64,000 nucleotides of DNA from Roseivirga thermotolerans (lineage in GTDB: Bacteria; Bacteroidota; Bacteroidia; Cytophagales; Cyclobacteriaceae). The notes under the pieces are model-generated. The model was given only the letters and a program-made list of their open reading frames with translations. It ran no database searches and was not told the DNA's origin. Position 1 is the stretch's first letter, and each line of letters begins with the position of its first letter. Below are positions 1 through 64,000 of this stretch, piece after piece. The position numbers were made by a program, and so were the translations under genes. The stretch lies in contig NZ_BNAG01000005.1 in assembly GCF_014653175.1 (NCBI RefSeq), positions 1 through 64,000 on the forward strand. Direction: 5' to 3'.

Positions 1-24
1 ATTCCCTTGTTCCAAAAGCGGATG

Positions 25-56
25 CAAAGGTAAAAAACTTATTTTATTAAGTGCAA
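25..56 (-). promoter_or_regulatory. Bacteroidota-type promoter reading left out of the window
   Basis: Read on the minus strand, 32-25 is TACCTTTG, an exact TAnnTTTG -7 box. A TTG at 56-54 lies 21 bases upstream as the -33 element. The -7 box is identical to that of the tRNA-Leu promoter in this window (4655-4662). The transcript would start near base 18 and leave the window, so its product is not visible. The match to a tRNA promoter makes a stable RNA or another strongly expressed gene plausible, but that is inference. Confidence 0.5.
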
Positions 57-107
57 AAGAATTTGAAAAATTTATTTCCAATCCCACACAGCCTCTCAAT
101 TTATCCC

Positions 108-187
108 CCCGTTCCTTGCAAACGGGAGGACAAAAGTAGGAGATTATTTTTGATCTATAAAGCCCTTTTCGAAAATATTTTGAAAAG
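108..187. repeat. Two short inverted repeats downstream of purA
   Basis: CCCGTT at 108-113 pairs with AACGGG at 121-126 over a 7-base loop. CTTTTC at 165-170 pairs with GAAAAG at 182-187 around an AAAATATTTT palindrome (172-181). The second is followed on the plus strand by five T residues, so it resembles an AT-rich terminator. The only gene visible nearby, purA, runs on the minus strand, where the U-tract is absent, so termination of purA here is uncertain. Confidence 0.3.
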
Positions 188-218
188 TTTTTGAGCCATT
201 TTTAGATAGCTCTAGTTA

Positions 219-1487
219 TCAACGGATTACGGTTTGAGTTCTGTCAGGCCCTACCGAAACTATCTTTATTGGAGTATTAGTTTTAGACTCAATAAACTCT
301 ATGTATTGCTTGAGTTGGTCTGGCATATCTCCATAAGATTTTACTTTGGTAAGATCTTTTTTCCAGCCTGGTAACGTTTCATAGACCGGCTCTACTTCTT
401 CATCGAGCAACTGAAATGGCATTTCCTGAGTAAGGGTTCCGTCTTTGAGCTTGTATGCCGTACACACTTTGATCTCGTCTAAAAAGGAAAGAACGTCTGC
501 CTTCATCATAAAAAGTTGGGTTACTCCGTTAATCATGATGGCATAGTTGAGTGCCGGAATATCTAACCAGCCGCACCTACGTGGCCGACCGGTGGTGGCT
601 CCGAACTCATTGCCTTCTTTTTGTATGGCGGCACCAGTACTATCGAACAACTCGGTAGGGAATGGCCCTCCTCCTACTCTCGTACAATAGGCTTTGAAGA
701 TACCGAACACCTCTCCAATGTTTTTGGGAGCTACTCCCAAACCCGTACAGGCTCCGGCTGTCATTGTATTGGAACTGGTTACGTAGGGGTAGCTCCCAAA
801 GTCGATGTCTAGCAACGATCCTTGCGCTCCTTCCGCCAGCACTGTCTGATTGGAGCGTATGCATTCGTTAATCTTATATTCTGAATTAACCAGAGTGAAG
901 TTCTTCAGAAACTCTACTGCCTCAAAGAATGGTTTTTCTACCTGGTTGAGGTCATACTCAAAGTCATAATGCTGAAGTATTCTCTCGTGTTTATTGACGA
1001 GGTTTCTGTAGCGATCTTCGAAGCCAGGAGCCAGTATATCTCCAACTCTCAGTCCGTTTCGGGCAATTTTGTCCTGATATGAAGGCCCTATACCTTTTAA
1101 GGTTGAACCTATTTTATCTTTTCCTTTAGAATGCTCATAGGCAGCATCCAGCAATTTATGTGAGGGCAGAATGAGCTGAGTTTTCTTTGAGATAAAGAGG
1201 TTTTTGGTAAAGTCTATATTGAACTTGGACAAACCTTCTATCTCTTTCTTAAAGATCACCGGGTCTAGCACGACTCCATTACCAATAATATTGAGGATTT
1301 GCTCTCTGAATATACCTGATGGAATTTGATGCAAGACGTGCTTGTGGCCATCGAACTCTAGCGTGTGGCCTGCATTGGGCCCTCCCTGAAATCTTGCCAC
1401 TACATTATACTTTGGAGCAAGGTAATCTACAACCTTACCTTTTCCTTCGTCTCCCCATTGTAAGCCTAATAAGACGTCTACTTTCAT
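219..1487 (-). CDS. purA: Adenylosuccinate synthetase
   Basis: Cytoplasmic enzyme that joins IMP and aspartate using GTP to make adenylosuccinate, the first committed step from IMP to AMP. The 422-residue protein has the usual family length. The phosphate-binding loop GLQWGDEGKGK is at residues 8-18, with the catalytic Asp13. GGPNAGHT follows at 35-42, with His41 as the expected general acid. The C-terminal region holds a GPDRTQT guanine-binding-type segment. The ATG start gives the loop its normal position. The gene lies directly downstream of the STAS and Fur genes on the same strand with only 15 bases between purA and the STAS stop, so the three are probably cotranscribed. Confidence 0.97.
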   Translation of the reverse strand: MKVDVLLGLQWGDEGKGKVVDYLAPKYNVVARFQGGPNAGHTLEFDGHKHVLHQIPSGIFREQILNIIGNGVVLDPVIFKKEIEGLSKFNIDFTKNLFISKKTQLILPSHKLLDAAYEHSKGKDKIGSTLKGIGPSYQDKIARNGLRVGDILAPGFEDRYRNLVNKHERILQHYDFEYDLNQVEKPFFEAVEFLKNFTLVNSEYKINECIRSNQTVLAEGAQGSLLDIDFGSYPYVTSSNTMTAGACTGLGVAPKNIGEVFGIFKAYCTRVGGGPFPTELFDSTGAAIQKEGNEFGATTGRPRRCGWLDIPALNYAIMINGVTQLFMMKADVLSFLDEIKVCTAYKLKDGTLTQEMPFQLLDEEVEPVYETLPGWKKDLTKVKSYGDMPDQLKQYIEFIESKTNTPIKIVSVGPDRTQTVIR

Positions 1488-1502
1488 TATTTATTTATTC
1501 TA

Positions 1503-1844
1503 TCAGGAAATTAATTCGTTAACGGCCTGCTCTACTGAGTCGGCTATTTTAAAGATTGCTGTGAGCTTGGTAATTATTAACAGCTTTTTTACGTGTTCTG
1601 AAGGGTTTACAATAATGACTTCTCCTTCTTGATTTCTAAACTTAGTGAGCAACGTAATGAGTACACCGATACCACTACTGTTAATGTATTTCACCTTTTC
1701 TATATCTATTGCACACTGTACGAGCCCATTGTTAATGGCATCGTTGGCAGCATCGAGCAGACCTGACCCTACTTCTTCGCCAATTAAATTACCTTCTATT
1801 TGGAGTACAATGACTCCCTGGTTTTCGTAGCTCTTAAATGTCAT
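1503..1844 (-). CDS. STAS-domain protein (anti-sigma-factor antagonist type)
   Basis: A 113-residue single STAS domain with no membrane segment. The core loop YINSSGIGVL (residues 53-62) matches the site where SpoIIAA-type antagonists are phosphorylated on serine, with Ser56 or Ser57 as the candidate. In that family the unphosphorylated protein binds an anti-sigma kinase and frees a sigma factor. No RsbW-like kinase or sigma factor gene is adjacent, so the partner is unknown. The ATG lies two bases after the fur stop codon, so translation is probably coupled to fur. It could instead serve a non-sigma signalling role, as many Bacteroidota STAS proteins have no known partner. Confidence 0.85.
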   Translation of the reverse strand: MTFKSYENQGVIVLQIEGNLIGEEVGSGLLDAANDAINNGLVQCAIDIEKVKYINSSGIGVLITLLTKFRNQEGEVIIVNPSEHVKKLLIITKLTAIFKIADSVEQAVNELIS

Positions 1845-1846
1845 GA

Positions 1847-2305
1847 TTAGTCGATTTTGGCTTTTTTGGCCCTTGGTTTAGCGAAAAAGTACAGGGTATG
1901 ATGCATGATGTCTATATCGAACATTTCTTCCAGGGTGTTTTTGATGTTTTGGATTCTTGGGTCGCAAAACTCAATAACTTCAGAAGAGTTCATCATGAGA
2001 ATGTGGTCGTGCTGTTTAAAACCGTATGACTTTTCGTATTGGGCCATGTTTTTACCGAACTGGTGTTTGGTAACCAGATCGCATTCAACGAGCAGATCGA
2101 GTGTATTATATACAGTGGCCCGGGAAACTCTGTAGTTCTTGTTTTTCATACTGATGTACAGAGATTCAACATCGAAATGACCGTCTCTTGTATAAATTTC
2201 TTCGAGTATGGCGAATCGTTCGGGCGTTTTACGCAACGTCTTGTTTTCCAGGTAGGCTGTAAATATCTGTTTTACCTGATCGAATACTTTTGGATTAAGC
2301 GCCAT
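1847..2305 (-). CDS. Fur-family metal- or peroxide-responsive repressor
   Basis: The 152-residue protein has an N-terminal winged helix (residues about 20-85, with [16 protein letters not shown] in the recognition-helix region) and a C-terminal dimerisation/metal domain with KQHDHILM. The family normally carries a CxxC pair shortly after the HDH motif that binds structural zinc. Here that pair is replaced by MMNSS and only one cysteine (in EFCDP) remains, so the Cys4 zinc site is absent. The protein could be Fur, PerR or another subtype; the sequence does not decide which. It is the first gene of a probable fur-STAS-purA transcript, with an exact -7 box 18 bases upstream of the start. Confidence 0.9.
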
Positions 2306-2322
2306 TACTCCGGGTTAGGGTG

Positions 2323-2330
2323 CAAATATA
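2323..2330 (-). promoter_or_regulatory. -7 promoter box of the fur-STAS-purA unit
   Basis: The minus strand reads TATATTTG, an exact TAnnTTTG match, ending 18 bases before the fur ATG and implying a leader of only about 12 bases. No TTG is found at the ideal -33 distance. A Fur protein often represses its own gene, but no clear operator palindrome is visible here. Confidence 0.5.
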
Positions 2331-2354
2331 AAATAGTTTATGGAATAGCCGCAG

Positions 2355-4574
2355 CTAGATTTCATGAGTGGAATCGTAGCGCGTAACTCTCATCACACCA
2401 GTAACCTTTTCTAGTTTTCTTATGAGTTCATCGAGGTGCTTGGTGCTATTTACGTATAACCGAATTTGCCCATCGAAAATTCCTGTCTCAGTGTCAATGC
2501 TGATGGACTGCATATTTACTTTAAGTTCGCCTGAGATAATATCGGTTACGTCTCTCATCAATCCTACCCTATCGGTACCTATGATGCGGAGCACTGCCAA
2601 GAAGGCATTTTGTTGCTGAGACATCCACTTGGCCTTTACAATGCGGTTGCCATGGCGTGAAAGTAGTTCGGGAGCATTGGGGCAAGTGGTACGATGGATT
2701 TTTATCCCTTCATTGACGGTGATAAACCCAAAGACATCGTCTCCCGGAATGGGGTTACAGCATTTGGCAAAGCGATAATCCAGCACATCCATATCTTCTC
2801 CTATAAGGAGTATGTCTTTACCGCCATGCTCGGCCTTTTTAATGTCATCTGTAAACTCAAACTCTTCGGCCTTGACCTTAAGGGACTTTGTACGTTCTTT
2901 TTTAAAGTCTCTGAAGTTTTTTATTTGAGAGGGGTCAATTATTCCGCGGCCTACTTTATAATAAAAATCAATAATTGTTTTTTCATCGAAGTATGCCCTC
3001 AATTGGTTAACCACATCGCCATCGAAGGGAATCTTCATTTGCTTGAGCTTGCGCTGCACAATTTCCTTTCCGTCTATGGCTGCTTGTTTTTTTGCTTCTT
3101 TAAGAGTGTCTTTAATCTTGGATTTAGCCTTTGAGGTAACAACAAACCTCAACCAATCTTCATTGGGCTTTTGCTTGTTTGAGGTAAGTATTTCAATCTG
3201 ATCTCCATTTTTTAACTGGTAATTGAGTGGTACCAGCTTGTTGTTAACTTTTGCCCCGAGGCATTTGGCCCCAATTTCGGTGTGTATATCAAAAGCAAAG
3301 TCCAGTGCGGTTGCGCCACTAGGCAGTATCTTGAGGTCTCCTTTAGGAGTAAATATGAAAACTTCTTCGTTGAAGAGGTTGGAGCGGAAGTCGTCCACAA
3401 ATTCAATGGCATTGGTATCGTTTTGCTCCAACATATCTCTGACCTTCTGAATCCACATTTCCAGACCAGACTCATGAGATGGACTCATTCCGTCTTTGTA
3501 CTTCCAGTGAGCGGCATACCCCTTTTCTGCGATATCGTCCATACGTTGGGTTCTAATCTGTACTTCAACCCACTTACCGGTGCGGCTCATTACGGTAGTA
3601 TGGAGCGATTCATACCCGTTGGCCTTGGGGGTGCTTACCCAATCTCGTAGCCTGTCGGGGTTGGGTGTATAAAAATCTGTTACTATGGAATATACTTGCC
3701 AACAGGCCGACTTCTCCTGATCGTATGGCGTATCGAGAATTATGCGGACTGCAAACAGATCGTACACTTCTTCAAAAGGTATGCTCTGTTTTTTCATCTT
3801 ATTCCAAATGGAGTAGATTGACTTTGGCCTGCCTTTTACCTCGTACTTTAGACCTGTCTTGTTGAGTTCGTCCAATATTGGGGCAATGAAGCCTTTAATA
3901 AAACGAGCTCTGGACGATTTGCTCTCGGCAATCTTTTCTACAATGTCCTGATATATCTCCGGTTCGGTGTATTTGAGCCAAAGATCTTCGAGCTCCGACT
4001 TAATGGCATATAGCCCCAGCCTGTGGGCTAAGGGGGCGTATAGATAAATAGTTTCAGAAATTATCTTGAGTTGCTTATGACGAGGCATGCTGCCCAATGT
4101 GCGCATATTGTGTAGCCTATCGGCCAGCTTCACCAAAATAACCCTAACATCTTCTGAAAGGGTAAGCAGCATTTTTCTGAAGTTTTCGGCCTGTTGAGAG
4201 CTACCATGATCGAACACTCCAGATATCTTGGTGAGACCATCGATAATTTTAGCCACTTTTGGACCGAAGGAGTTTTTTATTTCATCGAGCTCAATCTCGG
4301 TATCTTCTACCACATCGTGAAGAAGTGCCGCTATAATGGATGTAGTACCTAGACCAATCTCTTCAACGCAGATTTCGGCTACTGCCAGTGGATGAAAGAT
4401 ATATGGCTCTCCTGATTTTCTGCGCATCTCTTTGTGCGCATCCAGCGACAAATTGAAAGCCTTCTTAATGAGTTTGGCATCATTGTCTTTCAGAAAGGGT
4501 TTGGCCTTTCTAAGCAGTCTTCTATACCTTCTAAGAATCTCTTTTCGTTCCGCTTCAACATCAACTGCAATCAT
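2355..4574 (-). CDS. Bifunctional (p)ppGpp synthetase/hydrolase, RelA/SpoT family
   Basis: Makes and degrades the stringent-response alarmone (p)ppGpp from ATP and GTP/GDP. The 739-residue protein has the full long-RSH layout. The hydrolase HD domain (about 50-200) includes LLHDVVEDTEI with intact HD and ED residues. The synthetase domain (about 240-350) includes YDLFAVRII and ANGYESLHTTV. A TGS domain (about 400-470) has IFTPKGDLKILPSGATALDF. A CC...C zinc-finger-like region lies near 610-640, followed by a C-terminal ACT domain. Both catalytic halves appear intact, so it is probably the main bifunctional (SpoT-like) enzyme. The ATG start is the first in frame. Its stop lies 49 bases upstream of the fur start. 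Confidence 0.96.
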   Translation of the reverse strand: MIAVDVEAERKEILRRYRRLLRKAKPFLKDNDAKLIKKAFNLSLDAHKEMRRKSGEPYIFHPLAVAEICVEEIGLGTTSIIAALLHDVVEDTEIELDEIKNSFGPKVAKIIDGLTKISGVFDHGSSQQAENFRKMLLTLSEDVRVILVKLADRLHNMRTLGSMPRHKQLKIISETIYLYAPLAHRLGLYAIKSELEDLWLKYTEPEIYQDIVEKIAESKSSRARFIKGFIAPILDELNKTGLKYEVKGRPKSIYSIWNKMKKQSIPFEEVYDLFAVRIILDTPYDQEKSACWQVYSIVTDFYTPNPDRLRDWVSTPKANGYESLHTTVMSRTGKWVEVQIRTQRMDDIAEKGYAAHWKYKDGMSPSHESGLEMWIQKVRDMLEQNDTNAIEFVDDFRSNLFNEEVFIFTPKGDLKILPSGATALDFAFDIHTEIGAKCLGAKVNNKLVPLNYQLKNGDQIEILTSNKQKPNEDWLRFVVTSKAKSKIKDTLKEAKKQAAIDGKEIVQRKLKQMKIPFDGDVVNQLRAYFDEKTIIDFYYKVGRGIIDPSQIKNFRDFKKERTKSLKVKAEEFEFTDDIKKAEHGGKDILLIGEDMDVLDYRFAKCCNPIPGDDVFGFITVNEGIKIHRTTCPNAPELLSRHGNRIVKAKWMSQQQNAFLAVLRIIGTDRVGLMRDVTDIISGELKVNMQSISIDTETGIFDGQIRLYVNSTKHLDELIRKLEKVTGVMRVTRYDSTHEI

Positions 4575-4632
4575 AAAGTAAAGTTAGCTAGAAGTAAGGT
4601 TATAAGTGTTAAAAAAATATGCAAACAATTTA

Positions 4633-4662
4633 TTGACTTCAAAAGGAATTCCTATACCTTTG
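4633..4662 (+). promoter_or_regulatory. Promoter of tRNA-Leu
   Basis: TTG at 4633-4635 and TACCTTTG at 4655-4662 are separated by 19 bases, a textbook Bacteroidota promoter (-33 TTG, -7 TAnnTTTG). The expected transcript start near 4668 is about 15 bases before the tRNA. Confidence 0.8.
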
Positions 4663-4683
4663 CAATCCATTTCGAAACAGCCA

Positions 4684-4765
4684 GCGGATGTGGCGAAATT
4701 GGTAGACGCACTAGACTTAGGATCTAGCGCCTCCGGGCATGGGGGTTCGAGTCCCTCCATCCGCA
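4684..4765 (+). tRNA. tRNA-Leu (anticodon UAG)
   Basis: An 82-nt cloverleaf. The acceptor stem GCGGATG (4684-4690) pairs with CATCCGC (4758-4764), and discriminator A is at 4765. The anticodon stem CTAGA/TCTAG encloses loop CTTAGGA with anticodon TAG at 4718-4720, reading CTN leucine codons. A class II variable arm follows, then a T arm with GGTTCGAGTCC. The 3' CCA is not encoded (the next bases are CAA), so it must be added after transcription. Confidence 0.97.
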
Positions 4766-4772
4766 CAAATTG

Positions 4773-4803
4773 AACCCTCGGTCGAAAGATTTGAGGGTTT
4801 TTA
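4773..4803 (+). terminator. Intrinsic terminator between tRNA-Leu and tig
   Basis: AACCCTC (4773-4779) pairs with GAGGGTT (4793-4799), closed by a G-T pair, with a short T tract after it. It ends only 25 bases before the TTG start of trigger factor, leaving little room for a separate tig promoter. It may therefore act as a leaky terminator inside a tRNA-tig transcript. Confidence 0.7.
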
Positions 4804-4827
4804 TTTATTGACAAAAACAGTAAAGCA

Positions 4828-6159
4828 TTGGACATTACTTTAGACAAAAAAGATTCGAATGTCGCTTCTATTAAAGTTAAATTAAACGAAGCTGATTATC
4901 AATCGAAAGTAAACGAAAAGATCAAGGACTATAGCAAAAAAGCCCAGATCAAAGGTTTCAGACAGGGCAAGGTTCCACAGGGTCTTATCAAGAAAATGTA
5001 CGGCAAGTCTATTTTGGTTGATGAAATCAACCATATGGTAGGTCATGCTATCCAAGACTACATTAGAGATAATGAGCTTAAAATTTTGGGAGAGCCAATT
5101 CCCAACCAGCAGCAAATTGAATCGGTAGACTGGGACAATCAGGTGGACTTTGAGTTCGAGTACAACATTGGTCTTGTTGACGACTTTAAAGTAGACCTAA
5201 CAAAAAAGGTAAAAGTAACCGAGTACGAGATTGACGTAAACGACAAGGTTATTGACCAAACCATTGACGATGTCAGAAGTCAGTTTGGAAAAATGACTAA
5301 CCCGGAAGTGAGCGAAGAAGGAGATTTGCTTTATGGCACCCTAACTCAAGAAGGCACGGACTTTAGCCATGACACTACTTTCGATCCTTCTGTACTTACC
5401 AAAACCAATGCTAAGAAGTTTGTAGGCAAAAAGAAGGGCGATGTGATTGCTCTCGATTTGGGCAAACTTTTCAAAGAGAAAAGTCAGCAAGCCGCTCATT
5501 TAGGAAAAACACCTGATGAAATCGAAGGCATGGATCTGAACTTCAGTTTTGAAGTTAAGAATGTAAACCGAAGAGAATTGGCTGAGGTGAATCAGGAGTT
5601 ATTCGACAAAACCTTCGGCCCGGATACTGTTTCGAACGAGGAAGAATTCAGAGCTAAAGTAGCCGATACTATATCTGAAAATTACTCAAGAGAAACCACG
5701 GCTTGGTTAAATAAAACCATTCAGGACGAGCTAATTAAGAATACCAAGATTGCCCTTCCCGATGGATTCCTTAAAGATTGGTTGAAGCTTTCTAGTGAAG
5801 GCAAAGTGACCGATGCTGACCTGGAGAAAGAATATGATATTTATGCCGATCAGCTAAGATGGAACCTCATTTCAGGTCAGGTAGCTAAGGAGAACGAGAT
5901 TAAGCCTGAGCATGAGGACATTAAAGCAGCCACGCAAAAAATGATTGAGGCTCAATTTAGAGGATCAGGATTAGGACAGCTGGCCGATCAGATGGATTCG
6001 TTTGTTGAGCACTACCTACAAGGCGAAAACGGCCAAAATTATATGAAAATGGCTGAGCAGGTGCAGGAAGAAAAGGTGCTCGAATTCATCAAAGAGAAGA
6101 TCGAAATTAAGTCGAAAAAAGTTAGTCTGGACGAGTTCAAGGAAATCGTTAATAAGTAA
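4828..6159 (+). CDS. tig: Trigger factor, ribosome-bound chaperone
   Basis: Ribosome-associated chaperone that meets nascent chains at the exit tunnel. The 443-residue protein carries the L23-contact loop KGFRQGKVPQGLIKK (about 42-56), the signature of the N-terminal ribosome-binding domain. An FKBP-like region and a long charged helical C-terminal domain follow, as in other Bacteroidota trigger factors. The start is a TTG codon (4828-4830). It gives the expected N-terminus MDITLDKK, and no in-frame ATG offers a complete N-domain. It precedes clpP and clpX, the classic tig-clpP-clpX order, but a strong terminator separates it from clpP. Confidence 0.95.
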   Translation: MDITLDKKDSNVASIKVKLNEADYQSKVNEKIKDYSKKAQIKGFRQGKVPQGLIKKMYGKSILVDEINHMVGHAIQDYIRDNELKILGEPIPNQQQIESVDWDNQVDFEFEYNIGLVDDFKVDLTKKVKVTEYEIDVNDKVIDQTIDDVRSQFGKMTNPEVSEEGDLLYGTLTQEGTDFSHDTTFDPSVLTKTNAKKFVGKKKGDVIALDLGKLFKEKSQQAAHLGKTPDEIEGMDLNFSFEVKNVNRRELAEVNQELFDKTFGPDTVSNEEEFRAKVADTISENYSRETTAWLNKTIQDELIKNTKIALPDGFLKDWLKLSSEGKVTDADLEKEYDIYADQLRWNLISGQVAKENEIKPEHEDIKAATQKMIEAQFRGSGLGQLADQMDSFVEHYLQGENGQNYMKMAEQVQEEKVLEFIKEKIEIKSKKVSLDEFKEIVNK

Positions 6160-6192
6160 GCGAACCTTTGGTACTTGCAAGATGTTAAATGA

Positions 6193-6221
6193 AAGTCCTT
6201 TCTCGGAAGGGCTTTTTTTTT
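6193..6221 (+). terminator. Intrinsic terminator after tig
   Basis: AAGTCCTT (6193-6200) pairs with AAGGGCTT (6207-6214), with one G-T pair and a 6-base loop, followed by a run of T. A standard rho-independent terminator for tig. Confidence 0.85.
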
Positions 6222-6228
6222 AATTTTG
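6221..6228 (+). promoter_or_regulatory. Possible -7 box for clpP-clpX
   Basis: TAATTTTG fits TAnnTTTG exactly and starts right at the end of the tig terminator T tract, 24 bases before the clpP ATG. The -33 position falls in the terminator arm and has no TTG, so support is partial. An AAGGTGA ribosome-binding-like stretch follows at 6236-6242. Confidence 0.4.
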
Positions 6229-6251
6229 TTCAGTTAAGGTGAATTAAACTA

Positions 6252-6920
6252 ATGATCAACAAAGACGAATTCAGAAAATACGCTATTCATAATCAGGGAG
6301 TTCAGGGTTCTACATTCGATGCTTATACGAATTGGGTAGAGAACATGACTCGTTCGGTTATTGAAGAAAGACCGACCCGATTTGCAGAAATTGATGTTTT
6401 CTCCAGACTTATTATGGACAGAATCATCTTTTTGGGCATGGGGGTAGACGATAATATTGCGAACATTATTACAGCACAGTTGCTCTTTTTGGAGTCGGTA
6501 GATCCTCAAAGAGACATCACCATGTATATCAACAGCCCTGGTGGGTCTGTATATGCCGGCTTGGGCATGTATGACACCATGCAGTTTGTTAAGCCCGATG
6601 TGGCTACCATTTGCACCGGTATGGCTGCTTCTATGGCTGCAGTGCTAATGAGTGCCGGAGCGGAAGGCAAAAGAGCCGCTTTACCTCACTCAAGAATAAT
6701 GATTCACCAGCCAAGTGGCGGTATGCAGGGGCAGTCCAGAGACATGGAAATTACCCTAAAGCAGATGCAGGAACTACGAAAGGACTTGTACGACATTTTA
6801 TCAAAACACACTGGCCAGCCTTACGAGAAAATTGAGCAAGACTCTGATAGAGATTATTGGATGCGTGCGGCTGAAGCTAAAGAGTATGGTCTTATTGACG
6901 AGGTACTCTCAAGAAAATAA
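6252..6920 (+). CDS. clpP: ATP-dependent Clp protease proteolytic subunit
   Basis: Serine protease that forms the tetradecameric degradation chamber used by ClpX. The 222-residue protein shows the complete catalytic triad. Ser127 is in GMAASMAAV, His152 is in RIMIHQPSGG, and Asp201 is at the end of DSDRD. The oligomer-contact segment YINSPGGSVYAG is at 92-103. The ATG start has an AAGGTGA Shine-Dalgarno-like stretch about 10 bases upstream. clpX follows after six bases, so the two subunits are made from one transcript. Confidence 0.98.
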   Translation: MINKDEFRKYAIHNQGVQGSTFDAYTNWVENMTRSVIEERPTRFAEIDVFSRLIMDRIIFLGMGVDDNIANIITAQLLFLESVDPQRDITMYINSPGGSVYAGLGMYDTMQFVKPDVATICTGMAASMAAVLMSAGAEGKRAALPHSRIMIHQPSGGMQGQSRDMEITLKQMQELRKDLYDILSKHTGQPYEKIEQDSDRDYWMRAAEAKEYGLIDEVLSRK

Positions 6921-6926
6921 AAGATT

Positions 6927-8153
6927 ATGGCAGAGGTTACTTGTTCGTTTTGCGGACGCAACAAAAAAGATGTTGACTTGATGATATCGGGTATTCATGC
7001 CCATATATGTAATCACTGTATTACTCAAGCCAACCAGATTCTTTCGGAAGAACTTAAAACGAAGTCTTCTGAAGACTCTCCTAAATTCAACCTAATTAAA
7101 CCGGTTGAAATGAAGAAGTATCTTGACCAGTATGTGGTAGGTCAGGATGAAGCCAAGAAGGTAATCTCTGTAGCTGTTTATAATCACTATAAGCGGCTTA
7201 TTCAAAAATCTAACGATGATGATGTTGTGATTGAAAAGTCCAACATCATCATGGTTGGTGAAACAGGTACGGGCAAGACCTACATCGCTAAAACGCTGGC
7301 CAAAATACTTCAGGTTCCTTTTTGCATAGCTGATGCTACAGTTCTTACTGAAGCTGGTTATGTTGGAGAGGATGTTGAAAGTATTCTCACCAGACTTCTC
7401 CAAGCGGCCAACTATGATGTTGAGTCTGCCGAACGAGGAATCATCTATATTGATGAGATTGATAAAATAGCCCGCAAATCGGATAATCCATCCATTACGC
7501 GCGATGTTAGCGGTGAAGGTGTTCAGCAGGCACTTTTAAAGCTTTTAGAGGGAACGGCCGTAAATGTCCCCCCTCAGGGAGGAAGAAAACACCCTGATCA
7601 GAAAATGATCTCGGTAAATACGGACAACATTTTGTTTATCTGTGGTGGCGCTTTTGATGGTATTTCGCGACACATTGCCAACAGGTTAAACACTCAGCCT
7701 CTGGGCTTTGCTGTAGGTAAGGATGAACAGATGCAGGTTGATCGTGACAACCTTCACCAATATGTAAATGCTCAAGACCTTAAAAACTTTGGTCTGATTC
7801 CGGAGTTGATCGGTAGGCTTCCTATTGTCACTCACCTGAACCCTCTGGATCCGGAGATTCTCAAGAATATTCTAACAGCTCCTAAGAACGCTCTGATAAA
7901 GCAGTACACCAAGCTTTTTGATATGGAAGAAAAAAAGCTGGTGTTCGAAGAAAGTGCGCTTGACTATATAGTCGAAAAAGCGTTAGAGTTTAAGCTTGGT
8001 GCCAGGGGACTTCGCTCTATCTGTGAGGCGATTATGACCGATGCTATGTTTGAGTTGCCCTCTGACCCTGAAACACAGGAGCTAGTTATTGACAAAAAAT
8101 ACGCAAGAGAGAAGTTCGAGAAGTCTAAGTTCAAGAAACTTAAGGTGGCGTAA
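6927..8153 (+). CDS. clpX: ATP-dependent Clp protease ATP-binding subunit ClpX
   Basis: AAA+ unfoldase that recognises tagged proteins and feeds them to ClpP. The 408-residue protein starts with a C4 zinc-binding domain (Cys6, Cys9, Cys28, Cys31). The Walker A GETGTGKT is at 111-118 and the Walker [10 protein letters not shown] is about 60 residues later. Pore-loop, sensor-1 and sensor-2 (GARGLRS) regions follow. Length and domain order are those of ordinary ClpX. It is the last gene of the clpPX unit and converges on queD. Confidence 0.98.
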
Positions 8154-8208
8154 GAAGTCGAGCAAGGTTTAACCGAATCTACTTCAGGTTTCTTTTGCCG
8201 ATCGACTC

Positions 8209-8628
8209 TTATTCCCCGAAGTACTCTACAAAGTTTCTTGGGGTCTCGTAGAGCTTTAACGAATGAAGCTTGCCGTGTGGAGTAATGGCATCTACCTTGG
8301 GTGCCAAAATTTTCCATATCTCCATCACTAATATCTCACAGCTCGCCATTTTACCTCTCATAAAATCTACATCGAGGTTGAGGTTTTTATGATCGAGCTT
8401 ATCGATCACCTCGGCTTTAATAAGTTCAGAAAGTTGTTTTAAATCCACTACAAAACCGGTTTCCGGATCTGGCATACCCTTTACAGTGGTGATTAACTCA
8501 AAATTATGGCCATGCCAGTTGGCATTGGCACAGGGACCAAAAACCTCCTGATTCTTTTCATCGCTCCAATTGGGATTATACAACTTGTGTGCAGCGTTGA
8601 AATGTTCTTTTCTACTGACGTAAACCAT
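8209..8628 (-). CDS. queD: 6-carboxytetrahydropterin synthase (QueD/PTPS family)
   Basis: Converts dihydroneopterin triphosphate to 6-carboxytetrahydropterin, the second step to 7-deazaguanine and queuosine. In the 139-residue form the zinc ligands are His14 (HFNAAH), His39 and His41 (WHGHN). The catalytic cysteine is Cys33 (FGPCAN), and DHKNLN carries the conserved Asp/His relay. An ATG at 8628 is preferred over one 14 codons upstream because the family begins at MVYVSRKEHFNAAH, and a -7 box lies at 8654-8647, inside the longer version. QueE of the same pathway is encoded at 30499. Some PTPS homologues serve biopterin synthesis, but the Cys and the QueE gene favour QueD. Confidence 0.9.
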   Translation of the reverse strand: MVYVSRKEHFNAAHKLYNPNWSDEKNQEVFGPCANANWHGHNFELITTVKGMPDPETGFVVDLKQLSELIKAEVIDKLDHKNLNLDVDFMRGKMASCEILVMEIWKILAPKVDAITPHGKLHSLKLYETPRNFVEYFGE

Positions 8629-8646
8629 ACTTTCTAAAATTGGCTG

Positions 8647-8654
8647 CAAATATA
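8647..8654 (-). promoter_or_regulatory. -7 promoter box of queD
   Basis: The minus strand reads TATATTTG, an exact TAnnTTTG match, ending 18 bases before the chosen ATG. The spacing equals that of the fur promoter in this window. No clear -33 element is seen. Confidence 0.5.
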
Positions 8655-8699
8655 AGTGTTTTCTGAGCAAGGGACATGTCTAATCGGAAAGATTACTAC

Positions 8700-9074
8700 C
8701 TACCAGGGTAACTCAATATCCTGACCTGTAAATAGATGCGATCTGGACACAAAGGCTGTTTGGGCTTGCTCTACGCCTCTCTTCCTTTTTTTCCTATCCA
8801 CCAACTTTCTGAGCAAGGCCAATGGAGTAAGGATAAGGAGATATAAAAGACTAAGCAAAACGGCTCCGTTAATTCTACCCAACACGTGCCCAAGCCCCAA
8901 CCACAAGCTTGCCAGTGCGTGGGTTAGTTTGCCGGAAATGCTACACAAAACGGAAGTGGCTATAACCAGATATGTAATCCACTCCTCTTCAACAAAGTAG
9001 TTAATAACCAGCAGGCCGGCCACAAAGCCCAGAACCATAGCGTGGGGGTTCGTAGGTTTAGGCATTTTAAACAT
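8700..9074 (-). CDS. SxtJ-like small membrane protein
   Basis: A 124-residue protein with three probable hydrophobic segments (GFVAGLLVINYF, LVIATSVLCSIS and a longer LLSLLYLLILTPLALL) and a basic C-terminal tail (DRKKRKRG). It resembles the SxtJ family named from saxitoxin clusters, whose function is not established and which typically sits beside NodU/CmcH carbamoyltransferases. That is exactly its position here. The ATG at 9074 overlaps the carbamoyltransferase stop codon by 8 bases (ATGTTTAAAATG), so translation is coupled; a second ATG lies at 9065. The same trio is completed by the DUF5989 gene upstream. Confidence 0.75.
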   Translation of the reverse strand: MFKMPKPTNPHAMVLGFVAGLLVINYFVEEEWITYLVIATSVLCSISGKLTHALASLWLGLGHVLGRINGAVLLSLLYLLILTPLALLRKLVDRKKRKRGVEQAQTAFVSRSHLFTGQDIELPW

Positions 9075-10878
9075 GGTCGTTTTCTTTAGTAATGTAAAAA
9101 TTACCAACTGCCAGGCTGTCCATGTGAGTGCTCAAAAAGCATTGATAGGCCTCTTGAGGAGTACAAACAATAGGTTCATTGTTTACATTAAAGCTTGTGT
9201 TTACTAAAAGCGAATGCCCGGTTTTTTCTTTAAACTTAAGCAATAGCTCATATAAAAGCCTGTTGGTCTCTTTATCTACCGTTTGTATTCTGCTGGAGTA
9301 GTCTACGTGTACAATACCGGGAAAGCTCGAATTTACCCATTGACACTTTTCTTTAATGGTAAGAGCCTCGTAGTTATGCGGTCTTGGCTTTCTCCATTGC
9401 TCGGCTATCTGGGCTACAATAGCCATATAAGGACTTGGCTGATTCAGGTTAAAGTAGTCTTGCAAGTCTTCTTCTAAGAGTATGACTGCAAAAGGCCTGA
9501 ACGATTCTCTAAACTTTATTTTTCTATTGAGTTGCTCCTGAATGCCTGGGTTAGCAGCATCGGCCAAAATAGACCGGGAGCCGAGTGCCCGAGCACCAAA
9601 TTCCATTCTCCCCTGAAACCAGCCTACTACCCTACCTTGTATCAGGTCATCCACTACTCTATCTAAAAGTTCACCAGTCTGGTATGGCACTGTTGGACCG
9701 TCTACCGACCGCAAAACTGACGAAATTTCAGTATTGGTAAACTGAGGCCCCAAAAATGAGATCTCATTTTTGAGGTAGCGTGTATCTTTTGCCACATGGC
9801 CTAACAAGCTGCTGACCAAAAAGCCGGCTCCCACGGCCGAGCCTGCATCGCCAACAGCGGGAGGCACATGAACACTTTTAAAAATTTCTTGCTCTATTAT
9901 TTTCCCATTGACCACACAGTTGTACGCCACACCTCCTGCCAGACAAAGGTTCTCCTCTCCGGTTTCTAACTTTAAATGGCTAACCAACTTTAAAACAACC
10001 TGTTCAGTAAAGTTCTGTATGGCCAGGGCCAAATCGCAATGTTCTTGCCTGATTTGATCTGCACTATTTCTCATTGGCAGTCCAAACATCTGTTCCCATC
10101 GTTTCTGATGAATCATTCGACTCCCCAGCTGAAAGCAAAAGAACTCCATATTCAAGCGAATTGAACCGTCTGGAAACACCCTTACCAGATGTTTTTTGAT
10201 GGTTTCTTCTGCTCTCTTATAGGTATAGCTTTCACTGTTGCCATAAGGGGCCAAGCCCATCATTTTATATTCTCCATCATTCACCTTAAACCCCAGGTAT
10301 TGGGTAAATGCAGAATAGAGAAGGCCAAGGGAATGTGGGTAATGCTGCTCTTTTATAAGTTGAATAGCTCCATCTTGTATCCGGTATAAAGCAGTGGTAG
10401 TCCATTCACCCACACCATCGATTGTAAGCACAGCGGCATCTTTAAAGGGAGATGTGTAATAGGCCCAGGCCGCATGAGACAGGTGGTGTTCAACAAACTT
10501 AACAGTGGGCAGTTTTTTTGCTGCTTTGTCTATGGTTTTTAGTTTGTCGTTGAGATACTTTCTGAAAAAAACTTTTTGCTTTACCCACGCAGGCATGTAG
10601 CGAACAAAGGCCAATACTCCCTTAGGAGCTATATCGAAAAAATTCTCCAGTACTCGCTCGAATTTCAATAATGGTTTTTCGTAGAAAGCCACATGGTCTA
10701 TCTGCTCCAGGCTCAAATGAGTGTATTCTAAACAGAACCGAATGGCATTGACCGGGAATGTGGAGTCATGCTTTAGCCTGGTAAATCGTTCTTCTTGAGC
10801 AGCTACCAGTATTTCTCCATCGTGAATAATACAGGCTGCGGAATCGTGATAAAGAGCTGAAACACCGAGCACATACAT
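9067..10878 (-). CDS. Carbamoyltransferase, NodU/CmcH/TobZ family
   Basis: Transfers a carbamoyl group from carbamoyl phosphate, via carbamoyl-adenylate, to a hydroxyl of a small molecule or sugar. The 603-residue protein has both expected halves. The N-terminal Kae1-like domain has the metal-binding HHLSHAAWAYY (His131, His132, His135) and LTIDGVGEWT. Next come MGLAPYG and the nucleotide-binding CLAGGVAYNCVVNGK. The YrdC-like C-terminal part contains GRMEFGARALGSRSI. The acceptor is unknown. It is flanked by SxtJ-like and DUF5989 membrane proteins and follows an ADP-heptose epimerase-like gene. The acceptor could therefore be a cell-surface glycan, but that is inference. The ATG start lies 11 bases after the DUF5989 stop. 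Confidence 0.93.
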   Translation of the reverse strand: MYVLGVSALYHDSAACIIHDGEILVAAQEERFTRLKHDSTFPVNAIRFCLEYTHLSLEQIDHVAFYEKPLLKFERVLENFFDIAPKGVLAFVRYMPAWVKQKVFFRKYLNDKLKTIDKAAKKLPTVKFVEHHLSHAAWAYYTSPFKDAAVLTIDGVGEWTTTALYRIQDGAIQLIKEQHYPHSLGLLYSAFTQYLGFKVNDGEYKMMGLAPYGNSESYTYKRAEETIKKHLVRVFPDGSIRLNMEFFCFQLGSRMIHQKRWEQMFGLPMRNSADQIRQEHCDLALAIQNFTEQVVLKLVSHLKLETGEENLCLAGGVAYNCVVNGKIIEQEIFKSVHVPPAVGDAGSAVGAGFLVSSLLGHVAKDTRYLKNEISFLGPQFTNTEISSVLRSVDGPTVPYQTGELLDRVVDDLIQGRVVGWFQGRMEFGARALGSRSILADAANPGIQEQLNRKIKFRESFRPFAVILLEEDLQDYFNLNQPSPYMAIVAQIAEQWRKPRPHNYEALTIKEKCQWVNSSFPGIVHVDYSSRIQTVDKETNRLLYELLLKFKEKTGHSLLVNTSFNVNNEPIVCTPQEAYQCFLSTHMDSLAVGNFYITKENDHV

Positions 10879-10889
10879 TGCGGATGGAA

Positions 10890-11039
10890 TTAAAACATAC
10901 TATATATGAATGGTGCTACTGCAGAACCTTCTACAAAAACAATCAATAGGCCTAGCAATACCAAAACGATGATTATGGGTGCCAGCCAAAGCCTTTTTCG
11001 GGCAGCCATAAACTGAAAGAGCTCTTTAATTTGGTTCAT
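10890..11039 (-). CDS. DUF5989 small membrane protein
   Basis: A 49-residue protein, too short for most gene finders. It starts MNQIKELFQFMAARKRLWLA and continues with one long hydrophobic helix (IIIVLVLLGLLIVFVEGSAVAPFIY), ending SMF. It matches the DUF5989 pattern: a short amphipathic start, an R/K-rich turn, a single membrane segment and EGSAVAPFIY. Such proteins are commonly encoded next to SxtJ-like proteins and carbamoyltransferases. It is the first gene of the trio, 11 bases before the carbamoyltransferase and 47 bases after hldD. It may anchor or regulate the carbamoyltransferase, but its role is unknown. Confidence 0.8.
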   Translation of the reverse strand: MNQIKELFQFMAARKRLWLAPIIIVLVLLGLLIVFVEGSAVAPFIYSMF

Positions 11040-11086
11040 AGGGCTTCACTAACATTATTCAATGCGTATTAGCATCTTTGCCCAAG

Positions 11087-12052
11087 CTAGCAATAATTAT
11101 CGTTTTGCAAATAGTTCTTTACATAGTCGTCAATTCCTTCTTCTAAAGGAGTAAATGGTCTTGTGAAGCCAATGGCTTTTAACTTATCCATATTGGCCTG
11201 GGTATAGTATTGATATTTATCCCTTATGTCTGCCGGGGTATCGATAAAAGACACTACAGGTTCTTTGTCCATGGCCTTAAATGTGGCATTTACGAGATCT
11301 AGAAAGGTTCTGGCCTCTCCACTCCCCAGGTTGTAAATGGCCGAGTCTTTTCGGTGATGCATGAGGAAGTAACATACTTCTACCACATCCTTAACGTACA
11401 CAAAGTCGCGCATTTGACCACCGTCTTTGAAGTCCGGATTATGGGATCGGAACAATTTCATTTGGCCTGTATTTCCAATTTGATTGAATGCATGGAATAT
11501 CACGGAGGCCATTCTGCCTTTGTGGTATTCGTTGGGACCATACACATTAAAAAACTTGAGCCCGGCCCAAAAGAGCGGCTGTTGTTCCTGTTTCAGCACC
11601 CATTTGTCGAACTCATTTTTAGAGATACCATAGGGATTTAGTGGGGCAAGATTTTCGATAACGGAATGATCATCATTATACCCATGCTCTCCACCACCAT
11701 AGGTAGCGGCAGATGAGGCATAAACTAATGGAATCTGATACTCAATGCACTTATTCCACATCTGCTTGGAGTAGTTCAGGTTTAATTCATTGAGCAGTTC
11801 CATGTCGAATTCTGTAGTGTCGGTTCGCGCTCCTAAATGAAAAACGAATTCAACCTGCTTATGATTTTGGTCTAACCAATGGAAGAATGAACCTCTCTCT
11901 ACCTGCTCAGTTATTTTCTTTCCTTTCAGGTTTTTGTTCTTAGCGGGGGTGTCGAATTTATCGACTGCAATGATATTATTGAATCCTTCTTGATTGAGCT
12001 TGCTAATTAGACAGCTCCCTATAAACCCAGCGGCACCTGTTACAATGATCAT
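11087..12052 (-). CDS. hldD: ADP-L-glycero-D-manno-heptose 6-epimerase
   Basis: NAD(P)-dependent short-chain epimerase that makes ADP-L-glycero-D-manno-heptose for the lipopolysaccharide core. The 321-residue protein has the Rossmann motif TGAAGFIG at 5-12. The catalytic YxxxK is in NPYGISKNEFDKW, with a Ser/Thr triad partner in VYASSAATYG. The N-terminus, with VDKF and the K/N-rich loop, is typical of RfaD/HldD rather than UDP-galactose epimerases. The ATG is the first possible start. A -7 box (TATCTTTG) lies 18 bases upstream. A related extended-SDR sugar epimerase cannot be fully excluded, since no other heptose genes are nearby. Confidence 0.85.
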   Translation of the reverse strand: MIIVTGAAGFIGSCLISKLNQEGFNNIIAVDKFDTPAKNKNLKGKKITEQVERGSFFHWLDQNHKQVEFVFHLGARTDTTEFDMELLNELNLNYSKQMWNKCIEYQIPLVYASSAATYGGGEHGYNDDHSVIENLAPLNPYGISKNEFDKWVLKQEQQPLFWAGLKFFNVYGPNEYHKGRMASVIFHAFNQIGNTGQMKLFRSHNPDFKDGGQMRDFVYVKDVVEVCYFLMHHRKDSAIYNLGSGEARTFLDLVNATFKAMDKEPVVSFIDTPADIRDKYQYYTQANMDKLKAIGFTRPFTPLEEGIDDYVKNYLQNDNYC

Positions 12053-12069
12053 TGTTGTTGTTTTGGTGC

Positions 12070-12077
12070 CAAAGATA
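12070..12077 (-). promoter_or_regulatory. -7 promoter box of hldD
   Basis: The minus strand reads TATCTTTG, an exact TAnnTTTG match, ending 18 bases before the hldD ATG. This is the same spacing as for fur and queD. It lies between the hldD start and the stop of the FG-GAP gene, so hldD and the genes below it may form their own transcription unit. Confidence 0.45.
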
Positions 12078-12100
12078 CCGGATAACTATGAAAAGGGGAA

Positions 12101-15100
12101 TCAAAGCTTAGACTGACTTAACCAGTCTACCGAGTTTACCCTAAAAAGATGAGCCTTGTCTGCATTAAGAAGTGTAAGGATGTGTGAATCTCCATCTATA
12201 CTAATTTTCTCTACAGCGGTTATGGCTCCTTCCATTATAAAACCTGAACCGAAAAGCGGCACTGCCTCAAACTCACCCTTTCCATTACCTCTCAAAAGAA
12301 GTGCGGTTTGCGCATCATAATTACCGGTAAATACCTCGGTACCATAAGAGTTACCGGCTAGTAGGATATCATGGTATCCGTCTTGATCGTAATCAAAAAT
12401 GAGCATGTCGTTAACTCTTGTAAACTGTGCCTGAAGTGGCATTTCCTTCATTTGGAAGGTTCCATCGCCATTATTTATAAAGTATGAGCTCTGAAAATGT
12501 GTCGCCTTTACTTGATAAGCTCTTTCTAACACGGGTTGTGGTAAGACTTTATCTATAGTAGATTCAGCGTATTTAAGATTATTGGTAAACTTCTTCTTTA
12601 TGGGAGGCATTTGCTGAGTAATTGTAGCCCGGTCGGCCAACGGATACTCCCTACCTTGATTGTAATAGGTAAGCACGGCATCGAGTGTTCCATTTCCGTC
12701 AAAATCACTGGCATATGCACTCAATGGCTCTGTAACAGATGCCTTATATCTGCTATTCAACCCTAGATTGCCTGCAATTATATCCATGTCGCCATCTCCC
12801 TCAACATCGAGAACTTCTATGGTATTCCACCAACCCACGTAATCTTCCAGCCCGCTTATACTGGCTCTGGGTTTAATAATACCATTAGCTACTTCAAAGA
12901 TCATTAGGGGCATAAACTCACCGGCCACCAGCAGCTCCTTTTTCTCATCGCCTAATAGATTTACCCATTTAGCGTCTTTTACCATCCCTACATTCTTAAG
13001 CGATGGTGCGTATGCATCAATCTTATCGATGAATTTGCCTTTCTCATTAATTAACAATTGACAAGTGCCTGGCTTTGGGTAATTCTGGGGTAGTGATCGG
13101 CCACCAATAAACAGGTCGAGGTCTCCGTCTCCGTCTACATCATTAGCTACCACCACACTGCCACTATAGTAAGCCAGCGGAAGACTTTCTTTGCTTCGCA
13201 CGAAATTGCCATTACCATCGTTTAAATAGAGTCTGTCGAGGTATCGTTCGTCTCCTACAGGAAATTCATTACTACCACTTACCACATATAAATCAAGATC
13301 ACCGTCAGAATCTGCATCAAAGAACAAGGCTCCGGCATCTTCACTTTCTTTCTGATCTTCGATGAGGCGTTTTTCGAAAGTAGCTCCTTGTATTCCATGC
13401 TTTTGCAAGAAAATTGTAGCCGGCAGACCTGCCGATCCTCCAATGTAGAAATCTTCAAGGCCATCGTTGTTCACATCGCCCAATGCGGTAACAGGCCCTT
13501 CGGTCGATAGTTTGTGCGGCAGCATTGCTTCTCTTTTAAAGTCTACATAAGGAGACTCTTGATGAGTAAAGTCTATGCCTCTTTCTTCAGCTTTATCTAC
13601 AAAGGCCTGGGCTACATTGGCTGAAGGCGCAGACTTCTTTATTTCTACTTTATTTTTCTCAACTGTTATTCGGGAGTTGATCTTAACATCGCTAAGAACA
13701 GACTCCGAAAGGTCGGGCCAAATCACCTTAACTTCCTTTATTGAAGAGGACTCACCAAGGCCCAAATGAACGGTCGGGTCTACGCTGGATTGGAAGCCTC
13801 TGTAAGGGTTAACCTCGGCCATTAGTTCTTCTCCTGAATTAAGCGCAACTACCACTTTTGTTCCAATGGCCAATTGTTGGTTGCCGTCTATACTGAAGTC
13901 TATTTGCAGATAGTTCTTCTTAAACTTCTGAGAACTCATGTTTTCGTAAAGAAAAGACGGGTCGTTCAAGTTGTTTACCACCAAGTCCAAATCGCCATCA
14001 TTGTCCAAGTCGCCATAGGCTGCTCCGGTAGAAAAGCTTGGCTGGGTTATGCCCCACTCTTCTGAAACATTGGAGAACTGAAGCCCATTCGTATTTCTAA
14101 AAGCATAGTTTAATACCTTCTCGCCCTTAAGGTCTTGCAGTGCTCCTATAAGCACCTGAGGATCAAAGACTCTGTTTCTCTTTCTGGTTTCATTAACTAC
14201 ATAATCTCTAAAATCAACATCCGTAACATCCTTTACATAGCCGTTAGTAATGTAAATATCTTTAAGACCATCATTGTCTAAGTCGGCAATAAGCGGACTC
14301 CAACTCCAGTCTGTTGTACTTATACCAGCCAGATAGCCTATTTCCTGAAACTTCTCCTTCCCCGTGTTCAGTTGCAGTGTGTTGCGCATGTATTGCGGCA
14401 GATAACCTCTTGCCAATAGCATCTGCTGCCGATCGTAGTTCATTCCGCTCAGGAGCTTTTTCTGTCTTCTGTTGTCTTCAGGAAGCATATCTACTTGTAA
14501 CAAATCTGGTTTTCCATCATTGTTTACATCGGCCAGATCTATACCCATACCGAAATTGCTGGTATGTTCAAAATATAGGTTTAAAGACTCTTTGAAGGTA
14601 CCGTCTTGTTGATTGATATACAGAAGGTCGTCATAGGCAAAATCATTGCTAACATAAATGTCTAACCAACCATCGCTATTGAAGTCAGAGGTGTGAATAC
14701 CCAATCCATAGCCTTCATGTATTATCCCTGCTTGTGCAGACACTTCTTTAAAAATCTCGCCATCATTTCTATATAACCTATCTTGGCTTACAGTATTGCC
14801 CGAGAGGTTCTTTGGTCGTATAACATTGGGGTCTTTATTGGGGTTGTTCTCATAATTAAGAAGATAGGCATCTAAATCGCCATCTTGATCATAGTCGAAA
14901 AACACCGTATGCGTGGTCAGTGAAGTGTCGGCCAAACCAAAGCGCGCTGCTTCTTCCTCAAAAAGCATATCACCTTTATTTACATAAAGCTTGTTAGCGG
15001 CCTGCGCAGATTTTTTTATCCCCCCCACACTTAAATAAATATCTTGAAGGCCGTCATTGTTAATATCTACGATGCTCACTCCATGCACCCAAGGAGTTAC

Positions 15101-15427
15101 TCCTTGCAGAGGGAGTTCAAGTGGCTCAAATTGTAAATCGCCCTTATTCACATATACGGTAGTAGGAACCATATTTCCGGCCATCACTACATCTTTAAGG
15201 CCATCGTTATTTAGGTCGGCAATTGCAACACCTGAACCGTTGTAGATATATAGGAAAGTATAGGCGTTGATTGAATCTGATTCGGAAAGGATATTTTGAA
15301 AATTTAGTCCGGAGGAGCGCGTATCTATGGACTGAAAGATGGCATTTCTTCCACTTTTTTTGCCACAACCAATGCATACAACAACACTGATGGCAAGAAC
15401 AAGACTTGTCAGATATCGATTATTCAC
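12101..15427 (-). CDS. Large FG-GAP/ASPIC (CRTAC1-type) lipoprotein
   Basis: A 1108-residue predicted lipoprotein: a signal sequence followed by VCIG and Cys21 (lipobox). At least thirteen calcium-binding FG-GAP/VCBS loops of the DxNxDGxxD type are visible (for example DLNNDGLKD, DYDQDGDLD, DVDGDGDLD). They fall into two arrays separated by a UnbV/ASPIC domain at about 515-600 (QLAIGTKV, NPYRGFQSS, HLGLGESSS, VIWPD). This suggests two beta-propellers on the cell surface. Families of this type are common near SusCD loci, but their ligand is unknown. The start is GTG, as no upstream ATG exists. It is the last gene of the SusCD1-lipoprotein-SGNH series, 185 bases after the SGNH hydrolase, a gap with no obvious promoter or terminator. 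Confidence 0.85.
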   Translation of the reverse strand: MNNRYLTSLVLAISVVVCIGCGKKSGRNAIFQSIDTRSSGLNFQNILSESDSINAYTFLYIYNGSGVAIADLNNDGLKDVVMAGNMVPTTVYVNKGDLQFEPLELPLQGVTPWVHGVSIVDINNDGLQDIYLSVGGIKKSAQAANKLYVNKGDMLFEEEAARFGLADTSLTTHTVFFDYDQDGDLDAYLLNYENNPNKDPNVIRPKNLSGNTVSQDRLYRNDGEIFKEVSAQAGIIHEGYGLGIHTSDFNSDGWLDIYVSNDFAYDDLLYINQQDGTFKESLNLYFEHTSNFGMGIDLADVNNDGKPDLLQVDMLPEDNRRQKKLLSGMNYDRQQMLLARGYLPQYMRNTLQLNTGKEKFQEIGYLAGISTTDWSWSPLIADLDNDGLKDIYITNGYVKDVTDVDFRDYVVNETRKRNRVFDPQVLIGALQDLKGEKVLNYAFRNTNGLQFSNVSEEWGITQPSFSTGAAYGDLDNDGDLDLVVNNLNDPSFLYENMSSQKFKKNYLQIDFSIDGNQQLAIGTKVVVALNSGEELMAEVNPYRGFQSSVDPTVHLGLGESSSIKEVKVIWPDLSESVLSDVKINSRITVEKNKVEIKKSAPSANVAQAFVDKAEERGIDFTHQESPYVDFKREAMLPHKLSTEGPVTALGDVNNDGLEDFYIGGSAGLPATIFLQKHGIQGATFEKRLIEDQKESEDAGALFFDADSDGDLDLYVVSGSNEFPVGDERYLDRLYLNDGNGNFVRSKESLPLAYYSGSVVVANDVDGDGDLDLFIGGRSLPQNYPKPGTCQLLINEKGKFIDKIDAYAPSLKNVGMVKDAKWVNLLGDEKKELLVAGEFMPLMIFEVANGIIKPRASISGLEDYVGWWNTIEVLDVEGDGDMDIIAGNLGLNSRYKASVTEPLSAYASDFDGNGTLDAVLTYYNQGREYPLADRATITQQMPPIKKKFTNNLKYAESTIDKVLPQPVLERAYQVKATHFQSSYFINNGDGTFQMKEMPLQAQFTRVNDMLIFDYDQDGYHDILLAGNSYGTEVFTGNYDAQTALLLRGNGKGEFEAVPLFGSGFIMEGAITAVEKISIDGDSHILTLLNADKAHLFRVNSVDWLSQSKL

Positions 15428-15612
15428 AGCTTAGTTTAAGGTTGACACGGCAAAGCTGAACCTTGCCTAACAGACAACTTAAAAAAAGTTACGAACTCAA
15501 AAAAAGGGATTAGAATATAATTTTCAGAAACGGAGCAACTTTAACCGATAATCCTAAATTATGTAGAAAAAGTATCGATTCATTCGGACGCTAATATTAA
15601 GAACCAAATAAT

Positions 15613-17472
15613 CTAGATACTACCAAGCCTTCTTTCTAACGATAATAACCTCTCGCTTGAGTCTCTGCCAACTTTCAGACTGCCTAGCAATTGCTGCGCG
15701 GCTTCTGATTTTTCAAGGAAAATATACCCCTCTAAAGCATCTAATAGGACTGATTCAGGCATTTCATGCAGTTTCTTCCCAGGCTCCAACAAAAGAATAA
15801 TAGACTCAATACTCTTGAGTTGATTGGACAAGAGATAGTCTTTGGGTTTCTGACTAAGCAACTCTTTGGTCAACTCTGCCGCCAGATAGAACTGATTGTT
15901 GGCTAGAGCGTTTTTCTGCCGTAGTGTGGTAATTCTTACAGACTGTAATTGCTTTGGCATGGCAGACAGAAGCTGTTCAACTTTTTCGAACTGCCCCAAA
16001 CGGAGGTAGGCTTCTCCTGTTAAAAGGTAAGGTTCTTCTCTATGAGGCGAATCCTGAAGCATTACTCTTGCCGTTTGCAGGGCCTGGTACGGAGTACTCC
16101 CCAACTGGGAATAATAGCTATCGAGTAAAACCTGGTCCCATGAAATAGCTCCTGAAAAAACCTGAGCTGCTCTTGAGCCGGGGTCTATGCGCTGTGACTC
16201 ATCACCTCTGTTAAATGGCCAGTCGAGCAATAGTTGACTTATCAGTATTTCGGCATAAAGACTATCGGCCGGAGCAATGGCATATTGAAAGCCACCTCCT
16301 TGAGAGGGAAATAGCCCCCATTGTTCGGCAATTGTTTGAGCAACCGCAGTAAAAGCTCTATCGGCCATCAGCCGTTGCCCCTTTAAATTGGGATGCACAT
16401 GTTCATGCATCAATTCACCACCAATTAATCGGTCAGGACTGTATTGTTCAAAAGCATCTTTTATGTCAATCAAACGCGCTTCATACTTATCGCTGAGTTG
16501 AATAATAAGGGAGTCGATACCTGATGGAGCTCTAAACTTTAGCAAGTCCATATCTTTAGCCTTATTGAATAAGGAAACCGCCTCCTCGAGTTCACCATTC
16601 CTTCTTTTCTCTAAACCATCATTGTATAAAGTCAGGGCACTCTCACTACCGTTTTCCGAAAGAAACGGGCTAAAATCTGCCAGGTTTGACACCAACGTGG
16701 AGAGCCCCACGCTAACTCCCGCCCTGCGATACTTATTGAGCAACCTCGACAAATTAAACTCATACTGTTTCAACCCTTTTACATAAAGGTCCGACCCGTA
16801 GGGGATAGCATCTTCTCTGATCATTCTGGCCATGAGCGTATGGGAACTTGAATTGGGCAAGTTAGCCTTCGCCCTTATGCTCTGGGTTAGCTTACTAAGC
16901 AACTGTACAATTCTGTACTTCTTTAAACTGAGATAGGTATTTACCAACCGCGGAGAACTACCCTTTGACTGGGTAGAAGCTACTCCAAGGGCTCCATAAT
17001 ACTCATTGTGGCCGCCATAAATAATGACCATATCGGGCTGAGCATTGATAATCTCATTGGCCATGTCAAGCATAGCATAACTGTTCGTAGCTACTAGACT
17101 GGTGTTAATAACTTCTACATTAAGCGTTGGGTACTGTGCTTGCAGTCTTTGCTCCAAAAGTTTTGGAAATGAGGCATTGTGATACGGAAAGCCTGCAGAG
17201 GATGAGGCTCCCTGAACGAAAATTCTGAACGTAGAGTCTCCTTTAGCCTTTTCCATAACCTCGTATTGTGGGGCGGTTGCAAACGCCTGGTCACTAAAGT
17301 AACGCTCTGCAAATCTTGGGTTAAGCGTCCAATATCCACTATCAAATTTGTCTGTTACAAAGAGCGGCTGAGGAGATTCTCCATAACCAAACATTCTGAG
17401 TAAAAGCTCCAACGCAATTAACAGAATGATAGGAGTAAGGAGAGTAATAGCATAGAAAACTATTCTTTTCAT
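15613..17472 (-). CDS. SGNH/GDSL-type hydrolase with TPR-like C-terminus
   Basis: A 619-residue protein with an N-terminal membrane anchor or signal (residues 5-27). An SGNH-hydrolase core of about 350 residues follows. Block I GASSSAGFP carries the likely nucleophile Ser90, block III is YGGHNEYYG (about 155-163), and block V EHVHPNLKGQ carries the likely catalytic His. The last 200 residues are helical and resemble tetratricopeptide repeats (EEPYLLTGEAYLRLGQFEKV). SGNH enzymes remove acyl or acetyl groups from glycans, lipids or esters; the substrate here is unknown. The ATG directly abuts the T tract of a strong hairpin (17473-17516), which is unusual. It probably belongs to the SusCD1 expression unit and may deacetylate the glycan imported by it (inference). 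Confidence 0.8.
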   Translation of the reverse strand: MKRIVFYAITLLTPIILLIALELLLRMFGYGESPQPLFVTDKFDSGYWTLNPRFAERYFSDQAFATAPQYEVMEKAKGDSTFRIFVQGASSSAGFPYHNASFPKLLEQRLQAQYPTLNVEVINTSLVATNSYAMLDMANEIINAQPDMVIIYGGHNEYYGALGVASTQSKGSSPRLVNTYLSLKKYRIVQLLSKLTQSIRAKANLPNSSSHTLMARMIREDAIPYGSDLYVKGLKQYEFNLSRLLNKYRRAGVSVGLSTLVSNLADFSPFLSENGSESALTLYNDGLEKRRNGELEEAVSLFNKAKDMDLLKFRAPSGIDSLIIQLSDKYEARLIDIKDAFEQYSPDRLIGGELMHEHVHPNLKGQRLMADRAFTAVAQTIAEQWGLFPSQGGGFQYAIAPADSLYAEILISQLLLDWPFNRGDESQRIDPGSRAAQVFSGAISWDQVLLDSYYSQLGSTPYQALQTARVMLQDSPHREEPYLLTGEAYLRLGQFEKVEQLLSAMPKQLQSVRITTLRQKNALANNQFYLAAELTKELLSQKPKDYLLSNQLKSIESIILLLEPGKKLHEMPESVLLDALEGYIFLEKSEAAQQLLGSLKVGRDSSERLLSLERRLGSI

Positions 17473-17516
17473 AAAAAAAGCCCTTTACCATACTTAAACA
17501 ATGGCAAAGGGCTTTT
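17473..17516 (-). terminator. Strong terminator hairpin touching the SGNH start codon
   Basis: AAAAGCCCTTTaCCAT (17476-17491) pairs with ATGGcAAAGGGCTTTT (17501-17516) with one A-C mismatch. Downstream on the minus strand is a run of T. The T tract ends at base 17473, and the SGNH start codon occupies 17472-17470. The hairpin would stop transcription after the 142-residue protein, or act as an attenuator for the SGNH gene. Confidence 0.8.
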
Positions 17517-17534
17517 GTCAATTCTATGACCCAA

Positions 17535-17963
17535 TTATTTTATCACCGGATTGCCGGGCCCTTGCAGCCCAACCTCTTTGATAAATTCAAAGTCTCTCAG
17601 GTAATATAAACTATTTTCATTTGAAAACTTGAGCTGCCGAACGGCTTCTTCCATTTCAGGCTTAGTGGCAAAAAAGTGAATTAGCTTACTCGCATTAGGG
17701 TTCTTTAACCTCATGGCTTTAGCTCCTAACTGTTCCTTGGCTACTCTTAGTAACAATTGTTTATTGGTTGCCTGCACAGCTGACAAATTACTAACCAACA
17801 TTTTCTTTGATACAACCAACGAGTCAGTATCAGTTAAAACTTGCAGTCCACTCTTGAGCTCAAAGTTGCCAAAAAAGTAAACCGTTGTATCTGCCGGGTT
17901 CCTAGTTTGTGCCTGGACAGCTACAGAAAGGCAGAATAAAACTGTAATAATTGAAAGTCTCAT
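17535..17963 (-). CDS. Exported protein of unknown function, 142 aa
   Basis: I do not recognise this protein. It has a clear Sec signal peptide (MRLSIITVLFCLSVAVQAQ, cleavage after the AQA-type site). About 120 mature residues follow, with mixed helices and strands, no cysteines and no transmembrane segment. Its neighbours are a small lipoprotein upstream (40-base gap) and the SGNH hydrolase downstream. It is likely periplasmic and part of the SusCD1-linked gene set. Confidence 0.7.
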   Translation of the reverse strand: MRLSIITVLFCLSVAVQAQTRNPADTTVYFFGNFELKSGLQVLTDTDSLVVSKKMLVSNLSAVQATNKQLLLRVAKEQLGAKAMRLKNPNASKLIHFFATKPEMEEAVRQLKFSNENSLYYLRDFEFIKEVGLQGPGNPVIK

Positions 17964-18003
17964 AGTTATATAGTTTAGTTAGCAGTCGTAAAATCATCAA
18001 ATA

Positions 18004-18510
18004 TCATTCCACTTTACGCACAGCGGCACCATATCCCTCACTGGTGCTCACCTTGATTTTCTTTCCATCATGCCTCATAAGGGTCATCTTACCACGTGAC
18101 ATGTCTAACGAGTGACCAGCAAACTTATATATCTGATTGCCTTGTTCATCGCTCTTCACTGCTAAATGTTTAAAAAGCTCAAATACCACCTGAGCATCGC
18201 CATAGGTAGAGAGAAACTCGTGCGATTCAGCACCGGGAATATAAATCTGCTGGAGAGTTGTGGGAAGGATATCAACGGTGTAGAATTCATTTTCCGGAAT
18301 GGAGTCCTCCTTCAATGCCTCGTACGTGTCTAAGTGTTTAAAAGTAACACCATCAATAGAAATCCACTCATCTTTCTTAAGTGTATCATAATACTCTATC
18401 TCAACTGTTTCGGCTAGCACATACTTCACTTTATCTCCTCCAGAATTACAGCTCATAGCCAGGCTCAGAGAAAAGATTAATAATACGGCCAATCTTATTT
18501 TAGTCATCAT
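18004..18510 (-). CDS. Small lipoprotein of unknown function
   Basis: A 168-residue predicted lipoprotein with a hydrophobic leader, lipobox LAMSC and acyl-Cys at residue 21, followed by a flexible NSGGDK linker. The mature part has no motif I recognise. Two ATG codons (18510 and 18507) are preferred over the in-frame TTG at 18513. It starts only 23 bases after the susD terminator hairpin, so it is probably reached by read-through from susCD1. In the order SusC-SusD-lipoprotein it occupies the place where SusE/SusF-like or other surface glycan-binding lipoproteins are often found. It is far too short for SusE, however. Confidence 0.65.
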   Translation of the reverse strand: MMTKIRLAVLLIFSLSLAMSCNSGGDKVKYVLAETVEIEYYDTLKKDEWISIDGVTFKHLDTYEALKEDSIPENEFYTVDILPTTLQQIYIPGAESHEFLSTYGDAQVVFELFKHLAVKSDEQGNQIYKFAGHSLDMSRGKMTLMRHDGKKIKVSTSEGYGAAVRKVE

Positions 18511-18532
18511 CAATAAATGGATTAAAGGGAAA

Positions 18533-18559
18533 TAAAAAAGCCCCGGTAAACCGGGGCTT
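18533..18559 (-). terminator. Terminator after susD1
   Basis: AAGCCCCGG (18538-18546) and CCGGGGCTT (18551-18559) form a perfect 9-bp stem with a TAAA loop. On the minus strand it is followed by a T-rich run. A strong rho-independent terminator at the end of the susC1-susD1 pair. Confidence 0.85.
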
Positions 18560-18579
18560 AAAATTATCTAAATATGGTC

Positions 18580-20076
18580 TTATGCGCCACCAAAAGTGTA
18601 CACATCAATACCAAGAATCTCAAGTTCTTGAGCCGGAACAGGCATTTGCTGAGGAGTTCCCGGCTGAAGCTGATACTGATCTACAGTAGTCATTCTTCTG
18701 AAGAACCAACCATTCAACGCGCCATCCCAGGTAAACTCTACCAAACGCTCATAGTAAAGTGCCTTAAGCATATCAGCATTAGACTCTAAACCAGTAAGAG
18801 CTGGAAGTTCACCATTATCTACTCTGGTGTTGTTGATATAAGCCGCAGCCTGCAACTTATCACCACCAGTTCTGATCAATGCTTCTGCTTTGATTAAGTT
18901 TTGCTCATTCAAAGTCAAGTGAGGCATAGGTCCTAAGAAAGCGGCCAAATAATCAGGATACTTTCTGAAATTGTAGCTTGAGAAGAAGTAATAACCTCTT
19001 GCTGACTGGAACTGCACACCTGTATTGTACTGATAGTACTTAGTGATTCTAGCATCTCTTGGATTGGTAATCTCAGGAAGAGTGCTAGTACCATCAGGCC
19101 ATGGATATGGAGCTGTTGGATGATTAGGATCGTTGGTACTAGGACCACCGATACCACCTTCCATCATGTTGATCAATCGTTGTGAAACTCTAGACCATAG
19201 AGGGAACTGTCCTTGAATTAGAATTCTAGTCCACCAGAACTGACCATCACCAGCAGGTGAAATGTCTGCAGTAGTACCACCGTTAGCCAAAGTAAGAATT
19301 CTATTCCAATCGTTAGCAGCGGTTTCAGCACCAGATCTGGCTTTGTAAGCCAAAAGCTTAGCGGCATAGGCTCTACAGAACTGAGCAGCACCAGTGTTAT
19401 CATAATTCAAACCGTTGATCGCAGTGTGAGTAGTTCCACTGTTTGCGGCAAACATAGTAGCAGCCTCAGTCAGCTTAGTCACAGCAGCCTCAATCACATC
19501 AGTGTAAGGACTCATCTCTAAAGCAGCAAGATCCTCAGCACTCAAAGACTCGTCAGCTATAAAGGCCTGGTCGAAAATAAGACCCAACCAACCTAGAGTA
19601 AGACCTTGAAGCATTTTGGCGTTAGCCACAGTTTGAGCTGTCAGGTCATTACCTTGATTATCCTGAATAGAGCCGTTAAACTCTGTTTCCAATACTCTTA
19701 ACACTTCATTGGCCTGAGCCAGAGCGTTGTTAAGGTTATACCAAGGCGTTGTCATGAACGCTCGGTTGTTATAGGTCACGGTGTTTTGGATTGGGGCTCT
19801 TGGAATAGTACCCAAATCTTGCATACCCCAGTTACCCCAGCTTGAACTCAATGTTTGAGCCGCCACCGAAACAGGCATGTTAGGCGAGCTCAACTGAATT
19901 CCTTGCCACCAGGTAAGGAACGCACCGTCAATTACGCTAGGAAGAGAAGTTGCATCAGCATAAACTGCCCTACTATCGAGGTCATTTAAGTTCTCAACCT
20001 CCAAATCTTCACACGAAGTAAGAACGACAGCCAAGGCCACCATCATTACTCCTAATTTTTTGAACGTTTTTTTCAT
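18580..20076 (-). CDS. SusD/RagB-family surface lipoprotein (locus 1)
   Basis: Surface nutrient-binding lipoprotein that forms the lid of a SusC channel. The 498-residue protein has signal sequence and lipobox VLTSC with acyl-Cys22. It then has the typical SusD start (EDLEVENLNDLDSRAV), a TPR-like helical body and the conserved late region (LTLNEQNLIKAEALIRTGG, ALYYERLVEFTWDG). Its substrate class cannot be told from sequence. No glycoside hydrolase is encoded beside it, so a peptide, small glycan or other ligand is possible. It lies 22 bases after susC1. Confidence 0.93.
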   Translation of the reverse strand: MKKTFKKLGVMMVALAVVLTSCEDLEVENLNDLDSRAVYADATSLPSVIDGAFLTWWQGIQLSSPNMPVSVAAQTLSSSWGNWGMQDLGTIPRAPIQNTVTYNNRAFMTTPWYNLNNALAQANEVLRVLETEFNGSIQDNQGNDLTAQTVANAKMLQGLTLGWLGLIFDQAFIADESLSAEDLAALEMSPYTDVIEAAVTKLTEAATMFAANSGTTHTAINGLNYDNTGAAQFCRAYAAKLLAYKARSGAETAANDWNRILTLANGGTTADISPAGDGQFWWTRILIQGQFPLWSRVSQRLINMMEGGIGGPSTNDPNHPTAPYPWPDGTSTLPEITNPRDARITKYYQYNTGVQFQSARGYYFFSSYNFRKYPDYLAAFLGPMPHLTLNEQNLIKAEALIRTGGDKLQAAAYINNTRVDNGELPALTGLESNADMLKALYYERLVEFTWDGALNGWFFRRMTTVDQYQLQPGTPQQMPVPAQELEILGIDVYTFGGA

Positions 20077-20098
20077 TGTTCTTTACTGTTTTTAATTA

Positions 20099-23000
20099 TT
20101 AGAAAGTGAACGAAACTGAACCAGTAAATGTCCTTACAAGAGGGAAGTTGAAGTCATCAACTCTAGAGTTGAAGCCACCGGTAGCAGGATCGTATCCAGG
20201 GTACTTGCTAAGAAGCAACAAGTTTCTACCGATCAAGCTTACGTTCATTCTCTTGAACACATTATCCAATCCAATTTTAGCAAGTTGAGCCGAACCAAAA
20301 TTGTAAGCAACAGAAAGCTCTCTTAGTCTCAGGTGCGTAGCATCTTCAACCCAGAAGTCAGTTGCTCTGTTTACGTTATAAATAGTCAACAAATAAGTGT
20401 TGTACTGTCTTTGTCCTTCAGGATACTGTCCTTGGCTAAACATTGGGTGTAACCTGTCTCTAGCCAACCACTGACCACCTTGGTAGTAAGTATCTCCACC
20501 GTTCTGGTATTCCCATGACATGAACACTGACAACCCTTTGTAGTTGAAGTTTGTTTGCATAGCCATGTTAAAGTTAGGCTGAGCATCACCAATCAACAAG
20601 TCATCTCTCTGCACACCAGACTCATCTGTAATATATACAGCAGCCTCGTTAGCAGTAAATTCGTTAGCAGCAACGATCAAGATACCATCTCTGTTTACCT
20701 TGAAGTCTGCAGGAGTCAAACCACCTGAAACGTTAGCCACTGTACCATCATCAAGAACGGTCAAATCACTTACAGAACGAGCAATTTTACGTCCGAACAT
20801 GGTTGTTGGAGAGTTTCCTACATCCCAGATGTTCAATCCGGTAGGGAATCTTGGTCTGTCGAATTCAGTGATTTCCTGACGAGTTCTGTCAAAGATCAAG
20901 TTGAAATCTAGGTTCATGTCATTCTTCTGAATGGCAGTATAACCCAATGTGAATTCTATAGTGTTAGTTTCCAAGGTACCAGCGTTCTGCACCTGAGAGC
21001 TACGTCCGGTTGCAGCAGAAAGAGGTACAGAAAGAATCTGGTCTCTGTTGTCCTGCTTAGAATAAGAAGCAGCGGCAGTAAATCTGTCAAGGAACTCAAC
21101 GTTCAAACCAATTTCAATCTCATCTGTAATACCAGGACCGATAAGTGGGTTAGGTAAATTAGTAGGGTTATTTACATTACCGTTGGTAACTGTGGCAATC
21201 TCGAATCTATCATCGAAGTTAGGAAGAGTACCTGCCTGACCCCATGATGCGTTAATCTTACCTTCCTGAACACCAGGGATATCCAAGTCCTCAGTGAATC
21301 TCCATCCACCTGAGAAACGAGCAAAAGTATTCCAACGGTTATCCTCACCAAACAATGAGCTACCGTCACGTCTTACCACGATATCGAAAAGGTACTTATC
21401 AAGGTAGTCACCACCTACTGAGAATGAGAAACTGTTCGATACGATAAGATCTTGATCGAATGAGTCACCATTTAGGTAAGGGATACCATCATTTGGAGAA
21501 AGAGTTACGTTATCAATATCATCGAAACCAGGGATACCAAGGTTTGAACCACTAATATTGAATCCAGTACCACCTCTTTGCTCATACAAGAAGAAGGCGT
21601 TTGATCGGATATTCCAGTCACCTAACTTCTTAGCATATGTCAACTTAATAGATGTGTTGATTGCTTGGTAGTCATCAAATGAACGAGAAAGGTTACCTAC
21701 ACCTGGAACACCTTGGTTAGCTAGGTATCCAATGTCTTGATAGAATCTCGTTTTATCCATCCAAGTATCTAAACCGAACTGACCTTCTAATTGAAGACCT
21801 CTAATGATTTCGTACTTCAATGCAGCAGAACCAACAAATCTTCTTCTAACAAACTCATTTCTCTGATTTGCCAACTGATAGAATGGGTTAAATTCTGACG
21901 TTGGAGAGAAACGGTTAGCATTGTAGTTGTAAGGAGAACCATCCTCTTCGTTAGGAGCGAAAAGATCAGCACTTGGATCCATCATGGTCAAAGTTCTGAT
22001 GTTTCTTGGACGGTTGTCATTTTTCTGATGGATGAACTTCATACTGGTAGACAAAGTGAGTTTGTCTCCCAAGTATTGGTCAGCATTAAAGGCAATGTTG
22101 TAACGCTGGCTACCATCGTGTAGTTTAATACCACCAGTTTGGTCTTGGTACTCAGCAGAAACCACCATGTTTCCTGAAGTTCCTCTTGTACTCAATCTTG
22201 CATACTGAGTAAGGAAAGTTGAACCCTGGAAGAAATCTTTAATATGATCTCTGTAGCTAGGGAACTCCCCATCAGAGATACCACTTGGATCGTCAACAGC
22301 AGTACCAGTGTTATCCAAAAGGAAATCACCAGTAGCCGGGTCAATCTGGAATGGGTGATTAACCGCTTTCTCAGGAGATCTTGAGTTGTAAGCGTTTTGG
22401 TTACCCACCTCAGTTCTTACAAATACTTCAGTAGTTCCTACTTCAAGGTTTCTACCTCTTTTAGTAGTAATGGCAATTACACCATTAGCAGCACGTGAAC
22501 CATAAAGAGTAGCCGCAGAAGCACCTTTCAATACTTCGAAACGCTCCACATCCTGTAGGTTAATGTTTGCCAAAGATCCTTCAACGAATACACCATCTAA
22601 TACGATAAGTGGTGAACTTCCTCTGGCAAGAGAGGTGTTACCTCTAATCTGAATAGCTGGTCCTCCACCAGGTACGTTACTTGGCTGAACCCTTACACCG
22701 GCAATTTTACCTGCAAGTGCAGATCCAACGTCAGTAGCAGGTACTTGCTGGAATACTTTCTCGTTAACAGAACTTACTGTGAAAGGAAGTTTTTTAGCCG
22801 GAGTAGCTGCCGCCACACCAGTTACAACAACCTCTCCCAGGTTAGCCACGTCAGGAGATAGAGGCACGTTGATCACAGATCTGTCCCCTACTACCACTTC
22901 CTGAGTCACATAGCCCAAGAATCTGAATACTAAAACAGCATCCGGACCTGGCACCTCAATGCGATACTCTCCGTTGGCTTCAGTAGGTACACCTGTGGTC

Positions 23001-23149
23001 GTACCCTTCAACAAGATAGTCACACCAGGCAATGGAAGACCATCGTCTGAACCAGTAACTTTACCGGTAACTATCCTGCTCTGTGCAAATGCTGAGGTGG
23101 TTAAAACCATCAGCACCAACGAGAAACAAGTCAGTAAAATTCTCTTCAT
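20099..23149 (-). CDS. SusC/RagA-family TonB-linked outer-membrane transporter (locus 1)
   Basis: TonB-dependent importer for large nutrients. The 1016-residue protein has a signal peptide (cleaved after TSAFA). A carboxypeptidase-regulatory-like domain spans about 27-110 (VTGKVTGSDDGLPLPGVTI, FRFLGYVTQEVVVG). The plug domain is at about 115-230, with GEVVVTGV, IQIRGNTSL, PLIVLDGVFV and the SusC signature GSRAANGVIAITTKRG. A 22-strand barrel ending in TGSVSFTF follows. The ATG start is certain from the signal peptide. A probable -7 box (TATGTTTG) lies about 50 bases upstream. Confidence 0.96.
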   Translation of the reverse strand: MKRILLTCFSLVLMVLTTSAFAQSRIVTGKVTGSDDGLPLPGVTILLKGTTTGVPTEANGEYRIEVPGPDAVLVFRFLGYVTQEVVVGDRSVINVPLSPDVANLGEVVVTGVAAATPAKKLPFTVSSVNEKVFQQVPATDVGSALAGKIAGVRVQPSNVPGGGPAIQIRGNTSLARGSSPLIVLDGVFVEGSLANINLQDVERFEVLKGASAATLYGSRAANGVIAITTKRGRNLEVGTTEVFVRTEVGNQNAYNSRSPEKAVNHPFQIDPATGDFLLDNTGTAVDDPSGISDGEFPSYRDHIKDFFQGSTFLTQYARLSTRGTSGNMVVSAEYQDQTGGIKLHDGSQRYNIAFNADQYLGDKLTLSTSMKFIHQKNDNRPRNIRTLTMMDPSADLFAPNEEDGSPYNYNANRFSPTSEFNPFYQLANQRNEFVRRRFVGSAALKYEIIRGLQLEGQFGLDTWMDKTRFYQDIGYLANQGVPGVGNLSRSFDDYQAINTSIKLTYAKKLGDWNIRSNAFFLYEQRGGTGFNISGSNLGIPGFDDIDNVTLSPNDGIPYLNGDSFDQDLIVSNSFSFSVGGDYLDKYLFDIVVRRDGSSLFGEDNRWNTFARFSGGWRFTEDLDIPGVQEGKINASWGQAGTLPNFDDRFEIATVTNGNVNNPTNLPNPLIGPGITDEIEIGLNVEFLDRFTAAASYSKQDNRDQILSVPLSAATGRSSQVQNAGTLETNTIEFTLGYTAIQKNDMNLDFNLIFDRTRQEITEFDRPRFPTGLNIWDVGNSPTTMFGRKIARSVSDLTVLDDGTVANVSGGLTPADFKVNRDGILIVAANEFTANEAAVYITDESGVQRDDLLIGDAQPNFNMAMQTNFNYKGLSVFMSWEYQNGGDTYYQGGQWLARDRLHPMFSQGQYPEGQRQYNTYLLTIYNVNRATDFWVEDATHLRLRELSVAYNFGSAQLAKIGLDNVFKRMNVSLIGRNLLLLSKYPGYDPATGGFNSRVDDFNFPLVRTFTGSVSFTF

Positions 23150-23644
23150 TTTGCTTTCGTTTTTAGTTTAATAGTTGATTAAAAAGTTTGTTTAGAAAGT
23201 CAAACATAAAATAAAATGTCATCAATTAATAATAATGACGAAACAAAATGGGGAGTCTGAGCAGCATGAAAATGTGCTCTATTTTTGGCTAAACGGCACT
23301 TTTGAGGTCAATCAAAAAATTTTATTCCGATGAGTAAGGGTCTTTATAGGCTAAGGTAGCGTTAACAAAAATTAACTTTTGGTTGACAATAGTGTGTTAG
23401 ATTTTTATTAAAAATTAAAGATCAATTTGAAACATTATGTTTTCGAAAAAAATAAATATTCTGAATAGTTTTTCATTTACAACAATTAGCAATTCTCAAC
23501 TATAATTTCTCCTGACCTGAATACCCCCAGATGGCTTGTTTTGAAAATAAACAATTATGGCAAATAATATTTGGCGGCATTTTTTTAAAAAAAATTGAGG
23601 AATGAACGACATTTTTTTTGCCGTAAACCTCATATCCTTCTACT
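23150..23644. other. Long intergenic region upstream of susC1
   Basis: About 500 bases without a supportable gene, AT-rich with many short A/T runs. It holds the likely promoter of susC1 (-7 box at 23208-23201), and a TTAGTTTAATA element at 23163-23173 that is repeated before susC2. I found no operator palindrome and no anti-sigma/ECF or hybrid two-component regulator gene here, although such regulators often sit beside SusCD pairs. Confidence 0.6.
23201..23208 (-). promoter_or_regulatory. Probable -7 promoter box of susC1
   Basis: The minus strand reads TATGTTTG, an exact TAnnTTTG match, 52 bases before the susC1 ATG. No TTG is at the ideal -33 distance, so the call rests on the -7 box and on the position. 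Confidence 0.4.
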
Positions 23645-23671
23645 AAAAAAGGGAGCCGACAGCTCCCTTTT
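23645..23671 (-). terminator. Terminator after susD2
   Basis: AAAGGGAGC (23648-23656) and GCTCCCTTT (23662-23670) form a perfect 9-bp stem with a CGACA loop. On the minus strand a T run follows. It ends the susC2-susD2 transcript and separates it from locus 1. Confidence 0.85.
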
Positions 23672-23696
23672 ACATATTAAGTAATTCAGCTCCTAT

Positions 23697-25181
23697 TTAG
23701 TTAATGAAGGGGTTGTTCTGAATTTCCGCCTGAGGTATTTCAAAGGTCAGTCGGTCATCATCATAAGGAATAGGCTCACCAACGAAAGAGAGGTGATTAG
23801 AGCCCCTTACTATAGTAGCCTGATTTCTCTTCATGGCCAAGTATGACTTACCTTCAGCAAAGAACTCGATTCTGGTCTGCAGATAAATCTCATCAATCAA
23901 GGCCTGACCCGTAAGCAGATCTACATAAGCATAATCCAATGGGTCTGCAAAACGCTCAGCCAAAAGAGCCTTCAGAGAGTTTCTTGCCGTAATCAAATCA
24001 CCGGTTTTCGCTGCGGCCTCTGCATTTAACAAGTACATCTCTGCCACTCTCATATAGATATAGTCTGTGGTTACTGTTCTCTGTCCACCGGTTACACGTG
24101 CCGGGTCATAGAACTTATTCTGTGCAACCAGATGGTAGCTGCTGTTAGGGTTGTTCAAAAACTGTCCCTTTCTCACATCATTTGCCGGAATCTGATCGAA
24201 CAGACCTTGATCCAAAGCTTTTCTATCACCTGCCCATTGATAGCTATAGGTGTAGCGGTCCATCTGACCCCACCAAGACACAAGGTTGATACCATTGTCG
24301 GTGGTAATATCTACACCCCACATCCAACCCGGAGTATTCACATCATTGAATCCACCAAGAACTTCAGTGGCATCCATGATAGGATAGGTACCTGAGTTAA
24401 TGACATCAGCTGTAAGTGTTTTTACTTCAGCATAGTTGCCCAATGCTGCATGAACGTAAGCTAAGATACCCTGTGCCACACTTTTATCGATTTGTGTTTT
24501 GGCGCTACGGTTGAATCCATCCAAAAGCGAAATAGCGTCTGTCAGGTCATCTACAATAAGATTGTAAACCTCCTGAGCAGTGCTCTTAGGCTGGTTAGGC
24601 AAACTTGGATCATCGTAAATCGGCAGTATTTCTTCAGAAAGATCGAGGCCTTCCTGGAAGAACTGAGCCAGATAGAAATACGAATGAGCTCTCATAGCCT
24701 TCGCCTGACCCATGATATAGCGGTTTTCGGCAATTTCGGGAGTAGCATCGTTACCACCCAAGGCGTCAATTACCAAATTGGCCGAACGAATGAGTCGGAA
24801 GTAGTATCTCCAAACCTGATAGTTATCATTGAACGTAAAGTCCTGTGTGGCCTGGAATTCCGTAATAGTTCTATACCAACCGTAGGTACTTACAGTGAGC
24901 GCAAGGTCTCCAGACAGCATATCGCTGAAGATGTCATATCCTTTTTGCCCAAAATCGTCATGTCCACCGGTTCCTCCTGTGAACGCCTGAAACATGAGCG
25001 TGTAAATACCGCTCATACTACCGGCAATAACCTCAGGGTTATTGGCCGCAGCCTCCGCAACCTGCTCTGCCGTTAGGAACTCAGATGGTTGCACTTCAAG
25101 GTAGTCTTCGCTACAACCCAGCATGCTGAGTATAGCAAAGCCACATAGAATAGAATATATTTTATTTCTCATGTTCTTCAT
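23697..25181 (-). CDS. SusD/RagB-family surface lipoprotein (locus 2)
   Basis: The 494-residue lid protein of the second SusCD pair. Signal sequence and lipobox SMLGC give acyl-Cys23, followed by SEDYLEVQPSEFLTAEQ, the common SusD N-terminus. The middle has the helical repeats AKAMRAHSYFYLAQFF and STAQEVYNLIVDDLTDAI. The end has RVAEMYLLNAEAAAKTGD and ELFAEG-like features (RIEFFAEGKSYLAMKR), all typical. It starts four bases after the susC2 stop codon, so the two are cotranscribed. The ligand is unknown. It differs clearly from the locus 1 SusD, so the two loci probably take up different substrates. Confidence 0.93.
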   Translation of the reverse strand: MKNMRNKIYSILCGFAILSMLGCSEDYLEVQPSEFLTAEQVAEAAANNPEVIAGSMSGIYTLMFQAFTGGTGGHDDFGQKGYDIFSDMLSGDLALTVSTYGWYRTITEFQATQDFTFNDNYQVWRYYFRLIRSANLVIDALGGNDATPEIAENRYIMGQAKAMRAHSYFYLAQFFQEGLDLSEEILPIYDDPSLPNQPKSTAQEVYNLIVDDLTDAISLLDGFNRSAKTQIDKSVAQGILAYVHAALGNYAEVKTLTADVINSGTYPIMDATEVLGGFNDVNTPGWMWGVDITTDNGINLVSWWGQMDRYTYSYQWAGDRKALDQGLFDQIPANDVRKGQFLNNPNSSYHLVAQNKFYDPARVTGGQRTVTTDYIYMRVAEMYLLNAEAAAKTGDLITARNSLKALLAERFADPLDYAYVDLLTGQALIDEIYLQTRIEFFAEGKSYLAMKRNQATIVRGSNHLSFVGEPIPYDDDRLTFEIPQAEIQNNPFIN

Positions 25182-25185
25182 TGTT

Positions 25186-28100
25186 TTAGAATCTAACCCT
25201 CAAACCAAGAGTGAACGTTGTTAATGGGTCGTATCTGTAAATACTAGAAGCACCAGTCTCTGAAGTTGAAGGGTTAAAGCCTTCTCTGGCGCTGAGCAAG
25301 AACAGGTTATCGGCAGAACCAGAAACACTAACTGCTTTCAATCCTGTACCGTTCAACCAAGCCTGAGGCAAGTTGTAACCAACTCTAATGTTATTTAAAG
25401 ACAAGAAGTTGGTAGATGTAATGAATCGAGAAGACTGGCTGTTCACGTTTGTGTCGAAGTTATCCGAGAGTCTTGGCACATTGGTTACATCGCCAGCCTG
25501 TTGCCATCTGTCTCTGATATCCACATGCCAGTTTTGGTTACCCGCTTGAGGGTTCCCCATTAGGTTGGCATAGGCTCCGTCATACGCATGACCACCAAGG
25601 CTATATATAAACTGAGCACTCAAGTCTATTCCTTTGTAACTTGCTGCCAGTCTGAAAGCACCACTCACAACCGGAATTGGCGATTTGTCGAGGAATTTCT
25701 GAGTCGCATCGGAGTAAGATTTTGTTGTAGTCTTCTGAACATTAGCGTCAGGGTTTTCTACCAGATACTCATATAGGGAAGCGATCTCTTCACCACTATC
25801 ATAAATACCATCATTGTTGGCATCATCATAATAGAGGTTCCACATGGCTCTACCATCTTGTGGGTCTACACCAGCCCACTCTCTCATGTAGAAATCGAAG
25901 AGAGATCGACCTGCTGTTCTACCGTAAGCACCATTGATGTCGAGTACCTTTTCTTTACCCGTGGCCGGGTCAATAGGCATTTTAGTAAGCTCATTACCCA
26001 GGAACGATCCATTTACGGTAAAGTCCAGTTTAAAGTCGCTCTTATTAAAGATGTGAGTAGTCAGGTCAAACTCCAATCCTGAGTTTCTCAAACGTCCATC
26101 GTTAACAGTTTCTGTAGCATAACCTACAGATGGCCCCACGTTTCTGTTGAAAATCAGGTTGGTCGTATTCTTAATATAGTAATCGATAGAACCGTCCAAC
26201 ACTCTACCAATGGTAAACTCGGCTCCTACCTGATATAGATTGGCTGTCTCCCATGTAAGGTTAGGGAAACCAATGTTTCTTTCAGAAATTGAAATAGCAC
26301 CATTCAGGTTGTCTACATTAAAGGTGTTGTATCCTGGATACAGACCTACACCTGCCTGATCACCACTCACTCCATAGCTGGCCTTCAGTTTAAAGAAGTC
26401 AACAAATGGCAGAGCATCCTGGAAGAAGTTCTCTTCAGACATAATCCAGGAAGCACCTACAGAACCAAAGGTATCCCACTTGTTATTCACGAATCGGGAA
26501 GAACCATCGCGTCTTAGTGAGGCACTAAAGAAATACTTCTCTTTATAGTTGTAGTTGGCTTGGCCAAAGTAAGACTCCAAGCGGCTGCTGTTCTTAAAGG
26601 ATGTTGGAGGCGAAGAAACAATAATGTAGTTATTGAACTCTGCCAGGTAAGGTAAAACAGCCTTCTCTTTGCTTTGCGAAGCAAATGTTTGGTCGAAGCT
26701 ATTTGTTTCATGAGCGGCCAGAACTTCAATCGAATGATTTCCAAAGCTCTTCTCATATCGAGCCAAATTCAGGAAGTTTTGAACAAAAAGCTCAGTATCT
26801 GTTCTAAACAGTGAACCTCCCTGAGATGCTCCAGAACCATAGAATGGGTTTCTCAATGAGGTAGCTCTGTTATTGTAGTATTGAGCACCAAACTTAGACT
26901 GGAAAGAAAGCTCCGGTGTAATTTGAGCATCAAAAGTAAAGTTGGCGTTCAACTCATGTCTTTTACTTCCATTTCTGTCAAAATGTGCATCGGCAATAGA
27001 GTTAGTAAGCGCACCAAAACCTCTACCGGAATCGCCATAATCATACTGATTGCCTCCAAAGATTGGGTCTTGCACAATATTACCCTCTGAATCCCTTAGA
27101 AACAGTGGATAAATTGGAGGAAGATTATCTACGAACCAGAAGATGCTTCCTGAGTTACTCGATTGACCGTTGGTTTGGTTTTCAGAAAGGGCATAACCAA
27201 TGTTTACGGAACCTGACAACCACTCTTTTACATTGTGGGTAAGGTTGAGTCGGGTTGAGTAACGCTCGTAGTCCGAGTTAACAATATACCCCACATCATT
27301 CAAGTAACCGAAAGAAGTAAAGTACTTGGTGTCTTCGCTACCACCACTCAATCGAATGTTTGCCTCGTTTCTTGACGAGTTCTGGAAACCATAGTCTTCC
27401 CAGTTTTCCGGGTTGTATCTACGGGTTACTCCAGGTCTCACTGTTCTGGTGTTAGGGTCGATAAGTTCGCCTCCATTGGCCACATTCCACATATTATAGA
27501 ATGGAGCAATACCTCCACCTGAGAACAAGCGTGCATTAGCATATGCCTCAGGATCGGGCTCACCAGTAGCCACACCTCTATTGTACAAACTCTCCCAGGT
27601 AAGGGCAATGTACTCCTCAGGAGACTTGATGGTTTGTTGACGCGGCAACAGGCTCATGTTAACTCCAGACTTCAGGTCGATTTCTATAGAGTTGTTAGAA
27701 GCCGAACCGCTTTTCGTGGTGATCAAGATAACACCGTTAGCACCTCTGGCACCATAAATGGCAGTAGCCGTAGCATCTTTCAACACGGTAGTCGATGCGA
27801 TATCGGCTGGGTTGATAGAGTTAATGCTTCCTGAAAATGGAACACCGTCTACTACATACAGTGGATCTCTGTTTCCGTTAACCGAGCCAAAACCTCTAAT
27901 ACGAATAGTAGAAGCTGTTCCCGGCTGGCCAGAAGTATTGATTACCGTAACACCAGCCACCTCACCGGCAAGAGCCTGTGATACGTTGGAGAAGTTTTTG
28001 GACTCAATATCCTCTTGTTTCACCGTCTTAGCCGTACCGGTGAAAGACTTCTTTGTAGACTCACCGTAACCGGTTACCACTACCTCTCCAAGAGATACGG

Positions 28101-28401
28101 CATCGGGCTCTAGTGAAACATTAATAGTTGTTTGATTACCTACAGTGACTTCCTTGGTGATGTACCCTAGGAATCTGTATACCAAGACAGTTTCCGCGCT
28201 GGGAACTTCCAGGCGGTAATTACCCTCAAAATCGGTAGTAGTACCGTTTGTGGTCCCTTTGATCATAATGGTCACTTGCGGTAGCGCAAGACCATCATCT
28301 GCTCCCGTTACTGTTCCCGTTACAGTTCTGGATTGACCATAGGCCACACCAGAAAACAATAAGCACAGCAAGGAGACCAAAGACAATGAAATTCTCTTCA
28401 T
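25186..28401 (-). CDS. SusC/RagA-family TonB-linked outer-membrane transporter (locus 2)
   Basis: A 1071-residue TonB-dependent importer. It has a signal peptide (cleaved near GVAYGQ) and a carboxypeptidase-like domain (TVTGADDGLALPQVTIMIKG, FLGYITKEVTVG). The plug has GEVVVTGYGESTKKSFTG, STIRIRGFGSVNG, DPLYVVDGVPFSG and the signature YGARGANGVILITTKSG. The barrel ends LGLRVRF. The first 110 residues closely resemble locus 1 SusC (same length leader, same domain), which suggests relatedness or recombination of the signalling part. The ATG start is set by the signal peptide. About 240 bases upstream separate it from the PorE-like gene, with no clear promoter box. Confidence 0.96.
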   Translation of the reverse strand: MKRISLSLVSLLCLLFSGVAYGQSRTVTGTVTGADDGLALPQVTIMIKGTTNGTTTDFEGNYRLEVPSAETVLVYRFLGYITKEVTVGNQTTINVSLEPDAVSLGEVVVTGYGESTKKSFTGTAKTVKQEDIESKNFSNVSQALAGEVAGVTVINTSGQPGTASTIRIRGFGSVNGNRDPLYVVDGVPFSGSINSINPADIASTTVLKDATATAIYGARGANGVILITTKSGSASNNSIEIDLKSGVNMSLLPRQQTIKSPEEYIALTWESLYNRGVATGEPDPEAYANARLFSGGGIAPFYNMWNVANGGELIDPNTRTVRPGVTRRYNPENWEDYGFQNSSRNEANIRLSGGSEDTKYFTSFGYLNDVGYIVNSDYERYSTRLNLTHNVKEWLSGSVNIGYALSENQTNGQSSNSGSIFWFVDNLPPIYPLFLRDSEGNIVQDPIFGGNQYDYGDSGRGFGALTNSIADAHFDRNGSKRHELNANFTFDAQITPELSFQSKFGAQYYNNRATSLRNPFYGSGASQGGSLFRTDTELFVQNFLNLARYEKSFGNHSIEVLAAHETNSFDQTFASQSKEKAVLPYLAEFNNYIIVSSPPTSFKNSSRLESYFGQANYNYKEKYFFSASLRRDGSSRFVNNKWDTFGSVGASWIMSEENFFQDALPFVDFFKLKASYGVSGDQAGVGLYPGYNTFNVDNLNGAISISERNIGFPNLTWETANLYQVGAEFTIGRVLDGSIDYYIKNTTNLIFNRNVGPSVGYATETVNDGRLRNSGLEFDLTTHIFNKSDFKLDFTVNGSFLGNELTKMPIDPATGKEKVLDINGAYGRTAGRSLFDFYMREWAGVDPQDGRAMWNLYYDDANNDGIYDSGEEIASLYEYLVENPDANVQKTTTKSYSDATQKFLDKSPIPVVSGAFRLAASYKGIDLSAQFIYSLGGHAYDGAYANLMGNPQAGNQNWHVDIRDRWQQAGDVTNVPRLSDNFDTNVNSQSSRFITSTNFLSLNNIRVGYNLPQAWLNGTGLKAVSVSGSADNLFLLSAREGFNPSTSETGASSIYRYDPLTTFTLGLRVRF

Positions 28402-28645
28402 CCCTTGTTAGTTTAGTTTAATAATAAATAGTTTGTCTATGATTAAATTGAATTAATCCTATACAGTTACGAACAACTGAGAAAGAACTTACCCTAAAGC
28501 CACTAGGGTTTTATGGATAAAAATACTCATCCCCAAATGTTCAATTGGCGAATTTATAACTTTAAGTAGACAAAACAATATTATCAGGCTAAGAGAAAGC
28601 TTTTTAAATGTACATACACAAATAAACACTTGGTAATCAGGCGGT

Positions 28646-30496
28646 TTATTTTCTAACCGTTCGTATAATAATTTCTACCCTACGGTTGTTTTGCTGGCTT
28701 TGAGGGTCTACTTCCGGGCTAATTGGGCGTTTTTTTCCAAATGAAGAAATGAAAACTCTATTATGGCCAATGCCATGGGCTTGCAACCAGGCGGCTACAG
28801 CCAATGCCCGTTTTTCAGAAAGCTGTTGATTATAGGCCTGCCCTCCTATACTGTCTGTATGGCCCTGCACTTCTATATCTAATTCCGGATGAGCTTTGAG
28901 CAGTTCCAGAACGCTCATCAATTGAGAACTTACACTTGGCTTTAACTCAAAACTATCGAAGTCGAAGAGTATGGGTTCGTTGAGCAGCGCCTGACCTACT
29001 GCGAAGGGTTCCATTCGAATGGTGGAGTCTGTAATGAACTCAGACCATTCCACCAGTTTGGTTCGATAACCGGTTTTTTTCGCTTTCACCTGGTTGGCCT
29101 TTTGCAATTCAAACACCCCACCTTCGGTTTCTAGCTCAATCAGGCCCGAGTTATTGAGAAGCTCTACTTTGGCTTGTAATGGACGTTCATCTCTTGCATC
29201 AATTACCCGACCAAACACCCTTGGCGTCTCTACTTGGGGCAGCACATTTTCAGGAATTTTGAATCGCTTCAGCCTCAAACTACCGCTGGCATCGCTTGCA
29301 CTAAAATAGGCCCATAAGTCGGCCGATACACAGTAGCCAACCTGATCAAAGGCATCGTTGATGGGGTACCCCAGGTTCTCCGGTACACTCCATTTTGCAT
29401 CGGCCAGCCTCAACGTTTTAAATAAATCGTATCCTCCAAGTCCTACCCTCCCCTTGGTGGAGAATATAAGTGTTTGTCCATCGAGGTAGATAAATGGTGA
29501 ACAGTCGTCTTCCGGAGTGTTGACATCTTCTCCTAAATTAACAGCCTGCTGCCACTCTCCATCTTCCTTTCTACTCATCCAAATATCTTGTTTACCCATT
29601 CCTCCCGGGCGAAGACTCACAAAGTAGAGGGTTGCTCCATCGACTGTAAGCGAGGGTTGAGAATCCCACTCAGGGCTGTTTACGCGTTCATTTAACAATT
29701 CTGGCGCTGACCATTGCTGCCCTTGTTTGTACGAAACGTATAAGTCGCAGCTACCAATATTGTCAGGCCTGTTACAACTGGTGAACACCAATGTTCTGCC
29801 ATCGGCAGAAATAGATGCTGTACCCTCGTTCCTGTCTGTATTTATCTGATCTGATATGTTTGCGGGTTTGGCCCAGCCTCTTTCGGTCAACTGGCTAAAG
29901 AATATATTTTCGTCCCCTCGCCCATTATTGTCACGAGTAGTAAAAACCAATTGCCCCTGTCTGGTAATGGATGGAAAATACTGCTGTTCGAAGGCATTAA
30001 TGGGATGAGGAAGCTCTTCGAAAGTGAGCGGCATTGGGTCTGCCACTTGCTCTAGGGAAAACTGTATAGATGTTTTAAGAAACTCAACCTGCTCAGCCCC
30101 AACTCCATATACTTCATGACCCAACTGTGTTATATATTGCTGTGCCTGGGTATATTCTCCCAATTGATAGGCATAATTGGCCTGAAACAGCAAAAGTCTA
30201 TTAAGGTAGGGTGCTTCTAGTTCCTCTCGTTTGGCAGCAATAAGTGCCACCGCCCTTTGAGGCTCATCTCTCTTCAGTAAAACCTCATGCAGCAATACGA
30301 TCGCTTCATCAAAACCAGGATCCTTGTTGAGTACCTCGTTCAGAATTTCTGCCGATTTAAAAAGGTTACCTATACGAACCAGTTCTTCGGCCTGTTGGTA
30401 CTGTTCAACGAGTTTTTTTTTCTTGGTGTGGTAGTCGATTTGCCCCCAACACAAAGTGGAGCATAACAGAAATGAAATAATAACGGCTTTTTTCAA
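28646..30496 (-). CDS. PorE-like OmpA-family protein with TPR, propeller and CPDR domains
   Basis: A 616-residue envelope protein whose domain order matches PorE of the type IX secretion apparatus. TPR-like helices are at about 25-125. A PD40/WD40-like beta-propeller spans about 165-400 (repeats such as ITRQGQLVFTTRDN, ISADGRTLVFTSCN, LTVDGATLYFVS). A carboxypeptidase-regulatory-like domain is near 415-490, and an OmpA peptidoglycan-binding domain is at about 505-616 (LFDFDSFELKP, VQGHTDSIGG, LSEKRALAVAAWL, GKKRPI). PorE is a lipoprotein. Here the leader (LLCSTLCWGQ) looks like a normal signal peptide with no good lipobox. The start is TTG, four bases after the queE stop. It may anchor a surface machine to peptidoglycan, but a link to type IX secretion is inference. 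Confidence 0.8.
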   Translation of the reverse strand: MKKAVIISFLLCSTLCWGQIDYHTKKKKLVEQYQQAEELVRIGNLFKSAEILNEVLNKDPGFDEAIVLLHEVLLKRDEPQRAVALIAAKREELEAPYLNRLLLFQANYAYQLGEYTQAQQYITQLGHEVYGVGAEQVEFLKTSIQFSLEQVADPMPLTFEELPHPINAFEQQYFPSITRQGQLVFTTRDNNGRGDENIFFSQLTERGWAKPANISDQINTDRNEGTASISADGRTLVFTSCNRPDNIGSCDLYVSYKQGQQWSAPELLNERVNSPEWDSQPSLTVDGATLYFVSLRPGGMGKQDIWMSRKEDGEWQQAVNLGEDVNTPEDDCSPFIYLDGQTLIFSTKGRVGLGGYDLFKTLRLADAKWSVPENLGYPINDAFDQVGYCVSADLWAYFSASDASGSLRLKRFKIPENVLPQVETPRVFGRVIDARDERPLQAKVELLNNSGLIELETEGGVFELQKANQVKAKKTGYRTKLVEWSEFITDSTIRMEPFAVGQALLNEPILFDFDSFELKPSVSSQLMSVLELLKAHPELDIEVQGHTDSIGGQAYNQQLSEKRALAVAAWLQAHGIGHNRVFISSFGKKRPISPEVDPQSQQNNRRVEIIIRTVRK

Positions 30497-30498
30497 CG

Positions 30499-31128
30499 CT
30501 AAGGAATATGCATAAACTTATGTGTTTGTAGCGAAATTTTCCAGCGAGGGTTGTCTTTTACGTAATCAATTATTTGCGGAAGCATCTTGTCTGACTTGTC
30601 CCATTCGGGTTGTAGATAAAGTAAACACTCCGGTCTAACCTTGGCAGCGTGCTCTTCCGCCCACTTAAAGTCACTTTTGTTGTACACCACTACCTTAAGC
30701 TCATCGGCTGCGGCATAGAACTCTTCTTTGGGTTGCATAAACTTTTTGGGCGAGAAGCAGAGCCAATCCCATGTTCCGCTGAGTGAATGAGCTCCTGAGG
30801 TTTCAATGTTTGTATGGTACCCTTCTGCCCGTAACCTATCGGTCAATGCGTTAAGGTTGTACATGAGGGGTTCCCCTCCGGTAACTACAACAAGCTTCCC
30901 TTTGTATTTTTTTGCACCGCCAACAATCTCATCGATGGAATGAAGGGGCCAGCGCAATGCATCCCAGCTATCCTTTACATCGCACCAAACGCAGCCAACA
31001 TCGCATCCTCCCAACCGAACAAAATAGGCTGGGTTTCCTGTAAAATGACCTTCGCCCTGGATGGTGTAAAATGCTTCCATTACAGGAAGCTTGCCGTGGA
31101 GTTCGGCTGTTTGTTTACTTTCTTTCAT
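30499..31128 (-). CDS. queE: 7-carboxy-7-deazaguanine synthase
   Basis: Radical-SAM enzyme that converts 6-carboxytetrahydropterin (the QueD product) to 7-carboxy-7-deazaguanine in queuosine synthesis. The 209-residue protein begins near MEAFYTIQGEGHFTG, the hallmark QueE N-terminus. It has the cluster-binding cysteines Cys42, Cys46 and Cys49 (GGCDVGCVWCD), and TGGEPLMYN as the SAM-binding GGE motif. The short CxxxCxxC form is normal for many bacteria. An ATG at 31128 is preferred to an in-frame TTG at 31134. The stop codon is four bases before the PorE-like start, so the two are cotranscribed. Confidence 0.93.
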   Translation of the reverse strand: MKESKQTAELHGKLPVMEAFYTIQGEGHFTGNPAYFVRLGGCDVGCVWCDVKDSWDALRWPLHSIDEIVGGAKKYKGKLVVVTGGEPLMYNLNALTDRLRAEGYHTNIETSGAHSLSGTWDWLCFSPKKFMQPKEEFYAAADELKVVVYNKSDFKWAEEHAAKVRPECLLYLQPEWDKSDKMLPQIIDYVKDNPRWKISLQTHKFMHIP

Positions 31129-31266
31129 AGACAATTTTTTATAGCAGGTGTTGAAACTGCTTTACTATTGAATCTCTTTAAAACGTCATTCCCAACCCGA
31201 TCAGCCAACTGCTATTCATGGAAGATATTCCCACAGCAAGGGACTGACGACAGTGTTGGATTTCAG

Positions 31267-32142
31267 TTATACTAATTTCTGACTGGCCAAATAGGTATTC
31301 CAAAGCAGTGAAGCGATGGTCATCGGCCCTACACCTCCCGGAACAGGGGTAATGTAACTACACTTTGGTGCTACTTCATCGAACCGAACGTCTCCCTTGA
31401 GCTTGAAGCCTGACTTAGTCTTATCGGAGGGCACTCGATGTATACCCACATCGATGACAATAGCTCCTTCCTTCACCATATCTTCAGTAACGAAACCTTC
31501 CCTGCCAATTGCTACAATAAGGATATCGGCCTGTCGGGTTACCTCCGCCAAGTTCTTGGTTCGGCTATGACACAAGGTAACCGTAGCATTTCCGGGCTTA
31601 GAATTGCGACTCATCAATACACTTATGGGCGTACCAACGGTGTGGCTTCTCCCAATCACTACACAATGTTTGCCACTGGTTTCAATACCGTTTCTCTCCA
31701 AAAGAAGCATCATTCCCTTAGGCGTAGCGGGTAAAAGTGTGGGCAGATCCAACAGCATTTTACCCAAATTGGTCGGATGGAATCCGTCTACATCTTTTTC
31801 TGGCAAAATAGCCTCTACAACTTTCTGTTCATCGATTTGCTTTGGCAAAGGTACCTGAACAATAAACCCGTCAATTTCAGGGTCTTTGTTCAGTCGGTCT
31901 ACCGTGGCCAGCACCTCTTCTTCAGAGGTTTCTTCCGGCAAATGAAAAAGGGTAGAACCAAAGCCGATAGCCTCACAGGCTTTTACCTTGGCGTTTACAT
32001 AGGTTTTGCTGGCACCATCTTCACCAACCAATACGGCCGCTAAATGAGGCACTTTTGCTCCTTTTGCTTTTATTTCATTTACTTTTTCGGTCAGCTCATC
32101 TTTTATTTGCTGAGCTGTGGCTTTTCCATCGAGTAACTTCAT
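31267..32142 (-). CDS. folD: Methylenetetrahydrofolate dehydrogenase/cyclohydrolase
   Basis: Bifunctional cytoplasmic enzyme that interconverts 5,10-methylene-, methenyl- and 10-formyl-tetrahydrofolate, supplying one-carbon units. The 291-residue protein has the catalytic Tyr48 and Lys52 in [13 protein letters not shown], and the substrate loop [10 protein letters not shown]. The NADP-binding part has [12 protein letters not shown], and [11 protein letters not shown] lies near the end. Length and motifs are entirely typical. The ATG start places the catalytic pair at the expected position. Confidence 0.97.
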
Positions 32143-32249
32143 TTTAAGTTTTTTGGTGTTTGGTGCACAGTGCTCGGTTTACTTCTTCAAATCATTAATA
32201 TCGGCTTGAACGAATTTCATTCAACGGATAGCTGACTTACTTACGCTTT

Positions 32250-34037
32250 TTAATCCAACTTCAGAACCGCCATGAAGGCCTCTTGCGGAATCTCCACATT
32301 ACCTACCTGACGCATTCTTTTCTTTCCTTTTTTCTGCTTTTCAAGCAATTTACGCTTACGCGTAATGTCTCCTCCGTAACACTTGGCCAACACGTTTTTA
32401 CGCATGGCTTTTACAGTTTCTCTGGCTATTACTTTTGTACCAATCGATGCCTGTACCGCAATTTCAAACATCTGCCGTGGAATAAGATCCTTTAGTTTTT
32501 CGCAGAGCCTTTTTCCCCACTCATAGGCTTTGTCTCTGTGCACTATAGCCGAAAGCGCATCTACTTTGTCTCCATTGAGCTGGATGTCCAGCTTTACCAG
32601 GTTGGACTGTCTGAAGCCTATCAACTCATAGTCTAATGAAGCGTAGCCTCTGGAAATGGTTTTGAGTTTGTCGAAGAAATCGAAAACTATCTCGGCCAGA
32701 GGCATTTCAAAGGTTAGCTCTACTCTGTCTGAGGTAAGGTAAACCTGGTTTTTAATGATACCACGCTTTTCCATGCACAGCCCCATGATGCCTCCCACAT
32801 ACTCAGACTTGGAAATAATTTGAGCACGGATAATCGGCTCTTCCATGTGAGACATCTTATTGGCCTCGGGCATTTCGGAGGGTGCATTGATTTTCTTCAC
32901 CGTGCCATCGCCCATTATGGCATGAAACTGAACAGACGGAACGGTTGTAATCACCGTCATGTCAAACTCCCGCTCCAATCGCTCCTGCACAATTTCTAAG
33001 TGCAGCATTCCCAGAAAACCACATCGGAAACCAAAACCTAGTGCTGCCGAAGTTTCAGGCTCCCATACCAACGAGGCGTCATTTAACTGAAGTTTCTCCA
33101 TAGAAGCCCTCAGTTCTTCAAAGTCTTGTGTGTCGACCGGATAAATTCCGGCAAAAACCATGGGTTTCACATCTTCAAAACCCTTTACCATTTTCTGAGT
33201 AGGCCTATCGACATGGGTAATGGTATCACCCACTTTTACCTCCTTGGCCACTTTAATACCGGAAATGAGGTAACCTACATTACCTGCCTTAATTTCTTGC
33301 TGTGGAGACTGTTTTAATTTGAGAATACCAATTTCATCGGCATCGTATACCTTGCCCGTATTCACAAACTTTACCTTATCTCCCTTTCTTATAGTTCCGT
33401 TGAAAACGCGGAAGATTACTTCAATTCCTCTGAAAGAGTTGAAGACTGAATCGAAAATCATGGCCTGAAGGGGTTCGTCAGGATCTCCGGTGGGTGCCGG
33501 AATTTTTTCTACTATGGCCTCCAGGATTTTATCTACACCAATCCCCTCTTTACCGCTAGCCAGAATTACATCTTCTCTCGCACAACCGAGTAATTCAACA
33601 ACCTGATCGGTCATTTCTTCGGGCATGGCTCCCGGCAAATCAATTTTATTCAACACAGGAATAATCTCCAGATCATGCTCCAGGGCCAGATACAGATTAG
33701 AAATGGTTTGTGCTTCTACACCCTGCGAGGCATCCACAATAAGCAGTGCTCCTTCACAGGCAGCAATGGAGCGCGACACTTCATAAGAAAAATCAACGTG
33801 GCCGGGAGTATCAATTAAGTTAAGAACATACTCTTCACCCTTGTAGTTATAGTTCATCTGAATGGCGTGCGATTTAATGGTAATACCTCGCTCGCGCTCC
33901 AAATCCATATCATCCAACAGTTGATTTTGCATCTCCCTTTCCGACACAGTACCTGTGTACTGCAACAACCTATCGGCCAGGGTGCTCTTGCCATGGTCGA
34001 TGTGCGCAATGATGCAGAAATTCCGAATTCTCTTCAT
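32250..34037 (-). CDS. lepA: Translation elongation factor 4
   Basis: Ribosome-dependent GTPase (EF4/LepA) related to EF-G. The 595-residue protein has the G1 loop [10 protein letters not shown] (residues 10-19), DTPGHVDF (G3) and NKIDLPGA (G4). The EF-G-like domains follow, and the LepA-specific C-terminal domain ends with [21 protein letters not shown]-type basic residues. The order and length are normal. The gene stands alone between folD and the divergent DUF4924 gene. A possible -7 box (TATTTTTG) lies 18 bases upstream of the ATG. Confidence 0.97.
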
Positions 34038-34055
34038 ATACCTCTAAACGAACCG

Positions 34056-34063
34056 CAAAAATA
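34056..34063 (-). promoter_or_regulatory. -7 promoter box of lepA
   Basis: The minus strand reads TATTTTTG, an exact TAnnTTTG match, ending 18 bases before the lepA ATG. This is the same distance as at fur, queD and hldD. No -33 TTG is at the expected place. Confidence 0.45.
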
Positions 34064-34223
34064 GAAAAAGTTGATGCATTTTAAGATTCTGACTACCACT
34101 CATTTTAGAATGACTGCTCAGGCTGCCACTTAAGCGGCATGTGCCCATTTGTTTTGGGCCGCTACGCCCCAGAAGATGATGAAATATATTCGGCATCACG
34201 GCCATATTGGCTACTTTTGCCGC

Positions 34224-34760
34224 ATGCTTTTGGCCGACAAGAAAAAACAGGAAAACATTTCGGAATACATCATTTACATGTACCAGACCGAGATGCTCAT
34301 TCGAAACTTTGATTTCGATCTTGAGAAAATAAAAATTCATGTTTTTGGAAATATCCCCGATGAAAAGATGACTGAAGCCCAGCGAGAAGAGGCCATTGAC
34401 TGGTATGCTGAGGTAATTGCTCAAATGAAGAAGGAGAAGCTAGAAAAAGAAGGTCACCTGGCAGAAGTGCAACAGATTGTAGAACAACTGTCTGAGCTTA
34501 GTATTAGGTTACTGTCAGAAAATGAAGATTACCGTGCAGTATTCAATGCAGCGCGCCCGGCTATCCGCGAAAACATTGAAGCTTCTGAAGGGCTAATCTC
34601 AAACCCTGTTCAGGTTTGCCTCAACGGGGTTCTTGGGCTATTAATTGCCCGCATGAACGGCCGCCATATCCCGGACGACACTATGGCTCAGATTGAACAC
34701 TTCGGAAACATACTTTCCCTGCTCTCCCACTTTTATAAAAAGAATCAGTCTTCGAGCTAG
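34224..34760 (+). CDS. DUF4924-family protein
   Basis: A 178-residue cytoplasmic helical protein. The start MLLADKKKQENISEYIIYMY followed by QTEMLIRNF matches the DUF4924 family, which is restricted to Bacteroidota and has no known function. A longer version from an ATG at 34149 is less likely because the family begins at this ATG. A TACTTTTG box (exact TAnnTTTG) sits only 4 bases upstream at 34212-34219, so a nearly leaderless message is possible. It is divergent from lepA. Confidence 0.8.
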   Translation: MLLADKKKQENISEYIIYMYQTEMLIRNFDFDLEKIKIHVFGNIPDEKMTEAQREEAIDWYAEVIAQMKKEKLEKEGHLAEVQQIVEQLSELSIRLLSENEDYRAVFNAARPAIRENIEASEGLISNPVQVCLNGVLGLLIARMNGRHIPDDTMAQIEHFGNILSLLSHFYKKNQSSS

Positions 34761-34858
34761 CGTAACAGTATTCGATTATACATACTTCATCTTCTCATTG
34801 TTTTATTTTGTAACTTATGGTTGCGATATTGACCTCAACCAGTTACTCAAGCCACACA

Positions 34859-37603
34859 ATGAGCATGAAGCACATACATACACTGGCTCTATTCCTATTT
34901 GCCCTATGGCCTTTGAGCGCTCAAACCATTGAAAAGAGCTACATAAGCACCGATAAGAATATCTATGCCCCCGAAGACACCATTTGGTTTAAAACCTTTG
35001 TAGTGGGTATAGACAACCAATTATCTGACCGCAGCTTGGCCTACCATGTACTGCTAGCCGATAGTTTGGGCAATAAAAAAGCCGATACAAGCTGGCCGGT
35101 TTACAATGGCATGTCAGACGGTTACCTAATTGCCCCGGCCGAAGAGGGACTTTATACGCTTATGGGTGTTTCGGGGCAAATGGTTGGTTCAGACTCGTCC
35201 CTGTATTTTTCAAAGTCGGTTTTTGTAAGAAGTATTGAGCCCGATGCGTACAAGTTACTGGCCTTTCCCAGATACAGCAGGTTTAGTAAAGATGCCGCCA
35301 ACCCTGTGGATGTTTATGCCCGAATTGACAATGACAAACCGGTTGCTCAGCTTAACCTTACCTACAGAGCTTTGGCCAACGGAGTGACCGTTGAAAGTGG
35401 AAAAATAAAGACGGATACTACAGGGGCAGCAAGGGTGTTTCTCGGTTCTTCCAAAAAATCTATACCAACTCCCTCTCACCTATGGATTCAGGTCGATGAA
35501 GCATCACTAAGCAAACCCATTCATCTTTATGTTCCTCTTCCGGCAGAGCAGGAAGAAAAGATAGACTTACAGTTCTTTCCGGAAGGTGGGCACCTAATTG
35601 CCAATACCATAAACCACATTGCTTTTAAAGCTATTGATCGAAGAGGCCGCCCTTTCGATTTCGAAGGATATCTGAAAGATGAAACAGGCACAATACTGGA
35701 TACTCTCAAGAGCACCCACGCGGGCATGGGAAGTTTTGAACTCATGCCAGAACTCCACAAAGAATATTCAGTGGTCATAGCTAACTCCCCTCAGCCAGAA
35801 GAAATCTACTATTTACCAGAGAGCCATTTAACCGGTATTGCACTACACCTCAAGCGCCAGAACAATGATAGAGTTTTAGCAATAAAACCCAGCCAAAACC
35901 TAATGAATACGAAAGGCTTTCTTACGCTGAGCAATCAGACCGATACTATTATGCACCTAGACTTTACCTTGCAAGAGAACTTGGCCTGGAGAGTACCTGA
36001 ACAAAATTTAATTGCAGGCATTTATAAGGTTACTGTGCAGAGCAAAACACTTGAACTCGTTGCAGAGCGACTCATATTTGTTAATGCCGAACGAAAACTG
36101 AACATAGACCTTCAACTGGACAAAAAAGATTATTCTCCTCGCCAAAAAGTAGAGTTGACACTTACTGTCAAAGACGAAACAGGTGCTCCGGTAAAAGGAA
36201 ATTTTGCCTTGGCCGTAACCGATCAGGAGTTCTCTAAAGCCCCTAACAATCAACAGCCTCATTTGCTTTCGCAACTGTTGCTTACGGCCGAGTTAAGAGG
36301 AAAAATTCCTACTCCTAATTTCTACTTTTCTGGCCAACCCGGGGCCTTAGAAGGACTCGACCTGGTAATGCTCACTCACGGCTGGCGAAAATACAGTCCA
36401 AGCCGTTATAAAGATCCCGAAGCCATTGTTGGCCAGAGCCTATCCTTTATTGGTAACAACCCCATTACCGGTGTAGAAATACTTATTGCTACCAAATACT
36501 CTGAAAAACCTGACACTGTGCGCTCAGGAGAGAACGGACGCTTCATTGTTGAGTCATCTTTTTTCAAAAGTAAGGGAGACTCTGTCTTACTATTTCTGGC
36601 CGGGCAAGAGAAAGGGAAGAGAAAAGTACAATTGGTTTCAGACACGGAAAGACGTAAAGCATTAATAGGTTCTCTCATTAGAGGAATAGGGCATGAGAAA
36701 AACTCGTATGCCCCTCTTGAGATATATAAACTACAATTTAAGGTGGCAAAGAGCCGATTCAATAATTCTACTCTACTGAGTACTTTCAAAGTAAAGTCCA
36801 GCACTGTCATACCTCGAGGGAGCTGTAATGTAGAGGATTTTCACACTCAGTTTCCCTGGAAAACCAAAACCATTGAAGAACTAGATTTATCGGATAACGA
36901 TATAATTGAGTTAATAAAACAAGTAAGCAACGAAGTAGAAGGTATTGGTGCCACCAAATTAAACCTCGATTACTCCGACCCCTTTTCAGGATCAAGAATT
37001 CCCATCAACGATGTTTTGAAAAGCAAAAAATGGCCACATGTATTTTCTATAAAGGTAAACTGTGACCCTCGCGGCATGCAAGCTGTTGGCAAACGCACAG
37101 TAAGAGAACCCATGGGAAGAGGTCAAGTTGAAGTACCCCGTGGCGGAGCCTATGAAACTCTCTACACCATTGACTGGAGCAACCTGGAGTCTATATCAGT
37201 AAGCTATCCTGCACCCTCATCTTTGATTTTAGGTCATGGAGACGATGGAAAGCCCAACGAGCTCAACTTTCCGGAGGTAATTCTGAGAACTAAGAACGGA
37301 GTGGTAATTCCTAAGCCTGCTATTAACGATCGAATAGTTCATCCGGTGCACCGCAATTACACCAAAGAATTTTACTCACCCCTATACGAAACCGATGAGC
37401 AAAAAAACGACCCTGTGCCGGACTTAAGAACAACCATATATTGGAATGCCAACGTGGTAACGAACGAAAACGGTCAGGCCAAAATAACGTTTTACAATGC
37501 CGATAGGCCCAATCCAATTCAAGTTACGGTAGAAGGCATTGGAGCCTACAGCCGTCTGGGTTATTCCAGTATAAACTATCAGGTTATTGAAAGCAACCAG
37601 TAA
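34859..37603 (+). CDS. Exported MG2-type (alpha-2-macroglobulin-like) protein
   Basis: A 914-residue secreted protein with a signal peptide (MSMKHIHTLALFLFALWPLSAQ-type leader; a second ATG lies two codons later). The first mature segment SYISTDKNIYAPEDTIWFKTFVVG is the usual MG2-domain entry seen in Bacteroidota proteins of about 900 residues. Further Ig-like domains include TVKDETGAPVKGNFALAVTDQ. The C-terminus has the matching closing domain TIYWNANVVTNENGQAKITFY. There is no thioester motif (GCGEQ), so it is not a classical protease-trapping macroglobulin. It could have a role in outer-membrane assembly or surface display, but none is established. It is followed head-to-tail by the amidohydrolase gene on the other strand. 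Confidence 0.75.
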   Translation: MSMKHIHTLALFLFALWPLSAQTIEKSYISTDKNIYAPEDTIWFKTFVVGIDNQLSDRSLAYHVLLADSLGNKKADTSWPVYNGMSDGYLIAPAEEGLYTLMGVSGQMVGSDSSLYFSKSVFVRSIEPDAYKLLAFPRYSRFSKDAANPVDVYARIDNDKPVAQLNLTYRALANGVTVESGKIKTDTTGAARVFLGSSKKSIPTPSHLWIQVDEASLSKPIHLYVPLPAEQEEKIDLQFFPEGGHLIANTINHIAFKAIDRRGRPFDFEGYLKDETGTILDTLKSTHAGMGSFELMPELHKEYSVVIANSPQPEEIYYLPESHLTGIALHLKRQNNDRVLAIKPSQNLMNTKGFLTLSNQTDTIMHLDFTLQENLAWRVPEQNLIAGIYKVTVQSKTLELVAERLIFVNAERKLNIDLQLDKKDYSPRQKVELTLTVKDETGAPVKGNFALAVTDQEFSKAPNNQQPHLLSQLLLTAELRGKIPTPNFYFSGQPGALEGLDLVMLTHGWRKYSPSRYKDPEAIVGQSLSFIGNNPITGVEILIATKYSEKPDTVRSGENGRFIVESSFFKSKGDSVLLFLAGQEKGKRKVQLVSDTERRKALIGSLIRGIGHEKNSYAPLEIYKLQFKVAKSRFNNSTLLSTFKVKSSTVIPRGSCNVEDFHTQFPWKTKTIEELDLSDNDIIELIKQVSNEVEGIGATKLNLDYSDPFSGSRIPINDVLKSKKWPHVFSIKVNCDPRGMQAVGKRTVREPMGRGQVEVPRGGAYETLYTIDWSNLESISVSYPAPSSLILGHGDDGKPNELNFPEVILRTKNGVVIPKPAINDRIVHPVHRNYTKEFYSPLYETDEQKNDPVPDLRTTIYWNANVVTNENGQAKITFYNADRPNPIQVTVEGIGAYSRLGYSSINYQVIESNQ

Positions 37604-37607
37604 AGAT

Positions 37608-38885
37608 CTATTGCTTAACTATTTGCCCACCTTTCATCACAAAGCTCACGCGAGTCATGACTGAGATATCTTTTATAGGATCTCCCTCCACAGCCACTAT
37701 ATCGGCCAGTTTCCCAACCGAAAGGGAGCCTACCGTATCATAAATACGCAACAGTTCTGCGGCTGTCTTTGTGGCCGACTGGATAGTCTCCATGGGGCTC
37801 ATCCCCGCTTCCACCATATATACAAACTCCTTTCCATTCTCTCCATGAGGAAAAACACCCGCATCGGTTCCAAACGCAATCTTAACTCCCTTTCGGTAAG
37901 CTTTGGCAAATGTGTCTTGTATTTGAGGGCCTACCTCCAAAGCCTTAGGCACTACTACCGGAGGAAAATAACCCGGTATCTGTGCCTTCTCTACCACAAA
38001 CTTTCCGGCCGAAATGGTAGGCACATAATAGGTGCCTTTTTCAATCATCAGATCCATGGTTCTTTCACTCATAAAAGTGCCATGTTCAATTGAATTAATA
38101 CCTGCCTCAACAGCCCTGTACATTCCCTCATCGCCATGAGCATGGGCAGCCGTCACAAAACCGTATTCACGGGCTGTCTGCACAATCCCCTTAAGTTCAT
38201 CCATTTGAAATTGAGGCCCCTGACCATCCTTGGCAACCGAAAGCACCCCTCCGGTAGCCGTAATTTTAATTACATCGGCTCCATTCTTATACCGCTGCCT
38301 AATAGCCTTTCTGGCCTCATCATAACTATTTACCACACCTTCCTTGGGACCCGGGTCTCCCATTAACTCAGCCTTTCCCCCATTAGTAGGGTCGCCATGA
38401 CCTCCTGTGGTTGCAATGGTCTTTTCTGCAGTATAAATGCGGGGACCTAACACCTTTCCTGCATTAATGGCATTGCGAAGCGATACATTGACTCCGGTTC
38501 CTCCAAGATCTCTAACAGTAGTAAAACCGGCCATTAAAGTGCGTTCGGCATATACCTGAGCATCATAGGCTATATCTGCCGGATTGAGCGTATAGCGTTG
38601 TACTTGCGAATTCGGACTGCTCTGACTTTCAATGTGCACATGCATATCCATAAGTCCAGGCATTACTGTCTTACCTTTTAAATCGATCACCCGGTCGTCT
38701 TTTCCAGGCGCGGAAAAGCCGGAGTTGATGGCCACAATTTTATCGCCTTCCACTACAAGGGTCATGTTTTTTTGCACCCTGCCCAACTCAACATCAATCA
38801 ACTGCCCGCAATAAATTAGCTGGCGTTGCGCCCATGCCTGAGTATAAAATAAACTGATGATAACAAGTACTATTAACCGATTCAT
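37608..38885 (-). CDS. Exported metal-dependent amidohydrolase
   Basis: A 425-residue amidohydrolase-superfamily enzyme with a signal peptide (MNRLIVLVIISLFYTQAWAQ), so probably periplasmic. Metal-site residues are visible. HxH is in GLMDMHVHIES (His82, His84), the Lys or Ser/Thr region is in KITATGGV, and histidines are in AHAHGDEG and SIEHGTF. Asp is in FGTDAGVFPHG. The pattern matches the Xaa-Pro dipeptidase/imidazolonepropionase-like subgroup, many of which cleave small peptides. Substrate unknown. ATG start set by the signal peptide. Confidence 0.88.
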   Translation of the reverse strand: MNRLIVLVIISLFYTQAWAQRQLIYCGQLIDVELGRVQKNMTLVVEGDKIVAINSGFSAPGKDDRVIDLKGKTVMPGLMDMHVHIESQSSPNSQVQRYTLNPADIAYDAQVYAERTLMAGFTTVRDLGGTGVNVSLRNAINAGKVLGPRIYTAEKTIATTGGHGDPTNGGKAELMGDPGPKEGVVNSYDEARKAIRQRYKNGADVIKITATGGVLSVAKDGQGPQFQMDELKGIVQTAREYGFVTAAHAHGDEGMYRAVEAGINSIEHGTFMSERTMDLMIEKGTYYVPTISAGKFVVEKAQIPGYFPPVVVPKALEVGPQIQDTFAKAYRKGVKIAFGTDAGVFPHGENGKEFVYMVEAGMSPMETIQSATKTAAELLRIYDTVGSLSVGKLADIVAVEGDPIKDISVMTRVSFVMKGGQIVKQ

Positions 38886-38978
38886 TGCCTATAGATTTAT
38901 TCAGAAAACTAAATATAGGAATTTGAAGCTTGTCGCAAGCAACTATCTATTGATGGCATTTTTTTTCGAAAAACGACT

Positions 38979-39668
38979 CTATTTCTTTCGAATGAGTCTG
39001 GCGAGATACTGATCGTTTTCTTCGTGTAGAATGTAGGTGTGCCAGCCAAGCGCATCAGCCTCCACAGTCAGGGTATCCGCATCAATATATACCCAATCGA
39101 ACCAGTCGCCCCTCTTGCCTCTGTATTCATACTGAAAGCTTACTTCACCATAGTAGGAGTCTAAAGGCTTGACACTAGCCTCGTAGAGGTAAGAAATATC
39201 GCTCGAGTCCACAATAATTTGCCCTTCTTCACCCAATAACTCTGAAGCCTTTTTGAGAAAAACCCGAAGACTGCTAAGCCTGCCTATAAAACCAATGCCA
39301 TTCATAAGACACAAAAGTGTATCGAAAGGAGCCGCTGTATAGCTGAAAAAATCGTGACACACAGCATTTTCTATACCTGATTCCTTTGCAATGCGCATAG
39401 CCTCTTGCGAGGTATCAAGGGCCACAACCTCATGCCCCCAATGTTGCAACACCAGGGCATGGCAACCTGTGCCTGCACCTACATCGAGCACACGACCTTC
39501 GCACACGGAGAGGGCCATTTTTTCCAGATCAGGCATTTCTTCATAACTCCTGAAAAAATACCACAATGGCATTTCTTCGGCCGGACCATAAGTGTTGTGA
39601 AGAAGTAGTTTATGCTCTTCGTTACCAGAGAAAAAATCGCTCAGGGCGCTATCGTAAGGTGTTTTCAT
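38979..39668 (-). CDS. Class I SAM-dependent methyltransferase
   Basis: A 229-residue cytoplasmic protein. The SAM-binding motif I is VLDVGAGTGCHAL (about 60-72). The acidic motif after strand 2 is VVALDTS, and a post-motif region DTLLCLMNGIGFIG resembles that of SAM methyltransferases acting on small molecules. An ATG at 39668 is chosen over one 29 codons upstream because a -7 promoter box (39685-39678) overlaps the longer N-terminus and the family starts close to here. No substrate can be assigned. It is divergent from the DUF5916 gene. Confidence 0.8.
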   Translation of the reverse strand: MKTPYDSALSDFFSGNEEHKLLLHNTYGPAEEMPLWYFFRSYEEMPDLEKMALSVCEGRVLDVGAGTGCHALVLQHWGHEVVALDTSQEAMRIAKESGIENAVCHDFFSYTAAPFDTLLCLMNGIGFIGRLSSLRVFLKKASELLGEEGQIIVDSSDISYLYEASVKPLDSYYGEVSFQYEYRGKRGDWFDWVYIDADTLTVEADALGWHTYILHEENDQYLARLIRKK

Positions 39669-39677
39669 GTGCTCCGG

Positions 39678-39710
39678 CAAACTTAGCCAAAATATCGTTG
39701 TACCCTGCAA
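39678..39710 (-). promoter_or_regulatory. Promoter of the methyltransferase gene
   Basis: The minus strand has TAAGTTTG (39685-39678), an exact TAnnTTTG match, and TTG at 39710-39708, with 22 bases between them. The -7 box ends 10 bases before the ATG, so the leader would be very short or absent. Confidence 0.5.
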
Positions 39711-39973
39711 CCCCTTACCACAATGCACTACCGAACTTTCTTCGGTAATTAGCAAGAATAACCGAACAGAAAACCCGCATTCACAAACATAACCTTACGG
39801 AAAAAATGCCATGGGGAGAAAGTAAAAAATTCAATAAATATCAGTAGAACAGATAGTTACATGAGCGGTAACCATTCAAACCCAAAATAGACCGATTTGG
39901 ATAATTCTGATATAGCCCCCAATTAACAATCGCGACTTTTACATGTTCATACATTGGAATGCTATTGCCAGAC
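39711..39973. other. Intergenic region between methyltransferase and DUF5916 genes
   Basis: Divergent spacer without a supportable gene. I see no second exact -7 box for the rightward DUF5916 gene, and no hairpin. Confidence 0.5.
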
Positions 39974-42454
39974 ATGAAAAGGTCGATTCTTTTACTGCTA
40001 CTACTCACTTCGCTAAATTTTGGTGTTGCGCAAGTTCAACCAAAATCCTTCAATGCTGTTCGTACTACCGAAAAGATAAAAATAGATGGGGTGTTCGATG
40101 AAGCTTCCTGGCAGGAGGCTCCTGTGCTTACAGACTTTGTACAACGCAGACCAAACCCGGGAGCTCCCTCTCAGCGCAAAACAGAAGTACGGCTAATGTA
40201 TGATGACGAAGCTGTTTATATAGCGGCAAAGATTTATGAAGATCGGGATCAGGTTTTCAATATACTCACTAACCGTGATAACATAGGCAACTCCGACTAC
40301 TTTGGCGTTGCTATAGACCCTTTTAAGGCCGGTCTCAATGGAGTAGGTCTATTTGTAACCGTGGCGGGCGTTCAGTACGATGCCCTTTATTCTAATGGTG
40401 GTAATGAAAGAATATGGCGCAACGACAACGACTGGAATGCAGTATGGTTGTCGGACACCAAAATAAATGACGATCACTGGACGGCCGAGTTTAAGATTCC
40501 TTATGCTGTACTTCGCTTTAATTCCAGAGAGGTGCAGGAGTGGGGTATTAACTTCTTCAGAAAATCTACCGCTCTCAATGAAGACTCGTTCTGGAACCCT
40601 ATTGATCCTCAAATTGATGGTTTTCTAAACCAGGCCGGAGTGGTAAAAAACCTTAGAAACATAGAAACACCCACCAGGTTGTTCTTTTACCCTTATGTGT
40701 CTACAGTAGTAAGCCGCTCTACGGCTACTGGCTTTGTAGAGCCTCAATTCAATGGGGGAATGGACATTAAGTATGGTATAAACGATGCCTTTACCCTGGA
40801 TGCAACTCTAATTCCCGATTTTAGTGGAGTGCGGTCAGATAATCAGGTGCTCAACCTCTCGCCCTTCGAAGTTCGGTTCGATGAAAACCGCCAGTTTTTC
40901 ACTGAAGGTGTGGAGCTATTTAACAAAGCGGGTCTTTTCTATTCCAGAAGAATTGGTAGCACATTTGGCAACCTTACCGAAGAATTGAACGACAATGAAA
41001 CTATAATAGTAAGACCGCAGGCCGCTCAGCTTATCAATGCCTCTAAAATTACAGGAAGAACCAACAGCGGTCTTGGCATTGGCTTCTTTAATGCCTTAAC
41101 CGAGCGCACCTTCATTACTGTTCAGGATACTGAAACGGGAGCTGTTCGGGAGATAGAAGCCGATCCGCTCACAAACTTTAATGTAATTGTACTGGATCAA
41201 AACCTTAAAAACAACTCCAGCCTTACACTAACCAACACCAACGTTCTGCGAGGAAAAAATGCTGACGATGCCAACGTAACGGGCTTAAATTTCAACCTCA
41301 ATGACGAATCGCTCACCTGGCGTGTTCGGGGTTTTTATGCCTATAGCCAGATTGCATCGCATAATATCGAAAACAACAACATTGACAGAAAGACCGGGTA
41401 TAAATACAACATAGGCTTTTCTAAAACCCGTGGCAATTTTCAATTTGGTGTTAACAGAAATGTAGAAACAGACGACTACGACATTAACGACCTGGGCTTT
41501 TTAAGAAGAGCCAACCGAATAGACCATGAGCTAAACCTCTCCTATTTACAGTTTGAACCCAAAGGCATATTCAACGACTATCGCTACGGAGTTCGTCTCG
41601 AACACAACAAACTGTACAACCCCAACATGTTCTCAGAATTTCAGGTAAGTGCAAACTTTGGAGGTAGTTTTAGAAACTTTTGGGGTTTCTCTGTAGATGC
41701 CAATACCAACCCGGTAGAGAGCAACGACTACTTTGAAGCTCGTGTACCGGGCTACATTTTCAAGCGGCCGGAAAGCTACTCTTTTGGAGCCCGCCTAAAC
41801 ACCGATAGCCGAAAAAACTTTCGACTCTCCGGACGTTTAAGGTTTTGGAAACGACCCGACTGGGATCAGGTAGACAATTCTGCCAATATTGGCGCTCGCC
41901 TGCGAATGGGTACGAGAGTAGAAATTAACCACAATGTAGACTATTCGTTCCGTGAAAATGAAAGAGGCTATGTGAGAAGAATCTATGACAACAGCGGAGC
42001 ACTGGAGCATGTGGTATTTGGAATTAGAAATGTGAGAAACCTCACCAATACACTATCCTCCAGCTACATCTTTACCAATCGCATGGGAATCACCTTTAGA
42101 ATGAGACACTACTGGAGCCGGGTTGAGTACAACGATTTCCTTGAACTTACAGAAGACGATAGACTGCAAGACATTGATTATACCGGAACCGACTCTACTA
42201 CAGGAGAACCACTCCACAACCGCAACTTCAACCAGTTTAACATAGACATGGAGTACAACTGGCAGTTTTTGCCAGGTAGTGAAGTGCGGGTAATCTGGAA
42301 ACGATCTATTGGTACAGACGACCTGAATACTCAGCTCGACTTCTTCGATAACTTTGGCAATACGCTTTCCGCGCCCAACTTTGACACAATAACTATTCGT
42401 ATGGTGTATTTTGTTGACTATCTTAAAATCAAGAATATTTTCAGAAAGTCTTAA
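39974..42454 (+). CDS. DUF5916 outer-membrane protein with CBM9-like domain
   Basis: An 826-residue exported protein with a signal peptide (MKRSILLLLLLTSLNFGVAQ). A CBM9-like sugar-binding domain follows at about 25-215 (KIDGVFDEASWQEAP, VRLMYDDEAVYIAAKIYED, WTAEFKIPYAVLRF). The remaining 600 residues are the DUF5916 region. They contain aromatic/polar alternation typical of a beta-barrel and end in MVYFVDYLKIKNIFRKS. Function is unknown; such proteins may be outer-membrane glycan-related barrels. An ATG at 39974 is preferred to one five codons upstream because it opens the signal peptide. Confidence 0.85.
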   Translation: MKRSILLLLLLTSLNFGVAQVQPKSFNAVRTTEKIKIDGVFDEASWQEAPVLTDFVQRRPNPGAPSQRKTEVRLMYDDEAVYIAAKIYEDRDQVFNILTNRDNIGNSDYFGVAIDPFKAGLNGVGLFVTVAGVQYDALYSNGGNERIWRNDNDWNAVWLSDTKINDDHWTAEFKIPYAVLRFNSREVQEWGINFFRKSTALNEDSFWNPIDPQIDGFLNQAGVVKNLRNIETPTRLFFYPYVSTVVSRSTATGFVEPQFNGGMDIKYGINDAFTLDATLIPDFSGVRSDNQVLNLSPFEVRFDENRQFFTEGVELFNKAGLFYSRRIGSTFGNLTEELNDNETIIVRPQAAQLINASKITGRTNSGLGIGFFNALTERTFITVQDTETGAVREIEADPLTNFNVIVLDQNLKNNSSLTLTNTNVLRGKNADDANVTGLNFNLNDESLTWRVRGFYAYSQIASHNIENNNIDRKTGYKYNIGFSKTRGNFQFGVNRNVETDDYDINDLGFLRRANRIDHELNLSYLQFEPKGIFNDYRYGVRLEHNKLYNPNMFSEFQVSANFGGSFRNFWGFSVDANTNPVESNDYFEARVPGYIFKRPESYSFGARLNTDSRKNFRLSGRLRFWKRPDWDQVDNSANIGARLRMGTRVEINHNVDYSFRENERGYVRRIYDNSGALEHVVFGIRNVRNLTNTLSSSYIFTNRMGITFRMRHYWSRVEYNDFLELTEDDRLQDIDYTGTDSTTGEPLHNRNFNQFNIDMEYNWQFLPGSEVRVIWKRSIGTDDLNTQLDFFDNFGNTLSAPNFDTITIRMVYFVDYLKIKNIFRKS

Positions 42455-42468
42455 CAAACGTAAAACCT

Positions 42469-43068
42469 ATTAACTTTTTAGCGCACCTCTATCTTTCAGG
42501 CCCCAACGCACAGTTAACTGTTGGCAACTTTATGGGTGACTTTGTGAAAGGAAGCCAATTGGGCCATTTGCCGGAGATGGTGGCAAAGGGCGTGATACTG
42601 CACCGCGAAATAGACCACTACACAGACCACCATCCAATCGTTGGTCTTAGCAAGGATAAACTCCGGCTAAAGTATAGGCATTATGCAGGAGTGATCGTGG
42701 ACATGTATTATGACCATTTTCTGGCCAAAAACTTCAATGAATACTCTAGCCAACCACTATGGGCCTTTGCTCAGGAAAAATACGAGCTTCTTCAGGCCAA
42801 CTACGAGTTCATTCCTCCACGCGGCCAACACATGCTACCCTACATGATCAAAGGCGATTGGCTGACCAATTATGCCCGCAAAGAAGGTTTACACAGGTCG
42901 CTCACCGGCCTTTCCCGTAGAACCAAATTCAACTCGAAACTTGAGCTTGCCATCCAGGACCTTACGGAGCACTACTCCGTTTTTGAAACAGAATTTCGTG
43001 AATTCTTTGCTGAAATAAGGGAGCACATTTCCCAATTCAGGCAAGATTTGATTAATTCGAAGCTATGA
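42469..43068 (+). CDS. ACP phosphodiesterase-like protein with apparent ATT start
   Basis: Resembles the AcpH/DUF479 family, which removes the phosphopantetheine arm from acyl-carrier protein. The first ATG in frame (42532) leaves out 21 codons that encode NFLAHLYLSGPNAQLTVGNF, the conserved family N-terminus. The codon just before this segment is ATT at 42469-42471. With it as start, the Asp of GNFMGDFVKG falls at residue 24, the place known for E. coli AcpH. There is no ATG, GTG or TTG immediately upstream; a TTA at 42451 and then the DUF5916 frame precede it. So the start is either a rare ATT or a sequencing error for ATG. Other motifs are HREIDHYTDHH and DMYYDHFLAKNF. It overlaps the next gene by four bases (ATGA). 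Confidence 0.8.
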   Translation: MNFLAHLYLSGPNAQLTVGNFMGDFVKGSQLGHLPEMVAKGVILHREIDHYTDHHPIVGLSKDKLRLKYRHYAGVIVDMYYDHFLAKNFNEYSSQPLWAFAQEKYELLQANYEFIPPRGQHMLPYMIKGDWLTNYARKEGLHRSLTGLSRRTKFNSKLELAIQDLTEHYSVFETEFREFFAEIREHISQFRQDLINSKL

Positions 43069-43508
43069 TCGTTTCCCGTCCTAAAAGGAACACCATTTTT
43101 GCCCTGGGAGTGTCCACCCTTATCTGCGGTTTTGGGTCGCTCTATTTTATGCGCCAAGTATTAGCCGAACCCGATGGCGTGTGGAGATATATAGTACTGG
43201 GTATATTGTTGTTGTGTACCTCCATTCTTATATACAAGCTGCTATTCAATTATAAGGTCATTAAAATAAGCCACGATCTGGTGCATATTTATTACCCCTT
43301 TCGCTTCTTTAAAACGGTTCAGCCCATCAAAGACCTTGGTGCCTGGCAAGAAACTATTATTGAAACGAATAAAACTGAATTTAGAGAGCTAAAGCTGGTT
43401 TTTTTGAACAAAGGGTTTGTAAAAATTACAAACCAGGAAAATAGCGACTATGACAAGGTATATAAATACGTGAAGAAAAAAGCTCCCAAAAAAGAAGTGA
43501 AAGAATGA
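43065..43508 (+). CDS. Small membrane protein of unknown function
   Basis: A 147-residue protein with two N-terminal membrane helices (about 12-32 and 42-60). A cytoplasmic C-terminal region of about 80 residues is strand-rich and ends in a Lys/Glu tail (KKKAPKKEVKE). The domain after the helices could be PH-like, as in bacterial membrane-PH proteins, but that is weak. It overlaps the acpH-like stop and the crcB start by four bases each (ATGA), so all three are translated as a coupled unit. Confidence 0.65.
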   Translation: MIVSRPKRNTIFALGVSTLICGFGSLYFMRQVLAEPDGVWRYIVLGILLLCTSILIYKLLFNYKVIKISHDLVHIYYPFRFFKTVQPIKDLGAWQETIIETNKTEFRELKLVFLNKGFVKITNQENSDYDKVYKYVKKKAPKKEVKE

Positions 43509-43882
43509 TTAAAAACCTGCTCTTAGTGGCCTTAGGTGGTGGAGTAGGCAGTGCCTTGCGCTACTTTATTCAAGAAGGATTGCACAAGCAGCTAGAAGGC
43601 TTTGCTCCATACGGCACCTTTGTGGTTAATATAGTGGGCAGTTTTCTTATTGGCCTGTTTATGGGCTGGGCACAAAGTGAAAAGTACCTTTCCGAAGACA
43701 CCAATCTGCTACTCATTTCCGGCTTTTGCGGTGGTTTCACTACCTTCTCTACTTTTGCTATGCAAAGCAATGAGCTTATGCTAGGAGAAAAACCTCTTCA
43801 GGCTATTCTATATGTTGGGTTAAGTGTGGTGGTGGGCATGACTCTAGCCTATTTAGGGTATAAGCTGGGGAAGATATCCTAA
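43505..43882 (+). CDS. crcB: Fluoride ion channel Fluc/CrcB
   Basis: Small dual-topology membrane protein that lets fluoride leave the cell. The 125-residue protein has four hydrophobic helices. Conserved motifs include GGGVGSALRYF (10-20), the pore helix GTFVVNIVGSFLIG (37-50) with its key Asn, and GFCGGFTTFSTF (73-84), which carries the Phe box. It is encoded once; dual-topology homodimers suffice. I see no fluoride riboswitch upstream, since it is the last gene of a coupled three-gene unit. Confidence 0.95.
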   Translation: MIKNLLLVALGGGVGSALRYFIQEGLHKQLEGFAPYGTFVVNIVGSFLIGLFMGWAQSEKYLSEDTNLLLISGFCGGFTTFSTFAMQSNELMLGEKPLQAILYVGLSVVVGMTLAYLGYKLGKIS

Positions 43883-44165
43883 TTGCACCCTTAGACTTAT
43901 CTTTTCGGCTATATAGAGCTTGAAAAGACCTTAGAAGTAACAGGTTCTGCATTTCAGAAAACATATGCTAAGATGAATTAAGAAATTTCAGCTGCTCAAG
44001 AATGTTTCCTTACAAAGGAATGCTCTATTCTTTTATGGGAAATCATGAACTCAAAAAATCCTGGGTCAATTAGGTCAGCATAGAGGAATAGATCTTGATA
44101 CAGCCATACCAAGCTGACTATTTTTATCTTTCACGTCTCGATCGATAAGATTAAAACTTATATTA
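43883..44165. other. AT-rich intergenic region after crcB
   Basis: No gene and no clear promoter or terminator. A short TTCCTT/AAGGAA inverted repeat is present. The AT-rich stretch and the following gene look different from their neighbours. Confidence 0.45.
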
Positions 44166-44996
44166 TTGTCAAAATCAATAAGTCAAGATTATTCCGTGAG
44201 CAGTGCATCGAGAAGTTTGAGGTTTTCTACGGTTCTCAACATTCTAAAAAAGAGACCAATATCAGCCGTCTTGGGAATTCTACCCATATTAATTCCGGGT
44301 TTTGTAGTGATTATCTTGATGATTGTATTTTCTTCTATTGATAACGATGTACCGAAAGTAGACTTAGACCTGATACACGCTAAAGGCGTAGACAAAACTG
44401 CACGAATCATTGATATTGAAACTCAATATAATATATCAATTAATGGCGTTCATCCAACAATAATACACTACAGTTACAATGACAATGGACAGGACAGAGT
44501 GTCTAAATACCGTGTTCTTGAAGATCGAAAAATTCAAGACTTCGGAGTAGGAACCGAAATTGATATTAAACTATATCAGGGAAGTAGTATAATACTCGGG
44601 CTAAAGCCTTACAACTTAGAGAAAGGCCTCTTCTTACTCATCCTATTCCCCTTTCTAGTTGTTGGAGCACCATTCCTAGCGTACTATGTGTATCACCTAT
44701 TGAAAGAGATAAAGCTATACAAACATGGAAATTTGATGCAGGGTAGACTTATATCATCCATTCAAAAAAGAGGTCTACCGTTTTCAAATATTGGCCACAG
44801 TGTTTCTGTGCTCTACGAATATGAAATCAATGGCCAGAGAATGGTAGGTGAGTCAAAAACAGACGACTTGTCCTTCGTGAATAACCAACCAGGTGACTTA
44901 ATCCCCATATTTGTCTCGAATAGCAACCCTAAAAACTCATGTGTGGTCCCAAAACAGGAAGCTTTTCGAAATAGTTGGAACATTAAGTTTGAATAA
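44166..44996 (+). CDS. DUF3592-like membrane protein
   Basis: A 276-residue protein with two membrane helices (about 38-58 and 152-175). They flank an extracytoplasmic beta-rich domain with DKTARIIDIETQYNISINGV and HYSYNDNGQDRVSKYRVL. A second related domain follows (LMQGRLISSIQKRG, VLYEYEINGQRMVGES). This alternating pattern resembles DUF3592 proteins, of unknown function. The start is a TTG (44166) or a GTG (44196); there is no early ATG. It has no obvious partner. Codon use and AT content differ from its neighbours, so it may have been acquired. Confidence 0.6.
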   Translation: MSKSISQDYSVSSASRSLRFSTVLNILKKRPISAVLGILPILIPGFVVIILMIVFSSIDNDVPKVDLDLIHAKGVDKTARIIDIETQYNISINGVHPTIIHYSYNDNGQDRVSKYRVLEDRKIQDFGVGTEIDIKLYQGSSIILGLKPYNLEKGLFLLILFPFLVVGAPFLAYYVYHLLKEIKLYKHGNLMQGRLISSIQKRGLPFSNIGHSVSVLYEYEINGQRMVGESKTDDLSFVNNQPGDLIPIFVSNSNPKNSCVVPKQEAFRNSWNIKFE

Positions 44997-45187
44997 AGCC
45001 TCCACCAAAGAAGAGGAGACTAATAACTACCTTCGTAAGTCTTATTTGACAGGGAATACAGAACCATTCTACCAGAGGGAACTAGAAAATCAGGTCGCTC
45101 AATCATTACATCCCCCTAATCGGACTGTGGCAAGCTGGCAACATGATCTGAATATGCTTGTAAACAATCTCCTTGAGTGTATGGAGG

Positions 45188-46240
45188 CTAATGACTCCAA
45201 TCATAGCCATCCAACCCCTCTAAACAAGCAATTAGCAAATCAATAGCACCTTGAATATCGTCTTTGTCGGCCATTTCAATCACCTGATGCAAGTGTCTGG
45301 TTGGAATGGAAATAGCGCCTGAAATAGCTCCTTCCTTACCCATTCGCTGCACTCCGGCCGTATCGGTACCTCCCGCAGTCAACACCTCAGGTTGCCATTT
45401 AATTTGAGCCGATGTGGCCGTTTTCTTCATGAAATCTACCATGCGATAATCGCAAATGGTGGAAGCATCCATAATTTTAATGGCCACCCCTTCTCCCAAC
45501 TTTGTTACCATTTCGTGAGGTTGGGCTCCCGGCAAATCGTAGGCAATGGTAGTATCTAAACCAAAGCCAAAATCGGGATTAATAGTGTGTGCCGAAACAT
45601 TGGCACCTCTCAAGCCAACCTCTTCCTGAACGGTAAACACACCATAAACATCATACGGATGGTTTTGAAGTTGTTTCAGCGCTTCTATGAGAATAAAAAC
45701 CGAAACCCGATTGTCGATAGACTTGCAGTTTACACAGTTGCCCATCTCAATTAGTTCACGCTCTCTGGTAATGGGGTCTCCTATAGCCACCCACTTTTCT
45801 ACCTCTTCTTTCTTCATTCCAAGGTCAATAAAGTAGTCAGAAGTTTTAGCCACTTTACCTCGTTCTTCCTGACTCATTACATGTATGGGCTTACTTCCCA
45901 TAACCCCCACCACATCTTTCCGACCATGAATAATCACTCGCTGAGCAGTTAGTGTTTTAGGATCGAAGCCCCCCAGCGTATGAAAGCGTACAAAGCCATT
46001 GTCATCGATATGAGTAACTATAAAGCCAATTTCATCCATATGGGCAGCTACCATGGCTTTCTTTCCTTCCGGGTTATTCTTACCCTTTTTTACCGTGATT
46101 ACATTGCCCATATTATCTACCCTCCACTCGTCTACATGGTTCTTCACTTCTTCAATAACCATCTCGCGTACGCGCTTTTCGAACCCAGGAGCACCAGCTA
46201 CTTCACAAATTCGCTTTAGTAGGTCAACGTTAATAGACAT
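45188..46240 (-). CDS. M42-family metallopeptidase
   Basis: Cytoplasmic dinuclear-zinc aminopeptidase of the M42 (glutamyl aminopeptidase/cellulase-like FrvX) family that trims peptides. The 350-residue protein has the metal site MVAAHMDEIGF, the second ligand region KSIDNRVSVF, and the catalytic Glu in FTVQEEVGLRGA. It also has the DTTIAYD region and the His in IPTRHLHQVIE, all in usual spacing. Often annotated as endoglucanase by old similarity; it is a peptidase. ATG start is clear. It is divergent from the DUF3592-like gene, 191 bases away. Confidence 0.95.
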   Translation of the reverse strand: MSINVDLLKRICEVAGAPGFEKRVREMVIEEVKNHVDEWRVDNMGNVITVKKGKNNPEGKKAMVAAHMDEIGFIVTHIDDNGFVRFHTLGGFDPKTLTAQRVIIHGRKDVVGVMGSKPIHVMSQEERGKVAKTSDYFIDLGMKKEEVEKWVAIGDPITRERELIEMGNCVNCKSIDNRVSVFILIEALKQLQNHPYDVYGVFTVQEEVGLRGANVSAHTINPDFGFGLDTTIAYDLPGAQPHEMVTKLGEGVAIKIMDASTICDYRMVDFMKKTATSAQIKWQPEVLTAGGTDTAGVQRMGKEGAISGAISIPTRHLHQVIEMADKDDIQGAIDLLIACLEGLDGYDWSH

Positions 46241-46320
46241 ATCGATTTAATTTTTGGTCGAATATAAAGCTTGAGAAAGGGGAATAAAAGAGGAAGGAAA
46301 AATAGAATACAGAAAGACCA

Positions 46321-46875
46321 CTAAAGGTCTTCGGCCAGGGTAAACACAACGGTGAGCGAGTAAACTCCCGGTCTATATCCCATACCGGGAGTTAATTTAT
46401 AGTCAATTCGGAAACGGTGGGTAAAAGGATCGTTTGAGCCATCACCAGGCGCATTGGTGCCTACTCCGGAGTTTACCCGAGCATCATCGGCTGCCGAACC
46501 TATTAAGTAAACCGGGTTAGATACATCCTGTAACTGAAAGAAGGTATTTTGCTGAGAAGTTCCACCCGGGCTAACTGCCCTTATTTCTAAAATTGAGACT
46601 GGTACTGTAGAGGAACCTGCACTGGAGTATGAGGTGAGCAAATCCCACTGACCGGGTGTGGTAGTTTGGGTGCCTACATACAAATCCCACTCGGCAGTAG
46701 ACTCAATTCTAAACTCTGTGGCGTTGGGACGAATAATACCATTGGTGTATTGACGTATGGTATTAAAGGTAAAATCGATATCGGTACCTCTTGTAATAGA
46801 AATGTCCAGGGTCTGGGCAAAACAATAAGAGGCAATTAGGTGAAAAACAATCAGAAAGGTTACCCTTCTGCTCAT
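46321..46875 (-). CDS. Secreted pilin-like protein B
   Basis: A 184-residue exported protein with a signal peptide (MSRRVTFLIVFHLIASYCFAQ). It is clearly a paralogue of the neighbouring protein at 47000. Shared features are FTFNTI-x-Y-NGII-PN-TE-R-EST--WDLYV, then SSAG-ST, then F-RIDY, and the identical C-terminal heptapeptide FTLAEDL (YTLAEDL in the other). The beta-rich fold and the ending G-Y-L-V-TLAED recall pilin or WxL domains. ATG 46875 is chosen over 46917 to open the signal peptide. It lies downstream of a terminator, so it is probably made at a lower level than A. I infer that it is a surface fibre subunit. Confidence 0.65.
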   Translation of the reverse strand: MSRRVTFLIVFHLIASYCFAQTLDISITRGTDIDFTFNTIRQYTNGIIRPNATEFRIESTAEWDLYVGTQTTTPGQWDLLTSYSSAGSSTVPVSILEIRAVSPGGTSQQNTFFQLQDVSNPVYLIGSAADDARVNSGVGTNAPGDGSNDPFTHRFRIDYKLTPGMGYRPGVYSLTVVFTLAEDL

Positions 46876-46902
46876 ATACAAAAATATGGAATAAAGTAAT
46901 AC

Positions 46903-46933
46903 AAAAAGAGGTAACATGAACTGTTACCCCTTT
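46903..46933 (-). terminator. Terminator between the two pilin-like genes
   Basis: GGTAACA (46910-46916) and TGTTACC (46922-46928) form a 7-bp stem with a 5-base loop, followed on the minus strand by TCTTTTTG. It sits after pilin-like gene A and 28 bases before gene B, and could reduce B expression relative to A. Confidence 0.7.
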
Positions 46934-46999
46934 TACCAATCAACATAAATCGAACTAACTTATTTACTACGTCTTAGTAAAACTGTATTTCTTAATTTC

Positions 47000-47593
47000 T
47001 TAAAGGTCTTCTGCCAAAGTGTAGATCACGTTCAAACCATAGTAACCAGCCTGATATTGTGCTGTCAGAGTAGGGATAATTCTGTAGTCTACTCTGAAGA
47101 AGTGAGTATCAGGAGTTGTTAGGTAAGAACCAGCAGCAATACCGTCACCGGCAGCTACAGTACCTACAATGTCCAAGCGAGTATCTGTCAAAGAAGTAAA
47201 GTTGTTCAAAGCAGAGTTTCCGGCACCATCTATAATTCTTACCTCTAACAAAGTAGAAGGAATTGTTGAAGTACCTGCGCTTGAGAATGCCTGCAACTGA
47301 GACCAGTTAGCAGTTTCGGCCTGTACGTAAAGATCCCAAGGCACAGTAGACTCAACACGAAGTTCAGTTACGTTTGGCTTGATGATACCGTTTACGTAGC
47401 TAGGAATGGTATTAAAGGTGAATTCTACGTTAGGGTCTGTAGCCAGCGTAAGGTCCAAAACACCTTGCAAGTCCATAGCTACATACACGAATTCATTGTC
47501 GTCTGGTAAAACCTGAGCATTTGCCTGGTTTCCGAGAGCTAAGGCAAAAACTGCCGCTACGACAAATGCCTTAAAGTTTACTAATCTTTTCAT
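47000..47593 (-). CDS. Secreted pilin-like protein A
   Basis: A 197-residue exported protein with a signal peptide (MKRLVNFKAFVVAAVFALALGNQANA). The mature chain is strand-rich and starts with DDNEFVYVAMDL. It carries the repeat-like motifs shared with its paralogue (EFTFNTIPSYVNGIIKPN, WDLYVQAETANW, SSAGTSTIP) and ends AGYYGLNVIYTLAEDL. The conserved end would suit a donor-strand or C-terminal assembly signal. No sortase or type IX sorting domain is present. It sits downstream of a chaperone-like and a barrel gene in the same direction. I infer a surface fibre or coat subunit. Confidence 0.65.
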   Translation of the reverse strand: MKRLVNFKAFVVAAVFALALGNQANAQVLPDDNEFVYVAMDLQGVLDLTLATDPNVEFTFNTIPSYVNGIIKPNVTELRVESTVPWDLYVQAETANWSQLQAFSSAGTSTIPSTLLEVRIIDGAGNSALNNFTSLTDTRLDIVGTVAAGDGIAAGSYLTTPDTHFFRVDYRIIPTLTAQYQAGYYGLNVIYTLAEDL

Positions 47594-47627
47594 GAGTATT
47601 AATGTTTAGGTTAAAAGTTTAGACATG

Positions 47628-47663
47628 TGAATATATGGACTTATATTCATATATACAAATATT
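47628..47663 (-). promoter_or_regulatory. Promoter-like box and hairpin in the pilin A leader
   Basis: The minus strand reads AATATTTG at 47663-47656, one mismatch from TAnnTTTG. A perfect 8-bp inverted repeat TGAATATA/TATATTCA lies at 47628-47635 and 47642-47649, just inside the expected transcript start. It would give pilin A its own promoter, with a leader hairpin that may stabilise the message. Confidence 0.4.
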
Positions 47664-47691
47664 CCTCAAAAATTTCTCAACTTTTTTTACC

Positions 47692-47708
47692 GCTTCGGCA
47701 AGCGAAGC
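47692..47708. repeat. Hairpin between chaperone-like and pilin A genes
   Basis: GCTTCG (47692-47697) and CGAAGC (47703-47708) form a 6-bp stem. The T run lies on the wrong side for the minus strand, so it is not a standard terminator for the chaperone-like gene. Confidence 0.35.
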
Positions 47709-47747
47709 CGTAGAGTTCTGCCATGTGAGAGCTTTGAGGGTGCCCAT

Positions 47748-48581
47748 CTATTCTTTACTTTTTTCTTTAATTTCTATTTCAATTTCTGCGGCTGCCACTT
47801 CATCCCTATTGCCATAATCCAACACACCCAAAACAGAATACCTGCCCGGAGGATAATCTTTAGGAATAATAAATGTGACATCGCGATTGCTAGCGGGTAG
47901 TACCGTAAAGTTGCGTGGTTTAAGGCGCGTTATCTCACCCGTTTGCAGGTTGGTAAACTCCGCATAAGAATTGCATTTGAGAAAAGTCTCTCCCACATTT
48001 CTTAGTCGAAGCACCAATTGGTCTTCTTGCTGAGTAAAGTCGATCAACTCTCCTTTAGCGAAAACAGCATTTGGAGGAGTTTGGAAAATGTACACCCCAA
48101 AACGATAGGCCTGGTTTAGGTTAACGATTAGCCCATCGCTGTTTTCCTGAGTCGATTGTTTTTCTTCACTCAACCGGATGTAGGCCACTGCCCATCGTGC
48201 AACCAATGCACTGGAATCTTGTGGCACGTCCATCACTACTCTGATTTGCTGCGATTCTCCCGGATCTAATTCAAAAAGTGCGGGAGTCGCGCTCAACCAA
48301 TCTGCACAAGAGCGAGGCAAGGTTCCTTTTTCCATGAACTTACTCTTACCCGCACGTGAAGCATCAAAGTCTCCAAAATCTACAGTAAAGGTTTGTCTAC
48401 GGTCGGCATTGTTGGTCACAGTTATAAGTCCTGTTGATGACCCACCAGGGCTAACCTTGTAGTTCAACCTTGTCGGAGAAGTGGAGATTTTCTGACCGAA
48501 AGCATCAAAAAATGTAAGGCAAAGCAGCATTACTACCAGCGCTGCCCACCGCGTTCGACTGTGTTGATAAAATGATCTCAT
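47748..48581 (-). CDS. PapD/DUF916-like periplasmic chaperone
   Basis: A 277-residue exported protein with a signal peptide ending near FFDAFGQ. Two Ig-like domains follow, as in PapD-type chaperones. Domain 1 contains STSPTRLNYKVSPGGSSTG and then TVTNNADRRQTFTVDF, the characteristic edge strand. Domain 2 contains LVLRLRNVGETFLKCNSYAEF and VLPASNRDVTFIIPKDYPPG. The same features appear in DUF916 (WxIP) proteins. The cysteine pair seen in some PapD proteins is not obvious. The last residues are charged (EIEIEIKEKSKE). An ATG at 48581 is chosen over the in-frame TTG at 48605, giving an 11-base gap after the barrel gene, so the two are one unit. I infer that it guides the pilin-like subunits to the barrel. 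Confidence 0.65.
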   Translation of the reverse strand: MRSFYQHSRTRWAALVVMLLCLTFFDAFGQKISTSPTRLNYKVSPGGSSTGLITVTNNADRRQTFTVDFGDFDASRAGKSKFMEKGTLPRSCADWLSATPALFELDPGESQQIRVVMDVPQDSSALVARWAVAYIRLSEEKQSTQENSDGLIVNLNQAYRFGVYIFQTPPNAVFAKGELIDFTQQEDQLVLRLRNVGETFLKCNSYAEFTNLQTGEITRLKPRNFTVLPASNRDVTFIIPKDYPPGRYSVLGVLDYGNRDEVAAAEIEIEIKEKSKE

Positions 48582-48591
48582 ATGTTGATTG

Positions 48592-51507
48592 TTAGTTGTT
48601 GTCAAATCGTTTAATGTTCAGTTGCCTTCTTTTCTCAATGAGGTAAAAGGCCAGCTGGTAATTTCCTCCTAAGTTGTTGATGTCTAAAGTGTAACTAGAC
48701 TGGGCAAACTCAAACTGGCTATCTACCGCCTGCTCATTCACCTTAATAGTATATTGGCCAAAAGGCACATAAAGCCTAAAGCTACCTTGCAAATCGGTTA
48801 GTGTAGAGTAGCTTTCGCCAGTAGCATCTGTAGCCGTTACCCGAATGCCGTTAAGCTTCATTCCTCCCTCACCTAGTGCCGAGTACTGTGCTTTTTGCAG
48901 AATGATATTCCCCATTATCTGCACTCCTCGCTTCAGGGGTATGTACACTGCCTGACTGGAGTTTACATCTACCTCCACGCCTTTAGATTTGAACCAGCCC
49001 TCTGAATTGGTCAGCAACTCAGTCTCTACAAAATATTTCCCTTCCGGCAGGTTTCTAAAGTAAACCACACCATCCTGGTTTGTCATAAGCGCCTGCCCGT
49101 TTACTCTTACAATCACATTTCGCTCAAACTCTTCCCCCTGGTCTCTCAGGTTGTTTCCATTTAAGTCTTTAAATACCACCACCTCAAGGTCATGTGCTTT
49201 TTTGCCCGGCTTTTTCAGGTTGAATTGTTTTTTTATTCCAAAGCGAAGAAATGCATTGGACTGGCTGAACGGGTTAAATGCCTGAGTGCCAAACTCAGAA
49301 ACATTGGCCAGTGGGCTTTCTCCTTGTTTGATACTGAAATATTCAACCGTCATATTAAACTCCAGGCCGCTCTTCGAGAAGTAAGTGACTTGCGGTGCCA
49401 TATTGGCTCTCCACCGGGCCAAAACTGACTCATAGGCCATAGTGAACATGGGACGAACAGAAATTCGTGCCTTTGTAAAATTTAGCTGAGCAAAAGCACT
49501 CAAAAACAAGGATTGTGGATTTATGCCATCTTCCACAACCCTTAGGTTGTCCAGCACATTAAAGGGGCCATAATAATAGCGGGCCGAAACGTTGAGGTTT
49601 TTATAACGCAAAGTGTTTTCCCAGCGAGACACCAGATATGGCTTCATGTTATAGTCGAGTGCTTTGGTAAAGCCAGAAAAGAAACGGGTAAACAAGCGGG
49701 CATCTGAACTTTTGTTGGTGCTAAAGCTTAATCCCATACCGGTGGTCGATGTTCTAAGGTCCAACACTTCCTCATAGGTATAGCGCGGATATACCATAAA
49801 ATTGCCGTTCTCTGTGGCCCAACCATACTGCCCTTCAAAGGTATTGCGCACAAATTCTCTTCTGGGAAACAGAATACCCTTGCTGTATATCTCAGGGTTA
49901 CGGCTGTTCATATTCACTCGTAAGCCCACATAAGTAGTTTCTCCCAAATTATACCTGGCATTGGTATTGAAATCTACAGAACCCCTGAACTGCGAGGAAT
50001 AGTTGGGGCTGTTGTACCGCCCTTGCGCAGAAAGACTAACGCCCTGTATTCTTCCGGTGTAGCGAGCCGTAGCCCCAAAACCCGGCACAGAGAAGGTTCC
50101 GCTGGCCCCCTCATGCAGTTCTGTAGAGTACCCTACTTTAACATCCACAATGCTCTGGTTGGGTAAGCGATAGTTTGCCCTGAGTGTAGCAAGGTTGCGG
50201 TTTACCTGGTTGAACTGATCGTCTTGATTTACCAATTCGGCCGTGGCATTGAGCCCTTGAAAAACTCTGTACCGAACTGATGCTCCCATGCTATTCAGGT
50301 TGTTCTGCACATTGCCGTTTTGTGGCCGGGTAACATAAATGGCCGAAACACCCACCTTATCGAAATAGTAGGAGCCTTTTACACCAGTTCCATTAAGCAA
50401 CAGCTCCATGTTCTGCCCTATGTCTCCGGCAGATACAGAATATTTAGGTGTGCGATATTCAGCAAATCGATAGGAGCCTAAAAACTGGGTTCCGGCAAGG
50501 CTATTGCTGGATATGATGGTCTGATAATAATAGCGAAGGAAGCGATCTTCTCCAAGATCGGCTTCCCCGCTAAGATCCAGACTGAAATTCGTGAACTGCG
50601 ACAACACATTGTAAGTGTTGAACTCCAGGTTGATTGGAATGGTGGATGAACCATACGCTGTTTTAAACTTGTGTTCCTGATTTAGCTTCTTGAAATCTAC
50701 TCTTCCGCCCCAGCTTGCACGGTTACCCGCTACATCTTTTACCTGAATATTGACCTTATACTCAGACTGATCGGTCTGCTCAGAATCTATGGCTCCTGCC
50801 GTGAAGAAATTCTCTTTTTTGGCCTCTTCGTCCAACTGAGCAGTAAAGGTAAGGGTGGTATCAATATCAACCGGGAGCTTAAGCGGTAGCGAATTGTCTG
50901 CAAAAGGATTTCCCTGCATGTCCAGAATTTTCACCTTCACATCCGGATTGAACAGAATCATCACATCTTCTGCAGAGTTGCCATTGTTCTTTAAGTTCAC
51001 CTGGAATTGTGCCTCCTTTTTATCGGCCGGAAAAAACACCTCCGACTTTACGATTGAAGCGAACCAACGCGACACTTTTACCACTTGCATAGACCAGGGC
51101 GTGGAAGCCAACGGAATTCCGTTGGTGGTAAGTGCAGTAGCATTAATAAAGTAATTTACATTGCCTGTAGCCGATTTTTCAGGCACCACCCGAATGGGGA
51201 TGAAGAGACTGTCGTTGTTAGCTACGTTATAAACTTGGTCTTCAGCCCTTACGCGAGACCAATTAGGTGGAGTAGCAATTTCTATTTTAAATACTGAGGT
51301 ACGACCTGTTCTGTTCACCACCTTGAGCACATTGGAGGCTACTTCATCAACAGAACCGCTTGTTTGGGATTTTAAGAACTGTAAAGTGAGACCACTCGCT
51401 GTTCTCTCTTGGGCTACGACACTTGTCTGAAGCATTAATAAGAGCATACAGCTAGCGCATACCACAAAGGAGAGAAATCTCCTATATCTGGGATTACACG
51501 TAGTCAA
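48592..51507 (-). CDS. Large usher-like outer-membrane barrel protein
   Basis: A 971-residue exported protein that I cannot match to a named family. After a signal peptide (ending near TSVVAQ) there are two Ig/NEW3-like domains (about 35-260). They resemble the chaperone-like partner, with FKIEIATPPNWSRV and NLKNNGNSAEDVMILF. Residues about 270-770 show alternating aromatic/polar strands (YRYYYQTII, ARYNLGETTYVGLRV), as in an outer-membrane barrel of some 20 or more strands. The end has SdrD/Cna-B-like domains (VVVFKDLNGNNLRDQGEEF and PEGKYFVETE). No usher plug motif is certain. The start is TTG at 51507; the nearest ATG is inside the signal peptide. An exact -7 box lies 32 bases upstream. 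Confidence 0.65.
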   Translation of the reverse strand: MTTCNPRYRRFLSFVVCASCMLLLMLQTSVVAQERTASGLTLQFLKSQTSGSVDEVASNVLKVVNRTGRTSVFKIEIATPPNWSRVRAEDQVYNVANNDSLFIPIRVVPEKSATGNVNYFINATALTTNGIPLASTPWSMQVVKVSRWFASIVKSEVFFPADKKEAQFQVNLKNNGNSAEDVMILFNPDVKVKILDMQGNPFADNSLPLKLPVDIDTTLTFTAQLDEEAKKENFFTAGAIDSEQTDQSEYKVNIQVKDVAGNRASWGGRVDFKKLNQEHKFKTAYGSSTIPINLEFNTYNVLSQFTNFSLDLSGEADLGEDRFLRYYYQTIISSNSLAGTQFLGSYRFAEYRTPKYSVSAGDIGQNMELLLNGTGVKGSYYFDKVGVSAIYVTRPQNGNVQNNLNSMGASVRYRVFQGLNATAELVNQDDQFNQVNRNLATLRANYRLPNQSIVDVKVGYSTELHEGASGTFSVPGFGATARYTGRIQGVSLSAQGRYNSPNYSSQFRGSVDFNTNARYNLGETTYVGLRVNMNSRNPEIYSKGILFPRREFVRNTFEGQYGWATENGNFMVYPRYTYEEVLDLRTSTTGMGLSFSTNKSSDARLFTRFFSGFTKALDYNMKPYLVSRWENTLRYKNLNVSARYYYGPFNVLDNLRVVEDGINPQSLFLSAFAQLNFTKARISVRPMFTMAYESVLARWRANMAPQVTYFSKSGLEFNMTVEYFSIKQGESPLANVSEFGTQAFNPFSQSNAFLRFGIKKQFNLKKPGKKAHDLEVVVFKDLNGNNLRDQGEEFERNVIVRVNGQALMTNQDGVVYFRNLPEGKYFVETELLTNSEGWFKSKGVEVDVNSSQAVYIPLKRGVQIMGNIILQKAQYSALGEGGMKLNGIRVTATDATGESYSTLTDLQGSFRLYVPFGQYTIKVNEQAVDSQFEFAQSSYTLDINNLGGNYQLAFYLIEKRRQLNIKRFDNN

Positions 51508-51538
51508 AATAAGTTAGTTCTTACGGTGTTAGGTATTT

Positions 51539-51571
51539 CAAATATAAGTAGTTTATAGGTGAAATACGCAA
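51539..51571 (-). promoter_or_regulatory. Promoter of the usher-like/chaperone unit
   Basis: The minus strand has TATATTTG at 51546-51539, an exact TAnnTTTG match, and TTG at 51571-51569, 22 bases upstream. Transcription would start near 51533, 26 bases before the TTG start codon. Confidence 0.55.
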
Positions 51572-51825
51572 AGATTTTCGGCCGATTTCTATTATAAATG
51601 GCGGTTTTGAGTGTGAAAAGATTTTTTTTGGTAGCCACTTACGAAGTTCTGAGTGCAAAAAAATACCCTCACGGACAATAAATCCACATTTGAAACGATA
51701 ACCATCCCATTAGAGGCTTTTACCAGCTAGTCGGAATTTTGGATAAAACCAGGAGTCATCCACCCATAACTCACTGATAATAAGACCATATAACACCCGG
51801 ATTCTTAAAAACTGCAGTCCAAAAA
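51572..51825. other. Intergenic region before the usher-like gene
   Basis: About 250 bases with no supportable gene or hairpin, AT-rich in its upstream half. It holds no obvious regulator-binding palindrome. Confidence 0.5.
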
Positions 51826-51874
51826 GCAAAAATGGGCAAGCAAGGGTTTGTGTAAACATCCTTGCTCGCCCATT
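51826..51874 (-). terminator. Terminator after the heme-type TonB receptor
   Basis: AATGGGC-AAGCAAGG (51831-51845) pairs with CCTTGCT-CGCCCATT (51860-51874), about 14 bp with one mismatch, over a 14-base loop. On the minus strand it is followed by TTTTGCTTTTTGG. A strong terminator. Confidence 0.8.
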
Positions 51875-51898
51875 GGACAATGCCATGTGGCCTGGGTA

Positions 51899-54304
51899 TT
51901 AAAAATTTGCCCGCAATGAAATCATAAAGTTTCGGCCGGGAGCTGAAATACCTGAACTATATGGCCTGTAACGTTGGTCTGTAATGTTTTCTACACCTGT
52001 AGTCACCGTTAGCACATCGTTAAAACTGTATTGCGCTTTAAAATTGAGCGTGTACCATGCAGGTGCGTAAGGGTTACCATTTTCATCGGCAGCATATATT
52101 TCTGTTTTGCCTTTCTCATCTTCGGGCATTTCATGGAAAGACACTTCCTCGTGGTAGTTGGCATAGAGGCTAAGCCTCCATTTGTTGCCCAGATAATTGA
52201 GTCTGCTCACGCCAAAAGCGGGTGCTGCATGCCGCAATGGACTTTTGGAGCCATCATCTAATTCCTCCTCTCCTTGCTGAAAATTATACATGGTATTAAA
52301 ACTAAAACCTACCGGTAGTTTTACTTCTGCTCCCAACTGAAAACCGTAGACCTCAGCAGCGGCAGCGTTTTGAATGGCCTGCACCTTGCTCATCTCTCCG
52401 TCATACATTATTTCAGTCATTCCATTGAGAGTAAAATCTCTTCTGACCAGCGCATTGTCCAGGTAGGTATAAAAGGCCGTTACATCTACCTTCAGTACTC
52501 CTGAGAATATTTTAGCAATGCCTATATCGGCATTGTATGCAGTTTCAGCCTTCAGGTCAGGATTGGGCACAACCACTGCTCCAGGCTCCGAATCGAATAT
52601 TTTACCCATATCGTCTACATTGGGCGACCTGAAGCCAGAAGCCATGTTGGCACTAACTACCCAAGTAGCATCTGGACGTAATATGGCTCCTAAGCTCCCT
52701 GTCAACGCCCCTTCGTTCAGCGAGGCCTCCGTGAAAGGGAAGGGATAGAACCGGGTATCGAAAGTTGCATCTATTCCAAAACGATTATAGCGCAGGCCTG
52801 CCTGAAAGGTCAGGTAATCCGTAGGACTGTATTCCTGAGTAATGTATGCCGCATACGATGTCCATTCGGCCTGAGGGTACCGCGAGGGCCCTTCCGTTGA
52901 AGTGCCATCTTGTATATTCTGCTCATAACCGGTAGAGTTCACTTCATTAAGCACCCACTCTACCCCGTAGAACAGCTTACTTTTGTCACTCAATCGCTTG
53001 TTGGCGTCAATATTTACCGAATAAGCATCTACTTTTTCTACGCGTACCGATCGCTGATTACTGTTCAGGCTTCTGTCTCTGCGGCTTTCTTCAAAATGCT
53101 GGTAGGCGAGTCTAAGCGTAACGGCATCATACAAACCGGATTTTCTCTGATGACTGGCACTTAGGTTATTCATCATCCAGATTTGCGGCCCGTAACTCCA
53201 CTCTCCATAGCGTGGCGCCCCATTGCGTGTTCTCAAGTGCCGGTCATACCGGCCATAATCAGATGTTTCTGAGTAGTGGAACCCATATTGAAAGTCCCAA
53301 TATTGGCTGGGTTTATACCTTACCTTTTGAGTGATGTTGAACTGATAATAACCACTCGGATTTTGTACCCTTGGGTCGGAGTTGGTAAGCACCACATCCT
53401 CATTGCCTCTCCTTTCTACCGTGTAGGTTTTGAGGTAATCGTCAGGCCCGTTACTTCCCATTTTCAGGTCATCGAAATCATTGGCACTAAGGCTAGTGGC
53501 AAAAGCCCACTTTTTGAGTCCCAACATAAAGCCTACATGGCCAGTCATTTCGTTGTTGGCCGAAGCATAACGTAAAACTGCTTTTCCGCTAATCTGTGGG
53601 GTACCGGTTAAAGATAACTGTGGGGTGAGTGTCTGAAAACTCATTACTCCCCCAATGGCATCGCTACCATAAATAACCGAACCAGGGCCAAAAGCAATTT
53701 CGGCACTTTCTATGGCAAACGGGTCTAGCGAAATTACATTTTGAATATTCCCACTTCTAAAAATTGCGGTATTCATTCGCACACCATCTACCGTGTAGAG
53801 CAGGCGGTTAGTAGCAAAGCCACGAATCATGGGGCTGCCTCCTCCCTGCTGGCTCTTTTGCACATATATTTGGCCGGAAACCGAAAGCAAATCGGCCGCT
53901 GTTTGAGGGTTCTGAAAAGCCACCTCTCTTGGAGTGACAGTAATTACTTTTTGAGGCACTTCTGCAGAAGACTGACTCCATCGGGTAGCAGAAACAACAA
54001 ACTGATCGAGCGAAAGACTAGTAGGACGAAGGCCTAGCTGAAAACCCATAGCTTCCAACTGTTCGAAGCTATACTCTGCTGTGGCATAACCTAAAATGCG
54101 TATCTGTATAAGTTCTGCCCCCTCCAGTGCGGCAATATCTGCCTGGCCTTTGGCATTGGTGGTGAGAACGGTATTGTCCTTTTCGCTGACAATAACAGCC
54201 AGCTCCAATGGCAGACCGCTTTCCTGGTCTACCACGGTTAAAACCTGGGCTTTGGCTACGCAACAAAGTAGGCACAGCCAGCCCAGAAGAATAGTTTTCT
54301 TCAT
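51899..54304 (-). CDS. TonB-dependent receptor, heme/hemoglobin type
   Basis: An 801-residue outer-membrane receptor with a signal peptide (MKKTILLGWLCLLCCVAKAQ). A short carboxypeptidase-like domain follows. The plug at about 130-230 has SPMIRGFATNRLLYTVDGVR and GPGSVIYGSDAIGGVMSF. The barrel holds FRSPNVDDMGKIF and NPDLKAETAYNADIG, equivalent to the FRAP/NPNL box of hemoglobin/heme receptors. It ends GRNFMISLRANF. The substrate is inferred from that box and could also be another iron or metal complex. No HmuY- or heme-transport genes are adjacent. The small protein at 54401 precedes it by 96 bases. Confidence 0.85.
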   Translation of the reverse strand: MKKTILLGWLCLLCCVAKAQVLTVVDQESGLPLELAVIVSEKDNTVLTTNAKGQADIAALEGAELIQIRILGYATAEYSFEQLEAMGFQLGLRPTSLSLDQFVVSATRWSQSSAEVPQKVITVTPREVAFQNPQTAADLLSVSGQIYVQKSQQGGGSPMIRGFATNRLLYTVDGVRMNTAIFRSGNIQNVISLDPFAIESAEIAFGPGSVIYGSDAIGGVMSFQTLTPQLSLTGTPQISGKAVLRYASANNEMTGHVGFMLGLKKWAFATSLSANDFDDLKMGSNGPDDYLKTYTVERRGNEDVVLTNSDPRVQNPSGYYQFNITQKVRYKPSQYWDFQYGFHYSETSDYGRYDRHLRTRNGAPRYGEWSYGPQIWMMNNLSASHQRKSGLYDAVTLRLAYQHFEESRRDRSLNSNQRSVRVEKVDAYSVNIDANKRLSDKSKLFYGVEWVLNEVNSTGYEQNIQDGTSTEGPSRYPQAEWTSYAAYITQEYSPTDYLTFQAGLRYNRFGIDATFDTRFYPFPFTEASLNEGALTGSLGAILRPDATWVVSANMASGFRSPNVDDMGKIFDSEPGAVVVPNPDLKAETAYNADIGIAKIFSGVLKVDVTAFYTYLDNALVRRDFTLNGMTEIMYDGEMSKVQAIQNAAAAEVYGFQLGAEVKLPVGFSFNTMYNFQQGEEELDDGSKSPLRHAAPAFGVSRLNYLGNKWRLSLYANYHEEVSFHEMPEDEKGKTEIYAADENGNPYAPAWYTLNFKAQYSFNDVLTVTTGVENITDQRYRPYSSGISAPGRNFMISLRANF

Positions 54305-54330
54305 GATTAAAAAGTGAATTGTTAAACATG

Positions 54331-54349
54331 TTCAGTCTTGCCGACTGAA
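54331..54349. repeat. Inverted repeat upstream of the TonB receptor
   Basis: TTCAGTC (54331-54337) and GACTGAA (54343-54349) are perfect 7-bp arms around TTGCC. It lies 27 bases upstream of the receptor ATG and has no T tract. It may be a leader hairpin or an operator. Confidence 0.4.
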
Positions 54350-54400
54350 AAACTGATAAAACAAGCCTCTTTGTGAGGTTGTCTTAAAAACCCGAAATGC

Positions 54401-54940
54401 TTAACAATAGATGGGTGGAGGAACGGGAGGACTCCAACAGATTGACCGATAAAAAACCGGAGCTTGCATGGCTTCATGGATATGAAAACCAAAGCCGATG
54501 GGTAGGTCTGAAACTATAACCGAATGATATAGGCCTTTGAGAAAACGTTCTATTTGCACCTGATTATGCTGTTGATCAGGATCGTGCTTCATGGCCATGG
54601 CCACCAGGCGATCGAGTTGGTACTTAATTTTGGTTTCTGCCTTATCCCACCAAACGTGGTAGATAATTTTCCCTTCAAGTTCTTCTTTTTCTACCACATC
54701 GTAGCTCTGGCCCTGGTATTCGAACTCCCGCTCATGCTCCCATTTCAACGTAGCAGCCTGCTCAGCTGTAAATGTAAGCTGAATGAGCTCCCCTTTGTCT
54801 ACCCCAAGCAGAATCTGATGTTCAATGTCTTCTCTCAACTTCCACTGTTTGAGCTTAAGCATGGCATAGCTAAGCCCTAATGGGGCAAGAAAGCACATGA
54901 GCAGTGCTACAGAAATAAACTGTCTGGTTCGAGTGGCCAT
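54401..54940 (-). CDS. Small exported protein with Pro-rich Cys tail
   Basis: A 179-residue protein with an N-terminal membrane or signal segment (residues 8-26). A charged region follows with EFEYQGQSYDVVEKEELEGK and a His/Met-containing middle (VAMAMKHDPDQQHNQVQ, GFGFHIHEAMQ). The end is an unusual SPPVPPPIYC tail. Proteins of this kind occur before TonB receptors in Bacteroidota, but I know no function. The terminal Cys and the His/Met residues could bind a metal; that is inference. ATG start as given. Confidence 0.65.
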   Translation of the reverse strand: MATRTRQFISVALLMCFLAPLGLSYAMLKLKQWKLREDIEHQILLGVDKGELIQLTFTAEQAATLKWEHEREFEYQGQSYDVVEKEELEGKIIYHVWWDKAETKIKYQLDRLVAMAMKHDPDQQHNQVQIERFLKGLYHSVIVSDLPIGFGFHIHEAMQAPVFYRSICWSPPVPPPIYC

Positions 54941-55024
54941 TTTACAGGCTTACAATCTAAGAAAGAATAACTGATTTGATAAGCAGAGAGTGACAGGAGG
55001 CACTTTATTACTGTAATGGGCAGA

Positions 55025-55702
55025 TCAGCAAATGAGCTTGTATCCATAGCCTCTTACGTTTAGAATCTGTATGGAAGTATCTTGGCTAAGCTTTTTCCGG
55101 AGCTTGGTTATGAACACATCCATGCTTCGGGCATTAAAAAAGTCATCGCTCCCCCACAGGGTATTGAGTATTAGGGTTCTTTCTGTCAGGTCGTTTTTAT
55201 GCAGGTATAATTCATGGAGCAGTTGGGCTTCGCGGTGCGTCAATTGCTCTTCCTGATCTTGAAAACGCAGTGTTTGTCTCGAAAAATTAAAAGTGTACTG
55301 CCCTATGGATACGTCTTCTGAGGGTTGACCTCCTGCGTGTCGGCTGAGCAGTGCCTTTATACGCACAATTAGCTCTTCCATAGAAAATGGCTTCCTTAGG
55401 TAGTCATTGGCCCCATAGCCAAACCCCTCCACCACATCTTCTGTACGGCTCTTAGCGGTTAGAAAAATAATGGGAATTCGGTCGTTCTTTTTCCTGATTT
55501 CCCTGACCAGAGAAAATCCGTCTTTTTTGGGCATCATTACGTCTAGCACCAATAGTTCCGGACCGGTTTGCTCATATTTGAGCCTGGCCTCTTCGCCATC
55601 GGCACAATAGATTACATCATAGCCTCTGGTTTCGAGGCTTTCTTTCACTATGGTGCCCAGGGCTACCTCATCTTCTGCCAAAAGTATCTTATGCTTTGCC
55701 AT
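55025..55702 (-). CDS. OmpR-family response regulator
   Basis: A 225-residue two-component regulator. The receiver domain (1-120) has the acidic pair Glu10/Asp11, the phosphorylation site Asp54 (LLVLDVMMPKKDG) and the conserved Lys of IFLTAKSR. The winged-helix DNA-binding domain (about 130-225) includes LTHREAQLLHELY and NTLWG-type residues and ends VRGYGYKLIC. It overlaps the kinase gene by 14 bases, so the pair is translated together. Target genes are probably nearby, perhaps the divergent GLPGLI/TonB pair. Confidence 0.95.
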   Translation of the reverse strand: MAKHKILLAEDEVALGTIVKESLETRGYDVIYCADGEEARLKYEQTGPELLVLDVMMPKKDGFSLVREIRKKNDRIPIIFLTAKSRTEDVVEGFGYGANDYLRKPFSMEELIVRIKALLSRHAGGQPSEDVSIGQYTFNFSRQTLRFQDQEEQLTHREAQLLHELYLHKNDLTERTLILNTLWGSDDFFNARSMDVFITKLRKKLSQDTSIQILNVRGYGYKLIC

Positions 55703-57287
55703 GGGGTACTTCTACTATAAAAGTGGTTTTACCGGGCTGCACACTAAGTGTTACCTCTCCGCTATGTTTTTCTACCAGGCTTTTGGTATAGAAAAGGCCA
55801 ATTCCAAAACCTTTTACGTTGTGAATATTGCCCGTGGGTATACGATAAAATTTATCGAATATGCGCTGTTGCTCCTGCTTACCAATGTGCCCCCCGTTGT
55901 CTGTCACTCGCCAGGCTATTTTATCGGTACTGGCCGAAAGCTCCAACTCTATCTGATTACCTCCATACTTAATGGCATTGTCCAATAAGTTGCCAATAGC
56001 ATTTTCCATATGAAACACATCCAGAAAAGCCGTTTCGCCAAGCAAATCGGTTTTAAAGCTCAGCTTTTTATCTCCTTTTATAAGGTAATAGCGTTCATAG
56101 ATTTGCCGGGTAAAAGGCACAACCTCTACTTCCTCTAGCGAAATTTCAAGATCATCGGAATCCAAGGAAGCCGTTTCCAGTAGTTTTTCTACCATACCAT
56201 TCAGCTTGCCGAGCTGATCTTTTGAAATATCCAGATACTTGGAGGTTTTCACCGGATCGTTGGCTTCATTGAAATTCGAAATACCTTCCAGAGCGGTAGA
56301 AATAGTAGCAATTGGGGTTTTAAACTCATGAGTAATATTGCTAATCAGGTCGTTCTTTATCTCGGCCAACTCCTTTTGCTCGCTGATCACCCTGTAGAGA
56401 TACAGCAGGGAGCCAATAACCATAAAAGAGATAACCAGTGAAATGAGTAAATCCAGCCCTCCTCTTTTAAGAATAGCCAGAGAGGCATTTTCGAACCTCA
56501 ATTGCAGCCGCTGATTTTTAGTTAGAAATGTGCTTTTGGAAAACACATCGAGCGGGTAATTTTCCAGATCATCGACAGGCTCTGATAGTAGTGTGTCAAC
56601 CTTAGGCCTATTGAATGTAATCGCCCCATTTTTATTACTGCTTTCAACCACCTCTAGCCCTATCGGCACTGATTTGTAAAGCACCATCACATGGTTTACC
56701 CTTAGATTTCTTCGGTTCAACTCGTCTTGCAGGTGGCTTTTCAGAGCTTCGAGATTCAAATTGCTATTGGTTAACGATATGATTATTTTTTTGGCAAAGC
56801 CCTTAATCTGCTCCAGACTATCAGTAACCTTGATTTCTACATTGCCTGTATGCGACTGACTAAACAAAATACTATCGGAGATAGCCACAGAAGAATGGGC
56901 CATGTTTTGCCAGACACCAAATTTCTTAACGGGTGAGTCTAACTCTACTTTGGAGAGCTTGCCTTTCTGGAGACCTAGGGAATCCAGAAAAACAGACCAG
57001 TCGGTGGTTTTTCTAACCGAGTCTGACGAAGATGTCCATGCTCCGCGAAAAACGATACCCGGCATAAGGGTATCGTTAGGATCCAGTCGCCTATACATTA
57101 TATCTTGCCGAACCAGATCGGCAAAATAGCTGTCTATGCTCACATCCAGAGCCCGTTGCATATCTTGAATAAACCGCTCTTTGTTCAGGTCATAGTTCTG
57201 AACATTCCGATACACCTGCGTAGCAATGGTAATTATGGCTGTGGCCGTAATGAGATAAATTATACGTTTGAGTTTCAGAGCGTTCAC
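55689..57287 (-). CDS. Sensor histidine kinase
   Basis: Membrane sensor of the pair with the OmpR regulator. The 532-residue form has a first membrane helix near its start (about 8-25) and a 270-residue extracytoplasmic sensing region. The second helix is GGLDLLISLVISFMVIGSLLYLY. The HisKA domain has LISNITHEFKTPIATI (phospho-His in HEF). The HATPase domain has MENAIGNLLDNAIKY (N box), the G boxes WRVTDNGGHIG and GFGIGLFYTKSLVEKH. The start is a GTG at 57287, preferred to an ATG at 57344, because an exact -7 box (57299-57292) lies between them. Confidence 0.93.
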   Translation of the reverse strand: MNALKLKRIIYLITATAIITIATQVYRNVQNYDLNKERFIQDMQRALDVSIDSYFADLVRQDIMYRRLDPNDTLMPGIVFRGAWTSSSDSVRKTTDWSVFLDSLGLQKGKLSKVELDSPVKKFGVWQNMAHSSVAISDSILFSQSHTGNVEIKVTDSLEQIKGFAKKIIISLTNSNLNLEALKSHLQDELNRRNLRVNHVMVLYKSVPIGLEVVESSNKNGAITFNRPKVDTLLSEPVDDLENYPLDVFSKSTFLTKNQRLQLRFENASLAILKRGGLDLLISLVISFMVIGSLLYLYRVISEQKELAEIKNDLISNITHEFKTPIATISTALEGISNFNEANDPVKTSKYLDISKDQLGKLNGMVEKLLETASLDSDDLEISLEEVEVVPFTRQIYERYYLIKGDKKLSFKTDLLGETAFLDVFHMENAIGNLLDNAIKYGGNQIELELSASTDKIAWRVTDNGGHIGKQEQQRIFDKFYRIPTGNIHNVKGFGIGLFYTKSLVEKHSGEVTLSVQPGKTTFIVEVPHGKA

Positions 57288-57291
57288 AAGG

Positions 57292-57319
57292 CAAATATAC
57301 ACACAGAACTCACTTTCAA
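57292..57319 (-). promoter_or_regulatory. Promoter giving a possibly leaderless kinase mRNA
   Basis: The minus strand has TATATTTG at 57299-57292 (exact TAnnTTTG) and TTG at 57319-57317, 17 bases upstream. The expected start point (about 57286) coincides with the GTG start codon at 57287, so the transcript may have no leader. Confidence 0.5.
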
Positions 57320-57404
57320 TTTTGAGCTTAACACACGTTAACACTGCTTAACTCAATGTTTTACAGCGTCTATATTCATTTGTAGAGTGATAAACTCAAG
57401 TATT

Positions 57405-58265
57405 ATGAAAAAGACTATAAAAACACTTTATCTATTTTTTGCCATGCTGTTTTTTCTGAGCACTTCTGCTTTTGCTCAGAATTTCCAGGGCTACGCCACT
57501 TATCAGTCGTCTAGAAAGATGGACGGTTTCGGGGTTAAACTGGAGGGTGCCAGCCCCGATATGGAAGCCAAGCTAAAGGAGCAATTAAAAAAGCAATTTC
57601 AGAAAGAATACGAGCTCAAGTTTAACCTGACCGAGTCGGTCTGGAAAGAAGTGGAAAGTCTGGATGGTGGACCTACTTCGGCTTCCTCTGGCGGTGTGGT
57701 TGTTCGAATTGCGGGCAACATGAGTGGGGTTACTTATAAAAACACAGCCGAGAACCTTTATTTACGGGAGTCGGAAGTATTCAATAAACCTTTTCTGGTG
57801 AACGATGAACTGGAAAGTAGGGAATGGCAAATAACCAACGAAACCAAACAAATTGGTAATTATACAGCCTACAAAGCCATTTACAACGACATTCGCGAAA
57901 GCCGCGTCATTTCTTTTAGTAGTAATTCTAACAAGCCTAAAGACGATAAATCTGAAGCCGAAATAAAAACAGATACCGTGCAGGTAGTAGCCTGGTATAC
58001 TCCACAAATTCCGGTATCGCAAGGACCTGGCGACTATTGGGGCTTACCCGGGCTGATTCTGGAGCTTACCGATGGCCCAACCACCTATTTATGTACAAAA
58101 GTGGTGCTTAACCCTGAAGAAACTGTGGTTATTAAAAAGCCTTCAAAGGGCAAAAAGGTAACCCGTGCAGAGCTGCAGGCAGAAATGGACGCCAAGATGG
58201 AAGAAATGGGTACCAAGTTCAGCAATGGTAAGGGGGAAATGAAATTCAAAATAGGAGGCAACTAA
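57405..58265 (+). CDS. GLPGLI-family exported protein
   Basis: A 286-residue protein with a signal peptide (MKKTIKTLYLFFAMLFFLSTSAFAQ). The namesake motif is GDYWGLPGLILELTDG at about 210-225, followed by a basic/acidic tail. GLPGLI proteins are a Bacteroidota family, often encoded next to TonB-type outer-membrane proteins and two-component systems, with no proven function. ATG 57405 is used rather than the upstream GTG at 57387. The TonB-type gene follows after 34 bases. Confidence 0.88.
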   Translation: MKKTIKTLYLFFAMLFFLSTSAFAQNFQGYATYQSSRKMDGFGVKLEGASPDMEAKLKEQLKKQFQKEYELKFNLTESVWKEVESLDGGPTSASSGGVVVRIAGNMSGVTYKNTAENLYLRESEVFNKPFLVNDELESREWQITNETKQIGNYTAYKAIYNDIRESRVISFSSNSNKPKDDKSEAEIKTDTVQVVAWYTPQIPVSQGPGDYWGLPGLILELTDGPTTYLCTKVVLNPEETVVIKKPSKGKKVTRAELQAEMDAKMEEMGTKFSNGKGEMKFKIGGN

Positions 58266-58299
58266 TTCTAACACCAAGCCCAAGTCAAAAACTTATTAT

Positions 58300-60987
58300 A
58301 TGAACAAGCTAGTCCTTTTAATAGTGCTTTTAGCAGGAGCATTTTCAATTGCGCATGGTCAGCAAAAGGTAATTTTTAGTGGAGAGGTTCGCGATGATCA
58401 GGGGGCACCTCTGGAATTTGCCAATGTAATTGCCATTGATACGGTAAAAAAAACCATGGCGGCCTTTGCCGTAACTAACCCTCAGGGGCAGTTTAAAATC
58501 TCGCTGGAAAAAGACAGGGTGTATACCATTAAGGTAAGCTTTATAGGCTTTCTGCCATTTGAAAGAACCTATAAGGCAGAAGAAAGCAACTCTACCCCTT
58601 TTGGCATTGGCCTGACTACCGATGCCCAGCAGTTGGGCGATGTAGAGGTGGTGAGTGAAATGCCGGTGCTTATTCAGGGCGATACGATTACCTACAAAGC
58701 CGAGGTTTTTACACAAGGCAACGAACGAAAATTGGGCGATGTACTGAAAGACCTGCCGGGGTTTGAGGTAGATGCAGACGGAGGAGTGAAAGTGCAGGGT
58801 AAAAGTGTAGATAAGGTTTTGGTTGATGGCAAGGAGTTTTTTGAAGGAGACACCAAACTGGCAACCAAGAACCTACCGGCCAACGTGGTAGATCGGGTGC
58901 AGGTGCTTCAGAACTTCAATGACATAAGCCCACTGAGAGGGGTAAACAACAGCGAACAGCTTGCCCTGAACATTCAACTAAAGGAGGATAAAAAGAGTAT
59001 GGTGTTTGGTGACCTGAAACTTGGTGGCGGACCTGAAGGGCGTTACCTGGCTCATGTAAACACATTTTACTACGACAAGAAAACCAATATCAACCTGATT
59101 GCCGATGCCAATAACGTGGGGATTCCGGCCTTCAGTATGAGTGACTATTTCCGGTTTTCCGGAGGACTGGGGGGCTTTTCGAGAGGTGCCGGCTCATCCA
59201 TTCAAACCACATCCAATCAGCTGGGCATTCCAATGGCTGAAAGAAACAACGCCAAGTCGCTAAAAAATGAACTTGGGGCTCTCAACTACAATTTCACCCC
59301 TTCTAACAAATGGCATATTAATGGTTTCGCCATAGGGTCTCGGGTAGACAACACGCTTGGGTCTATCTCACAACGTACCTATGTGCTTCAGCCGGGCAAC
59401 AATACCGAATTACTAACCTCCGAACAGCAAGTAGAGAGCACTTCCGGTTTGTTCAAGTATGGAATTAAATACATGCCTAACCCCAATCTGCAGGTAGACT
59501 ATAGTGGCTTTGGGCGTTTGGCGAGTATAGAAAACCTCGACTTTCAAAACTCAACTTTTGGTAATCAGTCGAACGACATTAATGGCGCCACTACACAGGA
59601 ACCTTACAGCATTCAACAGCAACTTAGGGCATTTTGGGCGGCAACAAACAAAGACATATGGTCTTTTGAAGGCAGCTATTCTCATGAAATACAAGACCCT
59701 ACTTACAACCTTGTGAATTCAGGACAGCCGTTTGCTTCTATTATTCCGATGACTGGCAACAGCCCTTACAACCTCACACAGCTTAGGTATGTGGCTACCA
59801 ATAAGTATGAGTCTGCCCTCAATTATTACCGCATTCTCAACAAAACGAACCACGTAAACTTTAAGCTGGGTAGCAATTCCACCAGTCAAACACTCAATTC
59901 AAGCATGTACGAAACGTTGGACGATGGCACGGTAAATGAGTTTAGTCAAAGCAACCTGATAAATCTGGTGGACTATACTTTTGAAGACTACTATCTGGGT
60001 ATTCTTTACAAAACAAAGTTCGGTCCGTTAGAAATGAGCCCTTCGTTGAACTTGCACCGATACAAGGTGTGGAACAACCAAAATGATTCACAAAACGGTT
60101 TCGACAAGACTATGCTGCTCCCTGGTTTCTCTGCCCGCTATCAGTTTAGAAGTTCTCATACGCTCAACCTCAACTATGCCGTAACTGCAGAGTTTACAGA
60201 TGTGCAAAATTTTGCTGAGGCTCTTGTGGTGAGAAGTTATAACTCGCTATTCCGGGGAAACACTGATCTCAAAAACAGTCTCTACCATAGCCTGAACCTT
60301 CGCTACTTCAACTTCAACATGTATAACTTCCTAAACCTGTATGGCGGGCTCAATTATTCCAAACGACTGGATGATGTGAGCAACATTGTGCAGTTTAACA
60401 ACCTGGAGCGGGTAAACTCGCCCATCAACATTAATGCAGCCAACGAGGTGATGTCGGGTTATGCAAGTTTCGACAAACGATTGGATGCTTTCCGGTTCAA
60501 CCTGAGCGCCAACTGGAGTAGAAGCACCAGCAATAACATTATATCTGACACCCCTAATCAAAACGTTAGCTTCAACCAAAGCTACAAGGCCACCATTACA
60601 ACCACACTCTTTAAAAAGCTGTATCTCGATTTCGGATATAGCCTGGCTCTGAACAACTATGAGGCAAGGAATACCACCAGTCAGTTTGAAACCCATCAGC
60701 CATTTGGCAATCTGGAGATTGGTTTTCTTAAGGGCTTTACCCTAAATGCCAACTACGAGTACAATAGCTATGTATCTTCTACCAATCCCACTCAGACTTT
60801 CGATTTGCTCGATGCCGAATTGCGGTATAGAAAAGAGGGTTCACCCTGGGAGTTTAAGGTAGAAGGAATGAACCTGTTGAATACCACCGGCATTCGAAGA
60901 GACTCTTTTAGCGAGAGCCTCATTAGCACCTTTGAATATTTTATTCAGAAGCGCTACTGGGTATTTAGCGTAATGTACGACTTATAG
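58300..60987 (+). CDS. TonB-type outer-membrane beta-barrel protein
   Basis: An 895-residue protein with a signal peptide (ending AHGQ). A carboxypeptidase-regulatory-like domain is at about 25-110 (GEVRDDQGAPLEFANVI, VSFIGFLPFERTYK). A plug-like region follows with DVLKDLPGFEVDADGGVKVQG and KVLVDGKEFFEGD. The barrel has ends such as KRYWVFSVMYDL. The TonB box is not obvious, so it may be an OMP_b-brl_3 family protein rather than an active importer. It is paired with the GLPGLI gene and divergent from the two-component system. Confidence 0.88.
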   Translation: MNKLVLLIVLLAGAFSIAHGQQKVIFSGEVRDDQGAPLEFANVIAIDTVKKTMAAFAVTNPQGQFKISLEKDRVYTIKVSFIGFLPFERTYKAEESNSTPFGIGLTTDAQQLGDVEVVSEMPVLIQGDTITYKAEVFTQGNERKLGDVLKDLPGFEVDADGGVKVQGKSVDKVLVDGKEFFEGDTKLATKNLPANVVDRVQVLQNFNDISPLRGVNNSEQLALNIQLKEDKKSMVFGDLKLGGGPEGRYLAHVNTFYYDKKTNINLIADANNVGIPAFSMSDYFRFSGGLGGFSRGAGSSIQTTSNQLGIPMAERNNAKSLKNELGALNYNFTPSNKWHINGFAIGSRVDNTLGSISQRTYVLQPGNNTELLTSEQQVESTSGLFKYGIKYMPNPNLQVDYSGFGRLASIENLDFQNSTFGNQSNDINGATTQEPYSIQQQLRAFWAATNKDIWSFEGSYSHEIQDPTYNLVNSGQPFASIIPMTGNSPYNLTQLRYVATNKYESALNYYRILNKTNHVNFKLGSNSTSQTLNSSMYETLDDGTVNEFSQSNLINLVDYTFEDYYLGILYKTKFGPLEMSPSLNLHRYKVWNNQNDSQNGFDKTMLLPGFSARYQFRSSHTLNLNYAVTAEFTDVQNFAEALVVRSYNSLFRGNTDLKNSLYHSLNLRYFNFNMYNFLNLYGGLNYSKRLDDVSNIVQFNNLERVNSPININAANEVMSGYASFDKRLDAFRFNLSANWSRSTSNNIISDTPNQNVSFNQSYKATITTTLFKKLYLDFGYSLALNNYEARNTTSQFETHQPFGNLEIGFLKGFTLNANYEYNSYVSSTNPTQTFDLLDAELRYRKEGSPWEFKVEGMNLLNTTGIRRDSFSESLISTFEYFIQKRYWVFSVMYDL

Positions 60988-60995
60988 AAATGACT

Positions 60996-61038
60996 GTTCT
61001 TCGCGAACCATATCTGAGCTCAGAGGTTCGCGAAGAAC
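60996..61038. repeat. Perfect 14-bp hairpin with a palindromic loop
   Basis: GTTCTTCGCGAACC (60996-61009) is exactly complementary to GGTTCGCGAAGAAC (61025-61038). The loop contains the 12-bp palindrome TCTGAGCTCAGA (61013-61024). It lies between convergent genes, without a T tract on either side. It may act as a bidirectional terminator, or be a protein-binding site. Confidence 0.7.
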
Positions 61039-61041
61039 GGT

Positions 61042-62151
61042 TTAACTCCTATTAAAAAACTCGGTCATCTTAGCTATAACAAAATCCTGTCGGTCATGTT
61101 CCAGGCCAGGATAAACAGGTAGCGAAAGGGCTTGGTTCTGAAGTTTAAAGGCAACCGGAAAGTCGGTTGCTTTTGTGTTTACAGTTGAGTAGGCCTTGGT
61201 AAAGGGCAGGGCCTTCGGATAGTGGATCTGAGTTTGAACACCGCAATCCTTTAAGTAAGCCTTCAAATCATCACGATGCTCTATTAACACTTGAAAGACA
61301 TGGTATACATGCTCATTGTTATCGGCTTTATGGGGCAATTGTACAGCTGAAATACCTTCTAAGCCCTTAAAATAGCGCAAGGCCAGCGCATTGCGCTCCT
61401 TATTCCAACCATCAATATATTTCAATTTAATGTTCAACACTGCCGCCTGTAGGGTGTCCATGCGGCTGTTCATACCTGCAAACTCATGGTCATGTTTGTC
61501 TAAAGCCCCGTGGTTGGCCATCTTTCGGCAAGCTGTGTACAATGCCTTATCGTTTGTTACAATCGCTCCGGCATCGCCCAAAGCCCCAAGGTTCTTGGTC
61601 GGATAAAAGCTAAAGACTGCAGCATGGCCAACGGTGCCTGCCATGGCACTCTTCTGTTGGGCAAAGTGTGCCTGGGCACAGTCTTCAACCACCCAAAGTC
61701 CATGAGCCTCGGCCACCTTCATAAGAGAATCCATATTGGCCATTTGACCATAGAGGTGTACCGGCACAATGGCTTTTGTACGCGGGGTAATCTTTTCTTC
61801 GAGTTGTGCCACATCAATGCAGTAAGTTTCTGCATCAACATCCACAAACACCGGTACCGCTCCAAGGTTAGAAACCACCTCAGCATCTGAAATCCAGGTC
61901 ATGGCCGGAACCAACACTTCATGCCCCTGACCAACACCCAGCATCTTGAGTACTATAAAAAGCGCGTCTGTGCAATTGCCAACGGCCAGGCAATGTTCAA
62001 CCCCCAGCTTTTGAGCAAAAGCCTTTTCAAAATTGGTGACGGCACTACCATGCACAAAATACGACTCATCCATAACCTGACGATAAGCTCCGTCAAGCTC
62101 TTCCCTTAGCGAGTCATGAATGGGTTTTAAATCTAAATAGGGAACTCTCAT
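61042..62151 (-). CDS. DegT/DnrJ/EryC1/StrS-family aminotransferase
   Basis: PLP-dependent aminotransferase acting on keto-sugars for cell-surface glycans. The 369-residue protein has the PLP lysine Lys186 in FSFYPTKNLGALGDAG, the ring-stacking/Asp region VVEDCAQAHF (Asp157), and the active-site segment NCTDALFIVLKML. The N-terminus RVPYLDLKP is usual. ATG 62151 is chosen over an ATG 23 codons upstream because the family begins with VPYLDL. No sugar gene is beside it, so the substrate is unknown. Confidence 0.9.
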   Translation of the reverse strand: MRVPYLDLKPIHDSLREELDGAYRQVMDESYFVHGSAVTNFEKAFAQKLGVEHCLAVGNCTDALFIVLKMLGVGQGHEVLVPAMTWISDAEVVSNLGAVPVFVDVDAETYCIDVAQLEEKITPRTKAIVPVHLYGQMANMDSLMKVAEAHGLWVVEDCAQAHFAQQKSAMAGTVGHAAVFSFYPTKNLGALGDAGAIVTNDKALYTACRKMANHGALDKHDHEFAGMNSRMDTLQAAVLNIKLKYIDGWNKERNALALRYFKGLEGISAVQLPHKADNNEHVYHVFQVLIEHRDDLKAYLKDCGVQTQIHYPKALPFTKAYSTVNTKATDFPVAFKLQNQALSLPVYPGLEHDRQDFVIAKMTEFFNRS

Positions 62152-62240
62152 TGCTGAAAGATAAAGAAAAATACTCCTGAGAGCAGTCTCTGCTATGGGC
62201 ACTATTATTAAATTAGACATTCATTTAACACATAGTAACT

Positions 62241-62810
62241 ATGGCTAGTCCTGAAGAAATGTTGCAAACCATGATTGCCAATATGGCTGAGAAAACCGGA
62301 AAAACACTTGAAGAGTGGAAGGCCGTGCTCCATAAAGCAGCGCTTGGCAAACATGGAGAGATAATGAAGCTTTTGAAAGGCGAGTATGGTGTGAGCCATG
62401 GTTTTGCAAACACCATTGCACAGCTTTATCTGAAGCCCGAGTTGCTAGAGAAACAAACCGCCTCTGATGATTCGCTAGACCGGGAACTTTTAAAAGGTAA
62501 AGAAGATATTGCCCCCCTCTTTTACACAGTAAAAAATTTGTTCAAAGCACTTAAGGGCGAGGTAGAGTTTGCCTACAAAAAAACCTATATCAGCCTGCGC
62601 ACTCCCAAAAAGCAATTTGCTCTTCTGCAGCCAAGCACAAAAACACGCTTAGATATTGGCCTTAACCTAAAAGGGATTGAGCCCGAAGGTAAGATTGAAG
62701 CTGCCGGAAGCTGGAATAGTATGGTCACCCACCGCATCAGAATTCAGCAGGTAGAAGACCTTGAGGGTTTGCAGGCGTGGTTTCAAAGAGCTTACGAAGC
62801 AAATCTTTAG
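62241..62810 (+). CDS. DUF4287/DUF5655 protein
   Basis: A 189-residue cytoplasmic protein. The N-terminal DUF4287 region is MLQTMIANMAEKTGKTLEEW and GEYGVSHGFANTIAQLYL. The C-terminal DUF5655 region has EVEFAYKKTYISLRTPKKQF and TRLDIGLNLKG. Such proteins are of unknown function; DUF5655 resembles a small nucleic-acid-binding or transport-like domain. ATG start. It is divergent from the aminotransferase. Confidence 0.85.
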   Translation: MASPEEMLQTMIANMAEKTGKTLEEWKAVLHKAALGKHGEIMKLLKGEYGVSHGFANTIAQLYLKPELLEKQTASDDSLDRELLKGKEDIAPLFYTVKNLFKALKGEVEFAYKKTYISLRTPKKQFALLQPSTKTRLDIGLNLKGIEPEGKIEAAGSWNSMVTHRIRIQQVEDLEGLQAWFQRAYEANL

Positions 62811-62836
62811 GGGCTTGCCCGACAAATCTCCTCCCA

Positions 62837-63229
62837 ATGCCCAACAAGTTTCAACCCATAGCATTTCAAGATTTAGACGATCTGTTTGCGTTTTTACCTG
62901 AAGAAGAGCTGAGTCTTGTCAACACCCTGAGAAACCTGGTGTATGAGTGTATTCCGGAAGTGAAAGAAAAACTAAGCTATAATGTTCCGTTCTTTAGAGC
63001 GCGAAAAACCATATGCTTTATTTGGCCGGGTTCCGTGCCATGGGGCGGTACATTTGAAGGTGTACAGTTTGGATTTGCACAGGGTCATTTACTTTCTGAC
63101 CAAACCTACCTGACCTCAGGAAAACGCAAATATGTAAGAACCAGAACTTATAAGAAGTTAACTCCCGAAGATTTGGAAACCCTGAGAGGTCTGTTGTTCG
63201 AGGCTGCCGATTTAGACCGCTCAAAGTAA
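62837..63229 (+). CDS. DUF1801-type protein
   Basis: A 130-residue cytoplasmic protein of the YdhG/YjbR-like DUF1801 family, with IPEVKEKLSYNVPFFRARKTICF and FEGVQFGFAQGHLL, unknown function. ATG 62837 is preferred to an upstream ATG at 62777 because the family starts near FQDLDDLFAFLP and the upstream one overlaps the previous gene. It lies 26 bases after the DUF4287 gene in the same direction. Confidence 0.8.
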   Translation: MPNKFQPIAFQDLDDLFAFLPEEELSLVNTLRNLVYECIPEVKEKLSYNVPFFRARKTICFIWPGSVPWGGTFEGVQFGFAQGHLLSDQTYLTSGKRKYVRTRTYKKLTPEDLETLRGLLFEAADLDRSK

Positions 63230-63245
63230 TTAAGAACTCGTAAGC

Positions 63246-63303
63246 ATTGCCACTCCACAAAGAGCCAATCCTTCTTTAGGAAAACCAATCTGTGGAGGGC
63301 AAT
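63246..63303. repeat. Bulged inverted repeat between convergent genes
   Basis: ATTGCC-A-CTCCACA (63246-63259) pairs with TGTGGAG-GGCAAT (63291-63303), 13 bp with one bulged A. It lies between the DUF1801 gene and the convergent reductase gene. There is an inner TCCT/AGGA stem in the 31-base loop. It may terminate both transcripts, but lacks a T tract. Confidence 0.45.
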
Positions 63304-63310
63304 ATTCATT

Positions 63311-64000
63311 TTAGGCATTCACCGTAGCTGGTGCATATGTAGTATAGCCCTGAGCTCCCGGGGTATAAAAGGTGCTCTGATCGGGTTGTGCCAGTGGCAG
63401 GTTTTCTTTCATGCGCGTAACCAAATCAGGGTTGGCAATAAAAGGAACCCCAAAGGCTATCAGGTCGGCCTTGCCCTGCTCGATATCTTTCTGAGCAGAA
63501 TCTTTTGCATAAGCTCCATTCAAAATCAGAGTCCCGGAAAACTCTCTCCTAAGCGTTTGCTTAATAGAATCCGGAACCGGAACTTGGGTCATGGCAGACA
63601 TATCGGCCATATGTAAGTAGGCAATACCCATGGCGTTGAGTTGTCTGGCAATAAATTCATATTGCGCATCTATGCCTTCGAATGCTCCCATACTATTGAA
63701 CACACCGTATGGAGAAATTCTCACTCCCACCTTGTCTTTTCCAATAGCATCAATAGTCGCTTTAGTTACCTCAAGTAAAAATCTGGACCTGTTTTCGCTA
63801 CTTCCTCCATACTCATCGGTGCGCTGGTTGGATTTTGGATTTAGAAACTGGTTGATCAAATATCCGTTGGCTCCATGAAGTTCTACCCCATCAAACCCCG
63901 CCTCCACGGCCAGCCGGGCTGTTTCGGCATATTCCTTTATGGTGCTTTTTACTTCTTCCAGGGTCATTGCCTGTGGTTCGGAAATAGGCAGCATGCCCTC
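63311..64000 (-). CDS. Old Yellow Enzyme-family alkene reductase, partial
   Basis: FMN-dependent NADH:flavin oxidoreductase of the NemA/OYE group that reduces activated double bonds. Only the C-terminal 229 codons are in the window; the gene continues past the right edge. Visible are the phosphate/active-site region GFDGVELHGANGYLINQFL, the family motif TDEYGGSSENRSRF, and the FMN-phosphate region near the end (LILNGAYAKD, DLIAFGVPFIANPDL). The frame enters from the edge as EGMLPISEPQ, consistent with the loop just before the active-site His/Asn. No neighbour suggests a specific substrate. Confidence 0.93.
   Translation of the reverse strand, partial: EGMLPISEPQAMTLEEVKSTIKEYAETARLAVEAGFDGVELHGANGYLINQFLNPKSNQRTDEYGGSSENRSRFLLEVTKATIDAIGKDKVGVRISPYGVFNSMGAFEGIDAQYEFIARQLNAMGIAYLHMADMSAMTQVPVPDSIKQTLRREFSGTLILNGAYAKDSAQKDIEQGKADLIAFGVPFIANPDLVTRMKENLPLAQPDQSTFYTPGAQGYTTYAPATVNA

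Follow-up and report, generated by a model that had tools for sequence, protein, structure and literature searches.

The locus considered here raises the question of what is built by four neighbouring genes on the minus strand (46321..51507) that encode, in this order, a large barrel candidate, a chaperone and two small secreted proteins, PilA and PilB. They lie in the window, i.e. the whole 64,000-nucleotide stretch of the Roseivirga thermotolerans genome that was analysed. We conclude, with a probability of about three in four, that the four genes build a surface fibre and that, as happens with E. coli pili, the chaperone hands the subunits over to a pore in the outer membrane. Judged by sequence, the predicted pore and subunits are unlike known ones. 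The features are collected in Table 1. Comparison with relatives points to the ATG at 48581 as the probable start of the chaperone (giving 277 aa) and to that at 46869 for pilB.

Table 1. Features of the fibre locus and its candidate regulatory sites
Feature	Position	Strand	ORF length	Remarks
Barrel, candidate usher-like assembly platform	48592..51507	-	971 aa	Signal peptide; barrel judged from architecture and composition
Barrel N-terminal region	residues about 34-285			Predicted Ig-like fold
Barrel middle region	residues about 285-765			Putative outer-membrane barrel
Barrel C-terminal part	residues about 770-950			Two prealbumin/CnaB-like domains, then conserved C-tail
Periplasmic two-domain Ig chaperone, WxLIP/PapD superfamily	47748..48605	-	285 aa	From profile comparisons; Ig folds predicted
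pilA, probable major pilin	47000..47593	-	197 aa	N-terminal extension VYVAMDLQ after signal peptide
pilB, probable tip or minor pilin	46321..46917	-	198 aa	No extension
Near-invariant 50-nt element, candidate RNA regulator	46932..46981	-		Between pilA and pilB
Terminator-like hairpin	46904..46934	-		13 pairs then U-rich tail; after the 50-nt element
Barrel gene leader and start codon region	51495..51536	-		Complementary to the element
Conserved pilA leader	47594..47665	-		Likely holds promoter and 5' UTR, judged from conservation only

The four same-strand open reading frames of the preliminary description were all found at their coordinates, and their neighbourhood is conserved. We observed the same gene order in all 14 Roseivirga loci with a full-length barrel gene, so the four-gene block is not due to chance (the genus alignments A1-A3 use 11-12 of these 14 loci). 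A lack of such conservation in relatives, which would have refuted the preliminary interpretation, was therefore not what we saw, and that interpretation is supported. In other families of Bacteroidia, 40 stretches were selected around chaperone or barrel hits; 30 of them contained a chaperone, a barrel and at least one pilin, and barrel and chaperone occurred together in 32. At least one kind was missing from the other 10 (L100, L107, L115, L116, L118, L119, L121, L122, L130 and L132), of which L115 and L116 overlap and jointly contain chaperone, barrel and pilin. On Deinococcus plasmids, a matched chaperone adjoins a matched large protein. The barrel profile matched 13 of 395 genomes of the phylum at E ≤ 1e-10 (in G352 and G647 the matches were short and partial only), while the pilin profile gave 4 matches, including the Roseivirga thermotolerans genome itself; this difference indicates that the pilin profile under-detects. 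No match was found in viral contigs, nor in plasmids searched with the divergent-type barrel. A literature search of open-licence papers found none on a Bacteroidota operon of this kind, and no fibre on a Roseivirga cell was reported in the literature found.

The chaperone had been described as PapD/DUF916-like, and profile comparison backed its membership of the WxLIP/PapD superfamily. WxLIP proteins are those with the domain pair DUF916-DUF3324. The chaperone profile A4, which omits the two pieces of a split gene in L125, matched EfmWxLIP1 in the PDB (positions 38-260, E 2.5e-5). With hhalign, A4 reached 97.8% (P 1.2e-12, 250 columns) against six Lactobacillales WxLIPs (of seven regions fetched; L191 was not used), where 60 column shuffles peaked at 3.0%. 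Against 11 E. coli K-12 PapD-family chaperones, it reached 95% (P 3.9e-8, score 60.5) over 202 columns covering both domains, and 60 shuffles peaked at a score of 20.7 (1.3%), or 18.5 (0.7%) in a repeat. Some Ig-like background exists, since A4 also gave 30% over 37 columns with the K-12 pilins. Most Pfam matches of the 42 chaperones were to Ig-like families of a generic kind (fn3_5 in 32, Cep192_D6 in 30); WxLIP_PGBD was matched at E ≤ 0.1 in 31, the window protein not among them, and PapD_N at the same threshold in 11, lying below the cut-off in the window protein. As a lone query against the PDB, the window chaperone had no credible match. Chaperone-usher chaperones are defined by the anchor residues Arg8 and Lys112. 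The 42 chaperones differ in this respect, as neither anchor is conserved in the alignment with FimC (Arg at the R8 position in 15/42, Lys at the K112 position in 6/42). In hhalign against FimC, the WxLIPs gave only 7.5% and two Deinococcus chaperones 1.1%.

The two small proteins are paralogous, as had been proposed: across 153 residues they are 46% identical (E 1.6e-34), and they are the only two matches in the genome at E ≤ 1. The claim of a common LAEDL-containing C-terminus held for the shared end but not for its length, which is six residues (TLAEDL) instead of seven, position -7 being F or Y. The PilA extension is alternating-hydrophobic (VxVxMxL), while PilB has none. Of 21 loci examined, 19 had the motif in one pilin and not in the other; in the two loci missing from this count the long pilin still has an extension, by the sequence rows. 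Two pilin domains are fused in three loci, all of one genus, and L128 has three tandem pilin genes. The restriction of the extension to PilA, together with the domain fusions, is consistent with a donor-strand mechanism in which PilB forms the tip. As pilA has its own conserved leader and a terminator-like hairpin after it, PilA is probably the major subunit.

We also compared the pilins with solved structures. The profile A6 comprises 42 pilins (34 of the 70 class pilin hits and 8 genus rows, with fused and very divergent ones omitted). It matched TLP-2 (9ikk, E 5.2e-37) and TLP-1 (9ikj, E 2.3e-35) over nearly the whole chain, starting at chain residue 4, inside the N-terminal extension. We take these TLPs to be the Tsinghua Lotus Pond filaments of CryoSeek. 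Each entry has 16 chains, and the finding matters because such close relatives of the subunits have solved multi-chain structures. The paper for these structures is cited as PNAS e2417046121. None of the 42 pilins had a fimbrial, Mfa/FimA or WxL match in Pfam, and none had a lipobox-like motif within its first 40 residues. The pilins retain one W-x-L (W86, L88), and their terminal strand, GxYxxxVxYxL, is reminiscent of the C-terminus of WxL proteins. As divergent WxL domains they were rejected, the resemblance being one of motif only and the hhalign values (0.4-3.1%) not significant; the shuffle control comprised 60 runs, of which 59 scored in the repeat. Equally, no profile link made them K-12-type fimbrial subunits (hhalign 7%). 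Tip-adhesin-like proteins of 477-478 aa gave only partial, weak matches (E 1.4e-6 to 1.1e-3), and ten distant pilin-like or neighbour proteins gave nothing in Pfam at E ≤ 0.1.

The architecture and composition of the 971-aa protein suggest an outer-membrane barrel. Its domain order is that of an usher, with an N-terminal region followed by a middle region and then by a pair of beta domains at the C-terminus. In composition, residues 285-765 are like usher barrels and both ends are globular-like, on a score by which TonB-type barrels rate only +0.006. The N-terminal region resembles the chaperone of the same system (hhalign 91%), and in the C-terminal domains of the window protein SpaA scored above its Pfam cut-off, with SdrD_B and CarboxypepD_reg below theirs. 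A count of strand alternation did not separate the middle region from the Ig regions and was not used. The reported lack of a match to FimD or to Mfa/Fim proteins was upheld by Pfam (41 barrels, 42 pilins), by hhalign and by a PF00577 search of 12 genomes. No barrel matched Usher PF00577 or any outer-membrane barrel family of Pfam, PF00577 was found in 0/12 genomes (the E. coli control was positive), and hhalign of barrel against usher gave 9.9% (reversed control, 4.0%), which rules out a classical usher. The barrel alignment, A5, omits one fragment (L115). NCBIfam held nothing relevant for barrels or pilins, and the window barrel as a lone query had no credible match in the PDB.

A fibre of this kind could be assembled as follows. 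Signal peptides suggest that all four proteins would be exported by Sec. In the periplasm, the chaperone would lend a strand to the pilins, whose Ig-like fold is presumably incomplete, and hand them to the putative outer-membrane barrel, whose Ig-like N-terminal region and two prealbumin-like C-terminal domains may take the places of the terminal domains of an usher. PilB would begin the fibre and thus stand at its tip; PilA subunits would then join, each VxVxMxL extension filling the groove of the preceding subunit by donor-strand exchange. For the WxLIPs, AlphaFold2 predictions have the WxLIP strand completing its WxL partner (PMC10599100).

Two other readings of the proteins have to be weighed. 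PilA and PilB might be bound and displayed by the WxLIP homologue as a WxL-like surface adhesin complex that forms no polymer, the barrel only exporting or anchoring it. The kinship of the chaperone and the WxL-like traces in the pilins would suit such a complex, while the 16-chain TLP assemblies, the lack of significant pilin-WxL similarity, and the extension, domain fusions and tandem genes of L128, which fit polymerisation, argue against it, and we consider it unlikely. It is also quite unlikely that the 971-aa protein is a periplasmic or surface scaffold with no pore, the pilins crossing the outer membrane otherwise. By sequence, the protein is linked neither to ushers nor to known outer-membrane barrels, and strand alternation is not discriminating; however, its barrel-like middle between globular-like flanks is as in ushers, and it is mostly co-located with the chaperone in the stretches fetched around their hits. 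The preferred reading is still a fibre whose subunits are passed to a pore.

Such a fibre would share features with several known systems. Its pilin is homologous to TLP-1/TLP-2, extension included, but that match covers the subunit only. Like the Gram-positive WxL/WxLIP systems, it has a homologous two-domain WxLIP protein beside small secreted beta proteins; unlike them, it adds an outer-membrane barrel candidate. With chaperone-usher pili (FimC/FimD/FimA; archaic Csu) it has in common the PapD-superfamily chaperone, one pilin with an N-terminal extension and the layout of the candidate outer-membrane protein, but its barrel is unrelated to Usher PF00577 and its pilins belong to no fimbrial Pfam family. 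Type V (Mfa/Fim) fimbriae resemble it in having a strand-based assembly, which is predicted for the present system. They differ from the Roseivirga system, predicted here from its genes, in the Mfa/FimA and lipobox results above and in its dedicated chaperone and barrel candidate, although both come from Bacteroidota, to which the Mfa1 fimbriae belong (PMC5789003). If our reading is true, a subunit family found in the PDB search only as 16-chain TLP-1/TLP-2 gains an operon and a route of assembly. The reading would also tie Gram-positive WxLIP to proteobacterial PapD in one chaperone family, and it raises the question of whether evolution produced an outer-membrane usher on two occasions.

The locus also has a possible regulatory part. 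The 50-nt element had no match in Rfam and belongs to no known RNA family, and it covaries only weakly (among the 23 pairs predicted for the element as a whole, 3 change on both sides, and the same three also have breaks). In 11 of 14 Roseivirga loci it is complementary to the translation start of the barrel gene, which suggests RNA control; pairing of this pilA 3' region with the barrel start might tune the platform to the amount of pilin. The two sites could instead act separately or as DNA, as sites for a regulator or recombinase, which is somewhat doubtful but a serious contender. They are inversely oriented on the genome, and the clade of L023, L024 and L025 keeps the element core, which there pairs only weakly with the leader. 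Outside the genus pairing is not general among 24 class loci (L109, with too short a gap, was excluded), where only L108, L122 and L124 had few simple shuffles as good (1, 1 and 4 of 200). Against an action as DNA, the bulge-broken complementarity extends through additional short blocks, reaching -32.8 kcal/mol in the window, and the terminator-like hairpin follows the element. RNA pairing would make the pilA-pilB intergenic element a directly testable case of RNA-set pilin-to-platform control. More tentatively, and with the odds slightly against it, the system may represent a separate donor-strand pilus lineage common to Bacteroidota and Deinococcota, with a WxLIP/PapD-superfamily chaperone, an usher-independent outer-membrane platform and, in Roseivirga, an RNA element of the major-pilin transcript that pairs with the platform start codon and sets the pilin-to-platform ratio. 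The preliminary description had mentioned neither the homology to TLP-1/TLP-2 nor the conserved element that lies between pilA and pilB.

We found four ORFs on the minus strand of the window, encoding the barrel (the 971-aa usher-like platform candidate), the chaperone, PilA and PilB (two paralogous pilins) in that order, with an M42-type peptidase gene next after pilB. The row of four genes on one strand in the preliminary description was found where it had been placed. When 59 genomes were searched with the barrel, matches turned up in 15 of the 19 genus genomes, 14 of them at full length, and in none of the 18 other family genomes or the 22 other order genomes. The gene order was identical in all 14 genus genomes with a full-length barrel gene (Roseivirga spongicola and R. 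pacifica are two named relatives), so the neighbourhood, which had been proposed as a check, is conserved in relatives. The fifteenth match (G017, locus L031) was a truncated barrel remnant only. We consider it probable (roughly 0.77) that the four genes build a surface fibre through a chaperone, an outer-membrane barrel and donor-strand exchange. This mode of action, with chaperone, outer-membrane platform and strand exchange, is already known. Neither the platform nor the subunits belong to the known chaperone-usher families against which they were tested, and no description of a Bacteroidota operon of such make-up was found in the open-licence literature.

We compared the chaperone profile (A4) with known structures and families. 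It matched EfmWxLIP1 in the PDB (E 2.5e-5, both domains covered), and profile-profile comparison gave 97.8% against six WxLIPs and 95% against eleven K-12 PapD-family chaperones, with column shuffles far below in both cases. The proposed PapD/DUF916-like nature is backed by these values. However, the Pfam matches of the chaperone were for the most part to generic Ig families, which speaks against a WxLIP/PapD identity, and WxLIPs compared directly with FimC gave 7.5%, no match, which speaks against the chaperone link. Also against it, the R8/K112 anchor residues are not conserved in these chaperones. The chaperone appears to connect the WxLIP and PapD superfamilies. In the FimC alignment, chaperone SDGLIVNLNQAYRFGVYIF was aligned onto FimC ENTLQLAIISRIKLYYRP, which we take to be the donor G1 strand of FimC. 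An AlphaFold2 prediction in PMC10599100 has a WxL partner completed by a WxLIP strand. In a record titled Klebsiella pneumoniae plasmid (CP069367.1, 101785-102462), which is perhaps mislabelled or contaminated, an encoded stretch shares 73% identity with Enterococcus WxLIP.

In a profile search of the PDB, the pilin profile (A6) matched nearly the whole chain of TLP-2 and TLP-1. PilA carries an alternating-hydrophobic extension directly after the signal peptide (VYVAMDLQ in the window, VTITMDLQ in many others), and PilB is without it. Of 21 loci, 19 had the motif in exactly one of the two pilins. In the remaining two, the long pilin also carries the extension, either with one substitution (L093) or beyond the part searched owing to a long ORF start (L112). 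The strict motif occurred in 18 of 72 class pilin-like proteins, divergent ones included. L099, L105 and L106, from three genomes of a single genus, encode the second pilin as a double-domain protein: its first pilin domain lacks the extension, and the linker to the second is extension-like (a regular expression caught two of the three; L105 was judged by eye). These fused pilins are a covalent form of the order predicted for donor-strand exchange, the tip being the domain that lacks the extension. In L126, L128 and L129, a 477-/478-aa protein matches the pilins partially and weakly close to its C-terminal end, a layout that a two-domain tip adhesin might have.

No usher or outer-membrane-barrel family matched the barrel, and PF00577 was found in 0/12 system-bearing genomes (the E. 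coli control was positive); the protein is, as had been stated, unlike a classical FimD usher. Its N-terminal region is similar to the chaperone of the same system (91%), and its C-terminus has SdrD_B, SpaA and CarboxypepD_reg-like domains. Composition was scored with usher barrels as one training group and K-12 chaperones and pilins as the other: positions 285-765 scored +0.053 (sd 0.025, n 41) and the two ends -0.081 and -0.079, as compared with +0.092 for usher barrels (the training set itself) and -0.105 and -0.090 for usher ends; the test is imperfect, since TonB-type barrels score merely +0.006. A strand-alternation test did not discriminate. On the strength of this score, a transmembrane barrel is likely. 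The missing family match and the alternation result leave room for a periplasmic or surface scaffold without a pore, the pilins crossing the outer membrane otherwise; with the composition of 285-765 pointing to a barrel, we regard this as improbable.

The near-invariant 50-nt element between pilA and pilB has a 26-nt core, identical and single-copy in all 14 system-bearing genus genomes. The full pattern is exact in 11/14; L023, L024 and L025 each lack one or two bases of it. For comparison, the pilA coding region (11 species) had a longest invariant run of 8 nt and 15/194 invariant third codon positions. No Rfam family matched the element. Its complementarity to the barrel leader spans 12-14 nt at the start codon and is present in 11/14 loci, and the barrel start was the top-ranked gene start of its own locus in 13/14 (L025 fourth of 12). 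At most one of 500 leader shuffles paired as well in nine of the 14 loci (the others: L030, 4; L021, 8; L023, 36; L024, 41; L025, 95). As the loci are related, these counts are not independent tests. A terminator-like hairpin lies 3' of the element, and its covariation is weak. On account of the shuffle counts and the weak covariation, we hold the surface-fibre reading and that of a separate pilus lineage slightly lower, and the readings without a pore or with DNA-level sites slightly higher. The element is a candidate 3'-UTR-derived small RNA or partner in long-range mRNA pairing; that element and leader are DNA-level sites, or were kept for separate reasons, is possible if rather doubtful. 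The pairing was not general outside the genus. In E. coli K-12 fim, the annotated small RNA FimR2 lies between fimA and fimI, a parallel in position only. The barrel start codon as called (window 51507, -) is TTG in 10/14 and GTG in 4/14 genus loci, and 8/12 aligned barrel proteins begin with MTT; RNA pairing might explain this. The genus member G015 (L185), without pilus genes at this place, retains a decayed element with three core changes; it gave no barrel match, and pilin and chaperone were absent from the 15 kb examined. The conserved leader ahead of pilA and the terminator-like hairpin behind it would fit PilA being the major subunit, with more of it made than of PilB.

Coordinates of the element, its complement and the Deinococcus clusters
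Feature	Position	Strand	Remark
Element + hairpin	46904-46981	-	near-invariant, pilA-pilB gap
Complementary barrel gene start	51495-51536	-	base complementarity to element
Deinococcus plasmid clusters	L187 6898-12644; L188 6951-12553		similar cluster, chaperone + large protein matched

Genus profiles (E<=0.001, window genome counted) detected the chaperone in 44 of 295 Bacteroidia genomes and the barrel in 51 of them; six of the 51 barrel matches were weaker than 1e-10 and are probably single-domain matches. A diverse barrel profile matched 13/395 phylum genomes at E<=1e-10. The chaperone was also present on three Deinococcus plasmid records. On the two examined, it stands beside a 1058-/1018-aa SdrD_B-domain protein, a 291-aa protein and a 175-/189-aa protein, every one annotated hypothetical. 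Against A4, these chaperones gave E values of 1.8e-30 and 9.2e-32. Against the barrel profile A5, the large proteins gave 97.8% (hhalign); no link was found between the small proteins and A6. A separate donor-strand pilus lineage of Bacteroidota and Deinococcota, with an usher-independent platform and a Roseivirga RNA element setting the pilin-to-platform ratio, has in our estimate a little under an even chance. Among 40 stretches fetched around chaperone or barrel matches in Bacteroidia, 30 contained a chaperone, a barrel and one or more pilins, most often arranged along a single strand as chaperone, pilin, pilin, barrel. The chaperone was on the opposite strand in some (L114, L117, L120, L123, L124), and L128 has three 181-aa pilin genes in tandem.
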